Program-made: the position numbers and the translations under genes
Shown here: positions 1 to 64,000 of the stretch, piece by piece
Layout: every line of letters starts with the position of its first letter
Numbering within the stretch: position 1 is the first letter of the stretch
The notes under the pieces: model-generated
What the model was told of the DNA's origin: nothing
The model's input: only the letters and a program-made list of their open reading frames with translations
The model's database searches: none
From: Actinopolyspora lacussalsi subsp. righensis
GTDB lineage: Bacteria > Actinomycetota > Actinomycetes > Mycobacteriales > Pseudonocardiaceae
Assembly (NCBI RefSeq): GCF_900116555.1
Contig: NZ_FPAT01000010.1
Coordinates: 124,001 to 188,000, forward strand
Length of the DNA stretch: 64,000 bases
Direction: 5' to 3'

Positions 1-137
1 TCCGGGAGATGGTTCGACTCGGGTTCGACGCCGTGTTCCCCGATGACGCGGACTTCACCGAGCTCGAGAGCTTTCTCCGCGGCCTGCCTGCCACAACCGC
101 GAGGGCGATGCGCTCGGAGGGGGGACCGGCGTGCTGA
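1..137 (+). CDS. Methylaspartate (glutamate) mutase small B12-binding subunit, C-terminal fragment
   Basis: Only the last ~44 codons lie in the window (frame starting at base 3, stop TGA at 135-137). The translation contains LGFDAVFPDDADFTELESFL, which resembles the end of a cobalamin-binding flavodoxin-like domain (helix, then a GFD-x-VF strand, then a final helix), as in MutS/GlmS. The stop overlaps the GTG start of the next gene by 7 bp. That neighbour is the catalytic epsilon subunit, which fixes the identity well although the B12-binding DxHxxG motif is off the left edge. Expected role: carries adenosylcobalamin for the carbon-skeleton rearrangement of glutamate to 3-methylaspartate. Confidence 0.75.
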   Translation, partial: REMVRLGFDAVFPDDADFTELESFLRGLPATTARAMRSEGGPAC

Positions 138-1441
138 CGTATCCGCCCTCCTCCTTCGCGGGATACGTCGACTCCGCTTACCGCTCCGGAAGTCTGATCG
201 TGCAGCCCCGGATGGGGTTCGGCGACCCGGAGACGATGCGACGGGGACTGGTCGAGGTCAGGCGGTCGGGGGTGCGGGCCGTTGGAACGATCACACTGGA
301 CAGCTACACCAGAACCGGTGATTACGAGGCGTTGCGCCGTGCGCTGGACGACGGCGTGCCGTTGAACGGTTTCCCGCTCGTCACTTATCCCCACGAGGTG
401 ACCGCGAGCGTTCTCGAAGGGGTCTGGGACAGTGAGTTCCCGGTACAGGTGAGGCACGGTTGCCCACTTCCGGGAGACATTTTCGCGGCCATCTCCGATC
501 TGGGGCTGGACGCGAGCGAGGGGGGACCGGTCTCCTACTGTCTGCCGTACAGCAGAGTACCGCTCGAAGAGTCCATCGCGGCGTGGTCCAGAGCCTGTGA
601 ACGGTTCGCCGTGACGTCGGAACGCGGTGTGCTGCCACACGTGGAGAGCTTCGGTGGCTGCATGCTGGGGCAGTTGTGCCCGCCGAGCCTGCTGCTGACC
701 CTTACGGTTCTCGAGGGGATGTTCTTCCGTGCGCACGGACTTACCAGCGTTTCGCTGAGCTACGCTCAGCAGACCCATTTCGAACAGGATCTGGAGGCGC
801 TGGCGGCGCTTCGCCGGTTGGGGGAGGAGTTCCTCCCCGACATCGACTGGCACACGGTCGTCTACGCCTACATGGGGGTCTATCCCTTCGAACGCCTCGC
901 TGCCGAGGCGTTGCTCCGCGACGCGGCGGAGCTGGCCGTCCGTGGCGGTGCCGGGAGGTTGCTCGTGAAAACCCCCGCGGAGGCGCACCGGATTCCCACC
1001 ATCGCCGAGAACGTCCGATCGCTCCGACTCGCCGCCGCGGCGGCCGCGAGGGTGGAGAACGCCGGAGCGGCCGGTGTTCGGCGGGAAACCGGGATCTACG
1101 AGGAAGCCAGAGCGCTCATCGAAGCGGTACTCGAACTCGGTGAGGATCCGGGAACGGCGTTGGGACGAGCCTTCGAGCGCGGGCTGCTCGACGTGCCGTA
1201 CTGCCTGCACCCGGACAATCCGGGCCGCGCTCGCAGCTATGTGGACGAGACCGGTCGCTTGCGGTGGGCCTCGGTCGGTGCGATGCCGATCGGGCCGGTA
1301 CCGGGTACCCGCGAGATCACCGGCTCGGACCTGCTGGCCTCGCTCTATTACGTTCAGCGAAAATACGACCGACACGCGCTGCGCGAGGTGCGCGTGGAAC
1401 CCGAGGGAAACGAACCCGGGGGAGACCTGACGATCCGATGA
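131..1441 (+). CDS. Methylaspartate mutase epsilon subunit (MutE/GlmE family)
   Basis: A 436-residue protein homologous along its length to the TIM-barrel catalytic subunit of glutamate mutase, which interconverts L-glutamate and (2S,3S)-3-methylaspartate with adenosylcobalamin held by the small subunit. Family-typical stretches include IVQPRMGFG, GTITLDSYTR, NGFPLVTYP, VRHGCPLP and VESFGGCMLGQLCPPS. It is somewhat shorter than the clostridial enzyme (~480 aa). The GTG start overlaps the preceding small-subunit stop, so the two are translationally coupled. No methylaspartase or mesaconate gene is visible to the right, so a biosynthetic role (a 3-methylaspartate building block, as in some actinomycete lipopeptides and macrolactams) is more likely than glutamate fermentation. 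That role is inferred. Confidence 0.88.
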   Translation: MLTYPPSSFAGYVDSAYRSGSLIVQPRMGFGDPETMRRGLVEVRRSGVRAVGTITLDSYTRTGDYEALRRALDDGVPLNGFPLVTYPHEVTASVLEGVWDSEFPVQVRHGCPLPGDIFAAISDLGLDASEGGPVSYCLPYSRVPLEESIAAWSRACERFAVTSERGVLPHVESFGGCMLGQLCPPSLLLTLTVLEGMFFRAHGLTSVSLSYAQQTHFEQDLEALAALRRLGEEFLPDIDWHTVVYAYMGVYPFERLAAEALLRDAAELAVRGGAGRLLVKTPAEAHRIPTIAENVRSLRLAAAAAARVENAGAAGVRRETGIYEEARALIEAVLELGEDPGTALGRAFERGLLDVPYCLHPDNPGRARSYVDETGRLRWASVGAMPIGPVPGTREITGSDLLASLYYVQRKYDRHALREVRVEPEGNEPGGDLTIR

Positions 1442-2004
1442 ACGAACTGCTCGAACGAGTCATGCCCGAGTACGATTACCGCGAACGTCATCGGAAGTGG
1501 GTTCCGGCCGGGAAGGTGGAAACCTTCGAAGCGCTGCTCGGGCTGCGCATGGGCGAACTGCGCGTCACCGGTCTGCTGTTGCGTGCCCGCGGTGGGCCGT
1601 CCGCCTGGCGACACGGTGTGGGCGAGGTCGGTGATCTCCTCGTCCTGAACTCGATGGGGCCGCGACGACTGATCGAGGATCCACCGCGGGAGATCCTGCA
1701 CGCGGACGTGGCTCGTTACACCCGGGCGCGGCCCGTCCGACCCGAGCGAGCTCCGCGGGACGACGCGGAATTCCGCGCCTTCTCCGAACCGGGGTGGACC
1801 AAGGTAGTGATGAACTTCGAACTGCGTAGTCAGGATTCCGGAACCCTTGTCTCCACCGAGACCCGCGTTCACGCCACCGACCAGGCCACTCGGCGGAAGT
1901 TCGCGCTCTACTGGCTGATGATCCGGGCAGGCAGCGGCTTGATTCGTCGAGACATGCTCGCCGCGCTGTCCCGACGTCTCCGAACCCGGGGAGATCGGAC
2001 GTGA
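1438..2004 (+). CDS. SRPBCC-like hypothetical protein of the mutase operon
   Basis: A 188-residue protein whose ATG overlaps the mutE stop (ATGA), so it belongs to the same operon. The C-terminal half has the pattern GTLVSTETRVHATD...RRKFALYWLMIRAGSGLIRRDML, common in actinobacterial proteins annotated as SRPBCC/START-like or DUF2867-like. No catalytic residues can be assigned. No signal peptide or convincing membrane segment is visible. Coupling to the mutase suggests a substrate-binding or accessory role in the same pathway, but this is only inference from position. Confidence 0.6.
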   Translation: MNELLERVMPEYDYRERHRKWVPAGKVETFEALLGLRMGELRVTGLLLRARGGPSAWRHGVGEVGDLLVLNSMGPRRLIEDPPREILHADVARYTRARPVRPERAPRDDAEFRAFSEPGWTKVVMNFELRSQDSGTLVSTETRVHATDQATRRKFALYWLMIRAGSGLIRRDMLAALSRRLRTRGDRT

Positions 2005-2053
2005 TCCGGTTCCGCTCGCGCCCCACCCGAACACACCCGGCTGTCCCCGGAAG

Positions 2054-2557
2054 GTGATGATGTCTCCGTCCGCCACCCGCGCACACCCGACCCGTGGGCA
2101 ACTCCGGAGCGCCTGGGCGGCGTTCTGGTGCGGGTTACTGTTCGCGATCGTCAACCTCTACTGGACGTTGGGGGGCACGTTCGCCCTCGAGACAGTGGGA
2201 GGTCAGCTCGCGCGGGCCGTGGTCGAGCGGAACCCGGCTATGATGTTCGTGCTCGCCGTCACCGTGCTGGTCAAACTCGGTGGTGCGCTGTTCGCACTGG
2301 CACTGGTCCAGCCGTGGGGGAACGTGTTCCCACGCTGGTTGTTGCTGGTGTGCGGCTGGTCGGGAACGGCCGTGCTCGTGGGGTACGGGGGAGTGCTCGT
2401 CGGTGCCGCCGCCGCACTCGAGATCGGTGTCATTCCCGCTCCACCGGAAGTGGACTGGACTGCCCTGCGTGGACATCTCTACGTCTGGGACATGTGGTTC
2501 CTGGTCTGGGGAGTGTTGTTGGGGCTGGCGATGGTGGGCTTCACCCGTCGCCGCTGA
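2054..2557 (+). CDS. DUF3995 family integral membrane protein
   Basis: About 165 residues with four hydrophobic segments (roughly residues 18-38, 60-85, 93-120 and 145-163) and the family signature LYWTLGGTFALETVGG near the N-terminus. This matches DUF3995, small four-helix membrane proteins of unknown function. Start codons GTG 2054, ATG 2057 and ATG 2060 are all possible; an AAGG at 2051-2054 best serves ATG 2060. It lies 50 bp after the mutase operon and may be read through from it. Confidence 0.7.
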   Translation: MMMSPSATRAHPTRGQLRSAWAAFWCGLLFAIVNLYWTLGGTFALETVGGQLARAVVERNPAMMFVLAVTVLVKLGGALFALALVQPWGNVFPRWLLLVCGWSGTAVLVGYGGVLVGAAAALEIGVIPAPPEVDWTALRGHLYVWDMWFLVWGVLLGLAMVGFTRRR

Positions 2558-2639
2558 CCGTTCCGACCGTGGCCGTACGAGGAAGTACCGAGGGCCCGGG
2601 ATCCCGGAATCGGTTTCCGGCCGCGGACCCCCGGTCGCA

Positions 2640-2963
2640 CTACCGTGCGACGGCCGAAGGTGCCCCCATCCGTCCGGTCAGCAGGTGGTCGAGCCCGGCC
2701 GCGGCTCCGTCGACTCCGGAACTCCGCTTCATGCGCTCCATGAGCTCCAGCAGCTCCCGGGCGGCCGGCAGGATCCTGTTCCCGGAATCGGTGAGCCGCA
2801 CCCCTTCCGGGGTTCGCTCGAAGAGCTTCGTCCGCAGCGATTTCTCCAAACACTTGATCTGGTAGCTGATCGCCGGTTGTGAGTATCCGAGCTGTTGTGC
2901 CGCACGGTCCATACGCCTGGCGTCGGCGATGGTCACGAAGGCGCGGATCTCTCTTTCGTGCAT
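2640..2963 (-). CDS. HTH-only LysR-type regulator
   Basis: A 107-residue protein that is essentially only the winged helix-turn-helix of the LysR family: EIRAFVTIADARRMDRAAQQ, then GYSQPAISYQIKCLE, KLFERTPEGVRLTDSG and a linker-helix start. Full LysR proteins have ~300 residues with an effector domain, which is absent. I chose ATG 2963 because the LysR motif begins immediately there. The upstream in-frame extension to 3122 has no LysR character. It could be a stand-alone DNA-binding protein (these occur near actinomycete biosynthetic loci) or the remnant of a full regulator. No effector-domain remnant is visible in the following ~80 bp. Confidence 0.65.
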   Translation of the reverse strand: MHEREIRAFVTIADARRMDRAAQQLGYSQPAISYQIKCLEKSLRTKLFERTPEGVRLTDSGNRILPAARELLELMERMKRSSGVDGAAAGLDHLLTGRMGAPSAVAR

Positions 2964-3589
2964 TGATACAGCTTTCCGTGGGGCGGGGTCGGTACACCGT
3001 TCTGGTAACTGGTCGATCGCCTGTTCGCCTACCTGGCTGTAGTAATCATCCTTTTCCGCGCGTTCAGCTGTGTGGTGCTCGCATTCAGTAATTCCGAATC
3101 CGTGGATCGGGGCAACCTTCACTCGACATGTGTAGTCGATCGCGACACGGTGTGCATCAGTAACCCGTTACGTAGACTGAAACCGGCGCGAAGCCCCGCG
3201 CTCGCCGTCGGAGGCGCGGTCGGGCACCAGAGGTGTTCGCGGGCTCTCCCACGGTCAGGCGTTTCGGCGTGGCCGTTTCGGGCTTCCGCTGTCGTGACGC
3301 GGGTTCCGGGACTTCGACGACGGCTTCTTCCCGGTTCGGACGATCCCGAGTATCCACGTGTCGGACATCGGTGCTCATTCGCGCACCGGGACGTTGAACA
3401 AGCCCGCTGGAAACCCCGGGGAAGACCTGCTTCGCACCCGGGCGCGCTCGCTCTCCGGCAGCGGTGCGTAAGAGGTTCCGCCGCGAGGCGCGAGCGCCCG
3501 CCGCGTCTTCCGGAAGTGGAGGAACGGCGTCACTCCGACAACGGCGTCATTCCGACAACGGCGGAGCGGGCTCGTACCGGAACGGGAAC
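2964..3589. other. Intergenic region without a convincing gene
   Basis: About 630 bp between the LysR-like gene and the guaB1 terminator. Open frames here (for example 3157-3378 on the minus strand) have no recognisable domain and poor codon bias. A short AT-richer patch at ~3000-3180 probably holds the promoter of the LysR-like gene. A small tandem duplication lies at 3524-3564. Confidence 0.5.
3524..3564. repeat. Two tandem 17-bp units plus partial third
   Basis: ACGGCGTCACTCCGACA at 3524-3540 is followed directly by the same unit with one mismatch at 3541-3557, and then by the first six bases again. It sits in non-coding DNA just beyond the guaB1 terminator hairpin. No function is apparent. 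Confidence 0.6.
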
Positions 3590-3616
3590 GGGGCCGAGTC
3601 GGTCTCGCTCGGCCCC
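3590..3616 (-). terminator. Hairpin terminator downstream of guaB1
   Basis: GGGGCCGAG (3590-3598) pairs perfectly with CTCGGCCCC (3608-3616) across a 9-nt loop, 8 bp beyond the guaB1 stop. There is no clear U tract, as is common for terminators in high-GC actinomycetes. Confidence 0.6.
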
Positions 3617-3623
3617 GAAGACG

Positions 3624-5069
<1,446 letters not shown>

Positions 5070-5220
5070 TCAGGCTACTCCTCGCCCGGCGGCGTCTCAC
5101 CCGTACGTGGCCGGTCGGCGGCGGTGTTGTGCCGATCCACCACTCCGGGTCCCCACCGACCCGTGGTGTTCGTGCGAATCCACGAATCCGAAGCCATGTC
5201 CGCGTAGCCGAGCCGGCCGG

Positions 5221-5706
5221 TCAGGGCTCCTCGCCCTCCAGGGTCGGTTCGAACGAGCGGTACCGCGCGTAGTTCCGGAAGAACCTGCTGTAGAGCTCGG
5301 AGCCGTCGTCGAAGGTCGCGTCCTCGATCTGCTTGACCTCCACGACGTGCTTGAGCCGCCAGGTCACCAGCTGCTGGTGCTCGTTGTGGTAGCTGATCTC
5401 CTGCTGCTTGCCGTACTCGCGCGCCTTCTCGTGGGCTTCCTCCTCCGAGTGAGCCGTCAACAGCACGAACGACTCCTCGTACAGCGGTTGGAAGTCGGGC
5501 GAGTCCGAGGTCGACTCCGTCACCAGTACCGCCACGTAGGCCTCCGGCTCGGCCCCCGCGAAAGCGGAGGCCCTGCCTCCCGTGGTGGGCTCGCCGCCGA
5601 TGTTGATCGAACGGTCCGCGCCTTCCACCAGCTCGTCGGGAAGCTCCACCGGCGGAGGCATCTCGGGAGACTGCTCGGGCTCCGGCTCGCTGCCGCGGTT
5701 GCTCAT
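5221..5706 (-). CDS. DUF4288 domain-containing protein
   Basis: A 161-residue soluble protein. The N-terminal ~45 residues are acidic and Pro/Glu-rich, probably disordered. The rest carries the DUF4288 pattern: AYVAVLVTESTSDSPDFQPLYEESFVLL, then AHSEEEAHEKAREYGKQQE and LKHVVEVKQIED. Function unknown. The ATG at 5706 gives the only sensible start. It lies between guaB1 and the GGDEF gene on the same strand, with 158 bp and 47 bp gaps. Confidence 0.75.
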   Translation of the reverse strand: MSNRGSEPEPEQSPEMPPPVELPDELVEGADRSINIGGEPTTGGRASAFAGAEPEAYVAVLVTESTSDSPDFQPLYEESFVLLTAHSEEEAHEKAREYGKQQEISYHNEHQQLVTWRLKHVVEVKQIEDATFDDGSELYSRFFRNYARYRSFEPTLEGEEP

Positions 5707-5753
5707 GACCCCACTTTCTCACTAGCGGTGCCGGGGAATCGGACACCCACCCG

Positions 5754-7289
5754 TTACGGGTTCTCGGCGGCCACGGTCTCCCGGTTGGACCGCTTGCGGC
5801 TCAACATGGCCCTGTCCGCCGTTTCGAGGGTGCCGGACAACCCGAACGGTTCCGTCAGGTCGGCCCACCCGATCGTGACCGAAACCGGAGTGCCCGCCAC
5901 CAGCGCGTCCCAGTCCCCGTCCGCCACCGCGCTCGCTATCCGGGCCCCGATGCGGTGCGCGTCCGAGAGCTCGGTGCGCGGCAGTACCGCGACGAACTCG
6001 TCACCGCCGTAACGCGCGACGAAATCCCCCTGCCGGAGGGTCCTGGCCAGGATGGCCGCCACGCGTTGCAGCACCAGATCGCCCGACAGGTGGCCGTAGA
6101 CCGTGTTGACCTCCTTGAAGCCGTCCAGGTCGATGACTCCCACCGCGGCATCGTTGCCCTCCTCGATCAACCGCGCCACGTAGCGGTCGAAGTGCCTGCG
6201 GTTGGGCAGCCCGGTGAGCGGATCGGTGAGCGCCTCCGAGGCGTACTGCTCCACGGTGCGACGCAGCGCCTCGTGGTCGAGTTGCGCCCTGGTCCCGTCC
6301 ACCAGCCGATCACGCAGCTGTCCGGTGCCGGCGGTGGCCGTCCTGATGGCTTCCCGGTCGGCTTCCCTGGCGGCGCGGTGGTTCCCGCCGGCGGCGTGTG
6401 CCAGGGCGCGCAACCGGTGCGGTTCGGCGCTTCCCAGCGTGTAGGGACTGGTCGGGCGGTCGAGGCCGCGCAGTGCCGCCGCGGTGTCACCCTCGGCGAT
6501 CGATTCGCAGGCCGCGGCGAGCATCCGCAGGTCAGCCACCTCCCAGCCGTGCTCCTCGGCGGTGAACAGCGCGGGATCCACCTCGGCCCGCTCGCCGAGT
6601 GCCCGCAGCCGCACCGCCGCGTACCCGTAGTAGTACTGCTCCGCGGGCCAGAGTCGGCGCGGGTCGGTGCGATCGGCCCAGGTCCGCAGCACCCGTCGCA
6701 GCATGTCGGCGCAGCTCTCGGTGTCACCCAGGTGATCCGCCGAAACCGCCCAGCGCACCGCCACTTCGGGCAGCGCGTGGTCACCGCTGGGCAACCCGAG
6801 AGCCTGCCCGGCGCGGTAACAGCGTTCGGCCAGTGGCGCGGCCTGGGCGTGGAATCCGAGGTAGGAGTAGGTCACCGCCAGGTCGTGGCGGGCGGTGACG
6901 GTGTCCTCGGTAGGTCCCCGCTCGGTGTCCAGTTCGCGCTCCGCCTGCACCAGGTGCCGCACGCAGCGTTCCAACGAGTCGGATGCGGCGATGATCCCCG
7001 CCAGCGCGTGCAGGTGGCCCCGCAGCGCGGGCGCCCGTCGTTCGGCCAGCAGGCCGAAGGCCCGGTCCAACACCGCGGGGCACTCCTGGACACGGCCCAG
7101 GTTGAACAGCCTGCCGAGCTTGAGCACCAGGGCCCGACAGATCACCAGCGGATCGGCCGCCGCAGCGGCTATCCCGTCGGCCAACTCGATCGCGCCCGCG
7201 TTGTCGCCGTCACGGGCCAGCGACCGGATGCTGTCGAAGTGCTCGGTGAAGTCCTCGGCAGGACCGACTTCCGTTTCCGGAATCTGCAT
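5754..7289 (-). CDS. Diguanylate cyclase with N-terminal TPR-like sensor region
   Basis: A 511-residue protein. Residues ~15-330 are alpha-helical with Ala/Leu-rich repeats resembling tetratricopeptide repeats; the last ~165 residues form a GGDEF domain starting at ALTDPLTGLPNRRHFD. The active-site motif is intact (GGDEF at ~428), and the RxxD inhibitory site is present nine residues upstream (RQGD-FVARY-GGDEF), so a product-inhibited cyclase making c-di-GMP is expected. In filamentous actinomycetes c-di-GMP controls development through BldD. I chose ATG 7289 (MQIPETEV); the frame is open further upstream but with no coding character. No membrane segment, so cytoplasmic. Confidence 0.85.
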   Translation of the reverse strand: MQIPETEVGPAEDFTEHFDSIRSLARDGDNAGAIELADGIAAAAADPLVICRALVLKLGRLFNLGRVQECPAVLDRAFGLLAERRAPALRGHLHALAGIIAASDSLERCVRHLVQAERELDTERGPTEDTVTARHDLAVTYSYLGFHAQAAPLAERCYRAGQALGLPSGDHALPEVAVRWAVSADHLGDTESCADMLRRVLRTWADRTDPRRLWPAEQYYYGYAAVRLRALGERAEVDPALFTAEEHGWEVADLRMLAAACESIAEGDTAAALRGLDRPTSPYTLGSAEPHRLRALAHAAGGNHRAAREADREAIRTATAGTGQLRDRLVDGTRAQLDHEALRRTVEQYASEALTDPLTGLPNRRHFDRYVARLIEEGNDAAVGVIDLDGFKEVNTVYGHLSGDLVLQRVAAILARTLRQGDFVARYGGDEFVAVLPRTELSDAHRIGARIASAVADGDWDALVAGTPVSVTIGWADLTEPFGLSGTLETADRAMLSRKRSNRETVAAENP

Positions 7290-7654
7290 AATCCCTGTCC
7301 CCGCAGCGTTCGACCAGCGGCAAGCCGTACCGGAGTGCCGCAATCGCGTCACGATAGTGCCACGGTCGTGTGAGTACCGTCACGAGCCGGTGCCGTGCGA
7401 TTTCGGTGTGTCCACCCCGGTGGTGCGTTACCCGCCCGCCCTGACCCCGGTGCGTGAGGTAATCGCCCGATTCCGGGCGCCCGCGGTGAGAGCCCGCGAG
7501 CGGAACCATCGGTTGAGGTGGCGGGGAGACCCGTTACGAGAGGATCGGGTTACGAAGTCGCGGCGCGTACCGAGCGGGGACCGGCACGCGCCGCTGATCC
7601 GGCCCGGCGAATCCCACGGGGCGTGGCACGGCCGGGCCGGACGGGAGCGGTCGT
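7290..7654. other. Intergenic region upstream of the GGDEF gene
   Basis: About 365 bp with no supportable gene. The ORFs on both strands here are low-complexity Arg/Pro shadows. It includes the fumC terminator hairpin at 7598-7641 and the promoter region of the GGDEF gene. Confidence 0.5.
7598..7641 (-). terminator. Nested hairpin terminator after fumC
   Basis: TCCGGCCCGGC (7598-7608) pairs perfectly with GCCGGGCCGGA (7631-7641), and the loop contains a further CCACG/CGTGG stem. It begins 14 bp beyond the fumC stop. Confidence 0.6.
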
Positions 7655-9052
7655 TCAGCGCTCGGCCCGCGCCATGCTCAGCACGTCCAGGGCCTCGTCG
7701 AGCTGCTGCCGGGTGAGCTTGCCCGCCTCGATGTAGCCGCGTTCCAGCACCACCTCGCGGATGGTCTTGCGCTCCTTCAGCGCCTGCTTGGCCACGGCGG
7801 CGGCCTCCTCGTACCCGATGTAGCGGTTGAGCGGGGTGACGATGGAGGGCGAGCCCTCGGCGTATTCCCGGGTGCGTTCGGTGTCCGCGGCCACACCGGC
7901 GAAGACCTTGTCCGCCAGCAACCTCGACACCGCGGCGAGCAGCCTCGTCGACTCGAGCACGTTGCGCGCGATCACCGGCAGGTTCACGTTCAGCTGGAAG
8001 TTGCCCTGCGAGCCCGCGAAGGACACCGTGGCGTCGTTGCCGACCACCTGGGCCACCACCTGCATCGTGGCCTCCGGGATCACCGGGTTGACCTTGCCGG
8101 GCATGATCGACGAGCCCGGTTGCAGGTCCGGCAGCTCGAGTTCGGCCAGCCCGGTTCGGGGGCCGGAGCCGAGCCAGCGCAGATCATTGGCGATCTTGTT
8201 CAGGCTCACCGCGACGGTGCGCAGGTTGCCCGAGGTCTCCACCACCCCGTCCTGGGTGGCCTGCGCCTCGAAGTGGTTGCGTGCCTCGGTCAGCGGAAGA
8301 CCGGTCACCCGGGCCAGTTCGGACGAGACAGCGGCGCCGAAGCCCTCGGGAGCGTTCAGGCCCGAGCCAACGGCAGTACCACCGATGGGCAGCTCACCGA
8401 GCCGGTCCAGCCCGGCACGCAGCCGCTCCACGCCGTACCGCACCTGCGCGGCCCACGCGCCCGCCTCCTGGCCCAGCGTGATCGGCACCGCGTCCATCAG
8501 GTGGGTACGACCCGACTTGACCACCTCGCTCCACTCCGCGGCACGGCCCTCGATCACCGCAGCGAGTCGCTCCAGCGCCGGGATCGCGTCGGTCAGCACC
8601 GCCTCGGTGGCGGCGACGTGGATCGTGGTCGGGAAGGTGTCGTTGGAGGACTGCGAGGCGTTGACGTGGTCGTTCGGGTGGACGTCGCGTCCGAGCGAAC
8701 GGGTGGCCAGGGTGGCTATCACCTCGTTGGCGTTCATGTTCGAACTGGTTCCCGAACCGGTCTGGAACACGTCGATGGGGAAGTGGTCGTCGTGACGGCC
8801 CTCGGCCACCTCGTCGGCCGCGGCGGCGATCGCCTCGGCCATGTCCGCCTCCAGCACGCCCAGTTTGCCGTTGACCCGCGCGGTCGCGGCCTTGAGCAGC
8901 CCCAGCGCGCGGATCTGGGCCCGTTCCAGTCCCTGCCCGGAAACGGGGAAGTTGTCCACGGCACGCTGCGTCTGCGCCCGGTACAGGGCCTCGGCGGGCA
9001 CCTGTACCTCACCCATGGTGTCGTGCTCGGTGCGGTATCGCTGTTCACTCAT
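7655..9052 (-). CDS. fumC: Fumarate hydratase class II
   Basis: A 465-residue class II fumarase, which hydrates fumarate to L-malate in the TCA cycle as an iron-independent homotetramer. Diagnostic motifs are present: [45 protein letters not shown] and the superfamily signature [11 protein letters not shown] with the flexible-loop serine. ATG 9052 ([14 protein letters not shown]) fits the usual family N-terminus. The upstream extension of the frame is not conserved. It neighbours glpX as in Mycobacterium. A CATACT sequence at ~9087 on the minus strand could be the -10 box. Confidence 0.95.
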
Positions 9053-9192
9053 GCGAAAAGTGTGAACCGTGTCGACCGCGCGGGTCAGTATGGGTTCGGC
9101 CACTCGGTGATCGACGCGCGCTGATCGCCCAACAGCGCCCGACCTCGGGCTACGCTGGAAACCGGGTGTTGCCGTCACTGTGCGAGGTGGAC

Positions 9193-10197
9193 ATGAGTCG
9201 CGACACGCTGTCGGGTGAAGAGGTCTCCGCCGAGGTCGACGTGCTGATCATCGGAGCGGGGCCGACGGGACTCTACGCCGCCTACTACGCCGGGTTTCGC
9301 GGCCTGTCGGCCGCCCTGGTGGACTCGTTGCCCGAACCCGGCGGTCAGGTGACGGCCATGTACCCCGAGAAACGGATCCTCGACGTGGCGGGCTTTCCCG
9401 AGATCAGGGGACGAGACCTGATCAGCGGACTCGTCGAGCAGGCCGACCGCTACGAGCCCACCTACCTGCTGGGCAGGTACGCCACCGACCTCGCCGTCGA
9501 CTCGCGGGGCCTGCTCGTCGGGCTGGGGGACGGCAGTGTCGTTCGGGCCGGAGCGATGCTGATCACGGCCGGAATCGGCGAGTTCACCCCCAGGCCGCTG
9601 CCCGCCGGTGACGGCTGGCTGGAACGGGGAGTCGTGCATTTCATCCCCGAGATCGCCGCGCACGAGGGCCGCGACGTCGTCGTGGTGGGCGGCGGGGACT
9701 CCGCGTTCGACTGGGTACTGGCACTGCACCCGGTCGCCAACAGCGTCACCCTGGTACACCGCCGCGCCAGGTTCCGCGCCCAGAACGGGCTCATCCGAGA
9801 AGTGGAGCGTCTCGACGTGCCGCTGATCACCGGCGCCGAGGTGGCCGAGATCCGCGGTGACGAGCACCGGGTCCGGGAGATCGAACTCGAACTGTCCGGA
9901 GGGGACACCAAGGTGCTGCGTGCCCAGACCGTGGTGGCCGCGCTGGGATTCACCGCCGAACTCGGGCCCATAGCCGAATGGGAACTCGAACTGGACAAAC
10001 GTTCCATCAAAGTGGACACCACGATGCGGACGAACCGGGATCGGATCTACGCCGCGGGTGATGTGGCTTCCTACCCGGGCAAGGTCAAGCTCATAGCCAC
10101 CGGGTTCGGTGAGGCCGCCACCGCCGTGAACAACATCGCGGTGGAACTCGATCCCTCGGTGCGGCTTTTCCCGGGACACTCCACCAACACCGGCTGA
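9193..10197 (+). CDS. Thioredoxin-reductase-like ferredoxin/flavodoxin-NADP+ reductase
   Basis: A 334-residue FAD/NADPH oxidoreductase. FAD-binding GxGxxG ([14 protein letters not shown], ~residues 18-31) is followed by [17 protein letters not shown]-binding GGGDSAFDW is at ~165; and a C-terminal FAD motif ends in [24 protein letters not shown]. The redox CxxC of thioredoxin reductase is missing. This, with the overall pattern, places it in the YumC/TrxR-like FNR group, which passes electrons between NADPH and ferredoxin or flavodoxin. ATG 9193 has GAGG five bases upstream. It is divergent from fumC. The 505-bp region after it holds repeats. Confidence 0.87.
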
Positions 10198-10226
10198 AGG
10201 CGGAACTGTGGCACGGCTCGGGGGCC

Positions 10227-10356
10227 GTAGCTGGTCGCTTGGCGGAACCTCCGGCGGCGCCTCGCTCCGGGGAGGCCCGACATCGGGTAGCGACCTACAC
10301 AACGTCGGGCCTTCCTCGCGAGGCACTCGCCGGAGAACCCGCGGCGGTGCCGATTG
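10227..10356 (+). repeat. Dispersed structured intergenic element M1, copy 1
   Basis: About 130 bp that recurs at 33531-33680 (same orientation, ~90% identical by eye) and at 33958-34104 (inverted). The core is an inverted repeat CCCGAC...GTCGGG enclosing the conserved loop GGGTAGCGACCTAC, in which GTAG and CTAC can also pair. Here it lies between two convergent genes (the FNR gene and glpX). Its tail runs straight into the tandem array at 10357. Confidence 0.75.
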
Positions 10357-10548
10357 CGAGGGTGGTCGGGGTTCGGCCTGCGAGGGTGGTCGGGGTTCGG
10401 CCTGCGAGGGTGGTCGGGGTTCGGCCTGCGAGGGTGGTCGGGGTTCGGCCTGCGAGGGTGGTCGGGGTTCGGCCTGCGAGGGTGGTCGGGGTTCGGCCTG
10501 CGAGGGTGGTCGGGGTTCGGCCTGCGAGGGTGGTCGGGGTTCGGCTCT
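10357..10548 (+). repeat. Tandem array of eight 24-bp units
   Basis: Eight head-to-tail units of 24 bp starting CGAGGGTGGTCGG, seven identical and the last degenerate at its 3' end. There are no spacers, so it is not CRISPR. Because 24 is divisible by three, every frame stays open across it on both strands (repeating RGWSGFGL on plus and PTTLAGRT on minus), which creates spurious ORFs. The unit equals the tail of element M1 (GCGAGGGTGGTCGG is also found at the end of the inverted copy), so the array seems to have expanded from M1, probably by replication slippage. Confidence 0.9.
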
Positions 10549-10563
10549 GCGTCACAGCGGCGC

Positions 10564-10588
10564 GGCGATTTCGCGAGAAATCGACGCC
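10564..10588 (+). repeat. M2 semi-palindromic motif (copy 1)
   Basis: GGCGATTTCGCGAGAAATCG followed by ACGCC, flanked by GCGGCG/CGCCGC that can form a stem. It is one of eight copies in the window (others at 24851, 24902, 33836, 33884, 57475, 57527 and 58168), all intergenic. Confidence 0.75.
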
Positions 10589-10701
10589 GCACTGCCTCGT
10601 GCACCGCTCACCCGGCCACCCGCGACGACTCCGACACCGGGCCTCCGGAGCTGCCGCGGGTTCCCGGACTCAGCTGAGGATTCCCGGATTCGATCGGGTT
10701 C

Positions 10702-11763
10702 TCAGGGCAGCAGACCGTGGCGCGCCGTGGGCTCGCCGTTCGTGAAGTCGAGCTCCGAGTACTCGTTGAGCTTGCTCAGCTTGTGCGAGCCCTCGATCAG
10801 CCGGACCGTGCCCGACTTGGAACGCATCATCAACGACTGGGTGGTGCAGCGCTGCGCCCGGTAGTGCACCCCGCGCAGCAGCGCCCCGTCGGTGATGCCC
10901 GTGGCGCAGAAGAACACGTTGTCGCCGCCCACCAGGTCCGAGGTGGTCAGAATCCGTTCGGGGTCGTGCCCGGCGGCGCGCACCTGTTCCCGCTCGGTGT
11001 CGTCCTTCGGCCACAACCGGGCCTGCAACTCGCCGTCCATGCACTTCAGCGCGCACGCGGTGATGATGCCCTCGGGGGTGCCGCCGATTCCCATGAGCAT
11101 GTCCACCCCGCTGTCCGGACGTGCGGCGGCGATCGCTCCCGCCACGTCGCCGTCCGAGATGAACTGGATCCTGGCGCCCGCCGCACGCACCTCGGAGACC
11201 AGCTGCTCGTGCCGAGGACGGTCCAGGATGCACACGGTGACATCGGAGACCTCGATCTGCTTGGCCTTGGCCACCCGACGGATGTTCTCGGCCACGGGGG
11301 CACCGATGTCGACCACGTCCGCCGCCTCGGGGCCGACGGCCAGCTTCTCCATGTAGAACACGGCGGAGGGGTCGAACATCGCGTTGCGCTCGGCGACCGC
11401 CAGTACCGCCAGGGCGTTCGGCATCCCCTTGCTCAACAGGGTGGTTCCGTCGATCGGGTCGACGGCCACGTCGCACTCGGGCCCGTGGTGGTTGCCCACT
11501 TCCTCGCCGTTGAACAGCATCGGGGCCTCGTCCTTCTCGCCCTCGCCGATCACGACCACCCCGCGCATCGCCACGGTCCCGATCAGCTTGCGCATGGCCT
11601 CGACGGCGGCCCCGTCCCCCGAGTTCTTGTCGCCACGTCCCACCCAGCGGCCCGCGGCCATCGCGGCTGCCTCGGTCACCCGCACCAGGTCCATCGCCAG
11701 GTTGCGGTCGGGAGCCTCGGGATGGCGGGTGGTCTCGTGCGAAGCGGTGCTGGAACTGCTCAT
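10702..11763 (-). CDS. glpX: Fructose-1,6-bisphosphatase class II
   Basis: A 353-residue GlpX-type phosphatase, which hydrolyses fructose-1,6-bisphosphate to fructose-6-phosphate in gluconeogenesis; this is the only FBPase type in most actinobacteria. Metal- and substrate-binding motifs are present: [23 protein letters not shown] (the DPxDGT signature of the Li-sensitive phosphatase fold) and GIGGTPEGI. The ATG at 11763 opens [12 protein letters not shown], just ahead of the conserved [20 protein letters not shown]. The frame is open far upstream, but that part overlaps the divergent gene and is not conserved. It neighbours fumC on the same strand, with the FNR gene and repeats between them. 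Confidence 0.93.
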
Positions 11764-12012
11764 GGCGCCTCCCGTGGGCGAGTGCGACTCGCCGTCTCGG
11801 TAACTGTCCGATGCCTTGGTCGTCGTCGGTCGTCCGGCCCTGCCTCGTCCCGACGGACGAGCCCGGTCGGGCGGAGTGCTCACCGCCCGTGATCCTGCCG
11901 ATGAGCGGATCTTCGCAGATCCGTGCCCGTGCCGTTCCGGTGAAGTGGCGCAGGCCACGCGCCCGTTCCGTCGCGCGGACGCGTCGGAACGCGCATCCCG
12001 GTGGGTGAGAGC

Positions 12013-12636
12013 ATGCGAGGCGTGGCTGAACAGCGCAACCAGAGCTCGGAGGACAATCGATCCAGTGCTCCGGCGGGAGGACCGCCCCGTGGGCCTCGCG
12101 CCATGTTGTTCGCGATGCTGCCGCTGATACTCGTGGTGCTGGGGATAGCCGGATTGAGCGGACGCTGCTCGTTCAGCCCGCTGGGGCCATCGCTGGACTC
12201 CTCGACGGCCCCCACCATCAACGCCTCCGAGGAACTCGACTCCGCGGCTCGTCGGGTCGACTTCCAGGTGCTGCGTCCCGAGCTGCCCGAGGGCTGGCGT
12301 GCGAACTCCGCGGACGTGCGGCAGGTGGCCCCGGACAGCACCGCCGTGCAGGTGGGTTGGCTGACCGGTCGAACCCACTACGTGCGGTTGTCGCAGTCAC
12401 CGGCCTCGGAGGCCGAACTGGTCTCCTTCGAGACCGAACAGCGGCCCAGGGCGTTGGGAACCGTCGACGTGGCAGATCGCAAGTGGGTGATCTACCGGAG
12501 CATCCGTTCGGAACGGGCGTGGGTCAGCGAGCGTGACGACGTGCGACTGCTGATCACCGGCAACGGGGACGAGCGGGAGTTCCGTACGATGGCCAGGGCC
12601 GTCTCGCGGGCTTCCGTGGTGGAAGCCGGGCGGTAA
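12013..12636 (+). CDS. DUF4245 domain-containing membrane-anchored protein
   Basis: About 207 residues: a short cytoplasmic N-terminus, one transmembrane helix (~residues 30-52, [20 protein letters not shown]) and an extracytoplasmic DUF4245 domain ([50 protein letters not shown]). The function of the family is unknown. The gene sits between glpX and xseB in many actinobacteria, including mycobacteria, which supports the call. ATG 12013 was preferred; GTG 12001 and GTG 12022 are alternatives. Convergent with xseB. Confidence 0.8.
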
Positions 12637-12647
12637 CGCGGCCGGGC

Positions 12648-12968
12648 TCACTGGCCGGTTTCCGCTTGTTCCTCGTGCTGTTCCACCGCTGCCAGGGCCT
12701 GGTCCACACGCTGCCGCGCACCGGCCAGATGGCGTTCGCAGACCTTGGCCAGCGCCTCCCCACGCTCCCACAGCGCGAGGGAGTCCTCCAGGGAGAGCCC
12801 GCCCGCTTCGAGCCGTTTGACCACCTCGGCCAGTTCGTCGCGAGCTCGTTCATAACCCAGTCCGGCGACGTCCGGATGGTCGGATTCGGGATCGATTCCG
12901 TGCTCGGAAGCGTTCTCGGGGGCCGTCCCCGCGCTCTCGTCGGGACTTTCCGGTTCGCTGCTGGTCAC
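12648..12968 (-). CDS. xseB: Exodeoxyribonuclease VII small subunit
   Basis: A 106-residue protein with the XseB core [20 protein letters not shown] then [20 protein letters not shown], a helical hairpin that coats the large subunit of exonuclease VII. An acidic disordered N-terminal ~35 residues precedes it. The ATG overlaps the stop of the next upstream gene by 4 bp (12965-12968), so the two are co-translated. xseA lies further upstream on the same strand, giving the order xseA - hypothetical - xseB. Confidence 0.92.
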
Positions 12969-13408
12969 TGCGTGGCTCTTTCCAAGTTCTGCTGTACCGA
13001 CATGACCGCCTCGGCGATGGCCTGGTCGTAGCCCACGAAGGCCTCGGCGAACTCCTCGCCGTCACCCTCGCGCACCGCGTCGTTGATGCGTAGTTGTGCC
13101 GAGGCGACCCTACGCCGGTACCCCACCCCGCGCTCCGACCACCACCGGTCGCCCACGTACCGTGAGGTCGCTTCCGCGAGCGCGCTGAGCTGCGTCGGCA
13201 ACGCGCGTCGCTCCGGAGGGTGACAACCGCCGAGCAGCGCCGCCCAGCAGCCCGCCGCCACCGTGTCCGTTTCCTCCGCTCGACTCCGGACCACGCGGGC
13301 ATCACCCACGGCGGGTGTGCCCGGAGCCGTGGCCGCCGAAGTGGTGACGGCGACGGTGAGGGGGAGGAAGGTGGGCTCTCGCCCGTGATTCAGCACCACG
13401 ACCTCCAT
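12965..13408 (-). CDS. Hypothetical protein between xseA and xseB
   Basis: About 147 residues, not recognised. The N-terminus ([22 protein letters not shown]) is mildly hydrophobic, and the C-terminal half is helical and acidic ([31 protein letters not shown]). Coding character is good, and it overlaps xseB by 4 bp, so it belongs to the xse operon. ATG 13408 was chosen; a TTG at 13420 is the alternative. It follows a strong palindrome at 13454-13483, so part of its transcription may be independent of xseA. Confidence 0.6.
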
Positions 13409-13453
13409 GTGCGCTTTCAACTGCCGGAAACCTCGTCATCGCGGTTCACGCCG

Positions 13454-13483
13454 CGCGAGAGGTCCCGCGCGGGACCTCTCGCG
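13454..13483 (-). terminator. Perfect 30-bp palindrome after xseA
   Basis: Perfectly self-complementary arms (13454-13468 and 13469-13483, core CGAGAGGTCCCGC) lie between the xseA stop and the downstream hypothetical gene. As RNA this makes a very stable hairpin that could terminate or attenuate transcription inside the xse operon. A protein-binding palindrome is the alternative. Confidence 0.5.
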
Positions 13484-13517
13484 GCGGGCGCGTGCCGTCG
13501 GATTCCGGTGCGGTCGG

Positions 13518-14741
13518 CTACTCGTCCTCGGTCACGACGGCATGTACGGTGCCGTCCTCCAGACGGATCCGCAGGGGCGTTCCGGGGCGAACCTGCTCCG
13601 CCGAACGCAAGATGGACGAATCCGGACCGTCGGCGCGTTGCACGATCGCGTAACCGCGAGCAAGCGTGGCTGCCGGACCCAGCGCCGTCAAGCGTGACCT
13701 CGTCGCGGCGAGCTCCTGTCCCTCCCCGGTGATCACCGTCAGCATCGCGCGCCTGCCACGTTGGCGCAGCGCGTCCACCTCTTCGCCCCTGCGCCGCAGC
13801 GGACCTTTCGGATCCGCGAGCGACGGCCTGCTGCGCAGCGAATTCAGCAGTCCCTGCTCGCGCTCCACCCAACCGCGCAGTGCCCGTCTGGCGCGGTCGG
13901 TGAGCTGTCCGATACGTCTGGTCTCCTCGGCGACGTCGGGTACCACCCGCTTGCCCGCGCCCGTGGGTGTGGAGCTGCGCACATCCGCGACGTGATCCAG
14001 CAGCGGGGAGTCCGGTTCGTGCCCTATCGCGCTCACCACGGGGGTGGTGCACGTGGCGACCGCGCGGCACAGCGTCTCGTCCGAGAACGGCAGCAGGTCC
14101 TCCACGCTGCCGCCGCCACGCGCCAGCACTATCACCTCGACGTCCGGGTCGCGGTCGAGCTCGGAAAGCGCCTCCAGGATCTGGGGCACCGCGGTGGAAC
14201 CCTGCACGGCCACGTTGCGCACCGCGAAGTCCACGGCGGGCCAGCGCAACCGGGCGTTGCTGATCACGTCGTGTTCGGCGGCCGAGCCGCGTCCGGTGAT
14301 CAGCCCCACACGTCCGGGCAGCAGCGGTGGGGAACGTTTCCGGGCGGTCTCGAACAGTCCCTCGGCCGCCAGCAGCTTGCGGAGCCGCTCGATACGTGCC
14401 AGCAACTCGCCGACACCGACCGTGCGGATCTCGTCCACCCGCAGGCTCAGGGTTCCCCTGCCCACGTAGAACGAGGGCTTACCGTGCACCACCACCCTGC
14501 TGCCGTCGGTCAGCGGTGGGTCCATGCCCTGCAGCAGCGTGTTCGGGCAGGTCAGCGTCAGCGACACGTCGGCGGAGGGGTCGCGCAGGGTCAGGAACGC
14601 GGTGGTGGCCTTGGGACGTGCGGAGATCTGGGTGAGTTGGCCCTCCACCCAGATGTTTCCCAACCGGTTGATCCACTCCGCTATCTTGCGGGAGACGGTA
14701 CGAACCGGCCAGGGGTTTTCGGCGCTGGTGGCGGAACTCAG
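13518..14741 (-). CDS. xseA: Exodeoxyribonuclease VII large subunit, probable CTG start
   Basis: A 407-residue XseA, the catalytic subunit of the single-strand exonuclease ExoVII. OB-fold N-terminus [20 protein letters not shown], then VWVEGQL-type contacts ([20 protein letters not shown]), the core [20 protein letters not shown], the catalytic region [16 protein letters not shown] and [19 protein letters not shown], and a long coiled-coil C-terminus ending in ARGYAIVQ. No in-frame ATG, GTG or TTG lies before the conserved start. The best initiation site is CTG 14741 with GAAGGAG about 9 bases upstream, giving the N-terminus (L/M)[12 protein letters not shown], of normal family length. An error in the sequence at the start codon is the alternative. 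Confidence 0.88.
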
Positions 14742-14878
14742 CGGACTCGCTCCTTCGGACGACGACTCGGGTTGGGCCGGACTTTCCCGGTCGCGGGCGC
14801 ACGTGCCGGCACGACCGGCCGTGATCGGCTCGACGGTCGTGCTCCCGACCGGGTGCTGGTCGGGGTGCCCGCGATCGG

Positions 14879-15436
14879 TCAGCTGTCGCGCTCGGCGGCG
14901 CGTACGTTGTTCAGCCGGTTGAACAGCATCTGCAGGAAGTCCGGGCGCCGGGAGTGCGCCCGTTCGTGCTCCAGCAGCCGCACCAGGTCCGACTCGGAGA
15001 GCCCGCGTAACTTCCCCCGCAGCTGCGGCAGGGTCATCTCCTCGTAGCCGGGCAGCAGATCCGAGACGTCCTCCGGGACCCGCTCGCTCGACCACTCGCG
15101 TTCCGGGGGCGGCTGCGCCACGAAGCGGTCGGCCTCGTCACGGCTCGTCCCCGCCCGCCGGGCGGTCCCTTCCCGGCTCGAGGTGGTGAACGACTCGTCC
15201 TCGTCGAACGTCGCCCACTCGGGGTGCTGTTCGGTCTGCCGCGCATTGGCGAGCAGGTCGTCTCCCTTGATCGCCAGTTCCGTGATGTGCTGCTGCACCC
15301 GCATGCTCAGCTGCAGTGCCTGACTGGTGACGGTGACGGGCAGACCGATCAGGTGGTCGGGCAGCCTGCGGGTCTGTTCGACCACCGTGCCCGCCAGTCC
15401 CGCTGCCACCCGAATCGGCAAAGGAAACGATCGCAT
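14879..15436 (-). CDS. Lipid droplet-associated protein
   Basis: A 185-residue protein matching the actinobacterial family annotated as lipid droplet-associated, and found between xseA and lytB/ispH in mycobacteria. The N-terminal ~60 residues ([20 protein letters not shown]...[20 protein letters not shown]) are amphipathic helix, fitting a peripheral lipid-surface protein. The middle is acidic and probably disordered; the C-terminus is a short helical domain ([38 protein letters not shown]). ATG start at 15436. Divergent from ispH. Confidence 0.8.
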
Positions 15437-15656
15437 ACCGTCAAGCTTGCCCCACGAGCGTGGCCCTCGTCATCACGTGGCGGAGTGGTGCCGCGCACCG
15501 CGCGTTCCGGTGAGCGGCCTCGTCGCGCCGTCGAGCACCGTTCGCGTGGTCACGGGTGTCGCAGCGCGTCCGGGTCACCTCGTCGCCGGAATCGTCGCCT
15601 CGTCGGGACGGTGCTGGCTGCTGACCGTTCCGCGTCGCATCCGTACCCTGTGCGGT

Positions 15657-16691
15657 ATGAGCACCTCGCCGCAGGCTTCCGACTCCGGACAGGATACGAC
15701 AGCCACCGACTCCGCCCCGTCGGGCAAACGCGTTCTGCTGGCCAAACCACGTGGCTACTGCGCGGGAGTCGATCGCGCCGTGGACACGGTGGAACGCGTG
15801 CTGGAGAAGTACGGGGCACCCGTCTACGTCCGCAAGGAGATCGTGCACAACCAGCACGTGGTGGGGAACCTGCGTGACCGCGGTGTCGTGTTCGTCGAGG
15901 ACACCGAGGAGGTCCCGGAGGGATCGCTGCTGGTCTTCTCGGCACACGGCGTTTCCCCCGCGGTTCGCGAGGCCGCGACCCGACGCAACCTGCGCACCAT
16001 CGACGCCACCTGCCCGCTGGTCACCAAGGTGCACAAGGAGGTGAACCGGTTCGCCCGAGAGGATTACGACATCCTGCTCATCGGGCACGAGGGCCACGAG
16101 GAGGTCGAGGGAACCTCGGGTGAGGCCCCGGAGAACGTCCAGCTGGTGGACAAGCCGGAGGACGTCGACCAGGTCGAGGTGCGCGACCCCTCGCGGGTCG
16201 TCTGGCTCTCCCAGACCACCCTGAGCGTGGACGAGACGATGGAGCGGGTGAACCAGCTGCAGGACAAGTACCCCGAGATGCAGGCCCCGCCCAGCGACGA
16301 CATCTGCTACGCCACCTCGAACCGCCAGGTCGCGGTCAAGGCGATGGCCGAGGAGTGCGACCTCGTGCTGGTGGTCGGTTCGCAGAACTCCTCGAACTCC
16401 AAGCGCCTGGTGGAGGTCGCGCTGCACGCGGGAGCCACCGACTCCCACCTGATCGACTACGCCAGCGACATCGACGAGTCCTGGCTGGAGGGGGTCGACA
16501 CCGTCGGTGTCACCAGCGGGGCCTCGGTGCCGGACGTGCTGGTCTTCCAGGTGCTGGACTACCTGCGGGAACGTGGCTGGGGTGAGGTCGAGGAGGTCAC
16601 CACGGCCAACGAGAAGGTCTCGTTCGCGTTGCCCCGCGAGCTGCGTAAGGACCTGGACGAGAACCCGAACAGTCCGCAGAGCGTGCGCTGA
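15657..16691 (+). CDS. ispH: 4-hydroxy-3-methylbut-2-enyl diphosphate reductase
   Basis: A 344-residue IspH/LytB, the last enzyme of the MEP isoprenoid pathway, which makes IPP and DMAPP from HMBPP using a [4Fe-4S] cluster. The three cluster cysteines are visible in [12 protein letters not shown] (~36), [13 protein letters not shown] (~121) and [11 protein letters not shown] (~220). The active-site residues in [16 protein letters not shown] and [11 protein letters not shown] are conserved. The first ~24 residues form a Ser/Thr-rich extension typical of actinobacteria. ATG 15657. Ends in a convergent terminator region shared with the DUF6542 gene. Confidence 0.95.
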
Positions 16692-16701
16692 GCGAGCCGG
16701 T

Positions 16702-16731
16702 TCGGCCGGCTGGTTCTCGGCCGGCTGGTTT
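16702..16731. repeat. Two tandem 15-bp units
   Basis: TCGGCCGGCTGGTTC at 16702-16716 is repeated with one mismatch at 16717-16731, directly after the ispH stop. A third degenerate partial unit follows. Non-coding; no role apparent. Confidence 0.5.
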
Positions 16732-16804
16732 TCGGGCTGTGGGCTTTCGGACAGCGGGGCGTCGCGTCCGGTTCGGACGGTCCATCGCCGAGCCGTGTTC
16801 CGGT

Positions 16805-16832
16805 CCGGGAGTGGTTCCGCGACCACTCCCGG
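16805..16832. terminator. Bidirectional hairpin between ispH and the DUF6542 gene
   Basis: CCGGGAGTGGT (16805-16815) pairs perfectly with ACCACTCCCGG (16822-16832) across a 6-nt loop. It lies between two convergent genes and could serve both. Confidence 0.6.
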
Positions 16833-16891
16833 CGTGATCGCGAGCGCCCGAGCGGTTCCACCGAGCGAGCGACCCGGCCGGAAGACCTCGA

Positions 16892-17959
16892 TCAGCCCTC
16901 GTCCCGTCGGGGACGCCGCGGCCTGCCCGGCGGTTCGGTCCGCCCCCGCCGCTGCGTCGAGCCGCCAGAGGAGCCCCCTTCACGCGGGGTGCGTTTCGCG
17001 TTGCCCCTGCCCGGGGGTGCCGGACGCCTGTCCTGGTTCGGCGCGGAGCTCTCGGACGGTTCGCCGCCCCGTTGTCCGCGTCCTGACCGCTGGTCGTCCC
17101 GTCCGTTCGGTGGGGTCCCGCCGTCCCGTTCGCGTCTGCCGGAACCACGGGGCGCTTCGCCGTCGGCTCGCTCCGGTGGCCGCTCGGAGCGATTCCTCGG
17201 TCCGGAACCGCGTCCGGGGGGAGTTCCGCGTCGGTCCGAGGACTCGGGGGATTCCGAGCGCTGCTCGCGTTGTCCGGAGCGTGGTGACTTCCGCCGGGCC
17301 GCTCGGTCGTCCGCGTCCTCGGGAGCCGCGGTCGCCGTACCGGCTCTGCCACGGTTCGACGTGCTGTCGCGGCCCTCGCCGGGACCGCCACGGGAGGCCC
17401 GTTCGGACCCGCTGCCCCTGGAACCGCGTCCGTCGCCGTCGCTCCGTTCGCCGCGAGCCGACTCGGCCGTCGTGTCCCCGCCGCGCCGCTTCCACGGCTG
17501 TAGTACGAATATCCGCAACAGTCCGCCGAGTATCGCCACCGCCGTCGTCGCCGCCATCGCCGGGAAGCTGTTGATCAACGGTGTGGCCAGCGAGAGCATT
17601 ACCTGGCGAAGGCCGTCACCCGCGTTGAAACCGATCCCCATGGCCCAGACCACGCTCGGGATGACGATCGCCACGACCAGCGGTGGTTGCACCATCGGGC
17701 CGAACAGGCTGCCGCGCTGAACCAGCATGACCGCGAGCAGGGCGCCCACGATGCAGCCCGACGTGAAAACGAAACCGGGGCCCGACCAGATCAACGTGTC
17801 GATCACGGCACACAAGGCGGCCAGCACCAGCGGCAGCAGAAACGCCGCCCACCACGGGATGCCGCGGGTGGTTCCGAAAGCCGACCGTTGTGCCAACTGT
17901 CCGGAACGACTTTCGGGGCTGTGGATGTTGCGCTCGGATGTCGCGGTCACGCTTGTCAC
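16892..17959 (-). CDS. DUF6542 membrane protein with long basic disordered tail
   Basis: A 355-residue protein. Residues ~35-150 hold four hydrophobic helices (IPWWAAFLLPLVLAALCAVI, GFVFTSGCIVGALLAVMLVQ, LVVAIVIPSVVWAMGIGF, AMAATTAVAILGGLLRIFVL) of the DUF6542 family. Residues ~160-355 are an Arg/Gly/Pro/Asp-rich low-complexity tail (RGERSDGDGRGSRGSGSERA and so on), predicted to be disordered and cytoplasmic, possibly RNA- or polyanion-binding. The family member beside ispH/ychF in mycobacteria has the same place. Convergent with ispH. Function unknown. Confidence 0.75.
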   Translation of the reverse strand: MTSVTATSERNIHSPESRSGQLAQRSAFGTTRGIPWWAAFLLPLVLAALCAVIDTLIWSGPGFVFTSGCIVGALLAVMLVQRGSLFGPMVQPPLVVAIVIPSVVWAMGIGFNAGDGLRQVMLSLATPLINSFPAMAATTAVAILGGLLRIFVLQPWKRRGGDTTAESARGERSDGDGRGSRGSGSERASRGGPGEGRDSTSNRGRAGTATAAPEDADDRAARRKSPRSGQREQRSESPESSDRRGTPPGRGSGPRNRSERPPERADGEAPRGSGRRERDGGTPPNGRDDQRSGRGQRGGEPSESSAPNQDRRPAPPGRGNAKRTPREGGSSGGSTQRRGRTEPPGRPRRPRRDEG

Positions 17960-18120
17960 CGTAACGGTCCAGTGCGGTCACAACGACACGTCCACGATCC
18001 CGGTGGCTCGTTCCTCGGCGGCGAGCGGCTCTCTCACTCGATGGCGGTAGTCCCGTGACCTGTCCGTTATCGCCACCGAATCGGGTGATAGACGCGGGCG
18101 GAGCGCGCGGCCCTCGGTCA

Positions 18121-18162
18121 CATCGTGTGATGCTTGACACAACACACGGGTGAGCGGGCGGG
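18121..18162 (+). promoter_or_regulatory. Possible promoter/operator of the sugar ABC operon
   Basis: About 60 bp before the operon start lies TGTGATGCTTGACACAACACAC: a TTGACA -35-like hexamer inside an imperfect TGTG...CACA inverted arrangement. No clean -10 box is visible. A binding site for an absent sugar-responsive repressor is plausible, but no regulator gene lies next to the operon. Confidence 0.3.
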
Positions 18163-18207
18163 GCGAAGCGACCGGTTATCCGCTCGTGTTCCGCAGGGGG
18201 TGACGCA

Positions 18208-19779
18208 ATGGACGCCGCACCACCGCTGGTGGAGCTACGGGCGATCACGAAACGGTTCGGTGGTGTGCTGGCCTGTTCGGGCGTGGACCTGACCGTGCGG
18301 GCCGGTGAGGTTCACGCGCTGCTCGGCGAGAACGGTGCGGGCAAGTCCACCCTCATGCGGGTGCTGTCCGGCGATGTCACCGGCCATTCCGGCGAGATCC
18401 GCATCGCCGGGAAACCCCGCGTTTTCCGCGGGCCGATCGACGCGCAACGTGCCGGGGTCGCCATGATCCAGCAGGAGCTGGATCTGGTGCCCGCGCTGTC
18501 GGTCGCCGAGAACCTCCACCTCGGACGCGAGCCCCGCACCGCACGCGGCACTGTGGACCGTTCCCGGATGAACGTGCGGACCCGTGAACCGCTGCGGCGC
18601 ATCGGGGTGGATCTCGACCCGCGCAGCCCCGTGGGACGACTCCGCATCGGTGAGCAGCAGCTGGTCACCGTCGCCCGCGCGCTGGCCCGGAACGCCGCGG
18701 TGCTGATCATGGACGAGCCGACCTCGGCGCTGTCCGGAATCGAGGTGGACAGGCTGTTCGCGGTGATCGCCGAACTGCGCCGCGACGGCACCGGGATCGT
18801 CTACATCTCCCACCGGATGGACGAGATCGGCGAGGTCGCCGACCGCGCCACCGTCCTGCGCGACGGCGGGGTGGCCGCCGAGTTCGACGCGCGCAGCGTC
18901 ACAGCCGAGCAGGCAGCCGACGCCATGATCGGCGACGACTTCGCCACCGCCTTCACAGCGACTCGGCGGAGCCCGGGCGGGGAACTGCTCGCGCTGTCCC
19001 GCTTCGCGGTGCGCACCCGCGGGCGCGACGACGGCAGGAGGAATCCCGCGGGTGTGGACCTGTCGGTGCACCGTGGCGAGATCGTGGGGCTGTGCGGATT
19101 GCTCGGTTCGGGACGCACCGAACTCCTCGAAGCGCTCTACGGGCTCGGGCCGAGCGCCGAATGGCGCGGTGAGGTGCGGTTGCACGCTTCCCAGTACCGA
19201 CCGCGCGGCCCCCGGCAGGCGCTGCGTTCCGGAGTCGCGTTCGTGCCCGAGGACCGCGCGGGCAGTGGTCTGGTCACCGAACACTCCGTGACCGCCAACA
19301 CGGTGTTGTCCGTGCTGGCCCGGCTCGGCAGGCTCGGGCTGGTCGCCAGGAGTCGGGAGAACTCGACCGCGCGACGGAGCGCTCGACGTCTCGGGATCAA
19401 GCTCGGCTCCACATCCGATCCCGTGGGCACGCTCTCCGGCGGCAATCAGCAGAAGGTCGTGTTCGGACGAATGCTGCTGACCGAGCCCGCGCTGCTGCTG
19501 TTGGACGATCCCACGAGGGGGGTCGACGTGGCGGCCAAGGTCGAGATCTACCGGTTGCTGGACGAGATCGCCGGACAGGGCATCGGGGTGTTGCTCGCCT
19601 CCTCGGAGCTCGCCGAACTTCTCGACGTGTGTTCCCGCGTCGTGGTGCTGCGGGACGGCGGATCCGTCGCCGAGTTCGACAGCTCGCGAACCAGCCGGGC
19701 CGAGCTACTGGCGGCCGCGATGGGAAATCGGAGTGACGCGGCGGAGCCGGCGGTGGCTTCCACCGGGGGTGGGAGATGA
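18208..19779 (+). CDS. Sugar ABC transporter ATP-binding protein (RbsA/MglA type)
   Basis: A 523-residue tandem ABC ATPase of the CUT2 class. Domain 1 has Walker A GENGAGKST (~45), a degenerate signature LRIGEQQLVTVARALA and Walker B VLIMDEPTSALS. Domain 2 has the usual degenerate P-loop GLLGSGRTELLEAL, a canonical signature LSGGNQQKVVFGRML and Walker B LLLDDPTRGVD. This asymmetry is normal for monosaccharide importers. The ATG start is preceded by AGGGGG. It overlaps the permease gene by 4 bp (ATGA), starting the importer operon ATPase - permease - binding protein. Confidence 0.92.
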   Translation: MDAAPPLVELRAITKRFGGVLACSGVDLTVRAGEVHALLGENGAGKSTLMRVLSGDVTGHSGEIRIAGKPRVFRGPIDAQRAGVAMIQQELDLVPALSVAENLHLGREPRTARGTVDRSRMNVRTREPLRRIGVDLDPRSPVGRLRIGEQQLVTVARALARNAAVLIMDEPTSALSGIEVDRLFAVIAELRRDGTGIVYISHRMDEIGEVADRATVLRDGGVAAEFDARSVTAEQAADAMIGDDFATAFTATRRSPGGELLALSRFAVRTRGRDDGRRNPAGVDLSVHRGEIVGLCGLLGSGRTELLEALYGLGPSAEWRGEVRLHASQYRPRGPRQALRSGVAFVPEDRAGSGLVTEHSVTANTVLSVLARLGRLGLVARSRENSTARRSARRLGIKLGSTSDPVGTLSGGNQQKVVFGRMLLTEPALLLLDDPTRGVDVAAKVEIYRLLDEIAGQGIGVLLASSELAELLDVCSRVVVLRDGGSVAEFDSSRTSRAELLAAAMGNRSDAAEPAVASTGGGR

Positions 19780-20924
19780 GCTCGCGCGCCACCGACGACG
19801 AGCCCACCGACTCCGCGTCCACCTCCACCGGGGGATCCGCTCCGGACACCACCACCCCGGAGACCGCGGCCGGGACCTCGACGAGCGGGGACCGGTCGTC
19901 CGGAGCTCGGCCGAGCGAAACTCGACAAGCGGGGCGGAGCGGTTCGGGTGGCGTCGAGGCGCTGCTGCGGTTCCAGAGCCTGTTCGGCCTCCTGCTCGTC
20001 TTCCTGGCCTCGGTGGTGTTCTCGCCGCGCGGCGACGACGGCGAGATCATCTTCCTGACCAGCGAGAACCTGTTCAACCTCGTACGGGCGATCTCCGAGA
20101 TAGGCATCATCGCGATCGGCCTCACCTTCGTCATCCTCGTCGGCGGCATCGACCTGTCGGTGGGATCGCTGCTCGGGCTGGCGGCGGTGGGCTCGGCCGT
20201 ATTGCTGACCGAGGACGACTTCGGGGTGCTCGCCGCGGTCTCGGTGGTGCTGCTCGCCGGGCTGGTGTTCGGCCTGCTGCAGGGGATGGCGGTGGCGCTG
20301 CCTCGGGTGCAGGCGTTCATCGTCACGCTCGCGGGGCTGCAGATCGCCAGGGGACTGGCGCGCCTGTGGTCCGGTGGACAGACCGTGCCGATCACCTACG
20401 GTTCCGGTGCGGGGCAGGCACCGCTGTCGTTCTCGTTGCTGGGGGAGCGGACCTTCGACGGCATCGTGCCCGTCCCGGCGCTGATCTTCGCGGTCCTCGC
20501 GGTCCTCGCGGTGGCGTTCCTCCGGGGCAGCGCCTTCTCCCGCCACCTCTACGCCATCGGCGGCAACGAGAAGGCGGCCAGGACCTCGGGAGTCCCGGTC
20601 AACCGGGTCAAGATCATCGCGTTCGGGATCTGCGGACTGTGCGCGGCCCTGGCGGGCATCGTGCACGCCGGTCAGCTCAACACCGGCAGCCCCAACGCCG
20701 GGATCTCCTACGAGTTGGACGGGATCGCCGCCGTGGTAGTGGGTGGGACGAGCCTGGCGGGCGGTCGCGGATCGATGATGGGCACGATAGCCGGCGCGTT
20801 GCTGCTGGGAGTGCTCAACAACATCCTCGCGCTCAACACGGTGGACACCGACCTGCAGTTGGTCATCAAGGGTCTCGTGATCGTGGCTGCCGCCGCCGCG
20901 CAGCGGCTGTGGCCCTCCCGGTAG
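19776..20924 (+). CDS. Sugar ABC transporter permease (RbsC/BPD_transp_2 family)
   Basis: A 382-residue permease. A hydrophilic Ser/Thr-rich N-terminal ~60 residues is followed by eight to ten membrane segments and the CUT2 permease signature LTFVILVGGIDLSVGSLLGLAAVG and IGGNEKAARTSGVPVNRVKI, with VVGGTSLAGGRGSMMGTIAGALLLGVLNN near the C-terminus. It forms the homodimeric membrane channel of the importer. Coupled to the ATPase by a 4-bp overlap; the binding-protein gene follows after 30 bp. Confidence 0.92.
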   Translation: MSSRATDDEPTDSASTSTGGSAPDTTTPETAAGTSTSGDRSSGARPSETRQAGRSGSGGVEALLRFQSLFGLLLVFLASVVFSPRGDDGEIIFLTSENLFNLVRAISEIGIIAIGLTFVILVGGIDLSVGSLLGLAAVGSAVLLTEDDFGVLAAVSVVLLAGLVFGLLQGMAVALPRVQAFIVTLAGLQIARGLARLWSGGQTVPITYGSGAGQAPLSFSLLGERTFDGIVPVPALIFAVLAVLAVAFLRGSAFSRHLYAIGGNEKAARTSGVPVNRVKIIAFGICGLCAALAGIVHAGQLNTGSPNAGISYELDGIAAVVVGGTSLAGGRGSMMGTIAGALLLGVLNNILALNTVDTDLQLVIKGLVIVAAAAAQRLWPSR

Positions 20925-20954
20925 TGGAAATCCGGTAGTGGAAAAGGAGCCCGG

Positions 20955-21965
20955 ATGAGTTCTCGGACGCGATCGATGTTCGCGGCTGTCTGCGCGGTCG
21001 CGCTGCTCGGTGCCGGATGCGGGACCACGAGCACGAACGCGGGTGCGGCCGGTGGGGGACCGGATCCGGCGGAGGTCTGCGGTGGGCCGGGCGAGGAGTA
21101 CACCATCGGCGTCAGCCAGGCCAACGTCGCCGAGCCCTACCGGGTGCGGATGAACGCCGACATCAGGCGTGCCGCCGCCGAGGTCGAGCAGTTCGACGAG
21201 GTGCAGTTCCTCGACGCCGCGCAGGACAACTCCAGGCAGGTCAGCCAGATCCGGACCCTGATCACCAAGCGGGTGGACCTGCTGATCGTCAGCCCCAACG
21301 AGGCGGCCCCGCTTACCGGGGTGGTCGGCAGGGCCTACAACAGCGGCATCCCGGTGATCCTGCTGGACCGCAAGGTCAACGGCGATTCCTACTCCACGTT
21401 CATCGGCGCCGACAACGAGAGGATCGGCCGAAAGGCGGGCGAGTACCTCGCCGAGCACCTGCTGCCCGAGGGCGGCGAAATCGTCGAACTGCGCGGCCTG
21501 TCCGGCTCCACGCCCGCGGCCGAACGTGGCAGGGGCTTCCGCGCCGGGATCGAGGGGTCGGGAATCGAGATCATCGCCACCGCGGACGGGCAGTGGTTGC
21601 GTGCCGAGGCCCGATCGAAGATGGCGGCGATGCTCAAGGCCCACCCCCGCATCGACGCGGTTTACGGGCACAACGATCCCATGGCCGAGGGCGCCCACCT
21701 CGCCGCGCGGACGGCAGGACGGGCCGAAGGGACGAAGTTCGTCGGCATCGACGGGCTCCCCACACCCTCCGGTGGGATCAAGGCGGTGCGGCAGGGGCGG
21801 TTGTCGGCGACGTTCGTCTACCCCACCGGGGGTGCGGAGGCGATAACCGCCGCGAAGCGGATACTGATCGACTGCGAGTCGGTCCCCCGGAAGCGGACCC
21901 TGCCGACACAGCTGGTCACCCGGGAGAACGCCGCCGAGGTGTATCGCCGGTTGAATTCCCGGTGA
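20955..21965 (+). CDS. Sugar-binding lipoprotein of the ABC importer (Peripla_BP_4)
   Basis: A 336-residue solute-binding protein. It has a lipoprotein signal peptide (MSSRTRSMFAAVCAVALLGAGCG, lipobox LGAGC with the lipidated Cys at ~22) and then a type I periplasmic-binding fold: IGVSQANVAEPYRVRMNADI, LITKRVDLLIVSPNEAAPL, IPVILLDRKV and DAVYGHNDPMAEGAH. The pattern resembles RbsB and especially the galactofuranose-binding protein YtfQ. Together with the downstream GH172 glycosidase, which acts on furanosides, this points to a furanose or pentose substrate. That last step is inference. Confidence 0.88.
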   Translation: MSSRTRSMFAAVCAVALLGAGCGTTSTNAGAAGGGPDPAEVCGGPGEEYTIGVSQANVAEPYRVRMNADIRRAAAEVEQFDEVQFLDAAQDNSRQVSQIRTLITKRVDLLIVSPNEAAPLTGVVGRAYNSGIPVILLDRKVNGDSYSTFIGADNERIGRKAGEYLAEHLLPEGGEIVELRGLSGSTPAAERGRGFRAGIEGSGIEIIATADGQWLRAEARSKMAAMLKAHPRIDAVYGHNDPMAEGAHLAARTAGRAEGTKFVGIDGLPTPSGGIKAVRQGRLSATFVYPTGGAEAITAAKRILIDCESVPRKRTLPTQLVTRENAAEVYRRLNSR

Positions 21966-22008
21966 CGAATCCGGAGGTGACGAATCCGGCGGAGAGCATC
22001 GGTGATCC

Positions 22009-22024
22009 GATGTCGCCGAACATC
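22009..22024. promoter_or_regulatory. Small inverted repeat upstream of the GH172 gene
   Basis: GATGT-cgccga-ACATC lies in the 240-bp gap between the binding-protein gene and the glycosidase gene. It could be an operator or part of a weak transcript end. Two copies of GTGACGAATCCGG lie just upstream (~21963 and ~21977). Confidence 0.3.
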
Positions 22025-22206
22025 GCGGAAATGTGAAGATCTCTGGTTTTTCGCTGTGTTTCCCGTAGCGTCGATTCCCCCGAACGAACGATGTGGATTT
22101 CGGTGCGGAATCGACCGCGATCGTACGACAATTCTCGGGAAGTGGATCGACCCCGGTGCGGCTTTCCGCAGCGTGGTCGCGGATTCCTATCCGGGAGGCG
22201 AACACG

Positions 22207-24801
22207 ATGGCCGTGGGAACAAGCGCGGGAATCCGGTCCGGGCCCGCCGCTCGCGGGCGCGCGGCGCGCGTTCTCGTCGTGTTCGTGCTGGTTCTCGGCA
22301 CCCTCGGGGCCACCACCGGCGACTCCACCTCGGAACGCGTCCGTGCCGAGGAACCCGGCACACCGGCCGGATCGGGTGACGGCCGCACGGTCGGTTGGGA
22401 GACCTACCGCTCGCTGGACGAGCTGGGCGGGCTCCGACACGGTGGCAACAGCAAGCAGTTCTCCAGCTTCGCCAGGAGCGGCAGCAACGACGACGGTTTC
22501 AACGGAACCCACTCGTGCCTGCGCACCACCGAGCGCGGCTGCGTCATCGCGGAGCACACCGGGTCGGGGGAGATCACCTCGATCTGGTTCACCCGTGATC
22601 CCTGGGGCGATGTCACCGCCACCGGCGACATCCACATCCGACTGGACGGCCGGACCGTGCTGGACGCCCCGCTCGCCGACGTCGTGGCGGGTGAACTGGG
22701 GCCACCGTTCGTCTGGCCCCTGGTCGGCGACGCGCGCGACACCTCCGGTGGCGCGGTCGTCAAGGTCCCGATGCCCTACCGGGAGTCCATGCGGATCACC
22801 GTGGACGAGAACCCGTACTTCTACCACGTCGACTACCGCTCGTTCGCCGACGCGGACGGCGTCACCACCTTCGACCCGCGTGACCCGGCCCTGGACGTGG
22901 TCCGGCGGCTGCGTCGGTTCGGGGTGGCCGATCCCAAACCGGACGCGCCCACGATCGCGGAACGGCGCTCCCGGTTCTCGCTGCGCCCCGGCGAGTCCAC
23001 CACGCTGAAACCGATCCGCGGACCGGCGATGATCGACGAACTTCGGCTCCGCCTCCCCGGTGTCGTGGCGGCGCCGCGCGTGATCGACGACGGGCGCGCG
23101 TTCGGCGCGGGCGGATCCAGCTCCTTCGACGCGCGCATCGCACCCGGCAACGACGGGGTCCGGATAACCCGCCGCTACGACGCCAACGTCGGAGGCCAGG
23201 TGGCGCGAGTGCTCGTCGGTGACGAACGCGTCGGCACCTGGAACAGCGGCCCGGCGCGGCAGGGGGAGTGGGGACGCGAGCGGGTCACCGTGCCCGCCCC
23301 GCTGACCCGGGGCAGGACCGAGCTGCGCGTCACCAACGAGTTCCGGTCCGCCGAGGTGGACATCAACGAGTTCCGCTACGAAGTGCACAGCAGGGTGGAC
23401 GGTGACTGGATCCGCACCGACGTCCTCGACGTGGGACCGGCCAATCCCGGTGACGAGGCGGCGCACGACTACCGGATCGACAACCAGGTCTTCCAGCGGC
23501 GCAAACTGGTGGCCCACCTGCCGCACGAGCGTGCGCGGGTCGAGAAGTCCGACGCGGTGCTGCGCGACGTGCGGCTGCGGATCACCTTCGACGGACGCAC
23601 CACCGTCGACGCCCCGATCGGGGAGTTCTTCGGCTCCGGGCTCGGCGAGTACGACGTGCGCAGACTTATGAGCTCCATCGACGCCGGGGAGGGTTGGTAC
23701 ACCTCCTGGTGGCCCATGCCGTTCGCGCGACGAGCCGAGATCGAGCTGGTCAACGAGGGGTCGGTGCCGATCCGCCGTGCGGTGCTCGAAGCGACCGCCG
23801 CCCCTTCGGCGGGTGCGGGGCCGGGGACCGGTTCGGGCCACTTCCACGCCACGCACCGCCAGGGCCTCACCGAGCCCGGCAAGGACTGGAAGTTCCTGTC
23901 CACCTCGGGCAGCGGCACGTTCTACGGCGTGACGCACACCATGCGCGGCAGGATTCCCCCCGGCATGGCGCGCACTCCCCAGGGGCCGCGTTCCTCGGCC
24001 TCCCCACGTGCCAACCAGCGCAACTACCTGGAGGGCGACGAGCGGTTCTACGTGGACGGCTCGGCCAGCCCGGCCTGGTACGGCACCGGAACGGAGGACT
24101 TCTACGAGTCGGGCTGGTACTTCCGGGGCGGCACCACCTTCGCCATGCCGCTGGCGGGCAATCCCGCTTACGAGTACTCCGGTGACGGGTGCCGTTACGA
24201 CTGCACCGGGACGTACCGGCTGCTCGTGTCCGACGCGGTGTCGTTCGACAGCGAAATCGTGGCCGGTATCGAACACGGACCGGCCAACAACGAGCCGGCG
24301 CGCTACAGCTCCACCGCCTACTGGTACGGCAACCCGGTCTCCACCATGCGGCGCACCGACCGGATCGACCTGGGCGACCGGTTCAGCAGACTGGCGCACG
24401 ACTACAACGCCCTCGGCGAGTCGCGTCGGGAGCTCACCGCCACCTTCGAGGGCAGGCGCGATCCGGGCCCGTACCGGTACACGACCACCTCGACCACGGG
24501 TGAGATCGGGTTCCGGGTGCGGATCGATCCGGACAACTCCGGAGTGCGGCTCCGCAGACTCGCCGACCAGCGCAGCAGCCATCAGCGGGTTCGTGTGCTG
24601 GTCAACGGTCGGGACGCCGGTATCTGGTCGCAGCCGTTGGGCAACAGCGCGCACCGGTGGCTGGAGGACGGTTTCGACATCCCGGCCGAGCTCACCCGAG
24701 ACCGGAACACGCTGCGAGTGCGGCTGCTGCCCGCGGACGACGCGCCGCCCTGGTCGGCGGTGCGCTACACCGCGTTCTCCTACCGGACGGCGGGAGAATA
24801 G
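22207..24801 (+). CDS. Secreted GH172 (DUF2961) glycoside hydrolase
   Basis: An 864-residue exported protein with a signal peptide (hydrophobic core RVLVVFVLVLGTLGATT, ~residues 22-38). The DUF2961/GH172 jelly-roll features are split: an N-terminal part (ARSGSNDDGFNGT, GSGEITSIWFTRDPWGD, IHIRLDGRTVLDAPLADVV), a ~200-residue insertion, and a second part with VRLRITFDGRTTVDAPIGEFF, GTFYGVTHTMRG and the acidic motifs NYLEGDERFYVDG (~605) and WYGTGTEDFYESG (~623). It is about twice the usual family length. Characterised GH172 enzymes act on alpha-D-fructofuranosides and D-arabinofuranosides (difructose anhydride synthase, exo-D-arabinofuranosidases). The ATG is preceded by GGGAGG. Role: releases sugar for the adjacent importer and kinase. 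Confidence 0.82.
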   Translation: MAVGTSAGIRSGPAARGRAARVLVVFVLVLGTLGATTGDSTSERVRAEEPGTPAGSGDGRTVGWETYRSLDELGGLRHGGNSKQFSSFARSGSNDDGFNGTHSCLRTTERGCVIAEHTGSGEITSIWFTRDPWGDVTATGDIHIRLDGRTVLDAPLADVVAGELGPPFVWPLVGDARDTSGGAVVKVPMPYRESMRITVDENPYFYHVDYRSFADADGVTTFDPRDPALDVVRRLRRFGVADPKPDAPTIAERRSRFSLRPGESTTLKPIRGPAMIDELRLRLPGVVAAPRVIDDGRAFGAGGSSSFDARIAPGNDGVRITRRYDANVGGQVARVLVGDERVGTWNSGPARQGEWGRERVTVPAPLTRGRTELRVTNEFRSAEVDINEFRYEVHSRVDGDWIRTDVLDVGPANPGDEAAHDYRIDNQVFQRRKLVAHLPHERARVEKSDAVLRDVRLRITFDGRTTVDAPIGEFFGSGLGEYDVRRLMSSIDAGEGWYTSWWPMPFARRAEIELVNEGSVPIRRAVLEATAAPSAGAGPGTGSGHFHATHRQGLTEPGKDWKFLSTSGSGTFYGVTHTMRGRIPPGMARTPQGPRSSASPRANQRNYLEGDERFYVDGSASPAWYGTGTEDFYESGWYFRGGTTFAMPLAGNPAYEYSGDGCRYDCTGTYRLLVSDAVSFDSEIVAGIEHGPANNEPARYSSTAYWYGNPVSTMRRTDRIDLGDRFSRLAHDYNALGESRRELTATFEGRRDPGPYRYTTTSTTGEIGFRVRIDPDNSGVRLRRLADQRSSHQRVRVLVNGRDAGIWSQPLGNSAHRWLEDGFDIPAELTRDRNTLRVRLLPADDAPPWSAVRYTAFSYRTAGE

Positions 24802-24850
24802 CGCCCAACCGCTCGTTGGTGGGACTTCGGCACCGCGGCGCCGAGGGAGC

Positions 24851-24874
24851 GGCGATTTCGCGAGAAATTGACGC
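24851..24874 (+). repeat. M2 motif (copy 2)
   Basis: GGCGATTTCGCGAGAAATTG then ACGC, enclosed by GGGAGC/GCTCCC, which can close a stem around it. It lies between the GH172 gene and the kinase gene. See the M2 finding. Confidence 0.75.
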
Positions 24875-24901
24875 TCCCGGGGCCGCACCGCTCCCCGTCT
24901 G

Positions 24902-24926
24902 GGCGATTTCGTGGGAAATTGACGCC
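24902..24926 (+). repeat. M2 motif (copy 3)
   Basis: GGCGATTTCGTGGGAAATTG then ACGCC, 51 bp after copy 2 in the same orientation. M2 copies also occur in closely spaced pairs at 33.8 kb and 57.5 kb. Confidence 0.75.
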
Positions 24927-24997
24927 GAACACCGACGGGAGATCCGAACAGCCGAGGGTTCGCCGTGGTTTCGCGACGGCTGCGGGAAGTGGGAGCG

Positions 24998-26500
24998 ATG
25001 TCCGAAGAGGTACTGCTGGGAATCGACATCGGCACGTCCAGCTCCAAGGGTGTCCTGACCACCACCAGCGGTAAGATCCTGGCCAGGGCCGAGCGCGCAC
25101 ACGCCACGAGCCGCCCGTCACCGGGGCGGGTCGAGCACGACGCCGAGGCGATCTGGTGGCACGACTTCCGGGAGCTGGTGGCCGAGTTGTTGCCCGCCGC
25201 CGAGCGGCGCGGGATCGCCGGGCTCGGGGTCAGCGGTATCGGGCCGACACTGCTGCCCGCGGACGAGGAGGGCAACCCGCTGCGGCCCGCGATCCTGTAC
25301 GGCGTGGACACCAGGGCCACCGCCGAGATCGCGGAACTGAATGCCGAGCTCGGCCCCGAGGAGATACCGCGGCACAGCGGTTCGGCACTGAGCAGCCAGG
25401 CGGTCGGCCCCAAGATCCGCTGGCTGGTCAACAACGAACCCGAGACCTACCGTCGCACCGCGAAACTGCTGATGTGCGGCTCCTACCTGGTGCACCGCCT
25501 CACCGGTCGCTACGTGCTCGACCACCACTCGGCCAGCCAGTGCGATCCGATCTACGATCTTCACCGGAAACGCTGGGCCCCCGAGTGGTCCGACGCGGTG
25601 GCACCCGGGCTCGAACTGCCCGAACTGGCCTGGCCCACCGAAACGGCGGGCAGGGTCCACGCCCGCGCCGCCGCCGAGACCGGACTACCGGAGGGGCTGC
25701 CGGTCACGGTGGGCACCGTGGACGCCTGGGCGGAGGCGTGCAGCGTCGGTGTGCGCGATCCCGGCGACGTGATGCTGATGTACGGCACCACCATGTTCTT
25801 CGTGCGGGTCGTGGAACGGCTCCGGGCCCATCCGGTGCTGTGGGGCACTCGCGGTGTTCATCCGGACACCTATACCCAGGCCGCCGGGATGGCCACTTCC
25901 GGCGCGGTGACCGACTGGCTGCGCGGTCTGTTCGACGGGGAGTTCTCCGAGCTGGTCACCGCCGCTTCCGAGGTTCCCGCCGGAAGCCGCGGGCTGCTGC
26001 TGTTGCCCTACTTCGCCGGTGAGCGCACCCCCGTGTTCGACCCGGACGCGCGGGGCATGCTGTTCGGCCTGACCACCGAGCACGGCCGGGCCGAGCTCTA
26101 CCGCGGTGCCCTGGAGGGAATCGCCTACGGAGTGCGGCACAACCTCGCCGAGATGCGCGGTTCGGACACCGCGACCGAACGACTCGTGGCGGTGGGCGGT
26201 GGCACCACGGGCGGGCTGTGGACCCGCATCGTCTCCGACGTGACCGGCTGCACCCAGCTGATCCCGGCGGAGACGGTGGGTGCCTGCTACGGCGACGCGC
26301 TGCTGGCCGGGTTGGCCACCGGCACGGCGGTTGCCCCGGACGAGTGGAATCCGGTGGTCGACCGGGTCGAGCCGGACCCGGCCAACACCGAGCGCTACGA
26401 CGCCTTCTACCGCCACTACCGCACGCTCTACGAGAGCACCGCCGAGACGGCGCACTTCCTCGCCGAACAGCAGCGGATCGCCACCGCGGATCCGGCCTGA
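24998..26500 (+). CDS. FGGY-family carbohydrate kinase (xylulokinase-like)
   Basis: A 500-residue ATP-dependent sugar kinase. N-terminal phosphate-binding LGIDIGTSSSKGVLTTTSGK, a substrate-region motif RVEHDAEAIWWHDF, the domain 2 glycine-rich region VGGGTTGGLWTRIVSDVTG and the tail GACYGDALLAGLATG are all present. Substrate cannot be told from sequence. Candidates are D-xylulose, D-ribulose or a related ketopentose derived from the sugars imported by the upstream ABC system. ATG 24998 follows GGGAG closely; upstream in-frame codons run through the M2 repeats and are not coding. It ends 78 bp before the convergent rmuC. Confidence 0.88.
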   Translation: MSEEVLLGIDIGTSSSKGVLTTTSGKILARAERAHATSRPSPGRVEHDAEAIWWHDFRELVAELLPAAERRGIAGLGVSGIGPTLLPADEEGNPLRPAILYGVDTRATAEIAELNAELGPEEIPRHSGSALSSQAVGPKIRWLVNNEPETYRRTAKLLMCGSYLVHRLTGRYVLDHHSASQCDPIYDLHRKRWAPEWSDAVAPGLELPELAWPTETAGRVHARAAAETGLPEGLPVTVGTVDAWAEACSVGVRDPGDVMLMYGTTMFFVRVVERLRAHPVLWGTRGVHPDTYTQAAGMATSGAVTDWLRGLFDGEFSELVTAASEVPAGSRGLLLLPYFAGERTPVFDPDARGMLFGLTTEHGRAELYRGALEGIAYGVRHNLAEMRGSDTATERLVAVGGGTTGGLWTRIVSDVTGCTQLIPAETVGACYGDALLAGLATGTAVAPDEWNPVVDRVEPDPANTERYDAFYRHYRTLYESTAETAHFLAEQQRIATADPA

Positions 26501-26578
26501 TCCCGCCACGGGCGGCGCGGCGGGACCGCCGTGCGGTGTTCCCACAGGACCGAAGCGTTGGACAGCCGCCGCGTCCGG

Positions 26579-27637
26579 TCATTCCGCCGCGCCGTCGCCC
26601 GTCCCGTTCCGGGAAGCCACCCTGTCGGTGCGACCCGCCTCGTCCCCGGAACCGGACGACCCTTCCGAACCGGCCAACTCCGCCGAACCCGACGGTCCAT
26701 CGGAACCGGCCAGTCCTTCCGAGGTCCGACGCACCTCGGCCACCCCGGTGGCGTCGTTCAGCTCGGCCAGCGGCAGCACCGCCCCCCGGAAGTGCTCCAG
26801 CGCGTCGAGCTCCCTGCGGCGTGCCGAGACGAACCGCTGCAGGTGAGTGCCGGACAGGTTGACCGCCTCCACCGCCGAGGCCGCGGCCCGCTGCGCCTCC
26901 ACCGCCTGGGCGCGGATCCGCTCGATGTCGGCGGCGATGGTGCGTTCGGTCGCCGCGAACAGCGCGGCCGAGGCCAGCACCCCGAACCCGGTGGGTCCAC
27001 ACAGGAACACCCGCTTCTCCAGCAGCCACCCCAGCAGCGTCGGGTCGCTGTCCAGCGCCGAGACCACCGCCGCGTCGGAGGGAACGAACATGATCGCGCC
27101 GTAGATCGCGTCGGCCCAACGCTGGTAGTCCCTACCCGCTAGCTCCTTGGCGCGGGCGCGGATGTTGCGGGCGTGCACCCGCAGCGCCTCGTCGCGTTCC
27201 GCCGGATCGTCGGTTTCCATCGCCTCGGCCCACGCGGCGAAACTGGCCTTGGCATCCACCGGGACGCGCCGGTCCCCGCCCACGTTGAGCACCAGGTCCG
27301 GCCGGGCGGCACCACCACCCGCCAGGTCGGTCTGCTGGGTGAAGTGAACCCCTTCCCGGAGTCCCAGTGCCCGGGTGGTTCGTACCAGGGCCTGTTCACC
27401 CAACTCGCCGCGTCCGGTGCTGGAGGCGAAGGTCACCTCGTAGCGCCGCAGCGCCGCCTCGTGCCGCGAGGCGCGCTCCCGCTCCGCCTCCAGCATCCGC
27501 AGCGCCTCCTCCGCCCGCCGTGCGGAATCCTCGGCCCTGCGGGCGGAATCGCCGTACAACCGCCAGATCACCAGCAGCGCGGCCGCGAACAGCAGCACCA
27601 TCACCACCAGCAGACCCCCGAGCATCGCTGACCCCAC
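26579..27637 (-). CDS. rmuC: DNA recombination protein RmuC homologue
   Basis: A 352-residue protein: one N-terminal transmembrane helix (LLVVMVLLFAAALLVIWRLY), a coiled coil (~residues 28-60, AEDSARRAEEALRMLEAERE) and a PD-(D/E)xK-like nuclease core with RGELGEQAL, RPDLVLNVGGDRRVPVDAKA, AEAMETDDPAERDEALRVHA and YGAIMFVPSDAAVVSA. RmuC is proposed to trim DNA and limit recombination at inverted repeats. GTG 27637 was chosen for the GAGAGGAG five bases upstream; ATG 27625 is the alternative. The Ser/Gly/Glu-rich last ~45 residues are probably disordered. Divergent from sbcD, another gene that acts on hairpin DNA. Confidence 0.87.
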   Translation of the reverse strand: MGSAMLGGLLVVMVLLFAAALLVIWRLYGDSARRAEDSARRAEEALRMLEAERERASRHEAALRRYEVTFASSTGRGELGEQALVRTTRALGLREGVHFTQQTDLAGGGAARPDLVLNVGGDRRVPVDAKASFAAWAEAMETDDPAERDEALRVHARNIRARAKELAGRDYQRWADAIYGAIMFVPSDAAVVSALDSDPTLLGWLLEKRVFLCGPTGFGVLASAALFAATERTIAADIERIRAQAVEAQRAAASAVEAVNLSGTHLQRFVSARRRELDALEHFRGAVLPLAELNDATGVAEVRRTSEGLAGSDGPSGSAELAGSEGSSGSGDEAGRTDRVASRNGTGDGAAE

Positions 27638-27847
27638 GAGCACTCCTCTCGTCCGTCGGTCGTCGAACGGATCATCGCCGACGAGGGGGAGCCGCGTCCC
27701 GTCCCCGTCCGCGACACGCCCCCACTCGCGGCACACCGCTGTCTCCCGTGACACAGCACTGCCGCCCGCCGCGCATCGCCGCCGCCCGCGCCACACCACT
27801 GCCGACGGGGTGATCGAACCGCCGCGGTGTGTCGATAGCGTGCGGCC

Positions 27848-29026
27848 ATGCGCCTGCTGCACACCTCGGACTGGCACATCGGTCGCACGTTCCACGGCCA
27901 CGACCTGCTCGACGACCAGCGGCGGGTGCTCTCCGAGCTGGCCGAGATCGTCCGTGCCGAGAACGTGGACGTGGTGGTGATCTCCGGGGACCTCTACGAC
28001 CGCTCGGTGCCTTCCGGCGAGGCGGTGCAGACCTGCGTCGACGTGCTCGAACAGCTCCGCCGGACCGGCGCGCGGCTGGTCGTCACGTCGGGCAACCACG
28101 ACTCCCCGCAGCGGGTCGGCGCGTTCGCCGGATTCGCGGCAGCCGGCGGGCTGCACCTGCACACCCGCGTAGCCACCCTGCACGAGCCCACCGTGCTCTC
28201 CGACGAGCACGGGCCGGTGGCCTTCTACGGCATCCCCTACCTCGAACCCGACCCGGCTCGGCAGGTGCTGCGCACCAGCACGGCACCCGGCGCGGCAGAG
28301 GACGTCGAGCGCGGTCACCCCGCTGTGCTGGGTGAGGCGATGAACCGGGTTCGGGGCGAACTGGACAGCCGCGATCCCGGCACCAGGTCCGTGGTGCTGG
28401 CACACGCCTTCGTCACCGGTGGCGGCAGCAGTGACTCCGAACGCAACATCGCCGTCGGCGGGGTGGATCAGGTGCCAGCCGACGTGTTCGCCGGGGTCGA
28501 CTACGTGGCGCTCGGGCATCTGCACGGTTGCCAGCGGATCACCGAGCGGGTGCGGTACTCGGGCAGCCCGATGGCCTACTCGTTCTCCGAGACGCGGCAG
28601 CGCAAATCGGTGTGGCTGGTCGAGCTGGACTCCGAGGGACTGTCCGAAACACGCCGGATCGAGCTGCCCGTTCCCCGCGAACTGGCCACGGTGTCCGGAA
28701 CTCTCGAACAGCTGCTGCACGACCCCGAGTACGAATCCGCCACGGACTGCTACGTTTCGGCCACGGTCACCGACGAGGCCCGGCCGGTCGACGGGATGCG
28801 CAGGCTGCAGCAGCGGTTCCCCCACGCCGTGCACATGGAGTGGGAACCGGCGGGCGGCAGGGCCCGTGCCTCGCTGCGCTACTCGGAGGCGGTGCGTGAC
28901 CGCGACGAGCCGCGGCTGCTGCGGGACTTCGTCGCCAATTGCCGGGGAGCGGAACCGTCCGACTCGGAGGGTGAGTTGTTGGATCGGGCACTGTCCGAAG
29001 TGAACACAGCGGAGGTGCGGCGGTGA
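27848..29026 (+). CDS. sbcD: Exonuclease SbcD (Mre11-type nuclease)
   Basis: A 392-residue metallophosphoesterase nuclease. Metal-binding motifs appear in order: HTSDWHIG (D, H), VISGDLYDRSVPS (GDxxD), VTSGNHDSPQRV (GNHD), VLAHAFVTGGG and ALGHLHGCQRI (GHxH). The capping domain and C-terminal segment are present, and the length is normal for the family. With SbcC it forms the SbcCD complex that opens DNA hairpins and processes protein-blocked ends. Its stop overlaps the sbcC start by 4 bp (GTGA). Confidence 0.95.
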   Translation: MRLLHTSDWHIGRTFHGHDLLDDQRRVLSELAEIVRAENVDVVVISGDLYDRSVPSGEAVQTCVDVLEQLRRTGARLVVTSGNHDSPQRVGAFAGFAAAGGLHLHTRVATLHEPTVLSDEHGPVAFYGIPYLEPDPARQVLRTSTAPGAAEDVERGHPAVLGEAMNRVRGELDSRDPGTRSVVLAHAFVTGGGSSDSERNIAVGGVDQVPADVFAGVDYVALGHLHGCQRITERVRYSGSPMAYSFSETRQRKSVWLVELDSEGLSETRRIELPVPRELATVSGTLEQLLHDPEYESATDCYVSATVTDEARPVDGMRRLQQRFPHAVHMEWEPAGGRARASLRYSEAVRDRDEPRLLRDFVANCRGAEPSDSEGELLDRALSEVNTAEVRR

Positions 29027-32000
29027 GACTGCACCACCTGGAGCTGTCGGCCTTCGGTCCGTTCCGGGACCGGCAGCGGATCGACTTCGACGAGCTCGGC
29101 GCCGACGGGCTGTTCCTGCTGCACGGTGACACCGGGGCGGGAAAGACCACCGTGCTCGATGCCGTCACCTTCGCGCTGTACGGCCAGGTGCCCGGTGTCC
29201 GGCACCAGGCCAAGGCGCTGCGCTGCGACACGGCGCCGCCGGAGACACCCACCCGGGTCTCGCTGGAACTGACCGTGCAGGGCTGTCGGATGCGCGTGGA
29301 GCGCAACCCGGAGTACCAACGGCCCAAGAAAAGGGGCGAGGGCACCACCACGGAGAACGCGAAGGCCACGCTGACCTGGCTCGACGAACCTCCCGAGGGT
29401 GAGCCTACCGAGGGGGTCACCCGCCCCAACGACGTCGGTCCGACCGTGGAACGACTGCTGGGGATGGACGTCGGGCAGTTCTGCCAGGTCGTGCTGCTGC
29501 CGCAGGGCGACTTCGCGCGGTTCCTGCGCGCCGACGCCAAGGAGCGGGCCGACCTGCTGGAGGAACTCTTCGACACCCGGCAGTTCTCCCGCGTCGAGGA
29601 CTGGTTCGCCGAGCGACGCAACCAGCGCAGGACCGAGCTGCGCACCGCTAGGGAACACAGCGAGAAGCTGCTGGCCCGGTTCTCCCAGGTCGCTGGCGGC
29701 GAGCCCGGTGAGGACGAGGACCGTGCCGAATGGTTGGACGAGACCGAACGGAGCTTCGCCCGCCGGTACGAGCACGCCCGTGCCGAGGACGAGCGGCTCC
29801 GGCAGCGGCGCGAGCGGGCCGATGAGAAGCTGGTTCAGCAGCGCGAGCTCGCGGACAAGGTGCGACGCGTCCGCGAAGCCCGCGCGGAGCTCGACGAACT
29901 CGCGGCCCTGGCGGAGGAATACCGAACCGCCGGTGCCGAGCTGGACGCGGCCCGCCGCGCCGTGCCCGTGGCCAACGCCGCCCGGGAACTGGACAGCAGC
30001 ACCACTCGACTGCGCGAGGCCGAGCACGAGCTGCACCGGGCCCTGGCCGATTGCCCCGACCACGAATCCGTGGGAGCCGCGCCCGCTGGTAACGGGGCAG
30101 CGGGCAACGGAACCGCCGGAAAGGCGAGCGCCGACACCGAGGAACCGCACGCCCGGTCGCTCCGCTACCACCAGGAAGCGGCCGTGCTGGCCGATCGGGA
30201 GCAGGAGGCCGAGCAGCAGCGCCACGACCGAGCGCGGATCACCGAACTCGACGAGAACATCGCCGCCGACCTCGGCACCGACGCGGAACTCGCACAGCAG
30301 CAGCACCAGCTGCCGGAGGCGCTCGAACAGGCCCGAGCGGCGGCCCACGAAGCCGAACAGGCCCCCGAGCGGCTGGAAACGGTCACCGCCAGGTGTGAGG
30401 AACTGAACGCTGCGCTGGAGGCCGCCCGGCGACTCCCCGAGGCCCAGTCGCGACGCGACACGGCACGCGAACGGGCACGGCACGCCGTCGACGAGCACCA
30501 GAGCGCGCGCGAACAGCTGCAGGACATCCGGGAACGCAGACTCGCGGGCATGGCGGCCGAACTGGCCACCCGACTCGAAACCGACGCGGCCTGCCCGGTC
30601 TGCGGCTCGCGACAACACCCGCACCCGGCCGAGCCGGGCGAGTCGTCCGTCGGCCCCGATGACGAACGGCGGGCACGCGAGACCGAGACCGAGTGCCAGC
30701 AGCGCAGGGACAACGCGCGGGGCGAGCTGGAGGAAGCCGAACGGGAACACACCCGGCTCCGCGAACAGCTCGGCGAACGCACCGAACCGCGACTGCGCGA
30801 GGAGTTCGAGCGGGCCACCGCCGAACGCGACGACCTGCGCGAACTGGCGGACCAGCGGCAGCACCGAGCCGAACGGCTGGCCGAGCTCAACAACCACACC
30901 GAGCGGTTGGCGGCCAGGCGCACCGAACTCGACAAACGGATCAGCGCCGCGCGTTCCGGCCGGGAATCACTCGTCGAGACCGTCGACGAGCGGGAGCAAC
31001 GGCTGCGCGAGGCACGCGGCGAGTTCGACACGGTCACCGCACGACGGCGACACCTGCTCGAACTCGCCGAACGCCTCGAACGCGCGGTGCGGGCACGCTC
31101 CGAACACGACCGGGCGGCGACCCGCGAGAACGAGCAGCGCGAGGCGCTGGCGCGGATCGCCACCGAGAACGGCTTCGACAGCTCCGAGGCGGCGCTGGCG
31201 GCACGGCGGGAACAGCCGCGCATCGACGAACTCGCGGACTGGATCACCGAGGTGGACCGCCGCGACGCAGCGGCCAGGGCCACCCTCGGCGAGCTGCCGG
31301 ACGTCTCCGCCGACACCGAGGTCGACACCGAAGGCGCCGCGGTCGCGGCCGAACAGGCACGGCGGCTGGTCGACGACGCGGCCGGAGTGCTCGGTGACCT
31401 CGACCACCGCAGCGCGCAACTCGCCGAGCTCGGCGAGGAACTGCGACAGTCCTGGAAGGAACTGGCGCCCCTGGAGGAGGAGTTCGCCGAACTCAACGCC
31501 CTGACCGACGTGGTCAACGGTCGAGGACAGAACGCCCGAAAGATGACACTGCGCTCCTACGTGCTCGCCGCACGGCTGGAGGAGGTCGCCGTGGCCGCCA
31601 CCGCCAGGTTGCGGCACATGAGCGACGGGCGTTACGCGTTCGTGCACTCCGACGAGCAGGGCGCGCACGGCAAACGGGGCGGGCTGGACCTGCGCGTGAT
31701 CGACGACTACTCGGGACGCACCCGCTCCACCAAGACGCTGTCCGGCGGTGAGTCGTTCCTCGCCTCGCTGTCGCTGGCTCTGGGACTGGCCGACGTGGTC
31801 AGCTCCGAATCCGGTGGCGCGATGCTCGACACGTTGTTCATCGACGAGGGCTTCGGCACCCTGGACGGGGATACACTCGACCTCGTGATGGACGCGCTGG
31901 ACGAGCTGCGCGCCGGGGGCAGGACGGTCGGCCTGGTGTCGCACGTCGACGAACTGCGGCAGCGTATTCCGGTACGTCTGCGGGTGCGCAAGTCGCGCGG

Positions 32001-32028
32001 CGGTTCGTCACTGGCGATCGAGTCGTAA
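29023..32028 (+). CDS. sbcC: SbcC, Rad50-like ATPase of SbcCD
   Basis: A 1001-residue SMC-type ATPase. N-terminal Walker A LHGDTGAGKTTVLDAVTFALYG (~35-55), then a long Arg/Glu/Ala-rich antiparallel coiled coil (~180-850) broken at ~524 by the zinc hook CPVCGSRQHPHP, which dimerises the complex through zinc. The C-terminus has the ABC signature KTLSGGESFLASLSLALGLAD, Walker B DTLFIDEGFGTLD and a D-loop. GTG start coupled to sbcD. The hairpin at 32041-32076 ends the operon. Confidence 0.95.
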   Translation: MRLHHLELSAFGPFRDRQRIDFDELGADGLFLLHGDTGAGKTTVLDAVTFALYGQVPGVRHQAKALRCDTAPPETPTRVSLELTVQGCRMRVERNPEYQRPKKRGEGTTTENAKATLTWLDEPPEGEPTEGVTRPNDVGPTVERLLGMDVGQFCQVVLLPQGDFARFLRADAKERADLLEELFDTRQFSRVEDWFAERRNQRRTELRTAREHSEKLLARFSQVAGGEPGEDEDRAEWLDETERSFARRYEHARAEDERLRQRRERADEKLVQQRELADKVRRVREARAELDELAALAEEYRTAGAELDAARRAVPVANAARELDSSTTRLREAEHELHRALADCPDHESVGAAPAGNGAAGNGTAGKASADTEEPHARSLRYHQEAAVLADREQEAEQQRHDRARITELDENIAADLGTDAELAQQQHQLPEALEQARAAAHEAEQAPERLETVTARCEELNAALEAARRLPEAQSRRDTARERARHAVDEHQSAREQLQDIRERRLAGMAAELATRLETDAACPVCGSRQHPHPAEPGESSVGPDDERRARETETECQQRRDNARGELEEAEREHTRLREQLGERTEPRLREEFERATAERDDLRELADQRQHRAERLAELNNHTERLAARRTELDKRISAARSGRESLVETVDEREQRLREARGEFDTVTARRRHLLELAERLERAVRARSEHDRAATRENEQREALARIATENGFDSSEAALAARREQPRIDELADWITEVDRRDAAARATLGELPDVSADTEVDTEGAAVAAEQARRLVDDAAGVLGDLDHRSAQLAELGEELRQSWKELAPLEEEFAELNALTDVVNGRGQNARKMTLRSYVLAARLEEVAVAATARLRHMSDGRYAFVHSDEQGAHGKRGGLDLRVIDDYSGRTRSTKTLSGGESFLASLSLALGLADVVSSESGGAMLDTLFIDEGFGTLDGDTLDLVMDALDELRAGGRTVGLVSHVDELRQRIPVRLRVRKSRGGSSLAIES

Positions 32029-32040
32029 CCCCCACCGTGT

Positions 32041-32076
32041 TCATCACCGGCCCCGCCGTGGTCGGGCCGGTGATGA
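32041..32076 (+). terminator. Terminator hairpin after sbcDC
   Basis: TCATCACCGGCCC (32041-32053) pairs perfectly with GGGCCGGTGATGA (32064-32076) over a 10-nt loop, 13 bp after the sbcC stop. Confidence 0.65.
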
Positions 32077-32157
32077 GTTCGGTGTGCCGGTGCGTGAACT
32101 CAACCGAGCAGCGTCGATACCGCGGTCCGGCGCGACCGGGCCGGGAAAGGTCGGTTC

Positions 32158-33504
32158 ATGTCCGAGCTGTCCAGCATGCTGGAGACCCACGATCCGGATG
32201 CTCGCCGCGAGTACATCGTGAACACCCTGGTGGACACCTTCTCCGAACTGATGGAGAACAAGCCCGCCGCCTTCCGCACCAAGTTCCGCAAGATGGCCGC
32301 CTCGCCGTTCGCCTTCTACCGCGGCACGGCCTGCCTGTTCTACTCCGACGTCGCCCGGCTCAAGGACCCGTGGGCCGACGAACGCACCAGCAGGGTCTGG
32401 ATCCAGGGCGACCTGCACGCCGAGAACTTCGGCACCTACATGGACGGCGAAGGCGTGCTGATCTTCGACGTCAACGACTTCGACGAGGCGTACCTCGGAC
32501 ATTTCACCTGGGACCTGCAGCGGTTCGCCGCCAGCCTCGCGCTGCTCGGGTGGAGCAAGGCGCTGCCGGACGAGGACATCGGCGAGTTCATCCGCCGCGC
32601 CACCCGCTCCTACATCGACCAGGTGCGGCAGTTCGTGGCCGGTGACGACGACGCCGCCTTCTCGCTGAACCTCGGCACCACCGACGGGCCGATCCGCGAG
32701 GTACTGCAGCAGGCCCGGCTGCGCAGCAGGGGCGGGCTGCTCGACCGCGAGACCGAGACCGAGGGCTACGACCGCAAGTTCCGTAACGGGGTGGGCGTAC
32801 GCAGGCTCGGCGACGACGAGTACCAGCGCGTCATCGAGGCGTTCCAGCGCTACCTGAGCACGATTCCGCAGGACAAGAAGATGCGCGACATCGCCTACCA
32901 GGTCAAGGACGTGGTGGGGCGCAGCGGTTTCGGCATCGGCAGCGCGGGGCTGCCCGCCTACAGCGTGCTAATCGAGGGCGAGAACGAGGCGCTGGAGAAC
33001 GACCTGATCCTGTCGGTGAAGCAGGGCAACGCGGCCGCGCCCGCGACGGTGGTGCCCGATGAGCGGATCCGGAACTACTTCCTGCACCACGGGCAGCGCA
33101 CCGCGATGTCGCAGCGGGCACTGCAGGCGCACGCCGACGCGCTGCTGGGCTACACCGAGATCGACGGCACCGGCTACGTGGTCTCCGAGGTCTCGCCCTA
33201 CGTGTCCGATCTGGACTGGGGCGAACTCACCGAACCGGATGACATCCGGCCGGTGGTGGACTACCTGGGACGCGCCATCGCCAAGATCCACTGCGTCGCG
33301 GACTCGGACTCGGACCAGACGCTGGTTCCGTTCCAGACCGAGGACGCCATCTCGAAGGTGCTCGAAGGCAGGGAGGAGGAGTTCGCGGACTGGCTCTGCG
33401 ACTTCGCGATGAGCTACGCCGACGTGGTGCGCGACGACTACCGGCTGTTCGTGGAGGCGTTCCGCAACGGTGAGATCGGAGGAGTCACCTCCACTCGCAC
33501 CTGA
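32158..33504 (+). CDS. DUF2252 domain-containing protein (kinase-like fold)
   Basis: A 448-residue protein of the DUF2252 family. FRGTACLFYSDV-type motif (FAFYRGTACLFYSDVARL), then WIQGDLHAENFGTYMDGEG and LIFDVNDFDEAYLGHFTWDLQRFAASLAL, which resemble the HxDxxxxN catalytic loop and the DFD metal-binding segment of aminoglycoside-phosphotransferase-like kinases. The real substrate is unknown. ATG 32158 is preceded by GGGAAAGG. Monocistronic, between the sbcDC terminator and the repeat-rich 33.5-34.1 kb region. Confidence 0.8.
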   Translation: MSELSSMLETHDPDARREYIVNTLVDTFSELMENKPAAFRTKFRKMAASPFAFYRGTACLFYSDVARLKDPWADERTSRVWIQGDLHAENFGTYMDGEGVLIFDVNDFDEAYLGHFTWDLQRFAASLALLGWSKALPDEDIGEFIRRATRSYIDQVRQFVAGDDDAAFSLNLGTTDGPIREVLQQARLRSRGGLLDRETETEGYDRKFRNGVGVRRLGDDEYQRVIEAFQRYLSTIPQDKKMRDIAYQVKDVVGRSGFGIGSAGLPAYSVLIEGENEALENDLILSVKQGNAAAPATVVPDERIRNYFLHHGQRTAMSQRALQAHADALLGYTEIDGTGYVVSEVSPYVSDLDWGELTEPDDIRPVVDYLGRAIAKIHCVADSDSDQTLVPFQTEDAISKVLEGREEEFADWLCDFAMSYADVVRDDYRLFVEAFRNGEIGGVTSTRT

Positions 33505-33530
33505 TCTTGATCGTGCTCCACTCGGGTCGC

Positions 33531-33680
33531 GTAGTCGCTCGCTTGGCGGAACCTCCGGCGGCGCCTCGCTGCGGGTGCCCCGACATCGGGTAGCGACCTA
33601 CACAACGTCGGGGCCGTCCTCGCGAGGCACTCGCCGGAGAACCCGCGGCGGTGCCGATTGCGAAAGTGGTCGCAAGTGGC
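33531..33680 (+). repeat. Dispersed structured element M1, copy 2
   Basis: About 150 bp nearly identical to 10227-10370, including CCCCGACATCGGGTAGCGAC, then CTACACAACGTCGGGG, and the following stretch through CGCGAGGCACTCGCCGGAGA. Like copy 1 it lies immediately downstream of a plus-strand gene in a convergent intergenic region. Confidence 0.8.
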
Positions 33681-33717
33681 CGGGGCCGGTCGTGTACGGG
33701 GTCGGCTAGCCGGCACG

Positions 33718-33795
33718 TGAGGCGGCGCCTTGCTGCGTTGGGCCGCTCTTGAGTAGCGACCTACGCGGCGAGCGGCCCGGCCTTGCAATGCATCC
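33718..33795 (+). repeat. Diverged M1-like hairpin with replaced stem
   Basis: GGGCCGCTC pairs with GAGCGGCCC around the loop TTGAGTAGCGACCTACGCGGC. The loop keeps the M1 core (GTAGCGACCTAC), but the outer stem has an entirely different, still complementary sequence. Outer arms GTGAGGCGGC and GCCTCAC extend the pairing. The compensatory stem change suggests selection on structure. Confidence 0.65.
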
Positions 33796-33835
33796 GCCTC
33801 ACGCACCGGGGACGATCCCGCTGCCGCGCTCATGG

Positions 33836-33858
33836 TCATTTCCCACGAAATCGTCGGA
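33836..33858 (-). repeat. M2 motif (copy 4, inverted)
   Basis: GTCATTTCCCACGAAATCGT then CGG; on the minus strand this is the M2 consensus CGATTTCGTGGGAAATGAC. Confidence 0.7.
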
Positions 33859-33883
33859 ACGGTGCGGGGGTGTGGCGCCAGGT

Positions 33884-33908
33884 GCGTCAATTTCCCACGA
33901 AACCGCCG
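33884..33908 (-). repeat. M2 motif (copy 5, inverted)
   Basis: GCGTCAATTTCCCACGAAAC then CGCC; on the minus strand it reads GGCGGTTTCGTGGGAAATTG. It is paired with copy 4 at a 48-bp offset, close to the 51-bp offset of the pair at 24.9 kb. Confidence 0.7.
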
Positions 33909-33957
33909 GGCGATGGGACGGCGCGGTGCAGAACTCCCACCACATCCGCAGGCCGCA

Positions 33958-34104
33958 CTCCGACCACCCTCGCAGCAGGAGCGGCCGCGGGTTCTCGCGT
34001 GCGGCTCTCGCGAGGAAGGCCCGACGTGGCGTAGGTGGCTACTCGATGTCGGGCCTACCGGAGCGAGAGCCGTGCGAGAGGTTCCGCCACAGCACCAGCT
34101 ACGG
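33958..34104 (-). repeat. Dispersed structured element M1, copy 3 (inverted)
   Basis: Reverse complement of the M1 element, more diverged than copies 1 and 2. Its core on the minus strand is CCCGACATCGAGTAGCCACC then TACGCCACGTCGGG, so the CCCGAC/GTCGGG stem is kept while the loop has drifted. The tail CGACCACCCTCGC corresponds to the unit that became the tandem array at 10.36 kb. It lies just downstream of the minus-strand ogt gene. Confidence 0.75.
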
Positions 34105-34123
34105 AGACCGAGCGGGCACACCA

Positions 34124-34621
34124 TCAACCACCTTCGTGGTCGAGGAGCTGTCGCTTCAGTTCGAGGCCCCAGCGGAATCCGCCCAGCGAGCCGTCGCCGC
34201 GCAGCACCCGGTGGCACGGTACGAACAGTGCCGCCGCGTTGTGCGAACAAGCGGCAGCGGCGGCCCGCACCGCTTCGGGGCGCCCGACCAGCGCCGCGTA
34301 GTCGCGGTAGCTGACGGACTTGCCGCCAGGGATCTCCCGCAGCACCCGCCAGGCCCGTTCCCGGAACGGGCCGGACCGTTGGGAGACCGGGATGTCGGCC
34401 GCCGCGTCCAGCTCGCCCTCGTGATACCGGCGCACGGCGCGGCTCACCTCCCCGAGGTCGGTGGCCTTGCGGATCTCGTGCGGCCGCAGTGATTCCGCTA
34501 TGAGCGGCAGCAGCTGGTCGACGGCGCCGGTCCAACCGGCGGCGAGCACCGTGCCCTCGCCGTCGACCACCGTGGTGAACGGGCCGAAACGGGTGTCCAT
34601 CATGGACCATTTGGCTGTCAT
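34124..34621 (-). CDS. ogt: Methylated-DNA--[protein]-cysteine S-methyltransferase
   Basis: A 165-residue Ogt/AGT suicide repair protein that moves O6-alkyl groups from guanine to its own cysteine. The active-site motif is intact (AAALFVPCHRVLRGDGSLGGFRWG; PCHR), with the upstream winged-helix GGKSVSYRDYAALVGRPEAVRAAA. ATG 34621 overlaps the stop of the upstream alkA gene by 4 bp, so the two repair genes are co-translated. The total length is typical of short actinobacterial Ogt. Confidence 0.93.
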   Translation of the reverse strand: MTAKWSMMDTRFGPFTTVVDGEGTVLAAGWTGAVDQLLPLIAESLRPHEIRKATDLGEVSRAVRRYHEGELDAAADIPVSQRSGPFRERAWRVLREIPGGKSVSYRDYAALVGRPEAVRAAAAACSHNAAALFVPCHRVLRGDGSLGGFRWGLELKRQLLDHEGG

Positions 34622-36156
34622 GTCGGCTCCCTCGTCGTGGATTCGGTGTGGTGTTCGTGGTTCGTCGCGTGTCGGGCGCTCCGGGCGGCCCGCCACAGGT
34701 GCACCGCCGCGTAGGAGCGCCACGGGCTCCACTGCCGCGCGCGGTCGAGCAGCGCGGCGCCGTCGGGCAGGCCCAGCAGCGCGGCGCCGCGTTCCAACGC
34801 GTGATCGGGGAGCGGGAAGCTGTCCGGCTCGCCCAGCACGCGCGTGCTCACGTGATCGGCGGCGCGTTCCCCGAGCCCCGCCGCACGCAGCTCCTCGCGC
34901 AGTTCCACGCCCTCGCGTCCCTCGTCGATCCGCAGCGCACCGCTGGTCAGCGCGGTGGCGAGTCCGCGAATCGCCGACGCGCCGCCGCCGGATCCGGGCA
35001 GCACGCGCTCCGCTCCCTCGGCGAGCGCCTCGGCGGTCGGGAACAGCACGACCTCGCTCGTCCCGTCGAGGGCCGGAACTCGCTCGCCGAGCTCGGCGAT
35101 CAGCTTGGAGAGCTCGGCGCGCCCGTCGCCGGTCGGTCCGGCTCCGTCGACCCCCGATTCGTCGACCCCCGTTTCGGCGAGCAGGGCACGCACCGCGGTT
35201 TCCGCGCCGTCCGCGCTGCCGGGCAGCCGCACTCCCGGGATCTTCGCCACCGTTCCGGCCAGCGCGGGATCCGAGCCGAGCACCTCGTCGACGGCCACCG
35301 GATCGCAGTCCAGGTCGAACAGCCTGCGCAGCCGTGCCACCGCGCTGCCGAGGTCACGGAGTTCGGTCAACCGCAGGGTGACCGCCAGGTGGTCCGTTCG
35401 CGGGGTGAGCTCCGCGACCCCGTGACCATGCGGCAGGCGCAGGGCCCGGCCGTAACCGCTTCCGGTCGTCCACTCCACGCCATCGACGGCAGGACCGAGC
35501 CGGAACCCCAGCGTGCCCGGGGCGTCGAACGGCAGCCGCATCGGCAACCGCAGCCGCAACGTGCCCGCCGGGAGCCCCTCGGGGGAGCGGCGCCGGGTCG
35601 TCCGCACGCGCAGTTCCGTCGGGTTGGTGGCGAACACCTCCCGAACGGTTTCGTTGAACTGGCGCAGGCTCGTGAAGCCGGCGGCGTAGGCGATGTCGGT
35701 GAAGTTCAACTCGGTGGTCGCGATCAGCAGCCGCGCGGTGTGCGCCCGGTGGGCGCGTGCCAGCGCGAGCGGGCCCGCTCCCAGTTCCTCGGTGAGTACC
35801 CGGGTCAGCTGCCGGGTGGAGTAGCCGAGCCGCGCGGCGAGCCCCGACACGCCCTCCCGCTCGACGAGCCCGTCGGTGACCAGCCGCATCGCGCGCCCCG
35901 CGAGGTCGGCCCGCAGGTTCCACTCCGGCGAGCCCGGCACGGCGTCCGGCAGGCAGCGGCGGCACGCGCGGTAACCGGCCTGCTGCGCGGCCGCCGCCGT
36001 GGCGAAGAACTCGACGTTGCCGGACTTCGGGGTGCGCGCGGGACAGGAGGGCCTGCAGTAGATACCGGTGCTGCGCACGCCGGTCACGAAGCATCCGTCG
36101 AACCGGATGTCCCGGGACGCCACGGCGCGGTAGGCCTGTTGCGGTGTGACCAGCAT
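34618..36156 (-). CDS. Ada-type regulator fused to AlkA DNA-3-methyladenine glycosylase
   Basis: A 512-residue three-module protein. Residues ~1-75 are the Ada N-terminal zinc domain with Cys residues in FDGCFVTGVRSTGIYCRPSCPAR and YRACRRCLPDA (methyl-phosphotriester acceptor). Residues ~85-185 are an AraC-type HTH (GLAARLGYSTRQLTRVLTEE, FTDIAYAAGFTSLRQFNETV). Residues ~200-490 are an AlkA N-terminal fold plus HhH glycosylase (RLFDLDCDPVAVDEVLG, KIPGVRLPGSADGAETAVRA). In the glycosylase the typical catalytic-Asp segment is the diverged W-x-PWRSYAAVHLWRA; the family's Asp is usually at the end of this segment and is not seen there. ATG 36156. In an operon with ogt: adaptive-response type repair. 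Confidence 0.9.
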   Translation of the reverse strand: MLVTPQQAYRAVASRDIRFDGCFVTGVRSTGIYCRPSCPARTPKSGNVEFFATAAAAQQAGYRACRRCLPDAVPGSPEWNLRADLAGRAMRLVTDGLVEREGVSGLAARLGYSTRQLTRVLTEELGAGPLALARAHRAHTARLLIATTELNFTDIAYAAGFTSLRQFNETVREVFATNPTELRVRTTRRRSPEGLPAGTLRLRLPMRLPFDAPGTLGFRLGPAVDGVEWTTGSGYGRALRLPHGHGVAELTPRTDHLAVTLRLTELRDLGSAVARLRRLFDLDCDPVAVDEVLGSDPALAGTVAKIPGVRLPGSADGAETAVRALLAETGVDESGVDGAGPTGDGRAELSKLIAELGERVPALDGTSEVVLFPTAEALAEGAERVLPGSGGGASAIRGLATALTSGALRIDEGREGVELREELRAAGLGERAADHVSTRVLGEPDSFPLPDHALERGAALLGLPDGAALLDRARQWSPWRSYAAVHLWRAARSARHATNHEHHTESTTREPT

Positions 36157-36322
36157 GAGTCGAGACTGCCACTGCTCGGCGCGCCCCACTAGCGGAAATC
36201 GGACACGGTGGTTCGGGTGTTCCGGGCCTCCCGAGAGGTTCAGGCGTGGGATTCGGCCCTGGCGAGCGCCGGAGGTGGCGCGGTCGGCTGCGCGATCGGA
36301 GTCCGGCACCTATCTTCGGGGC

Positions 36323-36517
36323 ATGACTAGGGGACGTGACATCGCTCGCTGGTTCGCCGCCGCACTGGCGGCGCTGGCGCTACTGACGGCGGGTTCCTGC
36401 GAGGAGGGCGAGCAGGGCCCCGGTGGCGGGGACCAACAGGAGCAGCAGGACCAGGAGGACGGCGAGCAGGAGGACGGGGAACAGCAGGAGCAGGAGGAGG
36501 ACGGCGGCGGTTACTGA
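36323..36517 (+). CDS. Small secreted or lipoprotein-like acidic protein
   Basis: 64 residues. The N-terminal signal-like helix WFAAALAALALLTAGS precedes a Cys (LTAGSC, an imperfect lipobox), and the rest is a Gln/Glu/Asp/Gly low-complexity tail. It begins 166 bp after the divergent alkA start and ends 126 bp before ychF. Not recognised as a family. It could be a small lipoprotein or a spurious ORF; the clean signal sequence favours a real gene. Confidence 0.45.
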   Translation: MTRGRDIARWFAAALAALALLTAGSCEEGEQGPGGGDQQEQQDQEDGEQEDGEQQEQEEDGGGY

Positions 36518-36643
36518 CACTCCGCCGGGTGATCGCCAACAGTCCCGATGCGCCGAGGGGTTTGCCCCGCGCATCCGGCACGGCGGGCGGTCGACTCGCC
36601 CACCTGACCGTGATCCGAATCGGGCTCCTAGACTTGGACAGCT

Positions 36644-37741
36644 GTGACCCTCACTCTCGGAATCGTCGGCCTGCCCAACGTGGGCAAGTCCACGCTGTTC
36701 AACGCGCTGACCCGCAACGAAGCGGTCGCGGCCAACTACCCGTTCGCGACCATCGAGCCCAACGTCGGTGTGGTTCCGCTGCCGGACCAGCGGCTGGACA
36801 GGCTCGCCGAGATGTTCGACTCGGCGCGCACCGTGCCCGCGACGGTCTCGTTCGTCGACATCGCCGGGATCGTGCAGGGTGCCTCCGAGGGGCAGGGGCT
36901 GGGCAACCAGTTCCTCGCCAACATCCGCGAGGCGGACGCGATCTGCCAGGTGATCCGGGTGTTCGACGACTCGAACGTGGTTCACGTCGATGGGCAGGTG
37001 AACCCGTCCAGCGACATCGAGACCATCAACACCGAGCTCATCCTCGCGGACCTGCAGACCATCGAGAAGGCGCTGCCTCGCCTGGAGAAGGAAGCGCGCA
37101 CCAAGAAGGAGCGCAGGCCCGCCGTGGAGGCCGTGCAGGCCGCCAAGGAGGTGCTGGAGGAGGGCAAGACCCTGTTCTCGGCGGGGCGCGGCACCGAGGT
37201 TCCCGAGCTCGCCGAGCTGAATCTGCTGACCACCAAGCCGTTCCTCTACGTCTTCAACTGTGACGAGGGCGTGCTCTCCGACGAGGCCAAGCTCAAGGAG
37301 CTTCGCGAGCTCGTGGCGCCCGGCGACGCGGTGTTCCTGGACGCCAAGGTCGAGTCGGAGCTGCTGGAGCTGGACGAGGAGTCCGCCCGCGAGCTGCTCT
37401 CCTCGGTGGGGCAGGAGGAGCCGGGACTGAACGCGCTGGCCAGGGCCGGGTTCCACACGCTGGGGCTGCAGACCTACCTCACGGCCGGGCCCAAGGAGGC
37501 CCGCGCCTGGACGATCCGCAAGGGCGCCACCGCGCCGGAGGCCGCCGGTGCCATCCACACCGACTTCCAGCGCGGCTTCATCAAGGCCGAGATCATCTCC
37601 TACGAGGACCTGGTCGAGGCCGGTTCGATGAACGCCGCCCGCTCCGCAGGCAACGTCCGCCTGGAGGGCAAGGAGTACGTGATGCACGACGGCGACGTGG
37701 TGGAGTTCCGTAGCGGACTAGCCTCTGGTGGCAAGAAGTAA
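36644..37741 (+). CDS. ychF: Redox-regulated ATPase YchF (OBG family)
   Basis: A 365-residue P-loop ATPase of the translation-factor-like Obg group. G1 motif GLPNVGKSTLFNALT at the N-terminus, YPFATIEPNVG, G3 DIAGIVQGASEGQGLGNQFL, a coiled-coil insert (~130-190), the NxxD-type variant FNCDEG that gives ATP preference, and the C-terminal TGS domain ending TDFQRGFIKAEIISYEDLVE...EGKEYVMHDGDVVEFR. GTG start at 36644. It marks the right border of the conserved chromosomal block; foreign DNA begins after its stop. Confidence 0.95.
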   Translation: MTLTLGIVGLPNVGKSTLFNALTRNEAVAANYPFATIEPNVGVVPLPDQRLDRLAEMFDSARTVPATVSFVDIAGIVQGASEGQGLGNQFLANIREADAICQVIRVFDDSNVVHVDGQVNPSSDIETINTELILADLQTIEKALPRLEKEARTKKERRPAVEAVQAAKEVLEEGKTLFSAGRGTEVPELAELNLLTTKPFLYVFNCDEGVLSDEAKLKELRELVAPGDAVFLDAKVESELLELDEESARELLSSVGQEEPGLNALARAGFHTLGLQTYLTAGPKEARAWTIRKGATAPEAAGAIHTDFQRGFIKAEIISYEDLVEAGSMNAARSAGNVRLEGKEYVMHDGDVVEFRSGLASGGKK

Positions 37742-37964
37742 TTATGGGTGCCGCGATCTTCCTTCGCCGTTCCTGACCGGTCCGTCGAATCCGGCTCATG
37801 TATAGCACGGGGACGCCGACGAGTCGGGCATAGACCAAGGCATCGGGAGTGTGGCGAGTCGCCCATCAACAGCAACTCCGCACCTTGAGCTTGGATGGCG
37901 ACCGAGTCATGTCAGCAAACGTTGTTAGACGTTCGTGACAGCAGAGCGGAGAGAGGGTCGCATC

Positions 37965-40688
37965 ATGGCACTGGCCAAGTCGCTAGCTGGTTGGGCCCGG
38001 ACGTGGCGCAGCCCGATCTTGCTGGGGGCCTCGCTCATAATGAGCGTGGCACTGCTCTCTATCGCCCGCGATGCCGGTGGTTCCCAGTGGCTCGCGTTGC
38101 ACCTTCCGGCAGTACCCGGAAGCGATGGGATCTTGTGGCAGGTGCAGACGACGTTCCTGTCGGTCGGATTCGCCGGACTCGCCATCGCCGCGCAACTGTT
38201 TGCCGAGGCTCCACTCGCGATCGGAGCTTCTCGAGGGCGAGTGCTCAAGTACATCGGAGCCGGCCGGTTCGCCGGCGTTGGTCTTGTCGCCAACACTGTC
38301 ATTGGTATCGAGACGATCTGGTTGTCGAGCGAACTCGGGGTGCTTGGCATTGCGCTATTCTGGTTCGTACCAACGGTAGTTCTACTGGTGGTGTCGGCGG
38401 TCAGACTGATGGTGCTCTATAGGAACCCATCGCTGCTTGACGAAGTGGTCCGAACCTCGCTGGTTGAGTCCTCGGCCAGTCGTCTCCAAAGGGTATCGCG
38501 TAGGTACTCCGAAGCGACGAAGCAGTTGGATGGCCTCGTCACATCGAGCTGGTCTTCCTCGGACCTTAGGTTTGAGACCGTCACACTTCGTGTTCCTGTA
38601 CCCCAGGGTGGTGTTGTCGTCAAGGCAATCAAGCCGAATGCCGTGAAGCAAGCACTAAACGCACTCGCGCCGCGCGCGACTGAGAGTCGCTCTGCCGTGG
38701 CAGGTAGTGCCGATGTCTACACCCCGCCACAGATCACCCTGGACGTAGAGCCTGGCGATCGCACCCGCCTCGGCGAAACAGCCTTCCGGGTTATGACTCC
38801 CGAAGCCTTGGACGAGCCGGAGCAAGGTCGGATCATCCGACTGCTGCAGTCGAGCATCGAGTTCGAAGCTTTAGGGGCGGTCACACCCGATGAGGAGACG
38901 GACCGCGAGATCGCGAATCTGAAGGATGCTGTCGGAACCAGCATACGATCCGGCGCTTTCGCCACAGCGGAGCGGGCTGTCGAATTGCTCGGACACGTCG
39001 TACGAGGTGTATGGATGATCCAACTAGACGGCGTTGACTCGTCGCGTCGCGGTTCGTTCACCCGTAGAGACTGGCTGTTTCGCAGCATCGGGGAAGTCGA
39101 GCAGGACGCCGTCCTGTCGCCGCACGCCGCAGGCATGTTCGTTGGTCAAGCTATGACGAGGGCATTGGAAGCTCCAAGCGCAGGATCGCCCGAATACGTT
39201 GACGAATGCCTCCGCAGCTTCACCCGGATCTGGTTCGATGTACTTCAGCAAGGCGGTACAGAGTTCGATCAGCTCTGTGGCCGGATCGTCGTCTGCGTGC
39301 AGAACCTTGCACAGTTCGCCGCCCCGGATCAGCATGAGGACCTCTCCAGACGCGCGACTTGGGTGATGGTCGAGTTGGTCAAACTTGCTCTCGACGCGCA
39401 CAAGCCTGAGGCTGCCGTCCGCGCTGCCGAGGAGCTTCGTGGGCTGTTTGAGTATTCCGACAGGCACGGAACTCAGAGAACACACGTCAGAGCTGGCCAA
39501 CTCGTTCTTGCAGGGTGGCTCGATTATCTCGCAGACAAGGGCGACGATCGAGACCCGGCCGATGGTCGCCTCCGAGAGCTGGTGACACCCCTCGGTACAT
39601 GGGCTGAGATTCTCACCGCCCGAGACCTGGCCGAGCGAGGCGAGACTCCGTTCAGCCGCTGGGACTGGTGGGAGATGAAGTTCAGCGGCTCCTCCCATGC
39701 TCAGTTGCTAGAGCTCTCGCATTACATCGACAGGTCCCAACTGGCGGCACTCGCCGTGTCGTATGGACCGCTTCCCCCAGTCAGTGACCAGGAGACCGCG
39801 TCCAATTACAACCGGCTCCTCCGAGTGCTCGACGAGCGAGACTGCGACCTAACCAGTGTGGAGTCCAGGCTTAGGGAGAGGTTCGTCGAGGAGATTGCTA
39901 AGTGGAAGGCTGCCGAGGATGCGTGCTTGCAGATCGAACCCCTATCTGGCAAACGGGTGGATGCCCTGCGCACCTCGTTGGCGGAGGCGCTTGACGGCGG
40001 CCAGCGACTTGCCGAAAGGATTCCTTGTGCAAGTGATGTCCCAGAAGACGCCGACACATCTCGTCCTATCCTCGGAATGAACTTACGGATCTCCCGGCAC
40101 TATCTCGTCGACAAGATTTTCAATCAAACCTATGCCGATCCGGCGCGACTCGGCCCGATGATCGCACGTGGGTTCACGGACGGCGAGGAACGCAAGATCG
40201 TAGGGCTGCTGCGCTCCCTTCAAGGCGAACCGCGTGAACCGTCGGTGAATGCGATCCGTGAGCAGATCGACGCGCTTGGGGACCAGGCTGAGCACTACAT
40301 CCTCCTGACGCCGTACGGTGGGCTGACGGATTTGAACGCGTGGTACTCGTCCGAGTTCTCCGAGGCCCTCACTCGAGTGACCCACATTGAGACCTCTGCC
40401 TTGGATGAGGGGGCGATCTTCTACGACTCCCGGACAACTTTGATATCGTGCCGGAAGTCCGAAGAGAAGGAGGGGCTTGCGCCGGTCGGCAGGACTTCAA
40501 TTGCCTTCGGTGTTTTTGAGGAAGCGGAAGACGGCGACGAGCCGCAGATCCGACTGGAAGCTGGCGAGTATTTCGTAATTTGGCCTGGGGATTTCCCTCG
40601 CGTGTTCCATTTTGGTGCTGCTTCGGTGGCCGAAGATAACATTGACACTGGAGACGGATCTGTTGACCCCTCAACTGAGCGGTCGTGA
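37965..40688 (+). CDS. Large membrane-anchored protein of unknown function, probably acquired
   Basis: A 907-residue protein not assigned to a family. Four hydrophobic helices lie at the N-terminus (~residues 17-38, 55-78, 95-115 and 122-148), then a ~750-residue mostly helical cytoplasmic part. It has no recognisable Walker, nuclease or protease motif. Codon use is clearly less GC-biased than in flanking genes (more A/T third positions), a sign of horizontal transfer. ATG 37965 has GAGAGGG upstream; GTG 37935 is an alternative. Its position, next to a nuclease remnant and an IS, suits an accessory or defence role, but nothing in the sequence proves that. Confidence 0.7.
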   Translation: MALAKSLAGWARTWRSPILLGASLIMSVALLSIARDAGGSQWLALHLPAVPGSDGILWQVQTTFLSVGFAGLAIAAQLFAEAPLAIGASRGRVLKYIGAGRFAGVGLVANTVIGIETIWLSSELGVLGIALFWFVPTVVLLVVSAVRLMVLYRNPSLLDEVVRTSLVESSASRLQRVSRRYSEATKQLDGLVTSSWSSSDLRFETVTLRVPVPQGGVVVKAIKPNAVKQALNALAPRATESRSAVAGSADVYTPPQITLDVEPGDRTRLGETAFRVMTPEALDEPEQGRIIRLLQSSIEFEALGAVTPDEETDREIANLKDAVGTSIRSGAFATAERAVELLGHVVRGVWMIQLDGVDSSRRGSFTRRDWLFRSIGEVEQDAVLSPHAAGMFVGQAMTRALEAPSAGSPEYVDECLRSFTRIWFDVLQQGGTEFDQLCGRIVVCVQNLAQFAAPDQHEDLSRRATWVMVELVKLALDAHKPEAAVRAAEELRGLFEYSDRHGTQRTHVRAGQLVLAGWLDYLADKGDDRDPADGRLRELVTPLGTWAEILTARDLAERGETPFSRWDWWEMKFSGSSHAQLLELSHYIDRSQLAALAVSYGPLPPVSDQETASNYNRLLRVLDERDCDLTSVESRLRERFVEEIAKWKAAEDACLQIEPLSGKRVDALRTSLAEALDGGQRLAERIPCASDVPEDADTSRPILGMNLRISRHYLVDKIFNQTYADPARLGPMIARGFTDGEERKIVGLLRSLQGEPREPSVNAIREQIDALGDQAEHYILLTPYGGLTDLNAWYSSEFSEALTRVTHIETSALDEGAIFYDSRTTLISCRKSEEKEGLAPVGRTSIAFGVFEEAEDGDEPQIRLEAGEYFVIWPGDFPRVFHFGAASVAEDNIDTGDGSVDPSTERS

Positions 40689-41093
40689 AACGACTTGGCC
40701 GATGCAGTTTCTCGTTGAAGCGCAGTGTGCCGGTAGGTAGGCCCAAGGGCAGGTCTCCGCGGAAATGGATGCCACTTCGGCGCCCGGTTTCGGACACGAC
40801 TACAAGGCTGCCTGAGAAGAGGGCGTGTAGTCAGCGGCCAGCTTCCAGGGATCGGCGACACGTCAGCCGCTGGTCGAAGGCCAGCCCAACATAACCCGTA
40901 GTTGCGCTGAGCCACCATCCCGTACTCCGCCCGGAGAAGTTCACCGTCGTCATTGGCCGACCTGCGGTACGCAAGGTTGAAAGGCCAAAGCCTGATCCGC
41001 AGGCCGTCAGGGGCTCTGTGCGAGCACTCGGAGTACTTCCTCCCAGCTTCCGTTCGCGGTTAGTTGACGGTAGTGCTTGCTCAGTATTGCTGC
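40689..41093. other. Intergenic region in the island
   Basis: About 400 bp with short overlapping frames on both strands and no recognisable domain. A stretch near 40860-40960 has mixed frames suggestive of degraded coding sequence. I cannot assign it. Confidence 0.4.
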
Positions 41094-41970
41094 TCAACGC
41101 ATGCGTTCGGCGAGCTGGTCGAAGAAGTCTGCAAGCACCTTGTTTGCTCTGTCCTTAATCAACTCGGCCCCTCCGAACCGATAGACCTCGTATCCGGCGA
41201 GCCGGAGCCATCGGTCCTCGGCGACCGTCTCGCTGTAAAGCGCAGGGCTCGCTTTGTCGCCGTCGGCGTAGTGCTGCTTCCCGTCAACCTCGATGACGAC
41301 GCGGTGCCTACTAGAGAACAGGATGAGGAAGTCCATCCGCTGCCGTGCCAGCGGACTACCGCTCTGGCCGGCGGTCCGCCGGGCAAGCTGGGTCGCAGGG
41401 TCGAAATGCAGATAGACCTGCGGGATCAGTGCGGGGATTTCGAAGCCGTCCTTGTAGCGGGCCGCGTAGGTATCGAAGACGAGCTGCTCGACCGGGTTGT
41501 CACCGAGAGAAGCCCGAAGGCGGTTGTGCAGGTCTGCCGACCTCTCGTGCCGACGCAGCGTCGGTGAATCTCTGGCGCGCTTTCCACCACTCGATCAGGT
41601 TGCTGTACGTCAAGCCGTCAGCGGGGATCGGTTGGTCGTACACCAGGCAGTACTCGCCGTTGCGGACGATCTCGATGTCGTTGTTGACGGCATAACGCAG
41701 AACGAGTTCGGGTTTGGGGCCGGTGGTGGCGAAGATCAGGTTCTTCGCCGGCGTGCCGACGCCCCCGCCGCGGTCATACTCGGCAAGCAGGGCAGTGAGG
41801 GTGTCGAGAAGTCCGCCGGTGACATCAAGCTCGGTGACCATGCGCCGCGCAAGGGCCACGAGCCGGGGGAGCTCCCAGCTTGCGGTGTATCCCTTGATGA
41901 CATCGCGCTTGTACTCCTCGTCGGCCGGACGCCCAACCATTCTCGTGGACTTCCAGTCGAACAAGCGCAC
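41094..41970 (-). pseudogene. DUF559/Vsr-like nuclease gene, 5'-truncated and frameshifted
   Basis: Two reading frames join into one protein. The first (41970 to ~41550) encodes ADEEYKRDVIKGYTASWELP, KNLIFATTGPKPELVLRYAV, NNDIEIVRNGEYCLVYDQPI. The second (~41545 to 41094) continues SADLHNRLRASLGDNPVEQL, FDTYAARYKDGFEIPALIPQ and the nuclease core QRMDFLILFSSRHRVVIEVD then GKQHYADGD...RLAGYEVYRFGG. The core has the ExDGxxH...RxxxLxxxGY pattern of DUF559/very-short-patch-repair-like endonucleases. A single-base frameshift lies at ~41545-41560. The 5' end abuts the truncated methyltransferase A at ~41924-41932. The N-terminal part may relate to AbiJ-like abortive-infection proteins (uncertain). 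Confidence 0.65.
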
Positions 41971-42577
41971 CGTTGCAGTAGTCCGTTCCCCACGGGGCCA
42001 CTATCAGCCCACACGGGCGTGTCTGTTCGATCCACGCCCGTGGAATCGTGTGGATGGACGCGGTGGCAATCACGCGATCATAGGGAGATTCCGGAGGATA
42101 GCCCTCGGTTCCCTCCGCTCTCACTACCAACGGAGTGTATCCAGCATCGTTCAAGGTGTGGCGCGCGAAAGCAGCCAGGTGTGGATCGACTTCTACCGAG
42201 ACGACTCGTTCAGCTTGACCGACACGAACACTCAGCAGAGCCGCGTTCCAGCCGGTTCCCGTACCGATCTCCAGTACCCGGTGTCCCTGGTGTACATCGA
42301 GTGCGTCGAGCATATTCGCCACAAGCGATGGCTGGCTGCATGAACTGGACGGTTGTAGCCCCACACCGCCTGATGTGGTTCTGCCATCGTCCACCTGCGT
42401 GATGATCGGCTCATCCGCGTTGACCAGCTCACGCCATCGAGCTTCCTCGGTTTCGCGGGACACGGCGGCGAATTCACCCGTAACGGGGTCATCGACCCAC
42501 ACCACAGGCGGGATGAACGGCTCACGCGGCACGGAAAGCCGTTCATGCCATTCAGTTATGATCAGAGCCGCCTTCAT
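41825..42577 (-). pseudogene. PIMT-like methyltransferase of cassette A, 3'-truncated
   Basis: The first ~215 residues align throughout with the intact cassette-B enzyme: ITQVDDGRTTSGGVGLQPSSS, SQPSLVANMLDALDV, the SAM-binding motif I LEIGTGTGWNAALL, motif II VVSVEVDPHLAAFA and GLIVAPWGTDYCNGALVRL...ASG. Homology stops at ~41930, where the sequence switches to the nuclease gene and the frame runs on to a stop at 41825 with unrelated residues. The C-terminal extension (~145 residues) of the full-length paralogue is lost. ATG 42577 overlaps the stop of peptide A (ATGA). The Rossmann core is complete, so partial activity cannot be excluded. Confidence 0.75.
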
Positions 42578-42684
42578 TTCTCGTCGTCCTCGTGTTTGTT
42601 GCCGTCGTCCTTGCTGTCCCAGTTCTCCCATTTATCCGGCTGCGGATTGCCCTGCCCATCCCGGTCCGCGTCCCGCTTTCCCAT
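42574..42684 (-). CDS. Asp-rich small peptide A, candidate RiPP precursor
   Basis: 36 residues, beginning MGKRDADRDGQGNPQPDKWE and ending in a Lys/Asp/Glu/His-rich tail with DDGNKHE. AGGAGA lies 7 bases before the ATG, and the stop overlaps the methyltransferase A start. It is almost identical in its central part to peptide B (48432-48545), although flanking non-coding DNA has diverged, so selection has kept the peptide. It contains two Asp-Gly pairs (9-10 and 27-28), the classic sites of aspartimide formation and PIMT action, and no Cys. Expected role: substrate of the adjacent PIMT-like enzyme. This is inference from arrangement. Confidence 0.7.
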   Translation of the reverse strand: MGKRDADRDGQGNPQPDKWENWDSKDDGNKHEDDEK

Positions 42685-42764
42685 TTCAATTCTCCTGTCT
42701 TGGAATCGGTCCCTTTCAGGCTGCCGGAAGCGGGACTGTCACGGAACGCACTGAGCCCGACGGA

Positions 42765-42785
42765 GTTATGCGGGATCGTGACTAA
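42765..42785 (+). promoter_or_regulatory. Motif shared by both cassettes in the divergent promoter region (A)
   Basis: GTTATGCGGGATCGTGACTA, then AG, lies about 40-60 bp before the small CPxxY gene. The same sequence with three or four changes occurs at 48633-48653 in cassette B in the same relative place, while most of the surrounding intergenic DNA differs. It is a candidate binding site for the XRE/DUF5753 regulator or a shared core promoter. Confidence 0.5.
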
Positions 42786-42823
42786 GCCTTGCCGTGATCG
42801 CATCGGTACTCGAACCTGTGTCC

Positions 42824-43066
42824 ATGAAACTTCGGAAGGTGTCCGGCTGTGAGAACGGCACGTGCCCGGCCGTGTACGTCTCGGACCGGCAAACAGCGGT
42901 AGTGCAGGGCGCCCACGTGCTCACGGCGGACGGGCTGACGTTGGGGGAGGGGGAAACGGCCGTGGAGCTTCCTCCTGACATCGTTCTCGGTGCAGTGACC
43001 GCGCTTGCCGAGTCCGGCAGCGCGGAGACGGTCCAACGGCTCAGGGAGGCTCTGAAGTGCTCCTAG
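42824..43066 (+). CDS. Small CPxxY protein of cassette A
   Basis: 80 residues with the pattern LRKVSGCENGTCPAVYVSDR, VVQGAHVL and GETAVELPPDIVLGAV. Small actinobacterial proteins with a C-x(4,5)-CPxxY motif often stand directly upstream of DUF6879 genes. Function unknown; the paired Cys suggest metal binding or a redox-sensitive site. ATG 42824 was chosen because the cassette-B paralogue also begins M-x-LRKVSGC; GTG 42794 is the in-frame alternative. The next gene starts before this one stops (10-bp overlap). Confidence 0.7.
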   Translation: MKLRKVSGCENGTCPAVYVSDRQTAVVQGAHVLTADGLTLGEGETAVELPPDIVLGAVTALAESGSAETVQRLREALKCS

Positions 43067-43572
43067 ACGGTGAACAGTTCGGCCAGTACCTCACCGACTA
43101 CAAGCGGACGGCGTGGCGGTTCGAGACGCAACCGGCCTATGCCATGCCGAACGAGCAAGACAACCTCAACCGGTGGCGCGCTGGGGAGCCGAAGCCGGAG
43201 GGGCATAACGCCACCTGGCACGAAACCGTGCGGAAGGCGGTCAACGCCGAGAAGACCATCGGTCGTGTCCGTACCGTCCGGCAGCCGCTTACGGAGTACC
43301 AGCGGTTCCAACTGGATTGGGCCATTCCCGGCAACATCGAAGCCGGGGAAGACATCCGCATCCTTGACCTGACGGACCTTGAGCTTTCCCTTCCGTCACA
43401 AGACTTTTGGGTCTTCGATGATGAGACGGTGGTTGATCTCAACTTCCGTCCAGATGGGACGCTGATCAACGTGGACAAGTTGGAAGACCCGGACCTGGAC
43501 CAATACCTGAAGTGGCGAGACACCGCACTCGCGCACGCGGTGTCACTGACCGACTGGAATGCTCGAACCTGA
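43057..43572 (+). CDS. DUF6879 family protein, cassette A
   Basis: 171 residues matching DUF6879: FGQYLTDYKRTAWRFETQPA, W...V...AEKTIGRVRTVRQPLTEYQRF and the hallmark AGEDIRILDLTD...DFWVFDDETVVDLNF. The family is found in actinobacteria beside XRE/DUF5753 regulators and is of unknown biochemistry, probably a partner in regulation. GTG start overlaps the upstream gene, and its 3' end overlaps the regulator gene by 14 bp, so all three are tightly coupled. Paralogue at 48925-49446. Confidence 0.82.
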   Translation: MLLDGEQFGQYLTDYKRTAWRFETQPAYAMPNEQDNLNRWRAGEPKPEGHNATWHETVRKAVNAEKTIGRVRTVRQPLTEYQRFQLDWAIPGNIEAGEDIRILDLTDLELSLPSQDFWVFDDETVVDLNFRPDGTLINVDKLEDPDLDQYLKWRDTALAHAVSLTDWNART

Positions 43573-44413
43573 CACCAAAGAGCAGGGGCGCAAGCACCTT
43601 GCCGAGACGCTACGAGACTTGCGGAAGGCGGCCGGACTCTCCGGGGAGAGGTTAGCCGCCCGAGCGGCTATGTCTCAGTCCAAGATCAGCCGGATTGAGT
43701 CCGGGAAGGTGCTCCCCACCGTTGTTGACGTGGAGCGTGTCGTAAACGCGCTCGAAGCCCCCTCCGAAGTGGCGAGCGAACTCCTTTCCCTCGCTCGCGC
43801 GGCGAACGTCGACTACGCGTCCTGGCGCTCGTACGCCCGGGTCGGTCTCTGGCGCAAGCAAGCCGAGATCAAGGCGCTTGCCGAAACATCCTCGACGGTC
43901 CGGCAGTTCCTACCTGCCATCCCCTCCGGCCTCATCCAAGCGCCCGAATACGCCCGTGCCGTACTGACACCGGCGATCGAGGGAAACTCCTCCCGGAACG
44001 TAGAACGAGCCGTGCGGGTGCGGCTGGACAGTCAGGAAGTGCTCAAGGATGAGTCCCGGCGGTTCCACTTCCTGCTGACCGAGCAAGCGATCCGGTGGCA
44101 GCGTGCGGAACCGGACATCATGGTGACTCAGTTACGGTACATGGCCGGACTGACCGACCGGCCGAACATAGAGCTTGCCATCATCCCGCATGGCGTCACT
44201 GTCAGCGCGGCCCCGCTGAACATTTTCGTCGTCTACGACGATCGTCTGGTGATGGTCGAACTGTTCTCCGGGGAGGTCGCGCTCCGCGACCCTCAGGACG
44301 TCTCCTACCACCTGAACGTGTTCGAGTACTTCCGAAAGCGAGCGGTGACAGGAGAAGCCGCCCGGCAGTTTCTCGAAGCGGCGGCCGACGATTTTATGCG
44401 ACCACACGACTAA
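43559..44413 (+). CDS. XRE-family regulator with DUF5753 domain, cassette A (intact)
   Basis: 284 residues. N-terminal HTH: LAETLRDLRKAAGLSGERLA, AAMSQSKISRIESGKVLPTV (~residues 15-65). The C-terminal DUF5753 region follows, with the family signature FLPAIPSGLIQAPEYARAVL and LTEQAIRWQRAE...MAGLTDRPNIELAIIP. Such regulators (WhiJ-like) usually work with a small partner encoded next to them, and the gene is coupled to DUF6879 by a 14-bp overlap. It is full length here, unlike the copy in cassette B, so it may now regulate both cassettes. An IS element starts 35 bp after its stop. Confidence 0.88.
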   Translation: MLEPDTKEQGRKHLAETLRDLRKAAGLSGERLAARAAMSQSKISRIESGKVLPTVVDVERVVNALEAPSEVASELLSLARAANVDYASWRSYARVGLWRKQAEIKALAETSSTVRQFLPAIPSGLIQAPEYARAVLTPAIEGNSSRNVERAVRVRLDSQEVLKDESRRFHFLLTEQAIRWQRAEPDIMVTQLRYMAGLTDRPNIELAIIPHGVTVSAAPLNIFVVYDDRLVMVELFSGEVALRDPQDVSYHLNVFEYFRKRAVTGEAARQFLEAAADDFMRPHD

Positions 44414-44447
44414 AACTCGCTTCGCTGACCCGCACCGTTCTAACGTC

Positions 44448-45317
44448 GAACGTTATTCATGCCGGAGATGAATTATCGGCACGGAAAGAGCAACGGTCTT
44501 TCGTGTGCGATGGTTCCTGGGAATAAAAAATCATGCACAGGAAAGACCGTTGCGCTACCACCGTACCACAGGGTTGTCGACCGAGGCGATTAACTACCTG
44601 GCCCGAGAAGTCGCGGGACTAGTGATATGGAGTTCGGGAAATACATTCTCGGCATTTCAGGGCGTGGCTATGACATTAGAATACTATCGCACCAACCTCT
44701 CCCAGGGTATGTTGGCGGCGTTTCATGGAACATCGCAGCCGACGCTGTCGCGGATCATTGCCACGCTCGAGGAGGGCTTGGCCCACATCGTGACTGAGTT
44801 CTGCATCGACCTCGATGACCTCAAGTACGATGCTACCCTGCTCGACGGGTTTCTCATCCCCACCGGTAACCGATCTGACCAGGACAAGCTCTACTCCGGT
44901 AAACGCCGCCAATCCGGAGTCGGTGCCCAAGTGGTCGCAACCTTGTACGGACGACTGTTGACCGTTTCCGAAATCTTTCGTGGCTCTACCCATGATGTCA
45001 CGGCCTTCCGCAACAGCAGCCTCGCTTCGCTGCTCAACCAGAGCAACGCCATCGCCGACGGTGGTTATCGTGGAACCAATATGGTCATTCCGATCCGGAA
45101 ACCAAACGGGTATGAACTCGACGCCGATCGTGCTGCCTTCAACGCAGCCTTGACAGGATGGCGCGCTCCCGCCGAACGAGTCATCGCGCATCTCAAGAAC
45201 TGGAACATTCTGGCCACCGGATATCACAGGCGCCTCTGCCACTTGCAACGCGTCGTCCACATCATCACCAGACTGAAACGCTTCCGTGCCTGCTACGCGG
45301 CCTCATGAATAACGTTC
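44448..45317 (+). mobile_element. Insertion sequence of the IS5 superfamily (~870 bp)
   Basis: Perfect 14-bp terminal inverted repeats GAACGTTATTCATG (44448-44461) and CATGAATAACGTTC (45304-45317) bound a single transposase gene whose stop codon lies inside the right repeat. No convincing target-site duplication is visible, so post-insertion change or ends offset by a few bases are possible. It separates the cassette-A regulator from an orphan immunity gene. Confidence 0.85.
44550..45308 (+). CDS. IS5-superfamily DDE transposase
   Basis: A 252-residue transposase. N-terminal HTH region (LRYHRTTGLSTEAINYLARE...FHGTSQPTLSRIIATLEEGL), then a DDE_Tnp_4-type catalytic core: first Asp in KYDATLLDGFLIPTG, second in NAIADGGYRGTNMVIPI, and a C-terminal Glu in RAPAERVIAHLKNWNIL. 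All parts are present, so the element may still be active. I chose TTG 44550 with AGGAAAG upstream; an in-frame GTG at 44505 would add 15 non-conserved residues. Confidence 0.85.
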   Translation: MRYHRTTGLSTEAINYLAREVAGLVIWSSGNTFSAFQGVAMTLEYYRTNLSQGMLAAFHGTSQPTLSRIIATLEEGLAHIVTEFCIDLDDLKYDATLLDGFLIPTGNRSDQDKLYSGKRRQSGVGAQVVATLYGRLLTVSEIFRGSTHDVTAFRNSSLASLLNQSNAIADGGYRGTNMVIPIRKPNGYELDADRAAFNAALTGWRAPAERVIAHLKNWNILATGYHRRLCHLQRVVHIITRLKRFRACYAAS

Positions 45318-45375
45318 TGGATGTCTGGGAAGAGGGCGCGACCGAACCAATAACTATTCGAGGAGTAGCGGACCA

Positions 45376-45819
45376 ATGATCCTGAATTCTTCCGTTGTCA
45401 ACAAGGAATTCAAGAGAGCGGAACAAGGACAGCAAGCCGAAGCTCTCATCGAGGAACTTCTTGCTACAGATCACAGCTCATGGGAGTCGCATCTCAGCTT
45501 CACGGATGAATCCATCGATCCGGACGAGGTAAGCGAAGACTGGTATCCGGACCACGACGTCACTCTTGCGGTCGACCCAACTTCAGGCTACGGAGCGATG
45601 CGCTGGACAGGAATGATCGATAACGTCTTGGTTCCGTTCGTCACGTACAACCCGAACACCGAACCGAATATTGATCTCTTGCGTGACGGCGGTACTCCGC
45701 ACTTCTTTCCTCATTCGGCGGTTCTGCCCGTGGATGACGTCAGGATGGCTTTGCTGGAGTTCGCGCGTACGGGACAGCGTCCGGAGTGCGTGAGCTGGCA
45801 GGAGTTCGACAGGTTGTGA
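45376..45819 (+). CDS. Imm1-family immunity protein (orphan)
   Basis: 147 residues that fit the Imm1 family of polymorphic-toxin immunity proteins: a Trp/Asp-rich start (WESHLSFTDES), VTLAVDPTSGYGAMRWTG and the C-terminal FFPHSAVLPVDDVRMALLEF then ARTGQRPECVSWQEF. Imm1 proteins usually protect against nucleic-acid deaminase or nuclease toxins encoded immediately upstream. No toxin gene is present: the IS lies directly before it, so the toxin was probably lost or displaced. Start ATG 45376. Codon use is less GC-rich than the chromosome average. Confidence 0.78.
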   Translation: MILNSSVVNKEFKRAEQGQQAEALIEELLATDHSSWESHLSFTDESIDPDEVSEDWYPDHDVTLAVDPTSGYGAMRWTGMIDNVLVPFVTYNPNTEPNIDLLRDGGTPHFFPHSAVLPVDDVRMALLEFARTGQRPECVSWQEFDRL

Positions 45820-46409
45820 TACGGGATTCTATCGGGGTTTCCCGTTGTTGCTCGGCACCGTGCTGACTTGGTGCTGACTCCGTGAGGTTGAGAGACCTCC
45901 CAGAGATCGGGGCTGTTTCCGGTCGCAGACCGCAGCCCCCGACAGCCTCACTCAGCCCCGGAGCCAGGCCGCCGTCCTCTTTTCTTGCGAGCCGGAGGCG
46001 ATCCCCGGGGCTCGGGTCCCGCGTGGACCCGTAAGGCTGCGATCCCCCCTCGATCTCGGGGGAGCCGTGTATTCGACACACCTCTCCCGGGATCGAGGGG
46101 GAGGTGAAGACTCTCGGTATACCGGAATTGTGACTTCGGAGCTTCACCCCGCGCGGGGTGTTACACCCGCGCCGAGCCGGGGGTTACGCGCATTGCCGGG
46201 ATGATGGCCGGGCTACACGAGCGTGAGCGCCAGGGCTTACCAAGGACACGGCCGGGTTCGCCTAGATCGTGCGTTGCCTGACGCGCGGACTTCACCCGCT
46301 CTGACCGGGAGCCGCACGGCTGTGAACCGTGGCCAGGACTTGTAACCCTACCCACACGCTGCCTGGACCGCGTGTGGAGGGAAGTCTATTCCGTGCTAGA
46401 CTCAGCACT
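45820..46409. other. Gene-poor region with inverted repeat
   Basis: About 590 bp without a supportable gene. It contains the long imperfect inverted repeat at 46043-46104 and many short GC-rich dyads (for example CCGCGCGGGG at ~46149). A 64-residue ORF at 46161-46355 on the minus strand has no coding character. It may be the scar of mobile-element activity. No tRNA was found here. Confidence 0.45.
46043..46104. repeat. Long imperfect inverted repeat
   Basis: TCCCCCCTCGATCTCGGGGG (from 46043) is complementary, with two small bulges, to CTCCCGGGATCGAGGGGGA (46084-46102), leaving a ~20-nt loop. It could be a transcription terminator after the Imm1 gene or the end of a mobile element. Confidence 0.5.
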
Positions 46410-46478
46410 GCTATATGTATTCTTGGCGGATGAAATATAGCATGAGTCCCCTGGTCACGATCAGGGGACTCTTCTTTG
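46410..46478 (+). ncRNA. Candidate small structured RNA with terminator
   Basis: Two consecutive hairpins: GCTATAT (46410-46416) with ATATAGC (46435-46441), then AGTCCCCTG (46445-46453) with CAGGGGACT (46462-46470), followed by CTTCTTTGTT. This is the only classical hairpin-plus-T-rich terminator in the window and stands in AT-richer DNA with TAGACT (~46396) as a possible -10 box. No ORF explains it. It could also be the 3' end or attenuator of a lost gene. Confidence 0.4.
46445..46470 (+). terminator. Intrinsic terminator with T-rich tail
   Basis: A 9-bp perfect stem, 8-nt loop and downstream CTTCTTTGTT. It reads on the plus strand; the structure also fits as the end of the small RNA candidate. 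Confidence 0.6.
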
Positions 46479-46566
46479 TTCGTGATCGAGGGTGCACGCA
46501 TGAGAAGCACCCCCGGAACGACTCCGAGGGTGCGAAACTGTTCGGCTGGATCAGTCGAACCGGGAG

Positions 46567-46815
46567 TCAATCGAGTTCGCGAATCCGCTGTGTGGCAGTG
46601 TCGCTTTCCCATCCGGCGAGAGCACGGTGGTCCGCCGCCCATTCGGCGCGGGTCCAGGCTTCCGGCATGTTCGGCAGGGCTTCGCGTGCCGCCTGGCGGG
46701 CCTGCTCGAAGTCCCCGAGGGCGTGGAGCACGAACCTCTTGTGTCTATTGAGGATGGAAGGAACGTACCAGTACGAGGAATCAGGCAGCTTTTTCGGAGC
46801 GGGGAGACGTGCCAC
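46567..46815 (-). pseudogene. C-terminal remnant of a TPR-type regulator
   Basis: 82 codons with WYVPSILNRHKRFVLHALGD, FEQARQAAREALPNMPEAWT and RAEWAADHRALAGW, which resembles the last TPR-like segment of actinomycete XRE/TPR regulators. The frame is open upstream only to ~46910, without an HTH or further repeats. It is therefore probably a gene fragment, in line with the damaged state of the island. A short real protein cannot be excluded. Confidence 0.4.
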
Positions 46816-46914
46816 GTGGTGGTCGGTTTCCAGCGCCGCGTGGGTACGTCGAGAGGGCGGCTTAGCTCCGTATCCGGTCGATTCTGCAGCTCCACGGGGA
46901 GTTCTGTGAAATAA

Positions 46915-47250
46915 TCATTTTGGATGGTCGGTTGTGCTGACGGTGCCTGTCGGGGGATAGGCATCGGCGTTGATGGGGCCGAGTACCGGGTCGAACACCG
47001 TGATCCGTTCGGCGCGTTTCTCGGAATCGGCTTTCTGCCGACGGTTTTGCCACAGGTCGAGCTGTGAGTTCTTCGTGCGCGTCTTTCCGTGGTATTCGCA
47101 CCTTCCGCCGCCGGTGGCGACCGTGCATCGGGTGCCCCTTTTTGTGGTCCCGCCGCACTGCACCGCCGGGTCGTGGATGTGGCACAGCCCGGAGGGACGC
47201 GCTCCATTGGGGCAGGGCTTACCGGCCTTCGTGGTCGTTCGACAGCGCAT
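46915..47250 (-). CDS. Cys/His-rich zinc-binding-like protein (DUF5763-like)
   Basis: 111 residues with two CxxxT-type Cys/His units: MRCRTTTKAGKPCPNGARPS, GLCHIHDPAVQCGG, TTKRGTRCTVATGGGRCEYHG, i.e. repeated C-x(8,9)-C-x(8-9)-C-x2-H arrangements likely to bind zinc. The rest is polar and disordered. It lies 70 bp downstream of methyltransferase B on the same strand and may be read from the same transcript. ATG 47250 starts at the conserved motif; GTG 47289 would add 13 residues. No link to the peptide pathway can be shown. Confidence 0.6.
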   Translation of the reverse strand: MRCRTTTKAGKPCPNGARPSGLCHIHDPAVQCGGTTKRGTRCTVATGGGRCEYHGKTRTKNSQLDLWQNRRQKADSEKRAERITVFDPVLGPINADAYPPTGTVSTTDHPK

Positions 47251-47319
47251 GATCGGATCATGCCACTTTCCAGGATCAACCGGATGCACAAGGTAGCTGT
47301 TCGTGGTGTCACCGAGGCC

Positions 47320-48426
47320 TCAGACGCGGATGTTCCAGGAGAGCACACCGCCCGCTGCGTCCACTCGAACCGTGTGTGTGCCGTCCCGAGTCACGGTGAG
47401 TTCGTACTGCCCCGGCCCTGGCCTTCCGGTATCTGACCACCAGGTGTAGGCCGCCTCTACCTCGTCCCACAGTCGGCGCGGGCCGAGCTGATGGACGATC
47501 CACGGATGCTCGTCACGTACGAGGGTCAGCCGTGCCCACGACTTCGAATGGACATCGTGTAGTTCGACGTGGCGGTGCTTCTCGTCGATGTCCACCACTG
47601 TCGGGTAGCAGTGCGGTACCCGAAGTCCGATCGTGAACGCGGCATGCTCGAAATCGAGCATCTCGAACAGCTCGCGGCCACTTCGTGCGGTGGCTGACCG
47701 CTCAGCGCCGAGCAGTTCCCCGTCCGTGGGATCCAGGAAATTCCGACGTTGACCCCGTACCCGCATGAAAGCGAGCCGCATGCCGAAGTGACCGGATGCC
47801 GAGCCGTCCTCTTGCACTCGAAGCCGCGTCAGCGCGTCCTCACCGTAGTCGGTGCCCCACGGTGCCACGATCAAGCCACCGGCCTGCGTTTGGTCGAGCC
47901 ATGCGGGAGGAATCGACCGGACGGATGCCGTGGCGACCACCCTGTCGTAAGGCGCTTCGGCCGGGTAGCCCTCGACACCGTCCGCGGTAACCAGCAGTGG
48001 AAAGTAGCCTTCGGTTGCCAGAGCGCCACGAGCTCCTTCGGTCACTCGTGGATCGACATCGACCGAGACCACCCGCCCGGATCGGCCGGCTCGGTCGATC
48101 AGCAGAGCGGCGTTCCAGCCGGTTCCGGTACCGATCTCCAGCACCCGGTGGCCCGTCCGTACGTCCAGCGCGTCCAGCATGTCCGCGACCACGGACGGTT
48201 TGCTGCAGGAGCTGGTCGGCAGGAACCCAACACTTCCCACGGACTCGGTCCCGTCGTCGACCTGCGTCGTCACCGGTTCGTCCGCCGCGACCATCCCATG
48301 CCAGCGTTCAGGCTCTCGTTCCTTGAAGACCGGGTGGAATCCACCAGTGATCGGATCGTCGTCCCAGATCACGGATGGTATGAACCCAGCACGGGGGACG
48401 GTGAGCCTGTCGCGCCAATCGGTCAC
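47320..48426 (-). CDS. PIMT-like O-methyltransferase with C-terminal extension (cassette B, intact)
   Basis: 368 residues. The N-terminal half is a protein-L-isoaspartate O-methyltransferase fold: TTQVDDGTESVGSVGFLPTSS (substrate loop), SKPSVVADMLDALDVRTGHR, SAM motif I LEIGTGTGWNAALLIDRAG, VVSVDVDPRVTEGA, APYDRVVATASVRSIPPAWL and GGLIVAPWGTD. Repair PIMTs end near here; this protein has ~145 more residues (HFGMRLAFMRVRGQRRNFLD through WWSDTGRPGPGQYELTV), as in PIMT homologues that make aspartimides in RiPP pathways. GTG 48426 lies 5 bp after the stop of peptide B. Likely role: methylates an Asp in peptide B, giving a succinimide (aspartimide). Confidence 0.8.
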   Translation of the reverse strand: MTDWRDRLTVPRAGFIPSVIWDDDPITGGFHPVFKEREPERWHGMVAADEPVTTQVDDGTESVGSVGFLPTSSCSKPSVVADMLDALDVRTGHRVLEIGTGTGWNAALLIDRAGRSGRVVSVDVDPRVTEGARGALATEGYFPLLVTADGVEGYPAEAPYDRVVATASVRSIPPAWLDQTQAGGLIVAPWGTDYGEDALTRLRVQEDGSASGHFGMRLAFMRVRGQRRNFLDPTDGELLGAERSATARSGRELFEMLDFEHAAFTIGLRVPHCYPTVVDIDEKHRHVELHDVHSKSWARLTLVRDEHPWIVHQLGPRRLWDEVEAAYTWWSDTGRPGPGQYELTVTRDGTHTVRVDAAGGVLSWNIRV

Positions 48427-48431
48427 TTCGC

Positions 48432-48545
48432 CTACTTCTCGTCGTCGCTCTCGTGTTTGTTCCCGTCGCCCTTCTCGCCCCAGTTCTCCCACTTGTCCGG
48501 TTGGGGTTGTCCTTGTCCGTCCCGATCCGTGTCGCGTTTGCCCAT
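48432..48545 (-). CDS. Asp-rich small peptide B, candidate RiPP precursor
   Basis: 37 residues, starting MGKRDTDRDGQGQPQPDKWE and ending with a charged tail containing KGDGNKHE and DDEK. AAGGAGA lies ~10 bases before the ATG. It differs from peptide A at about six positions plus one inserted residue, while DRDGQG, PQPDKWENW and DGNKHE are identical. Both Asp-Gly pairs (9-10 and 27-28) are kept. No Cys, one Ser, one Thr, so lanthipeptide-type chemistry is unlikely. The methyltransferase follows 5 bp later. It is below usual gene-calling length limits and is easily missed. Confidence 0.75.
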   Translation of the reverse strand: MGKRDTDRDGQGQPQPDKWENWGEKGDGNKHESDDEK

Positions 48546-48632
48546 CGCAGGTTGTCTCCTTTCGTTCAACTGCTGCGAGGATCAGGCTGCCCAACATCAT
48601 CGATGGCACGGAAGACCACGTGCGTAATCCGG

Positions 48633-48653
48633 TTATGCGACATCGTGAATACG
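48633..48653 (+). promoter_or_regulatory. Motif shared by both cassettes in the divergent promoter region (B)
   Basis: GTTATGCGACATCGTGAATA, followed by CGGCCTTG, matches 42765-42785 of cassette A (GTTATGCGGGATCGTGACTA, then AGCCTTG). It lies ~40-60 bp upstream of the small CPxxY gene. Confidence 0.5.
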
Positions 48654-48692
48654 GCCTTGTCCGGATCGGTATCGTGATCGATGCTTCCGGAC

Positions 48693-48923
48693 ATGGAACT
48701 ACGTAAGGTCTCCGGCTGTGACGACGACGAATGTCCGGCCGTTTACCTCTCGGACCGTGGAACAGCGGTTGTGCGGGGCGATCAAGTGCCGATTCACGAC
48801 GGGCCCACGTTGAGCTCGGGGGAAGCCGCTGTCGAGCTACCGGTCGAAACCGTTCTGCACGCTGTGGCGGCGTTGTCCGGATCGGCGGCGCTGAGACCGG
48901 ATGAGGACTCGGGGAGGTACTGA
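48693..48923 (+). CDS. Small CPxxY protein of cassette B
   Basis: 76 residues, paralogue of 42824-43066: LRKVSGCDDDECPAVYLSDR, VVRGDQVPIHD, SGEAAVELPVETVLHAVAAL. The Cys pair and CPAVY are retained. ATG 48693 matches the cassette-A start; ATG 48681 is possible. The DUF6879 gene follows 1 bp after the stop. Confidence 0.7.
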   Translation: MELRKVSGCDDDECPAVYLSDRGTAVVRGDQVPIHDGPTLSSGEAAVELPVETVLHAVAALSGSAALRPDEDSGRY

Positions 48924-48924
48924 A

Positions 48925-49446
48925 GTGCTCCTGGACGCCGAGGAGTTCGGCAGGAGATTCGTCGAGTGTGAGCGTTCCGCCTGGCGCTTCGAATGCCAGT
49001 CCACCTACAACATGAGCAGGGAACAGGAGAACTTACGGCTGTTCCGGGTCGGGCAATCGAAACCGGAGGGCCACAATGCGAGGTGGCATGAGCGGGTCCG
49101 TGCGTTCTTGGCGACCGGTAAGACCATCGGACGTGTCCGGACCGTCCGTCGGCCGCTCAACGAGTACCAGCGCTACCAGCTTGCCTGGGGGATTCCCGGT
49201 AATCTCGATGCCGGAGAGGACATCCGAATTCTCGACCTGACCGACCTGGAGCTCGACCTTCCCCCGCGCGACTTCTGGTTGTTCGACGAGTCGCTGGTGG
49301 TGGAGTTGTGTTTCGAGTCCGACGGCACTCTGGTCGCCAGACAACAGCTGGAGAATCCCGATTTGACGCGGTATCTGGCGTGGCGGGACACAGCCTTGTC
49401 ACATGCCGAGACGTTGAGCGAATGGAATGCTCGAACCCGACGCTGA
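48925..49446 (+). CDS. DUF6879 family protein, cassette B
   Basis: 173 residues, about 60% identical by eye to the cassette-A paralogue, with KTIGRVRTVRRPLNEYQRYQ, AGEDIRILDLTDLELDLPPR and DFWLFDESLVVELCF. GTG 48925 with GGGGAGG upstream matches the start of the paralogue (MLLD-E/Q-F). Its 3' end overlaps the regulator remnant by 20 bp. Confidence 0.82.
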   Translation: MLLDAEEFGRRFVECERSAWRFECQSTYNMSREQENLRLFRVGQSKPEGHNARWHERVRAFLATGKTIGRVRTVRRPLNEYQRYQLAWGIPGNLDAGEDIRILDLTDLELDLPPRDFWLFDESLVVELCFESDGTLVARQQLENPDLTRYLAWRDTALSHAETLSEWNARTRR

Positions 49447-49722
49447 GCAGCGGGATCGCAGGAGCCTGGCTGAGACGCTCAGGCAACTGCGTGACGCGGC
49501 CGGGCTCTCCGGCGAGAGGTTGGCTGTCAGGACCGCGATGTCCCAGTTACGACGATCGGCTCGTGACCGCCGAGCTGTTCTCCGGCTCGGTCGCGTTGCG
49601 CGACCACCGAGACATTTCCTGTCACCTGAACCTGTTCGCCCCACTTCCGGGAACGATCTCTGGTCGGTAAGGGAGTGCGGCAACCGCTGGTCTCTATCAT
49701 CGAGGAATATCGTGGTACGTGA
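49427..49722 (+). pseudogene. XRE/DUF5753 regulator of cassette B with internal deletion
   Basis: The first ~38 codons (LAETLRQLRDAAGLSGERLA, then VRTAMSQ) match the cassette-A regulator. The sequence then jumps to the segment YDDRLVTAELFSGSVALRDH in another frame, and after one more small indel to HFRERSLVGKGVRQPL and a stop at 49720-49722. Compared with the intact paralogue, ~555 bp are missing (from just after MSQ to just before VYDDRLV), including the recognition helix and most of DUF5753. It cannot encode a working regulator. Confidence 0.85.
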
Positions 49723-50005
49723 GTGGAGGCGTGCCCTGCGTGTATCGTTCACAATACTCTTTTTGGAAGTTGATGATGAGCAGGGTTCACTGTTTCTTCG
49801 TCAGGTTTTCCGTTTTTGATGCGTTGTTCGCAGGATTCATTCGGGTTGTAAGTACTACTTCGCTCTCGGAACCATGTGCTGTGCAGGTGATTTGTCGATA
49901 ACTTGACATGGACAATCTTGTTGCGGATTCGATATCTTGATCGCTTTGATGTTTCGTGTGCTTTCTGGCATGATCAACGCGTAGTCAACTCGCTTCAGGG
50001 GTTTT
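49723..50005. other. AT-rich spacer
   Basis: About 280 bp, clearly lower in GC than the chromosome, with no recognisable gene. It holds the promoter region of the gene at 50006. Confidence 0.4.
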
Positions 50006-50542
50006 ATGATGACAGAGTACGGGCGAAGCTCGTATCCTTACAGCACTTACACTGACGTGGTTCAGCTGAAACAGCAGCACTCGCAACAACAGTTGGGCGG
50101 GACCACTAGAGGGCCTGTTTGGCGCAGAAGCTGGCTTGTGTTTGTGGCTGGTTTCCTCTCTGCTGTGTTGGTAGGTGGTTTGGTTTGGTTGAGCGCATGG
50201 TTGTTTTCTCCGGGAGACTTCGAAGCGAAGGGGGCATTCACGCTTCGCGATGGGGTTACCCAGTATGCGTCGGTTGGTGATTGTCGGGGATCGGATGGCT
50301 ATGATGATATTAGGGAGGGAGTTCAGGTTCGAGTGTTGTCCTCAACTGGGGAGGTATTGGCTGTAGGTGAACTAAATAAATCCAAGTACTCTTTTTCCTC
50401 TGATTCATGTACATTCGGTATAGTGGTCCCGGGGGTTCCGGGTGGGCACGATATTTATCAGATTGAGGTTTCGCATCGTGGAAAGATGACAGTGTCTGCC
50501 GAAGAGGCGCGTTCTGGTAGTATATCCCTATCTTTGGGGTGA
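50006..50542 (+). CDS. Single-pass membrane protein of foreign base composition
   Basis: 178 residues: a Gln/Ser/Tyr-rich cytoplasmic N-terminus (~45 residues), one transmembrane helix (~residues 47-70, WLVFVAGFLSAVLVGGLVWLSAWLF) and an extracytoplasmic domain with two Cys (DCRGSDGYDDI, SDSCTFGIVVPGVPGG) that may pair. Third codon positions are rich in A and T, strikingly unlike the flanks, so recent acquisition is likely. Family not recognised; the outer domain looks like a small beta-rich ligand-binding or adhesion fold. ATG 50006 or 50009. Confidence 0.65.
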   Translation: MMTEYGRSSYPYSTYTDVVQLKQQHSQQQLGGTTRGPVWRRSWLVFVAGFLSAVLVGGLVWLSAWLFSPGDFEAKGAFTLRDGVTQYASVGDCRGSDGYDDIREGVQVRVLSSTGEVLAVGELNKSKYSFSSDSCTFGIVVPGVPGGHDIYQIEVSHRGKMTVSAEEARSGSISLSLG

Positions 50543-50667
50543 ATCATTACTGGGGAGACAGGAATCGTGCCCCGTGAACATCGGGAACTGTTTTGAGTGA
50601 AGAACCGCACTGTCCTGTGTGCCGGCCGAGCCGTCTTCCGGTGTGCTCATCGCCAGTGCTCGTGGGA

Positions 50668-50697
50668 ACGTGGTCGCTGTTTCGGGAGCGACCACGT
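50668..50697. terminator. Strong hairpin between convergent genes
   Basis: ACGTGGTCGCT (50668-50678) pairs perfectly with AGCGACCACGT (50687-50697) across an 8-nt loop, between the 50006 gene and the VOC gene. Confidence 0.6.
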
Positions 50698-50772
50698 CCA
50701 CCCCTCACCGACTACCTGATCCCCGCGCCGCACGAACCGGAGAATCGGATCACGCGGTACGGTGCGGGTTCT

Positions 50773-51150
50773 TCAGGAGGTGTACGGCTGAGTTATGGCC
50801 TCAAGGAAGTGCCCGGCCGGATCGGTGAAGTACACACCCCGCCCGCCGTGGTTGTTGTTGTGCTGCTCGGGCAGCTTTCGCCGTGGATCCGCCCAGTGCG
50901 GCACTCCCTCGTGCCGCAGTCGGCCGTACAACCCGTCGAAATCCGCCTCGGTGATCAGAAAGGCGTAGTGCTGCGGCGGGAATTCGATGCCGGGTTCGGC
51001 GAACTGCAGCATCGTGCCGCCGTCCAGTCGTACTACGAGGAAATGGCCACCCGGCTCGGCCGGAGGCAGGTCGAAGATGCGGGTGAAAAACGCCGCCGAA
51101 TCGTGCTTGTCGTGCGCGGCGATGATCGTGTGGTTGAACAGAACGGTCAA
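50773..51150 (-). CDS. VOC family (glyoxalase-like) protein
   Basis: 125 residues with two beta-alpha-beta-beta-beta units of the vicinal-oxygen-chelate fold: LFNHTIIAAHDKHDSAAFFT...VVRLDGGTMLQFAEPG and HYAFLITEADFDGLYGRLRH...GGRGVYFTDPAGHFLEAITQ. Likely metal ligands are His in the first unit and Glu near the C-terminus (FLEAIT). The substrate is unknown; similar proteins include dioxygenases and thiol-transfer resistance proteins. ATG 51150, normal GC, so it may mark the return to core chromosome. Confidence 0.82.
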   Translation of the reverse strand: MTVLFNHTIIAAHDKHDSAAFFTRIFDLPPAEPGGHFLVVRLDGGTMLQFAEPGIEFPPQHYAFLITEADFDGLYGRLRHEGVPHWADPRRKLPEQHNNNHGGRGVYFTDPAGHFLEAITQPYTS

Positions 51151-51336
51151 CGGGTGCTCCCGTGAACTTGGACGCCTCCATGCCTGACGCTGTCCGCCAC
51201 CGGCACGCGACGCGAGTTCGGATTCTGGCGTGTGTCCGGAGAATCCGCAAGCCCCGCGACCGAACCCGCGAATTAGCCTGCCGTACTCTTCCGACCTCGC
51301 CGGGCCGAGACGCGGCTACGGTCGATCTCGTGGGGA

Positions 51337-51528
51337 TCAGCCCTTGCGGCGCCGCTCGTTGAGTTCGCGGAGCTGGCGCTTTACGTCGTCGAGCTCCCAG
51401 CGGTAGTGACCACCCGGGGTGGTCAGGGTGGGTTCCAGCTGGCCCGTCCGCGCGTAGTTGGTGATCGACTGATGCGAGATCCCGAGAGCTCGCGCCAGCT
51501 CCCCGCTCGTCAGCAGTCGATCGGACAT
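51337..51528 (-). CDS. BldC/MerR-like small DNA-binding protein
   Basis: 63 residues: LLTSGELARALGISHQSITN then YARTGQLEPTLTTPGGHYRW, a MerR-type winged HTH without an effector domain, as in BldC and excisionase-like proteins. The C-terminal helix RQLRELNERRRKG is highly basic. The divergent gene at 51645 is separated by 116 bp that contain direct repeats phased every 9 bp, suitable for head-to-tail binding of such a protein. Confidence 0.82.
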   Translation of the reverse strand: MSDRLLTSGELARALGISHQSITNYARTGQLEPTLTTPGGHYRWELDDVKRQLRELNERRRKG

Positions 51529-51572
51529 GCCTCGAAGATAGTTCGCTCGATCGGTTGACCGCTTGTCGCTTT

Positions 51573-51634
51573 AGCAGATTTAGCCGTTCTGTTAGTTTCG
51601 ATGCGTCAGCGGATTTAGCAGATTGAGCACTTTG
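51573..51634. promoter_or_regulatory. 9-bp-phased direct repeats between the BldC-like gene and the zinc-finger gene
   Basis: Repeats of the form AGC-N-GATT-N start at 51573 (AGCAGATTT), 51582 (AGCCGTTCT), 51608 (AGCGGATTT), 51617 (AGCAGATTG) and 51626 (AGCACTTTG). Two clusters with a strict 9-bp step lie in an otherwise AT-richer divergent promoter region, next to a BldC-like gene. A cooperative head-to-tail operator is likely. Confidence 0.55.
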
Positions 51635-51644
51635 AGGAGTAGTG

Positions 51645-51947
51645 ATGATGAGTGAGCGTGAGCACTTCTGGATGCCGATCCCGGCCCCCGAGTCGAAGCG
51701 GCACGCCTTCCGGGGCAGGCAGTGGGACGGATCTCCGGCGGCCGAGAGCCTGTGCGGCTCGGCGCTGCCGATGGCGCGCCCCAGTGAGATGGACTGGATC
51801 CAGTGTCCCACCTGTTGGCGCTGCTGGCAGGAGTTGCTGGAACGGGCTCCCGAACCGGAACCCGCCTGCCAGGGCTGTCCCCACCGCTCCGGAAGGCGCG
51901 ATCCGGAGACCATCCGTGCCGAACTGGAACGCACGGAATCCCCGTGA
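51645..51947 (+). CDS. Small zinc-finger protein
   Basis: About 100 residues. HFWMPIPAPESKRHAFRGRQ is followed by a His/Cys-rich core: ESLCGSALP, WIQCPTCWRCWQELL and CQGCPHRSGRRD. CxxC and CxxCxxC pairs plus nearby His suggest one or two zinc sites. Pseudonocardiales carry many such short zinc-finger proteins, often beside small HTH genes. ATG 51645 or 51648 after GAGGAG; GTG 51642 also possible. Divergent from the BldC-like gene and probably regulated by it. Confidence 0.65.
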   Translation: MMSEREHFWMPIPAPESKRHAFRGRQWDGSPAAESLCGSALPMARPSEMDWIQCPTCWRCWQELLERAPEPEPACQGCPHRSGRRDPETIRAELERTESP

Positions 51948-52036
51948 TCCGGCTGTGGGGTCATGCCGAGTTCATCCTGTTGTGGAATCCCGCGAAGCCA
52001 ACACGGCAGCGGAAGTGACCGTTAAGCTCGGCCCGT

Positions 52037-52453
52037 ATGTTGTTTTTCCTGCTGCTGGTCTCCCCGGTGGTGGTGCTGCCGCTGGTGCTCGTGCACGCGG
52101 TGTACTCGTACCGGAAACTGCTGCGGCGACCCGCAAGGCTGTGTTCGTACGCGGCCGTGCTCATCGGCGGTACCGCGTACCTGGTGTTCCTCCGGGGACT
52201 GGCCCACACGCCCATCGTGCAGGGCACTACTAGATGTGTCGAGGACAAACCCAACTGGATGGGTGAGGGGGACCGACTGCTGCGTTACGACCCGAAGACC
52301 TTTCCGCCGGAGGCCAACTGCGTCTGGGACAACGGGACCACAGTGGACATGGTGCCGGGGTACATCGCCCCGACCTTGTACACGCTCCTGCCGCTCACCG
52401 CCGCCTGCGCCGTAGCGGCGTTGTTCTTCCTGCTGCGCACCCGCCGTTCGTGA
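52037..52453 (+). CDS. Hypothetical two-to-three-helix membrane protein
   Basis: 138 residues. Hydrophobic segments lie at ~1-22 (LFFLLLVSPVVVLPLVLVHAVY), ~37-55 and ~110-133, with a ~55-residue extracytoplasmic loop containing two Cys (TTRCVEDKPNWMGEGDRLLR, EANCVWDNGT) that may pair. No family recognised. GC content is normal for the chromosome. Confidence 0.6.
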   Translation: MLFFLLLVSPVVVLPLVLVHAVYSYRKLLRRPARLCSYAAVLIGGTAYLVFLRGLAHTPIVQGTTRCVEDKPNWMGEGDRLLRYDPKTFPPEANCVWDNGTTVDMVPGYIAPTLYTLLPLTAACAVAALFFLLRTRRS

Positions 52454-52637
52454 GCCGAACGTGCGAACGTCGCGTGGGGGAGCGGAGCGGCGAGCCCCGC
52501 CCACCCGAGCGCGTAACCGGTGACGGAATGCCCTGGGGCACCCCTCCCGGCCTGCGTGGAGCGTGAAGTGGTGCGACCGTACGGGCACGCGGCGGCACCC
52601 CGCCGCGTCATTCCATGATGATCTTGGGGGACATCGC

Positions 52638-53462
52638 ATGGGCACCATCACCACCAACGACGGCGCGGAGATCTACTACAAGGACTGGGGCGCGGGGCAA
52701 CCGATCGTGTTCAGCCACGGCTGGCCGCTCTCGGCCGACGACTGGGACGCCCAGCTGCTGTTCTTCCTGCACCACGGCTACCGGGTCATCGCGCACGACC
52801 GGCGCGGCCACGGGCGTTCCGAGCAGACCGGCGAGGGCCACGACATGGACCACTACGCCGACGACCTCGCCGCGCTGACGGCGCACCTCGATCTCTCGAA
52901 CGCGATCCACGTGGGCCACTCCACCGGCGGCGGCGAGGTCGTCCGCTACCTGGCCCGGCACGGCGAGAGTCGAGTCGCCAAGGCGGCGTTGCTCTGCGCG
53001 GTGCCACCGCTGATGGTGCGAACCGAGAGCAACCCGGACGGCCTGCCCAAGGACGTCTTCGACGACTTCCAGCGGCAGCTGGCCGCGAACCGTTCCCGGT
53101 TCTACCGCGACATAGCCGCGGGCCCGTTCTACGGTTTCAACCGCCCGGGTGCGGAGCCCTCGGAAGCCGTGATCCAGAACTGGTGGCGCCAGGGCATGAT
53201 GGGCGGCGCGAAGGCGCACTACGACGGTGTCGTCGCCTTCTCGCAGACCGACTTCACCGAGGACCTGAAGCGGATCACCGTGCCGGTGCTGGTGATGCAC
53301 AGCCAGGACGACCAGGTCGTGCCCTACGTCGCCTCCGGGCCGCTGTCGGCGAAGCTGCTGCGCGACGCCACGTTGCACACCTACGAGAACTTCCCGCACG
53401 GCATGCCCACCACGCAGGCGGACACGATCAACGCGGATCTGCTGGAGTTCCTGCGCGGGTGA
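52638..53462 (+). CDS. Alpha/beta hydrolase, non-haem chloroperoxidase type
   Basis: 274 residues closely matching cofactor-free haloperoxidases and aryl esterases. Oxyanion region VFSHGWPLSADDWD, RVIAHDRRGHGRSEQTGEGH, the nucleophile elbow GHSTGGGEVVRYLARHG (Ser ~98), acid SQDDQVVPY (Asp ~228) and catalytic His in NFPHGMPTTQ (~257) make a full triad. Such enzymes hydrolyse esters and, with peroxide and acetate, form peracids. ATG 52638 follows GGGGGA. Ends at a shared terminator with the convergent gluconate cluster. Confidence 0.88.
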   Translation: MGTITTNDGAEIYYKDWGAGQPIVFSHGWPLSADDWDAQLLFFLHHGYRVIAHDRRGHGRSEQTGEGHDMDHYADDLAALTAHLDLSNAIHVGHSTGGGEVVRYLARHGESRVAKAALLCAVPPLMVRTESNPDGLPKDVFDDFQRQLAANRSRFYRDIAAGPFYGFNRPGAEPSEAVIQNWWRQGMMGGAKAHYDGVVAFSQTDFTEDLKRITVPVLVMHSQDDQVVPYVASGPLSAKLLRDATLHTYENFPHGMPTTQADTINADLLEFLRG

Positions 53463-53556
53463 CCCACCGAGTCCACGCGAGCGACTCCGCTCCTGCCGTG
53501 CGAGTGGCCGCGACTGTCACGGGACGCCGAACACGGCATCGGTCGCGGACGGAAAA

Positions 53557-53579
53557 GGGCGGTCCACGATGGACCGCCC
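53557..53579. terminator. Bidirectional terminator
   Basis: GGGCGGTCC (53557-53565) pairs with GGACCGCCC (53571-53579), 5-nt loop, preceded by AAAA on the plus strand. It lies between the hydrolase gene and the reductase gene, which converge. Confidence 0.6.
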
Positions 53580-53606
53580 CACCCGGAATCGCCGGAGAAC
53601 CGCCGG

Positions 53607-54392
53607 TCAGACCACTGCCGTCATGCCGCCGTCGACGAACAGTAACTGCCCGTTGACGAACGACGCGGCGTCCGAGGCCAGGAACACCGCCGGGCCGAGC
53701 AGATCGTCGGTACTGCCCCATCGACCGGCGGGAGTGCGCCCGGTCACCCAGCCACTGAACTCGGGGTCGGCGACCAGGGCCGAGGTCAGCTCGGTCGCGA
53801 TGTAGCCGGGTGCGATGCCGTTGATCTGCAGACCGCTGCCCGCCCATTCGGCGGTCATGGCCCGGGTCAGGTTCCGCAGCCCGCCCTTGGCCGCCGTGTA
53901 CGGCGCGATCGACGGTCGGGCGAGCTCGGTCTGCACCGAGCAGATGTTGATGATCCTGCCGCTCCCGCGCCGCACCATGTCGCGCGCCACCGTGCGTCCC
54001 ACGAGGAAGGCGCTGGTCAGGTCGGTGCGCAGCACCTCCTCCCAGCGCTCGACCGAGAGGTCGAACATCGGCTCGCGGTGCTGGAAGCCCGCGTTGTTGA
54101 CCAGGACGTCGATTCCGCCGTGCCGGTGGGAGATCTCGGCGACGCCTTCGACGACCTCGGCCTCGTCGGTGACGTCGAAGCACACCACGTCGCACTCGGC
54201 TCCGGGAACCGCCGCGCGCAGCGCGTCACGTGCTTCGGCGGCCCGCTGTCGGTCGCGGCCGTTGAGCACCACCGTGGCCCCGGCCTCGGCCAGCCCCTTC
54301 GCGACGGCGTTGCCGATGCCGCGACTGCTGCCGGTGACCAGCGCGACCCTGCCGGTCAGGTCGAACAGTTCGGATACCAAGGAGTCCTCCAC
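53607..54392 (-). CDS. idnO: SDR-family gluconate 5-dehydrogenase / 5-ketogluconate reductase
   Basis: 261 residues, classical short-chain dehydrogenase. Cofactor motif TGSSRGIGNAVAKGLAEAG (~18-36), NNAGFQHR, catalytic Ser in INICSVQTE, YTAAKGGLRNL (YxxxK, ~158-162) and the C-terminal FLASDAASFVNGQLLFVDGG. The N-terminus LFDLTGRVALVTG fits the IdnO/Gno group. Its location with a GntP permease, gluconokinase and GntR regulator supports 5-ketogluconate reduction to gluconate. ATG 54392 abuts the permease stop (1 bp), so it is last of the operon gntK - gntP - idnO. Confidence 0.85.
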   Translation of the reverse strand: MEDSLVSELFDLTGRVALVTGSSRGIGNAVAKGLAEAGATVVLNGRDRQRAAEARDALRAAVPGAECDVVCFDVTDEAEVVEGVAEISHRHGGIDVLVNNAGFQHREPMFDLSVERWEEVLRTDLTSAFLVGRTVARDMVRRGSGRIINICSVQTELARPSIAPYTAAKGGLRNLTRAMTAEWAGSGLQINGIAPGYIATELTSALVADPEFSGWVTGRTPAGRWGSTDDLLGPAVFLASDAASFVNGQLLFVDGGMTAVV

Positions 54393-55778
54393 TCAGGCGA
54401 CGACGAACAGCAGGGAGGCGATGCCGAAGCCCATCAGCCCGATGGTGGTCTGCATGACCGTCCAGGTCTTCAGCGTCGTCTTCACGTCCATCCCGAAGAA
54501 CCGGCCCACCAGCCAGAATCCGGAGTCGTTGACGTGGCCCGCGGTGACCGAGCCCGCCGCCAGCGCCAGCACCAGCGCGGCCAGCTGCACCGAGTTGAAG
54601 TCCTGTCCGAGCACCACCGGCTGGACCAGTCCGGCCGCGGTCGTCAGCGCGACGGTGGCCGAGCCCTGCGCGATGCGGATCACCGCGGCGATCACGTAGG
54701 CGGCGACGATCACCGGCATTCCGATGTCGGACATCACGTCCGAGAGCGCGTCGCCGATGCCGCTGGCCTGCAGCACGCCGCCGAACATCCCGCCCGCGCC
54801 GGTGATCAGGATGATCGCGCACACCGGGCCGAGCGCGGAGTCGAGCAGTTTCTCGATGACGTCCTGGCCACGTCCCCGGCGGGTCCCCAGGACGTAGGTG
54901 GCCACGAACACGGTGATCAGCAGTGCGACCGGCGTGGCACCGAGGGTGCGCGCGACCTGGAACCAGCCCGCGTCGGGGTTCGCCCACCCCGCCGCGCCGG
55001 CGGTGTTCAACCCGGTGTTGGCGAAGATCAGCAACAGTGGAAGCAGCAGCAGCGAGATGACGGTGCGTGCGCGGGGCGGGTTCTCGTCCTGCTCCACGGG
55101 GGCGCCGCCGTTGAGCAGTTCCGGTACCGGCAGCACGATGCGCTTGCCCGCCCAGAGGCCGTAGAGGTAGCTGGTCAGGTACCACGTCGGAATCGCGACG
55201 ACCAGAGCGAGCGCGAGAACCAGCCCGACGTCGGCGCCCAGTAGCCCGCTGGCCGCCACGGGGCCCGGGTGCGGTGGAACGAAGATGTGCATCACCGAGA
55301 ACGCGCCCGCCGTGGGCAGGCCGTAGCGCAGCACACCACCGCCGAGCCTGCGTGCCACCGCGAACACGATCGGCAGCATCACGACGAGTCCGGCGTCGAA
55401 GAAGATGGGAAAGCCGAAGATCAGCGAGGCGATGCCCAGCGCCATCGGTGCGCGTCGTTCGCCGAACCTGTTCAGCAGCGCGTCGGTCAGCGATTGGGCG
55501 CCTCCGCTGACCTCGAGGAGTCTGCCGAGCATCGCGCCGAGCCCGACCAGCAGCGCCACGCTCGCCAGCGTGGAGCCGAATCCGCTGGTGAGCGTCTCGA
55601 TGATGCTGTTCGCCGGGATGCCCGACGCGAACGCGGTGGCGAGGCTGACCAGCACCAGCGCGAGGAAGGCGTGCACGCGCAGCTTGATGATCAGGAACAG
55701 CAGTACGGCGATCGCGGCCGCCGCTATGCCGAGTAATGGGCCCGAACCCATTGTCTGTGTCCAGCCATCGATGTTCAT
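54393..55778 (-). CDS. gntP: GntP-family gluconate:H+ symporter
   Basis: 461 residues with about 12 membrane segments and family-typical stretches: KLRVHAFLALVLVSLATAFA, TLASVALLVGLGAMLGRLLE, FGFPIFFDAGLVVMLPIVFA, VPPHPGPVAASGLLGADVGL and AAGSVTAGHVNDSGFWLVGR. The GFPVFFDxGFV-like and PPHPG motifs are diagnostic of gluconate/idonate permeases. It imports gluconate (or 5-ketogluconate) for the adjacent kinase and reductase. The stop of gntK lies 35 bp upstream. Confidence 0.92.
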   Translation of the reverse strand: MNIDGWTQTMGSGPLLGIAAAAIAVLLFLIIKLRVHAFLALVLVSLATAFASGIPANSIIETLTSGFGSTLASVALLVGLGAMLGRLLEVSGGAQSLTDALLNRFGERRAPMALGIASLIFGFPIFFDAGLVVMLPIVFAVARRLGGGVLRYGLPTAGAFSVMHIFVPPHPGPVAASGLLGADVGLVLALALVVAIPTWYLTSYLYGLWAGKRIVLPVPELLNGGAPVEQDENPPRARTVISLLLLPLLLIFANTGLNTAGAAGWANPDAGWFQVARTLGATPVALLITVFVATYVLGTRRGRGQDVIEKLLDSALGPVCAIILITGAGGMFGGVLQASGIGDALSDVMSDIGMPVIVAAYVIAAVIRIAQGSATVALTTAAGLVQPVVLGQDFNSVQLAALVLALAAGSVTAGHVNDSGFWLVGRFFGMDVKTTLKTWTVMQTTIGLMGFGIASLLFVVA

Positions 55779-55813
55779 TCAAAAGCTCCGTTGCTTTGTG
55801 CCGGTTTCGATGG

Positions 55814-56338
55814 TCATCGCGCGGCGTGGCAGGCGCCGGGATCGAGAGCCGCGAGGGTCTGCCGCACGATGTCTTGCGGGGTATCGACGATGTCGACGGT
55901 CAGGCCGGCCTCGTCGGGGTGTAGCGGTTCGAGGTCGTCGAACTGCGACCGCAGCAGTGAGCTGGGCATGAAGTGCCCGGAACGGCTCGTGAGCCTGCCC
56001 TCGATCGTTTCGGCCGAGCCGGACAGGTGCAGGAACCGCACGTTCGCCCCGGCCTGCCGCAGGACGTCCCGGTACGTCCGCTTCAGCGAGGAGCAGGTCA
56101 CGATCGTGTTCGTCCCGCTCGTGGCGTGTCGGGTGATCCAGTCGCGGATCCGCCACAGCCAGGGCAGCCGGTCCTCGTCGGTGAGCGGGACACCGGCCGT
56201 CATCTTGGCGATGTTGGCTTCGGGGTGGAACTCGTCGGCCTCGGCCGAGGGCCGATCGAGCTGTTGGGCGAGCAGCTGCGCGACGGTGCTCTTGCCCGCC
56301 CCCGAAACGCCCATCACCACCAGGCATGTGGCTGTCAT
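55814..56338 (-). CDS. gntK: Gluconokinase
   Basis: 174 residues of the P-loop gluconate kinase family: Walker A VMGVSGAGKST, DEFHPEANIAKMTAGVPLTD (substrate loop), EDRLPWLWRIRDWI, VTCSSLKRTYRDVLR and VRFLHLSGSAETIEGRLTSR then SGHFMPSSLLRSQFDDLEPL. It makes 6-phosphogluconate for the pentose phosphate or Entner-Doudoroff route. First gene of the minus-strand operon, divergent from the GntR-family regulator; their shared 146-bp gap carries candidate operators. Confidence 0.93.
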   Translation of the reverse strand: MTATCLVVMGVSGAGKSTVAQLLAQQLDRPSAEADEFHPEANIAKMTAGVPLTDEDRLPWLWRIRDWITRHATSGTNTIVTCSSLKRTYRDVLRQAGANVRFLHLSGSAETIEGRLTSRSGHFMPSSLLRSQFDDLEPLHPDEAGLTVDIVDTPQDIVRQTLAALDPGACHAAR

Positions 56339-56395
56339 ACGACTCCCTCGTCGAGCTGCGTCCGTTTCCGTGTCGTGTCCACGCGGCTAAAAAGT

Positions 56396-56430
56396 ATTAC
56401 CTTTGGCGGCGAAAGTTATCACCAAATGAT
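56396..56430. promoter_or_regulatory. Candidate operators in the gntK/gntR divergent region
   Basis: ATCA-CCAAA-TGAT (56418-56430) is a clean inverted repeat, and AAAGTATTACCTTT (~56392-56405) is a partial palindrome. GGTAA and GGGTAAACCC half-sites follow at ~56456-56476. The gap is much more AT-rich than its surroundings, as expected for the two opposing promoters under FadR/GntR-type control. Confidence 0.4.
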
Positions 56431-56502
56431 GTGACTGGGAAGACATTCGGAACTCGGTAATCTGTACGGGTAAACCCGGCAACCGTGGAGCAGGAGAACA
56501 AC

Positions 56503-57330
56503 GTGACGAGGTCCGGACACGGACACGAGGGGAGTGAGCAGCGGGCGAGTTCCGCGAACGACACCGCGACCGTGCGTGCTTCACCGACCGGTGCGGTGAA
56601 AAGCGGTGCCGGGGAGTCGAATGTCGAAGTGCTGCACAGCGGTGTACTGGACACGCTCGGCAAGGAGATCACCGACGGTCGATTGCCCACCGGACACGTG
56701 CTGACACTCGACACGCTCGAGGAACGGTTCGGGGTGTCGCGCACCGTGGTGCGGGAGAGCGTGCGGATTCTGCAGTCGATGGGGCTGGTCACGTCCCGGC
56801 GCCGGGTCGGCATCACGGTTCAGCCGAGGCGTTCCTGGAACGTGTTCGACCCACGTGTGATCTGGTGGCGACTCGCGGGCGAGGGGCGGGAGGCCCAGTT
56901 GCGTTCGCTGACCGAGCTTCGTATCGCGGTCGAACCGCTGGCCACCGCCGACGCCGCGCGCAACGCTTCGGGAGAGGTGAGATCACGTGTGGTGGAGCTG
57001 TCCTCGATGATGCGCGCCAAGGGCGAAGCGGGTGAGCTCGACGACTTCCTGGAACTGGACATCGAGTTCCACACCGCGTTGTTGCGGACCAGCGGCAACG
57101 AGATGTTCGAGGCGTTGGCCGATGTGGTCGCGGTGGTGCTGCGGGGGCGAACTCAGCTGGGACTGATGCCGCACCAGCCGGTTCCCCGCGCGCTGGACCT
57201 GCACGAGCGTGCGGCACACGCCGTGGCCAACGCGAGATCGGAGGAGGCCGAGGACGCCATGCGCGAGCTGCTCGCCGAGGTCCGGGACGCCGTCGTTCCG
57301 GTCTGGGGGAATCCGTCGGCGGGGAAGTAG
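56503..57330 (+). CDS. FadR/GntR-family regulator of the gluconate cluster
   Basis: About 275 residues. A disordered N-terminal ~45 residues, then a winged HTH (LGKEITDGRLPTGHVLTLDT, LEERFGVSRTVVRESVRILQ, SMGLVTSRRRVGITVQPR) and an all-helical FCD ligand domain with metal-site residues (LRSLTELRIAVEPLATADAA, DIEFHTALLRTSGNEM, ERAAHAVANARSEEAEDAMRE). Likely represses gntK-gntP-idnO until gluconate or 6-phosphogluconate binds. GTG 56503 has AGGAG 6 bases upstream and is preferred over GTG 56485. Confidence 0.87.
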   Translation: MTRSGHGHEGSEQRASSANDTATVRASPTGAVKSGAGESNVEVLHSGVLDTLGKEITDGRLPTGHVLTLDTLEERFGVSRTVVRESVRILQSMGLVTSRRRVGITVQPRRSWNVFDPRVIWWRLAGEGREAQLRSLTELRIAVEPLATADAARNASGEVRSRVVELSSMMRAKGEAGELDDFLELDIEFHTALLRTSGNEMFEALADVVAVVLRGRTQLGLMPHQPVPRALDLHERAAHAVANARSEEAEDAMRELLAEVRDAVVPVWGNPSAGK

Positions 57331-57444
57331 AGCTCCACCGCGGGGGTCGAGGTCTCGCTGCCCCACGGCGACCGCTACGCCGAGGCGCTGATGCGGCTCG
57401 CGCACCCAGAAGCGGCGCGTGACCACCTCGGAACGTCCCAGTGA
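57331..57444 (+). pseudogene. Possible gene fragment after the GntR-family gene
   Basis: Starting right after the regulator stop, a frame reads STAGVEVSLPHGDRYAEALM then RLAHPEAARDHLGTSQ and a stop at ~57444. It has good codon bias but no start codon, so it looks like the last ~35 codons of a lost gene. I cannot name the family. Confidence 0.3.
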
Positions 57445-57474
57445 GACCCTGTCGCCTCGGTCCGTCGACGTGGC

Positions 57475-57500
57475 GCGGTGATTTCGCGCGAAACTCACGC
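57475..57500 (+). repeat. M2 motif (copy 6)
   Basis: GCGGTGATTTCGCGCGAAAC then TCACGC, a variant of the M2 consensus; forms a pair with copy 7, 52 bp later. It lies in the convergent gap between the GntR-family gene and the TM2 gene. Confidence 0.65.
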
Positions 57501-57526
57501 TGGGTCGATGTCCGGATTCCCCGGAA

Positions 57527-57549
57527 GTGGCGATTTCGCGGGAACGAAT
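57527..57549 (+). repeat. M2 motif (copy 7)
   Basis: GTGGCGATTTCGCGGGAACG then AAT; left half matches the consensus, right half is diverged. Confidence 0.55.
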
Positions 57550-57721
57550 CCCACGTACCGGTCGCGGTCGGCGTGGGTGGTGTGGTCCGCGCCGGACCCA
57601 CTGGTGGGATCGGCGGCGCGGACCTCGCGACCGGATGAGTGCGACCGGGACCGGGACACACCGGGACGGTGCTTCCCTCGAACGTCGCGGTCTCACGACC
57701 GCACGGGCGACGACCGCGTCG

Positions 57722-58048
57722 TCACGCCCTGCTCGTGTCGCGCTGCCGCAGTTCGCCGGCCAGCTCCAGGTTGTGCTGCTTGATCCAGCCGGGAATGAGG
57801 AAGGCGTCCACGAGTGCCCACACGGCACTGATGGGGCTGGTGATGACGAGCACCGTGCACACCAGCTGCGCCACGGCGGTACCGACGCGGTTGCCCGCGT
57901 AGAACCGGTGGGCACCGAACAGGCCGAGGAAGATCCACAGCACGTAGCTGACCACCAGCGACTTCTGTCTGGCCTGGTATTCCATCATGTCGTATTCAGC
58001 GTTCAATCGGATGTCTCCCGAGGGGGCGCGGTTCCAGAGCCGCTCCAT
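57722..58048 (-). CDS. TM2 domain-containing membrane protein
   Basis: 108 residues with the TM2 domain: KSLVVSYVLWIFLGLFGAHR then FYAGNRVGTAVAQLVCTVLV and ISAVWALVDAFLIPGWIKQHN. The two helices are joined by the conserved GxHRFYxGxxxxG turn and the second ends in the DxFLIP-type motif. Function unknown. ATG 58048 gives an N-terminus of ~30 residues; internal Met codons near MMEYQARQ (~57990) could be the real start. Confidence 0.85.
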   Translation of the reverse strand: MERLWNRAPSGDIRLNAEYDMMEYQARQKSLVVSYVLWIFLGLFGAHRFYAGNRVGTAVAQLVCTVLVITSPISAVWALVDAFLIPGWIKQHNLELAGELRQRDTSRA

Positions 58049-58167
58049 CCTATGTTTCGGCCGAACGGTGGTTCGTTCCGGTCGTCCCGGTGACGAGAGC
58101 GGTGGATGCGGTGCACGTTCCCGCTTTCGCGGGGTACGTCCTCGTTGACACCGCGTGTGCCGGTCAC

Positions 58168-58192
58168 GCGTGAATTTCGCGCGAGATCCGCG
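58168..58192 (-). repeat. M2 motif (copy 8, inverted)
   Basis: GCGTGAATTTCGCGCGAGAT then CCGCG; the minus strand reads CGCGGATCTCGCGCGAAATT then CACGC. It lies between the TM2 gene and the SAM methyltransferase gene. Confidence 0.5.
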
Positions 58193-58207
58193 AGTACCCG
58201 GAGGCCG

Positions 58208-59035
58208 TCACTCCGGCACCCGCGCCAGCCCGGCGTAGATGCCGCTGGGTTCGGTGGGGCCCGCGATCTCGCCGTGGTGCCAGTCCTGGGCGTAGCGGAC
58301 TCCCGGTTCGACGAGCCGGGTGCCCTCGAACAGGCTGAGTACCTCCTCGTAGCCCCGCGGGTATGCCTGGTGGCTGGCGCGGCTGTGCTGGATGCGCTCG
58401 GCCACTCCGCTCGTGTTCACGTCACCGTCGTCGGTGGTCAGGTGCGAGATCGCGATGTAGCTGCCGGGCGCCAGCCCCGTCCGGTAACTCGCCACCGTCT
58501 CGCGCAGCCGATCGGTGTCGGGGAAGTACTGCAGCACGCAGAGCAGCAACACCGCCACCGGCCGGTTCAGATCCAGCATGCCGCGCGTGACCGGTGAGTT
58601 CAGCACCTCCGCCGGGTCGGTGAGGTCGCCGCGCAGGATCGTGGCCTTGTCCGTCCCTTCGAGCAGTAACTCGCTGTGCGAGACCGCCACGGGCTCGTTG
58701 TCCACGTAGACCACCCGGGAATCCGGATCGTGCCGGTGCGCGATCTCGTGCACGTTGCCGATCGTGGGCACCCCGGAGCCCAGGTCGAGGAACTGATTGA
58801 CCCCCTGCCGACAGCAGTGGGTCACCATGCGGCGTAGCAGTGACCTGTTCTCGCGCGCCATGCTCGCGATCCGGGGCTCGCTCTCGGCGATGTGATCACC
58901 GAGCTCGCGGTCCACGGCGAAGTTCGCCGACCCGCCGAGCCAGTAGTCGTAGACCCGCGCGGGATTGGGAAGACCGACGTCGGTGTCGCCGGGGAACCTG
59001 TAACCGTGGTCGGGTGATTCGTCGAGGCCGGTCAT
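58208..59035 (-). CDS. SAM-dependent methyltransferase, DUF574/PF04672 family
   Basis: 275 residues of the actinomycete-specific methyltransferase family: NPARVYDYWLGGSANFAVDR at the N-terminus, motif I QFLDLGSGVPTIGNVHEIAH, VVYVDNEPVAVSHSELLL, RPVAVLLLCVLQYFPDTD and GSYIAISHLTTDDGD. Substrates of this abundant family are mostly unknown. ATG 59035; the frame is open upstream but without family match. Divergent from the AraC-type regulator, sharing a 250-bp gap with direct repeats. Confidence 0.87.
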   Translation of the reverse strand: MTGLDESPDHGYRFPGDTDVGLPNPARVYDYWLGGSANFAVDRELGDHIAESEPRIASMARENRSLLRRMVTHCCRQGVNQFLDLGSGVPTIGNVHEIAHRHDPDSRVVYVDNEPVAVSHSELLLEGTDKATILRGDLTDPAEVLNSPVTRGMLDLNRPVAVLLLCVLQYFPDTDRLRETVASYRTGLAPGSYIAISHLTTDDGDVNTSGVAERIQHSRASHQAYPRGYEEVLSLFEGTRLVEPGVRYAQDWHHGEIAGPTEPSGIYAGLARVPE

Positions 59036-59188
59036 AAGCTCTCCCACACCGGAGGTTCGCGACGAACACAGCTTACGCCTCGACCCGACTCGACACCGCC
59101 CGGAAGTGAATACTGTTTGCTTCCACTTGTCGACGCGGAACCGGTCGGTTCGTGCGCGGGTGCCGCTCGTCGGTGGTCGATCTACCGT

Positions 59189-59227
59189 CCGACCGCATCG
59201 GGCACGAGCCGACCGCATCGGGCACGA
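59189..59227. promoter_or_regulatory. 19-bp direct repeat with 20-bp period, candidate AraC operator
   Basis: CCGACCGCATCGGGCACGA occurs at 59189-59207 and, after one base, again at 59209-59227. Two identical copies two helical turns apart, ~60-100 bp before an AraC-family gene and behind a divergent gene, fit the direct-repeat operators bound by AraC-type proteins. Confidence 0.5.
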
Positions 59228-59285
59228 AAGGTCGGGTCGACGTGACGGCCGAGGCCCTAGTTTCGAATCCGGGAAGGAGGTCGCC

Positions 59286-60152
59286 GTGCTCGACCGTCTC
59301 AACGAGGCCATGGATCACATCGAGCGGCACATCGCCGCCGACATCGACATCGAGGTGCTCGCGCGGATCGCCCACACCTCGCCGTACCACTTCCGGAGGA
59401 TGTTCGCCACGCTCGCGGGAATCCCGCTGTCGGAGTACGTGCGCAGGCGCAGGCTGACGCTGGCAGCGGGGGAGGTGCTGGCCGAGCGGCGCTCGTTGCT
59501 CGACGTCGCCGTGACCTACGGATACGGCTCCGGCGAGACCTTCGCGCGGGCGTTCCGTGCCGTGCACGGTGTCGGTCCGGCCGAGGCGAGACGTTCCGGA
59601 GTGGCGCTGACCTCCCAACCACGGATGACGTTTCACCTCACCGTCGAAGGGAGCACACCCATGGAGTTCCGGATCGTCGACAAGGCGGAGTTCCGGCTGC
59701 TCGGCTACCGCACCGAGGTGCCGATCGTGCACGAGGGGCACAACGAGGCCATCGCCGAGTTCACCGCGAGCATCGGGACCGAGCGGTTGGCGCGGTTGAA
59801 GCCGCTCTCGGACCAGGAACCGGAGGGCATCGTTTCCGCGGTGGAGCCGCTCGACGGCTCGCAGCGTTCCGAAGGCAGCCTGGCCGAGTTCCTGCAGGGG
59901 GTGGTGTCCTCGGCCACCGCTCCCGACGGAGTCGCGGAGCGCGTCGTGCCCGCCGGGACGTGGGCGGTGTTCCGCTCGGAGGGCGAACCGCCGGAAGCCG
60001 CGCAGTACATCTGGCGGGACGTGTTCGGCCAGTGGTTCCCCTCCAACGCTTACCGCAGCGTGCCCGGCCCGGAGATCCTGAGTGCCCAGCCGACCGGCGA
60101 CGGCACCCGGATGAACTACGAACTGTGGCTGCCCGTGGAACACACCGGCTGA
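59286..60152 (+). CDS. AraC-family regulator with GyrI-like ligand-binding domain
   Basis: 288 residues. Two AraC HTH motifs lie in the first ~110 residues (DIDIEVLARIAHTSPYHFRR, DVAVTYGYGSGETFARAFRA). A GyrI-like/effector-binding domain follows (~125-288: FRIVDKAEFRLLGYRTEVPI...PAGTWAVFRSEG...PSNAYRSVPGPEI...NYELWLPV). The layout matches Rob/SoxS-like regulators that respond to small hydrophobic ligands. GTG 59286 with AGGAGG upstream fixes the start. It lies upstream of the Mo-hydroxylase operon, but a strong terminator at 60174-60199 separates them. Confidence 0.88.
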   Translation: MLDRLNEAMDHIERHIAADIDIEVLARIAHTSPYHFRRMFATLAGIPLSEYVRRRRLTLAAGEVLAERRSLLDVAVTYGYGSGETFARAFRAVHGVGPAEARRSGVALTSQPRMTFHLTVEGSTPMEFRIVDKAEFRLLGYRTEVPIVHEGHNEAIAEFTASIGTERLARLKPLSDQEPEGIVSAVEPLDGSQRSEGSLAEFLQGVVSSATAPDGVAERVVPAGTWAVFRSEGEPPEAAQYIWRDVFGQWFPSNAYRSVPGPEILSAQPTGDGTRMNYELWLPVEHTG

Positions 60153-60173
60153 GCCGAGTTCGTCGCTTCGCAC

Positions 60174-60199
60174 GGGGCCGTGCCGCGAGGCACGGCCCC
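60174..60199 (+). terminator. Terminator after the AraC-family gene
   Basis: GGGGCCGTGC (60174-60183) pairs perfectly with GCACGGCCCC (60190-60199) over a 6-nt loop, 22 bp beyond the stop. Confidence 0.65.
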
Positions 60200-60388
60200 A
60201 TCGGGTTCCGGGTACGCCGGAGTGGTCGGAACCCGGTGGGGACGGTGAATCCCGCTCCGCGGCGAGGAGGGTTCGACGCGAGAACGGATCGCGGGCAGAC
60301 TGCGCGCGTACGATGATCACTGAACCCCGCTCTGACACGGGTGTCGTTCGAGATCACCGCCCTACACGATCAAGAGGCGATTTTCGGA

Positions 60389-60892
60389 ATGGACTCGGAG
60401 ATAACCCTGCGGGTGGACGGGCGGCGGGAAACGCTGTCCGTCGACACCCGGACGACTCTGCTGGACGCACTACGCGAACGATTGGGGGTGACCTCTCCGA
60501 AGAAGGGATGTGACCACGGGCAGTGCGGTGCCTGCACCGTGCTGCTGGACGGCAGGCGTGCCACCAGCTGTCTGACCTTCGCCGTCGCGAACGACGACAG
60601 TGAGGTCGTCACCGCGGAAGGACTGGCCGAGGAGGACGAACCGCACCCGGTGCAGCGGGCGCTGCTGGACAACGACGGTTTCCAGTGCGGCTACTGCACC
60701 CCGGGTCAGGTCTGCTCCGCGGTGGGCATGTTGGACGAGGTCAAGTCGGGCTGGCCCAGCTACGTGACCGAGGATCTCGAGGAGTCGATCGAACTCGACG
60801 AGGACGAGATCCGTGAACGCATGAGCGGCAACCTCTGCCGCTGCGGTGCCTACGCCAACATCGTCACAGCCATCCGAGAGGCCGCCGAGTGA
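60389..60892 (+). CDS. Molybdenum hydroxylase [2Fe-2S] subunit (YagT/PaoA type)
   Basis: 167 residues. Plant-ferredoxin-type [2Fe-2S] domain with GCDHGQCGACTVLLDG and a further Cys in ATSCLTF, followed by the all-helical second [2Fe-2S] domain with GFQCGYCTPGQVCSAVGML and GNLCRCGAYANIV. All eight cluster Cys are visible. It relays electrons from the molybdenum site to FAD. ATG 60389 was chosen; GTG 60341 is an in-frame alternative. The next gene overlaps it by 4 bp (GTGA). Confidence 0.9.
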   Translation: MDSEITLRVDGRRETLSVDTRTTLLDALRERLGVTSPKKGCDHGQCGACTVLLDGRRATSCLTFAVANDDSEVVTAEGLAEEDEPHPVQRALLDNDGFQCGYCTPGQVCSAVGMLDEVKSGWPSYVTEDLEESIELDEDEIRERMSGNLCRCGAYANIVTAIREAAE

Positions 60893-61881
60893 AACCCTTC
60901 GACTACCAGCGCGCCACCGACGCCGACAGCGCGATAGCGACCGTCAGCCGCGATCCCGAAGCGCGCTACATCGGTGGCGGAACCAACCTCGTCGACCACA
61001 TGAAGCTGGGGATCACCGAACCGGGGAAACTGGTCGACATCACCCGGCTGCCCTACGACTCGGTCGAGTCGCTGCCCGACGGCCGGGTCCGCATCGGCGC
61101 CACGGTGCGCAACAGCGACCTGGCGGCGGAACCGGTGATCCGGCAGCGCTACCCCGTGCTCGCGCAGGCACTGCTGTCCGGGGCCTCCGGGCAGCTGCGC
61201 AACCTGGCGACCACGGGCGGCAACCTGCTGCAGCGCACCCGCTGCTCCTACTTCCAGGACGTCACCACCCCGTGCAACAAGCGCGAACCCGGCTCGGGGT
61301 GCTCGGCGCTGGAGGGCTGGAACCGGCACCACGCCGTGCTCGGTGCCTCCGAGCGGTGCGTGGCGACCCATCCCTCGGACATGGCGGTCGCGCTGGCCGC
61401 GCTCGACGCCGACGTGCTGGTGGCGGGGCCGGACGGGCAGCGCACCGTGCCGGTGACCGAGCTGCACCGGCTGCCGGGTGACGAGCCGGAACAGGACACC
61501 GTGCTGCGGCACGGCGAACTCGTCACCGCCGTCGAGCTCCCCTCGCTGCCCTTCGCCGTTCGTTCGCGCTACCGCAAGGTGCGGGACAGGGCCTCCTACG
61601 CCTTCGCGCTCGTCTCGGTCGCGGCGGCGGTCGAGGTCACCGACGGCGACATCACCGACGCCCGGATCGCCTTCGGCGGGCTCGCGCACAAGCCCTGGCG
61701 GGCCACGGCGGCGGAACGGGCGCTGCACGGCGCCCCGGCAACCGAGGAAGCGTTCCGCGCGGCGGCCGACGCCGAACTCGCCGAGGCGGAAACGCTGCGC
61801 GACAACGAGTTCAAGGTTCCCATGACTCGCAACACCCTGGCATCGGTGCTGCGCGAGCTCACCCAGCAGGAGGGATCATGA
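60889..61881 (+). CDS. Molybdenum hydroxylase FAD subunit (YagS/PaoB type)
   Basis: 330 residues of the CO-dehydrogenase flavoprotein medium-subunit family: RYIGGGTNLVDHMKLG (FAD pyrophosphate loop), LVDITRLPYDSVE, ATTGGNLLQRTRCSYF. An insert with four Cys (RTRCSYFQDVTTPCNKREPG, SGCSALEG, SERCVATHPSDM) corresponds to the extra [4Fe-4S] cluster seen in PaoB and 4-hydroxybenzoyl-CoA reductase-like enzymes. The C-terminal domain (RKVRDRASYAFALVSVAAAV) is normal. Overlaps both neighbours by 4 bp. Confidence 0.92.
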   Translation: MKPFDYQRATDADSAIATVSRDPEARYIGGGTNLVDHMKLGITEPGKLVDITRLPYDSVESLPDGRVRIGATVRNSDLAAEPVIRQRYPVLAQALLSGASGQLRNLATTGGNLLQRTRCSYFQDVTTPCNKREPGSGCSALEGWNRHHAVLGASERCVATHPSDMAVALAALDADVLVAGPDGQRTVPVTELHRLPGDEPEQDTVLRHGELVTAVELPSLPFAVRSRYRKVRDRASYAFALVSVAAAVEVTDGDITDARIAFGGLAHKPWRATAAERALHGAPATEEAFRAAADAELAEAETLRDNEFKVPMTRNTLASVLRELTQQEGS

Positions 61882-63959
61882 CCGGAGCGACGCGGACCAC
61901 CGCGCGAGGCCTGGAGCGGATCGAGGGCCGCGCCAAGGTGACCGGCACCGCGCCCTACGCCTTCGAGTACCCGGTGACGGACCCGCTCTACCTACATCCG
62001 CTGCGGTCGGGCATCGCACGGGGCCGCATCGCGAGTATCGACACCGCGGCAGCCGAGCGGGTCGACGGGGTGCACACCGTGCTGACCCACCACAACGCGG
62101 ACGCCCTGAACCCCATCGGTGACCCCGAACTGGCCGTGCTGCAGTCCGACGGGATCGACTTCCGCGGCCAGCTCGTCGGCGCGGTGGTCGCCGAGACGCC
62201 GGAGATCGCGGCGCACGCGGCCGGGCTCGTCGACATTCGCTACGAGCGGCTGCCGCACGACAGCGAGTTCCGGGACGACGCGAACATCGTCTACACCCCG
62301 GACGCCGATGCCAGCCCCATGCTGGCGCCGGACCTGGAGCGGGGCGACGTGGACGCCGCGCTGGCGGAGGCCACTTACACGGTGGACGTCACCTACACCA
62401 CGCCGCCCGAGCACCACAATCCGATCGAACCGCACGCCGTCATCGCGACGTGGGACGACGACGGACTCACCCTCCACGACTCGAACCAGGGCTCGCACCT
62501 GGTCCGGGACCTGCTCGCCCCGCTGGTCGGCCTCGACAAGGAGCGGATCAACGTGATAGCGCCGCACGTCGGGGGCGCCTTCGGCTCCAAGGGGATGCCG
62601 CACGGCCACCTGGCACTGACGGTGCTGGCCGCGCGCCGGACGGAAGGCAGGCCGGTCAAGTGCGCGCTCTCGCGCACCCAGATGTTCGAGCTGGTGGGCT
62701 ACCGCCCACCCACCCGGCAGCGGGTGCGGCTCGGGGCCGACCCCGAGGGGCGGCTCACCGCCACCGAGCACGATTCGCTGGAGCAGACCTCCCGGTTCAA
62801 GCAGTACGCCGAGCAGAGCGCAAGCGCCTCGCGGGAGATGTACGCGTCACCCAATCGCCGCGTCACCAACCGGCTCGCCGCGCTGGACGTGCCCGCCCCC
62901 ACCTGGATGCGGGCGCCCGGTGAGGCGAGCGGGATGTACGCGCTGGAAAGCGCTGTCGACGAACTGGCGGTTCGTGCCGGGATCGACCCGATCGAACTCC
63001 GGGTGCGCAACGAACCGGAAGTCGCTCCGGTCTCCGGGCTGCCGTTCTCCAGCCGCAACCTGGTCGCCTGCCTGCGGCAGGGTGCCGAGCGGTTCGGGTG
63101 GCAGGATCGCGACCCTCGGCCCGGTACGCGGCGGGAAGGCGACTGGCTCGTGGGCACCGGGGTGGCCGCCGCCAGCTTCCCGAGCCTGCTGTTCCCCGGC
63201 TCGCTGGCCACGATCCGGCACGAGTCCGACGGGAAGTACCGGGTGGAGATCGGTGCGGCCGACATCGGTACGGGAGCCCGTACGGCGCTGACCCAGCTCG
63301 CGGCCGAGACCCTGGAGGTGCCGGTCGACGACGTGGAGCTTCGACTGGGCAGCACCGAACAGCCGAATGCCGGCCTGGCGGGCGGATCCGCCGGTACCGC
63401 CTCGTGGGGCTCGACAGTCGTGGACGCGGTGCGTGCGTTCCGCGCCGAGCACGGCAGCGATCCCGCTGCGGGAGCCGAAACCACGGCGGGTGCGGCCGAC
63501 AATCCGGACCTGGGCAAGTACGCGATGAACGCCTACGGTGCGCAGTTCGCCGAGGTGCGGGTGCACGCCGACACCGGTGAGGTGCGGGTTCCCCGGATGC
63601 TGGGAGTGTTCGCGGCGGGCCGGATCGTCAATCCGCGCACCGCGCACTCGCAGTTCCTCGGTGGGATGACGATGGGGATCTCGATGGCGCTGCACGAGCA
63701 CAGCGTCGTCGACGGACGGTTCGGTCACGTCGTCAACCACGATCTCGCCGGGTATCACATCGCGGGCAACGCGGATGTGGGTTCGATCGAGGTGAGCTGG
63801 GTCGACGAGCACGATCCGCACGTCAACTCGGTTGGTGCCAAGGGGATCGGCGAGGTCGGGATCGTCGGTACGGCGGCGGCCATCGGCAATGCCGCGCACC
63901 ACGCCACGGGCGTGCGGGTTCGGGACCTACCGCTGACTCCCGACAAGTTCCTGCGCTGA
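61878..63959 (+). CDS. Molybdenum hydroxylase large subunit (YagR/PaoC type)
   Basis: 693 residues binding the molybdenum cofactor. N-terminal RIEGRAKVTGTAPYAFEYPV, EPHAVIATWDDDGLTLHDSN (substrate channel), APHVGGAFGSKGMPHGHLAL (Mo-cofactor loop GGAFGSK), YRPPTRQRVRLG, MRAPGEASGMYALESAVDEL and the C-terminal catalytic Glu segment GAKGIGEVGIVGTAAAIGNA. It forms a three-subunit periplasmic- or cytoplasmic-type aldehyde oxidase like PaoABC. No Tat signal is seen on the small subunit, so a cytoplasmic location is likely. Substrate probably an aromatic aldehyde, not determinable here. The C-terminus is complete. Confidence 0.92.
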   Translation: MTGATRTTARGLERIEGRAKVTGTAPYAFEYPVTDPLYLHPLRSGIARGRIASIDTAAAERVDGVHTVLTHHNADALNPIGDPELAVLQSDGIDFRGQLVGAVVAETPEIAAHAAGLVDIRYERLPHDSEFRDDANIVYTPDADASPMLAPDLERGDVDAALAEATYTVDVTYTTPPEHHNPIEPHAVIATWDDDGLTLHDSNQGSHLVRDLLAPLVGLDKERINVIAPHVGGAFGSKGMPHGHLALTVLAARRTEGRPVKCALSRTQMFELVGYRPPTRQRVRLGADPEGRLTATEHDSLEQTSRFKQYAEQSASASREMYASPNRRVTNRLAALDVPAPTWMRAPGEASGMYALESAVDELAVRAGIDPIELRVRNEPEVAPVSGLPFSSRNLVACLRQGAERFGWQDRDPRPGTRREGDWLVGTGVAAASFPSLLFPGSLATIRHESDGKYRVEIGAADIGTGARTALTQLAAETLEVPVDDVELRLGSTEQPNAGLAGGSAGTASWGSTVVDAVRAFRAEHGSDPAAGAETTAGAADNPDLGKYAMNAYGAQFAEVRVHADTGEVRVPRMLGVFAAGRIVNPRTAHSQFLGGMTMGISMALHEHSVVDGRFGHVVNHDLAGYHIAGNADVGSIEVSWVDEHDPHVNSVGAKGIGEVGIVGTAAAIGNAAHHATGVRVRDLPLTPDKFLR

Positions 63960-64000
63960 TTCCCGCGCGGTGCTCGGCATCGGTCTCGTACGGGGCCGGT

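Follow-up and report, generated by a model that had tools for sequence, protein, structure and literature searches.

Imiditides, also called type I pamtides, are two-gene systems in which a short linear precursor is paired with a PIMT homologue; the precursors are ~45 aa long, rich in Gly, Pro, and Asp (Pro accounts for 16.8%), and have one conserved Asp close to Gly or Pro (PMC13001092 and PMC10787088). On the regulatory side, the closest described systems are the WhiJ-BldB loci (e.g., iosA-whiJ9-bldB9), where an XRE protein is accompanied by a small DUF397 partner and the site consists of three direct repeats (PMC10294661). Here, we analyze a 64-kb stretch of DNA (the window) from a host of the genus Actinopolyspora that contains two loci combining elements of both kinds, cassette A (41.8–44.4 kb) and cassette B (47.3–49.8 kb). 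At both loci, a 36/37-aa Asp-rich peptide is followed directly by a PIMT-like methyltransferase, and genes for a small CPxxY protein, a DUF6879 protein, and an XRE protein run in the opposite direction. A sequence-only reading of the window had proposed the same arrangement twice over; the peptide/methyltransferase pair and the divergent genes are indeed found in both places, but methyltransferase A is truncated and XRE B is a remnant. Judging from their sequences, the cassettes are probably for a small aspartate-modified peptide. Our overall reading, which we hold to be reasonably likely, is an imiditide/type I pamtide pair facing a control trio, with a dyad-bound XRE controlling both operons.

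Peptide A (36 aa; 42574..42684, minus strand), delineated by a 14-homologue alignment, has a stop codon overlapping the start of its methyltransferase gene (ATGA), while peptide B (37 aa; 48432..48545, minus strand), placed by alignment of homologues, has an identical counterpart in A. mzabensis. Both contain the anticipated motif DRDGQG-x-PQPDKWENW and both lack Cys. Their composition is 19–25% Asp, 11–16% Gly, and 5% Pro, with an invariant Asp9-Gly10 pair. Across 14 aligned peptides (13 from the enzyme clade described below plus L093, the L066 peptide being read by eye instead), the residues M1, G2, D5, R8, D9, G10, G12, Q15, D27, and H31 are kept. Peptide A evolves with a dN/dS of 0.10–0.13; for peptide B, dN is 0 relative to A. 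mzabensis, where a single synonymous change leaves the selection test with little power. Precursor candidates were also sought upstream of 80 PIMT-like enzymes by composition score and eye, with 10 of the 80 loci left out; two loci yielded no candidate, and some of the picks look spurious.

A methyltransferase with a PCMT domain (PF01135) adjoins each peptide, as had been read from the sequence. Methyltransferase B (368 aa, GTG start; 47320..48426, minus strand) carries a SAM motif, a C-terminal extension of more than 100 aa, and a WxxxGxP motif (WSDTGRP), and matches TIGR04188 with an E-value of 8.8e-91 and 304.9 bits, below the 380-bit cut-off. Methyltransferase A (41825..42577, minus strand) matches its intact A. 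xinjiangensis orthologue only down to ~41921 and continues beyond that point in different DNA, having lost the C-terminal domain; the expected C-terminal extension is thus present in enzyme B and missing from the truncated enzyme A. An ordinary isoaspartate repair enzyme, with the peptide not its substrate, would agree with the ten of ten solved-structure matches that are named PIMT and with scores of enzyme B under the cut-offs of both TIGR04188 and TIGR04364. We regard this explanation as very unlikely, given the extension and WxxxGxP motif of enzyme B, the stop/start overlap in cassette A, and the presence of a peptide beside the enzyme in all 14 members of the enzyme clade, whose tree left out a decayed copy in genome G204. 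Conservation of homologous peptides next to the methyltransferase in other genomes, on which the RiPP reading had been made to depend, is therefore complete within this clade.

The proposed imiditide class fits the pair in terms of sequence: a precursor and a PIMT-like enzyme stand alone as a two-gene unit, and both the C-terminal extension and WxxxGxP are present in enzyme B. Among the cassette neighbours that were checked, there were no enzymes of other RiPP classes. A type II pamtide (cysimiditide) was rejected because the tetracysteine motif is absent and neither peptide contains Cys. A group 13 graspetide was set aside for want of an ATP-grasp synthetase, the best TIGR04187 score in the genome being 19.9 bits against a cut-off of 350. 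Similarly, enzyme B does not qualify as an FxLD lanthipeptide methyltransferase, with 128.1 bits for TIGR04364 against a cut-off of 320. Since the peptide is present throughout the clade and enzyme B has the diagnostic C-terminal features, the pair is, by its sequence, a new family within a known RiPP class, set apart from known imiditides by description.

The two cassettes are not a recent duplication but old separate lineages: their DUF6879 proteins share 63% identity with a dS of ~2.1, and other Actinopolyspora contain separate relatives of each lineage, with protein identities of about 89–100%. Only one of the two enzymes (B) and one of the two XREs (A) are whole in this strain. The surrounding region contains an IS and an immunity gene. 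These losses raise the question of whether both cassettes are decaying and make no product here, the working systems being those of relatives. The truncation of enzyme A, the deletion in XRE B, and the further deletion of the decayed B copy in G204 speak for this, which we nonetheless consider rather unlikely, as peptide B, enzyme B, CPxxY A and B, DUF6879 A and B, and XRE A all remain open, and the open genes have dN/dS values of 0.1–0.4 against relatives where computable. Moreover, the XRE B deletion junction is common to G204, so after losing its XRE, cassette B has otherwise remained open in this strain.

The trio of cassette A comprises an 80-aa CPxxY protein (42824..43066, plus strand), identified from sequence and homologues, a DUF6879 protein (43057..43572, plus strand; PF21806, 3.6e-49) whose frame overlaps that of CPxxY, and an intact XRE/DUF5753 regulator (43559..44413, plus strand; PF13560, 3.6e-16; PF19054, 1.7e-31) overlapping DUF6879 in turn. 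Cassette B has a 76-aa CPxxY protein (48693..48923, plus strand), recognized in the same way, a DUF6879 protein (48925..49446, plus strand; PF21806, 7.4e-46), and an XRE remnant (49427..49819, plus strand) of which ~40 N-terminal residues are left before a 554-bp deletion, relative to A. mzabensis, destroys the frame. The CPxxY and DUF6879 assignments of the sequence-only reading thus stand for both cassettes, whereas XRE/DUF5753 stands for A only, no DUF5753 match being left in B. In A. mortivallis, CPxxY and DUF6879 are present with no XRE beside them. CPxxY adjoins 58 of 60 sampled DUF6879 genes, and the trio is a module of its own. The motif that gives CPxxY its name is not general, as Streptomyces relatives read SPTxY or similar. 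CPxxY has no Pfam match, and its profile finds no solved structure at E 1; descent from DUF397 was considered and is unsupported (hhalign probability 0.1–0.2%). Four solved-structure matches to the DUF6879 profile (E 0.4–0.58) are not credible, and no paper naming the family was found in the literature searched.

The suggested co-occurrence of the trio with PIMT-like enzymes holds outside the window. DUF6879 lies within 4.5 kb at 21 of 80 PIMT-like loci, 20 of them with CPxxY and 19 with an XRE scoring 100 bits or more. Its position is one-sided: 19 loci have DUF6879 in the 2.5 kb upstream of the enzyme (77 loci cover this bin) and none in the interval 1.2–3.7 kb downstream (72 loci). At L103, an extra DUF6879 sits right behind the enzyme, between the two bins. 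Conversely, nine of 60 DUF6879 regions contain a PIMT-like enzyme, where genomic density predicts 0.35 (P 1.5e-10; background of 209 enzymes in 444 Mb at the same threshold). The excess is only borderline when a small set of DUF397 control regions serves as the reference (9/60 vs 2/40, P 0.105, at the background threshold; 9/60 vs 1/39, P 0.042, once a control belonging to a trio locus is left out). At least 11 linkage changes on the enzyme tree and at least 13 on the DUF6879 tree are needed, and by these trees the linkage is one gained or lost repeatedly. The trio also stands beside other RiPP genes, namely those of a group 13 graspetide cluster at L236, FxLD lanthipeptides at L243, L251, and L262, and RiPPs of the albusnodin type. 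Among the 60 trios sampled, 45 lack every RiPP enzyme that was counted. Neighbours resembling HaaT (cyclophane RiPP) were not counted, because the two matches checked (338 and 311 bits) are below the 1125-bit cut-off and look like NB-ARC/TPR regulators.

Could the trio be an independent module without control over the peptide, inserting into variable islands that RiPP and toxin genes also occupy? DUF6879 and CPxxY are absent from 8 of 14 enzyme-clade members, no peptide cassette accompanies 6 of the 12 DUF6879 copies in Actinopolyspora, the region carries an IS and an immunity gene, and the excess over DUF397 loci is borderline. Against this stand the one-sided position, the excess of PIMT-like neighbours over what genomic density predicts, and the repeated linkage on both trees, and we consider the explanation unlikely.

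The operator-like sequence bears on the same question. The promoter region that the two operons have in common contains, in Actinopolyspora, an 18-bp dyad located ~40 bp upstream of CPxxY: dyad A at 42767..42784 (plus strand), 39 bp upstream of CPxxY A, and dyad B at 48634..48651 (plus strand), 41 bp upstream of CPxxY B. A pattern built from nine sites matched 12 times in 21 genomes, always upstream of a DUF6879 gene, against one match for the reversed pattern; seven of the 12 are pattern sites and three more their orthologues, leaving only those in G653 and G004 as new. In 100 CPxxY upstream regions (some sites occurring twice), there were 11 exact matches, all from Actinopolyspora, and five with one mismatch, compared to none and two, respectively, in control regions; the dyad was not found in the CPxxY upstream regions of Streptomyces trios. 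XREs with the common dyad have a common helix, MSQ-S/P-K-I/V-SR-I/V-ESG. Since so many clade members lack DUF6879/CPxxY and half of the Actinopolyspora DUF6879 copies lack a cassette, the dyad belongs primarily to the trio. In genome G215, three dyads in tandem are retained upstream of the peptide; the search found neither a trio next to this peptide nor, at E 1e-60, a trans-acting XRE of the type looked for. These dyads may be left over from a lost trio, or they may indicate that the peptide is served by the dyad, and the latter would speak against an independent module. From the dyad's place in the shared promoter, we infer that the trio controls the peptide.

Gene content, conservation, selection, linkage, and dyad distribution are the basis of the favoured reading. 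Each cassette would be, or have been, a short linear Asp-rich peptide with its PIMT-like O-methyltransferase, which would methylate one conserved Asp, the best candidate being Asp9 in the invariant Arg-Asp-Gly, followed by Asp27; the methylated Asp would then form an aspartimide, which would relax to isoaspartate. The peptide operon is read away from the CPxxY-DUF6879-XRE/DUF5753 module, whose XRE would bind the dyad in the ~140-bp intergenic region and control its own operon and, through the common promoter region, that of the peptide. By analogy with DUF397 (BldB) linked to WhiJ regulators, CPxxY and DUF6879 may bind the XRE and set its activity. With only enzyme B and XRE A whole, enzyme B would be the source of any product, and XRE A could act at both dyads.

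The trio is the newer part of the finding, compared to the peptide/enzyme pair. It places DUF6879 in a context for the first time and supplies a new marker for mining genomes for RiPP clusters, and a recurring control module with a recognizable predicted operator offers a handle on the switch; the signal that opens it would make the role of the peptide testable. Quite speculatively, and in our view improbably, the trio may be a portable control module for intracellular actinobacterial RiPP circuits (i.e., imiditides, graspetides, FxLD lanthipeptides, and albusnodin-type lasso peptides), with the aspartimide/isoAsp peptide as a ligand of DUF6879/CPxxY-XRE at the operator. If true, this would be the first function for imiditides, an internal chemical signal feeding back on its own synthesis.

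The association was thought to be undescribed, which agrees with the literature searched as to DUF6879, but DUF397 and DUF5753 near PIMT-bearing graspetides are in print (PMC13097080). Those group 13 graspetides likewise have a PIMT-like enzyme near XRE/DUF5753 and differ in their TIGR04187 synthetase, which this genome lacks. The FxLD lanthipeptide system (TIGR04363, TIGR04364) also uses a PIMT-like enzyme and can adjoin the trio, whereas enzyme B reaches only 128 of the 320 bits required. With imiditides, as described in PMC13001092 and PMC10787088, the cassettes share the two-gene unit, a conserved Asp close to Gly, charged ends, and, in enzyme B, a C-terminal domain with WxxxGxP; they differ in a precursor of 36–37 aa rather than ~45, with Pro at ~5% rather than 16.8%, and in forming a separate Pseudonocardiaceae sequence family facing a trio, NmaA and SpaA being compared by description only. 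Finally, relative to the WhiJ-BldB loci in PMC10294661, XRE/DUF5753 (here XRE A, XRE B being a remnant) again has a small partner and diverges from its target, with the site, here a predicted dyad, in the common intergenic region; the partners are CPxxY and DUF6879 with no DUF397, and the dyad takes the place of three direct repeats.

Each cassette of this 4.9 Mb Actinopolyspora genome places an Asp-rich peptide gene (36 residues in cassette A, ~41.8–44.4 kb; 37 in cassette B, ~47.3–49.8 kb) directly ahead of a PIMT-like methyltransferase gene on the minus strand, and carries a ‘trio’ of genes for a small CPxxY protein, DUF6879, and an XRE regulator on the plus strand. In cassette A, the peptide stop overlaps the enzyme start as ATGA, and the trio genes overlap one another; in cassette B, five bases separate peptide and enzyme. 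The sequence-only reading had described the same arrangement twice, which is true of the gene order but not of the genes themselves: enzyme A has lost its C-terminal domain, since its alignment to the intact A. xinjiangensis gene stops at about 41921, and XRE B lacks 554 bp relative to A. mzabensis. The XRE B junction recurs identically in a decayed copy (genome G204) that has additionally lost the stretch from enzyme to CPxxY. This copy and A. mzabensis are relatives of cassette B, and those of cassette A are found in A. xinjiangensis and A. mortivallis. With 63% identity and dS of about 2.1 between the DUF6879 copies, A and B are old lineages. Directly behind XRE A lies an IS5-type element (44448–45317; 14-bp inverted ends, DDE_Tnp_4 transposase), followed by an Imm1-type immunity gene (45316–45819; PF14430). 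The short tail ahead of the latter resembles the end of a protein in locus L176 that reads as deaminase-like, and the IS seems to have interrupted this tail. On the other flank, a DUF559 fragment and a 156-aa ORF of no family occupy 41094–41970, the ORF abutting the truncated end of enzyme A.

Phylogenetic analysis of 88 PIMT-like enzymes (those of 80 named loci, six from further loci, and the two from the window) puts both window enzymes in a single 14-member clade with support of 100. All 14 members have the peptide next to the methyltransferase (13 found by search, L066 by eye), so the peptide is conserved in other genomes, as the RiPP reading had required. An alignment of 13 clade peptides and L093, which falls outside the clade, has Met1, Gly2, Asp5, Arg8, Asp9, Gly10, Gly12, Gln15, Asp27, and His31 invariant, with Gly following Asp9 in every row. 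Asp17 of the PDKW motif is an unlikely target because three aligned peptides have Glu in its place. For peptide A, dN/dS is 0.10–0.13, and the remaining genes, where computed, give 0.1–0.4. A very constant candidate precursor, NPQDDSDSGNKHGGGGSDEGGNTNDGQGPADG, is found in Streptomyces and Kitasatospora among 80 loci (L058–L137, e.g., L087, L091, and L094), and has GNKH in common with the window family.

Across the class, 98 of 394 genomes carry DUF6879. We sampled 60 regions non-randomly, taking the best-scoring listed copy from each of 60 such genomes: a same-strand CPxxY gene adjoins DUF6879 in 58 (by a profile trained partly on the same loci), and an XRE scoring 60 bits or more is present in 50. 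The host genome holds two DUF6879 genes, both in the window cassettes, versus 54 DUF397 and 40 DUF5753 matches. Several trios and one peptide cassette (L171, L172, L175, and L043) adjoin a gene named exonuclease III from its translation, possibly an insertion hotspot.

The co-occurrence of trio and PIMT-like enzymes, proposed earlier, is supported from both sides. Of the 80 named loci closest to enzyme B, a DUF6879 gene lies within 4.5 kb at 21; CPxxY accompanies it at 20 of those 21, and an XRE scoring 100 bits or more at 19. DUF6879 lies in the 2.5 kb upstream of the enzyme at 19 loci (77 cover this bin) and 1.2–3.7 kb downstream at none (72 cover it); one further copy, in L103, sits directly behind the enzyme, between the bins. 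XRE-like HTH genes of any sort occur within 3.5 kb upstream at 52/80 loci and downstream at 7/80. Conversely, nine of the 60 DUF6879 regions contain a PIMT-like enzyme, versus 0.35 expected from 209 matches in 444 Mb at the same threshold (P 1.5e-10). The excess is weaker over 40 DUF397 control regions from the same genomes, two of which have such an enzyme (P 0.105; 0.042 on removing the one that is itself a trio locus); when the count is restricted to enzymes scoring 150 bits or more with the first profile, the comparison is 9/60 versus 1/40 (P 0.039) or 0/39 (P 0.0085). The enzyme tree requires at least 11 gains or losses of the linkage (17 changes by parsimony versus 20.6 with shuffled labels), and the DUF6879 tree at least 13 (23 versus 30.0).

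RiPP enzymes of several kinds accompany the trio, counted in 15 of the 60 regions: the nine PIMT-like, three FxLD methyltransferases above cut-off (L243, L251, and L262; L251 has a precursor of model TIGR04363 as well), and, in L215, L218, and L219 (all one genus), cyclases of albusnodin/ikarugamycin type above cut-off. Two of the nine are distinctive: L236 is a graspetide cluster above both cut-offs, and in L222 a small Cys-rich ORF resembles, by eye, a type II pamtide precursor. PCMT, TIGR04364, and TIGR04188, with seven members each, lead the best 25 families among 150 immediate neighbours of 59 trios; the best 25 listed for 120 neighbours of the 40 DUF397 loci include no RiPP maturase of this kind. 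At L173 (2902–4014 and 5160–6773), a more distant trio of A. xinjiangensis lies near a radical SAM/SPASM gene, perhaps another modified-peptide cluster.

Despite saturated synonymous sites between A and B, the intergenic regions of both cassettes and their relatives keep the block GTTATGCGNNATCGTGANTA. Its relaxed form TATGCRNNAWCRYGNNTA is an operator-like dyad (TANNC...GNNTA), found in the window at 42767–42784 (A) and 48634–48651 (B); these copies sit 39 bp and 41 bp ahead of CPxxY, at distances of 82 bp and 88 bp from the start of the peptide gene. The relaxed pattern has 12 matches in 21 genomes, and its reverse has one. Eleven lie upstream of DUF6879 genes already known, and the twelfth (G653) precedes a trio recognised on inspection; the pattern was derived from seven of the matches and another three are orthologues of these, leaving G653 and G004 (with no detectable CPxxY) independent. 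Of the 13 DUF6879 genes in the known set, 11 have the dyad; of the exceptions, G204 has its promoter deleted and G062:C21 has an XRE with a different recognition helix. Genome G215 has three tandem dyads 16 bp apart upstream of a peptide with no trio beside it (L043, 10241–10290). The dyad was not found in Streptomyces trios, and the recognition helix of the one readable Streptomyces XRE is unlike that of the dyad-sharing XREs.

WhiJ9 is an activator of iosA that binds the intergenic region between iosA and whiJ9, and BldB proteins act against it (PMC10294661). By analogy, XRE is proposed to bind the dyad and control transcription to either side of it, and CPxxY and DUF6879 would modulate XRE. 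An internal role for the peptide is plausible, given a peptide-enzyme unit with no transporter or protease among the neighbours checked. The whole parts in this strain, enzyme B and XRE A, could jointly form one working circuit.

Enzyme B retains GTGTG, WxxxGxP, and the C-terminal extension that the sequence-only reading gave for PIMT homologues of aspartimide-forming RiPP systems; enzyme A has lost that domain. Enzyme B scores below cut-off against TIGR04188 (304.9 bits; cut-off 380) and TIGR04364 (128.1; 320), and a genome-wide profile search found no TIGR04187 graspetide synthetase in the host. A third PIMT-like enzyme of this synthetase-free genome (C17:87817–88881; L001, L048; TIGR04188 1.8e-97) lies near XRE/DUF5753 and two DUF397 genes. 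DUF6879 goes unmentioned in the literature searched, in which five papers name imiditide and two pamtide, and to that extent the trio's association was indeed undescribed; the main texts of the two imiditide papers searched mention no DUF, and the first of them no XRE. Compared by description, the pairing of peptide and PIMT-like enzyme, the motifs and extension of enzyme B, and the lack of a TIGR04187 synthetase match imiditides/type I pamtides as presented in PMC10787088 and PMC13001092. On these sources, the DUF6879 context appears to be the newer part; the imiditide/pamtide class is known, and PMC13097080 already describes DUF397/DUF5753 genes near graspetides of groups 11 and 13.
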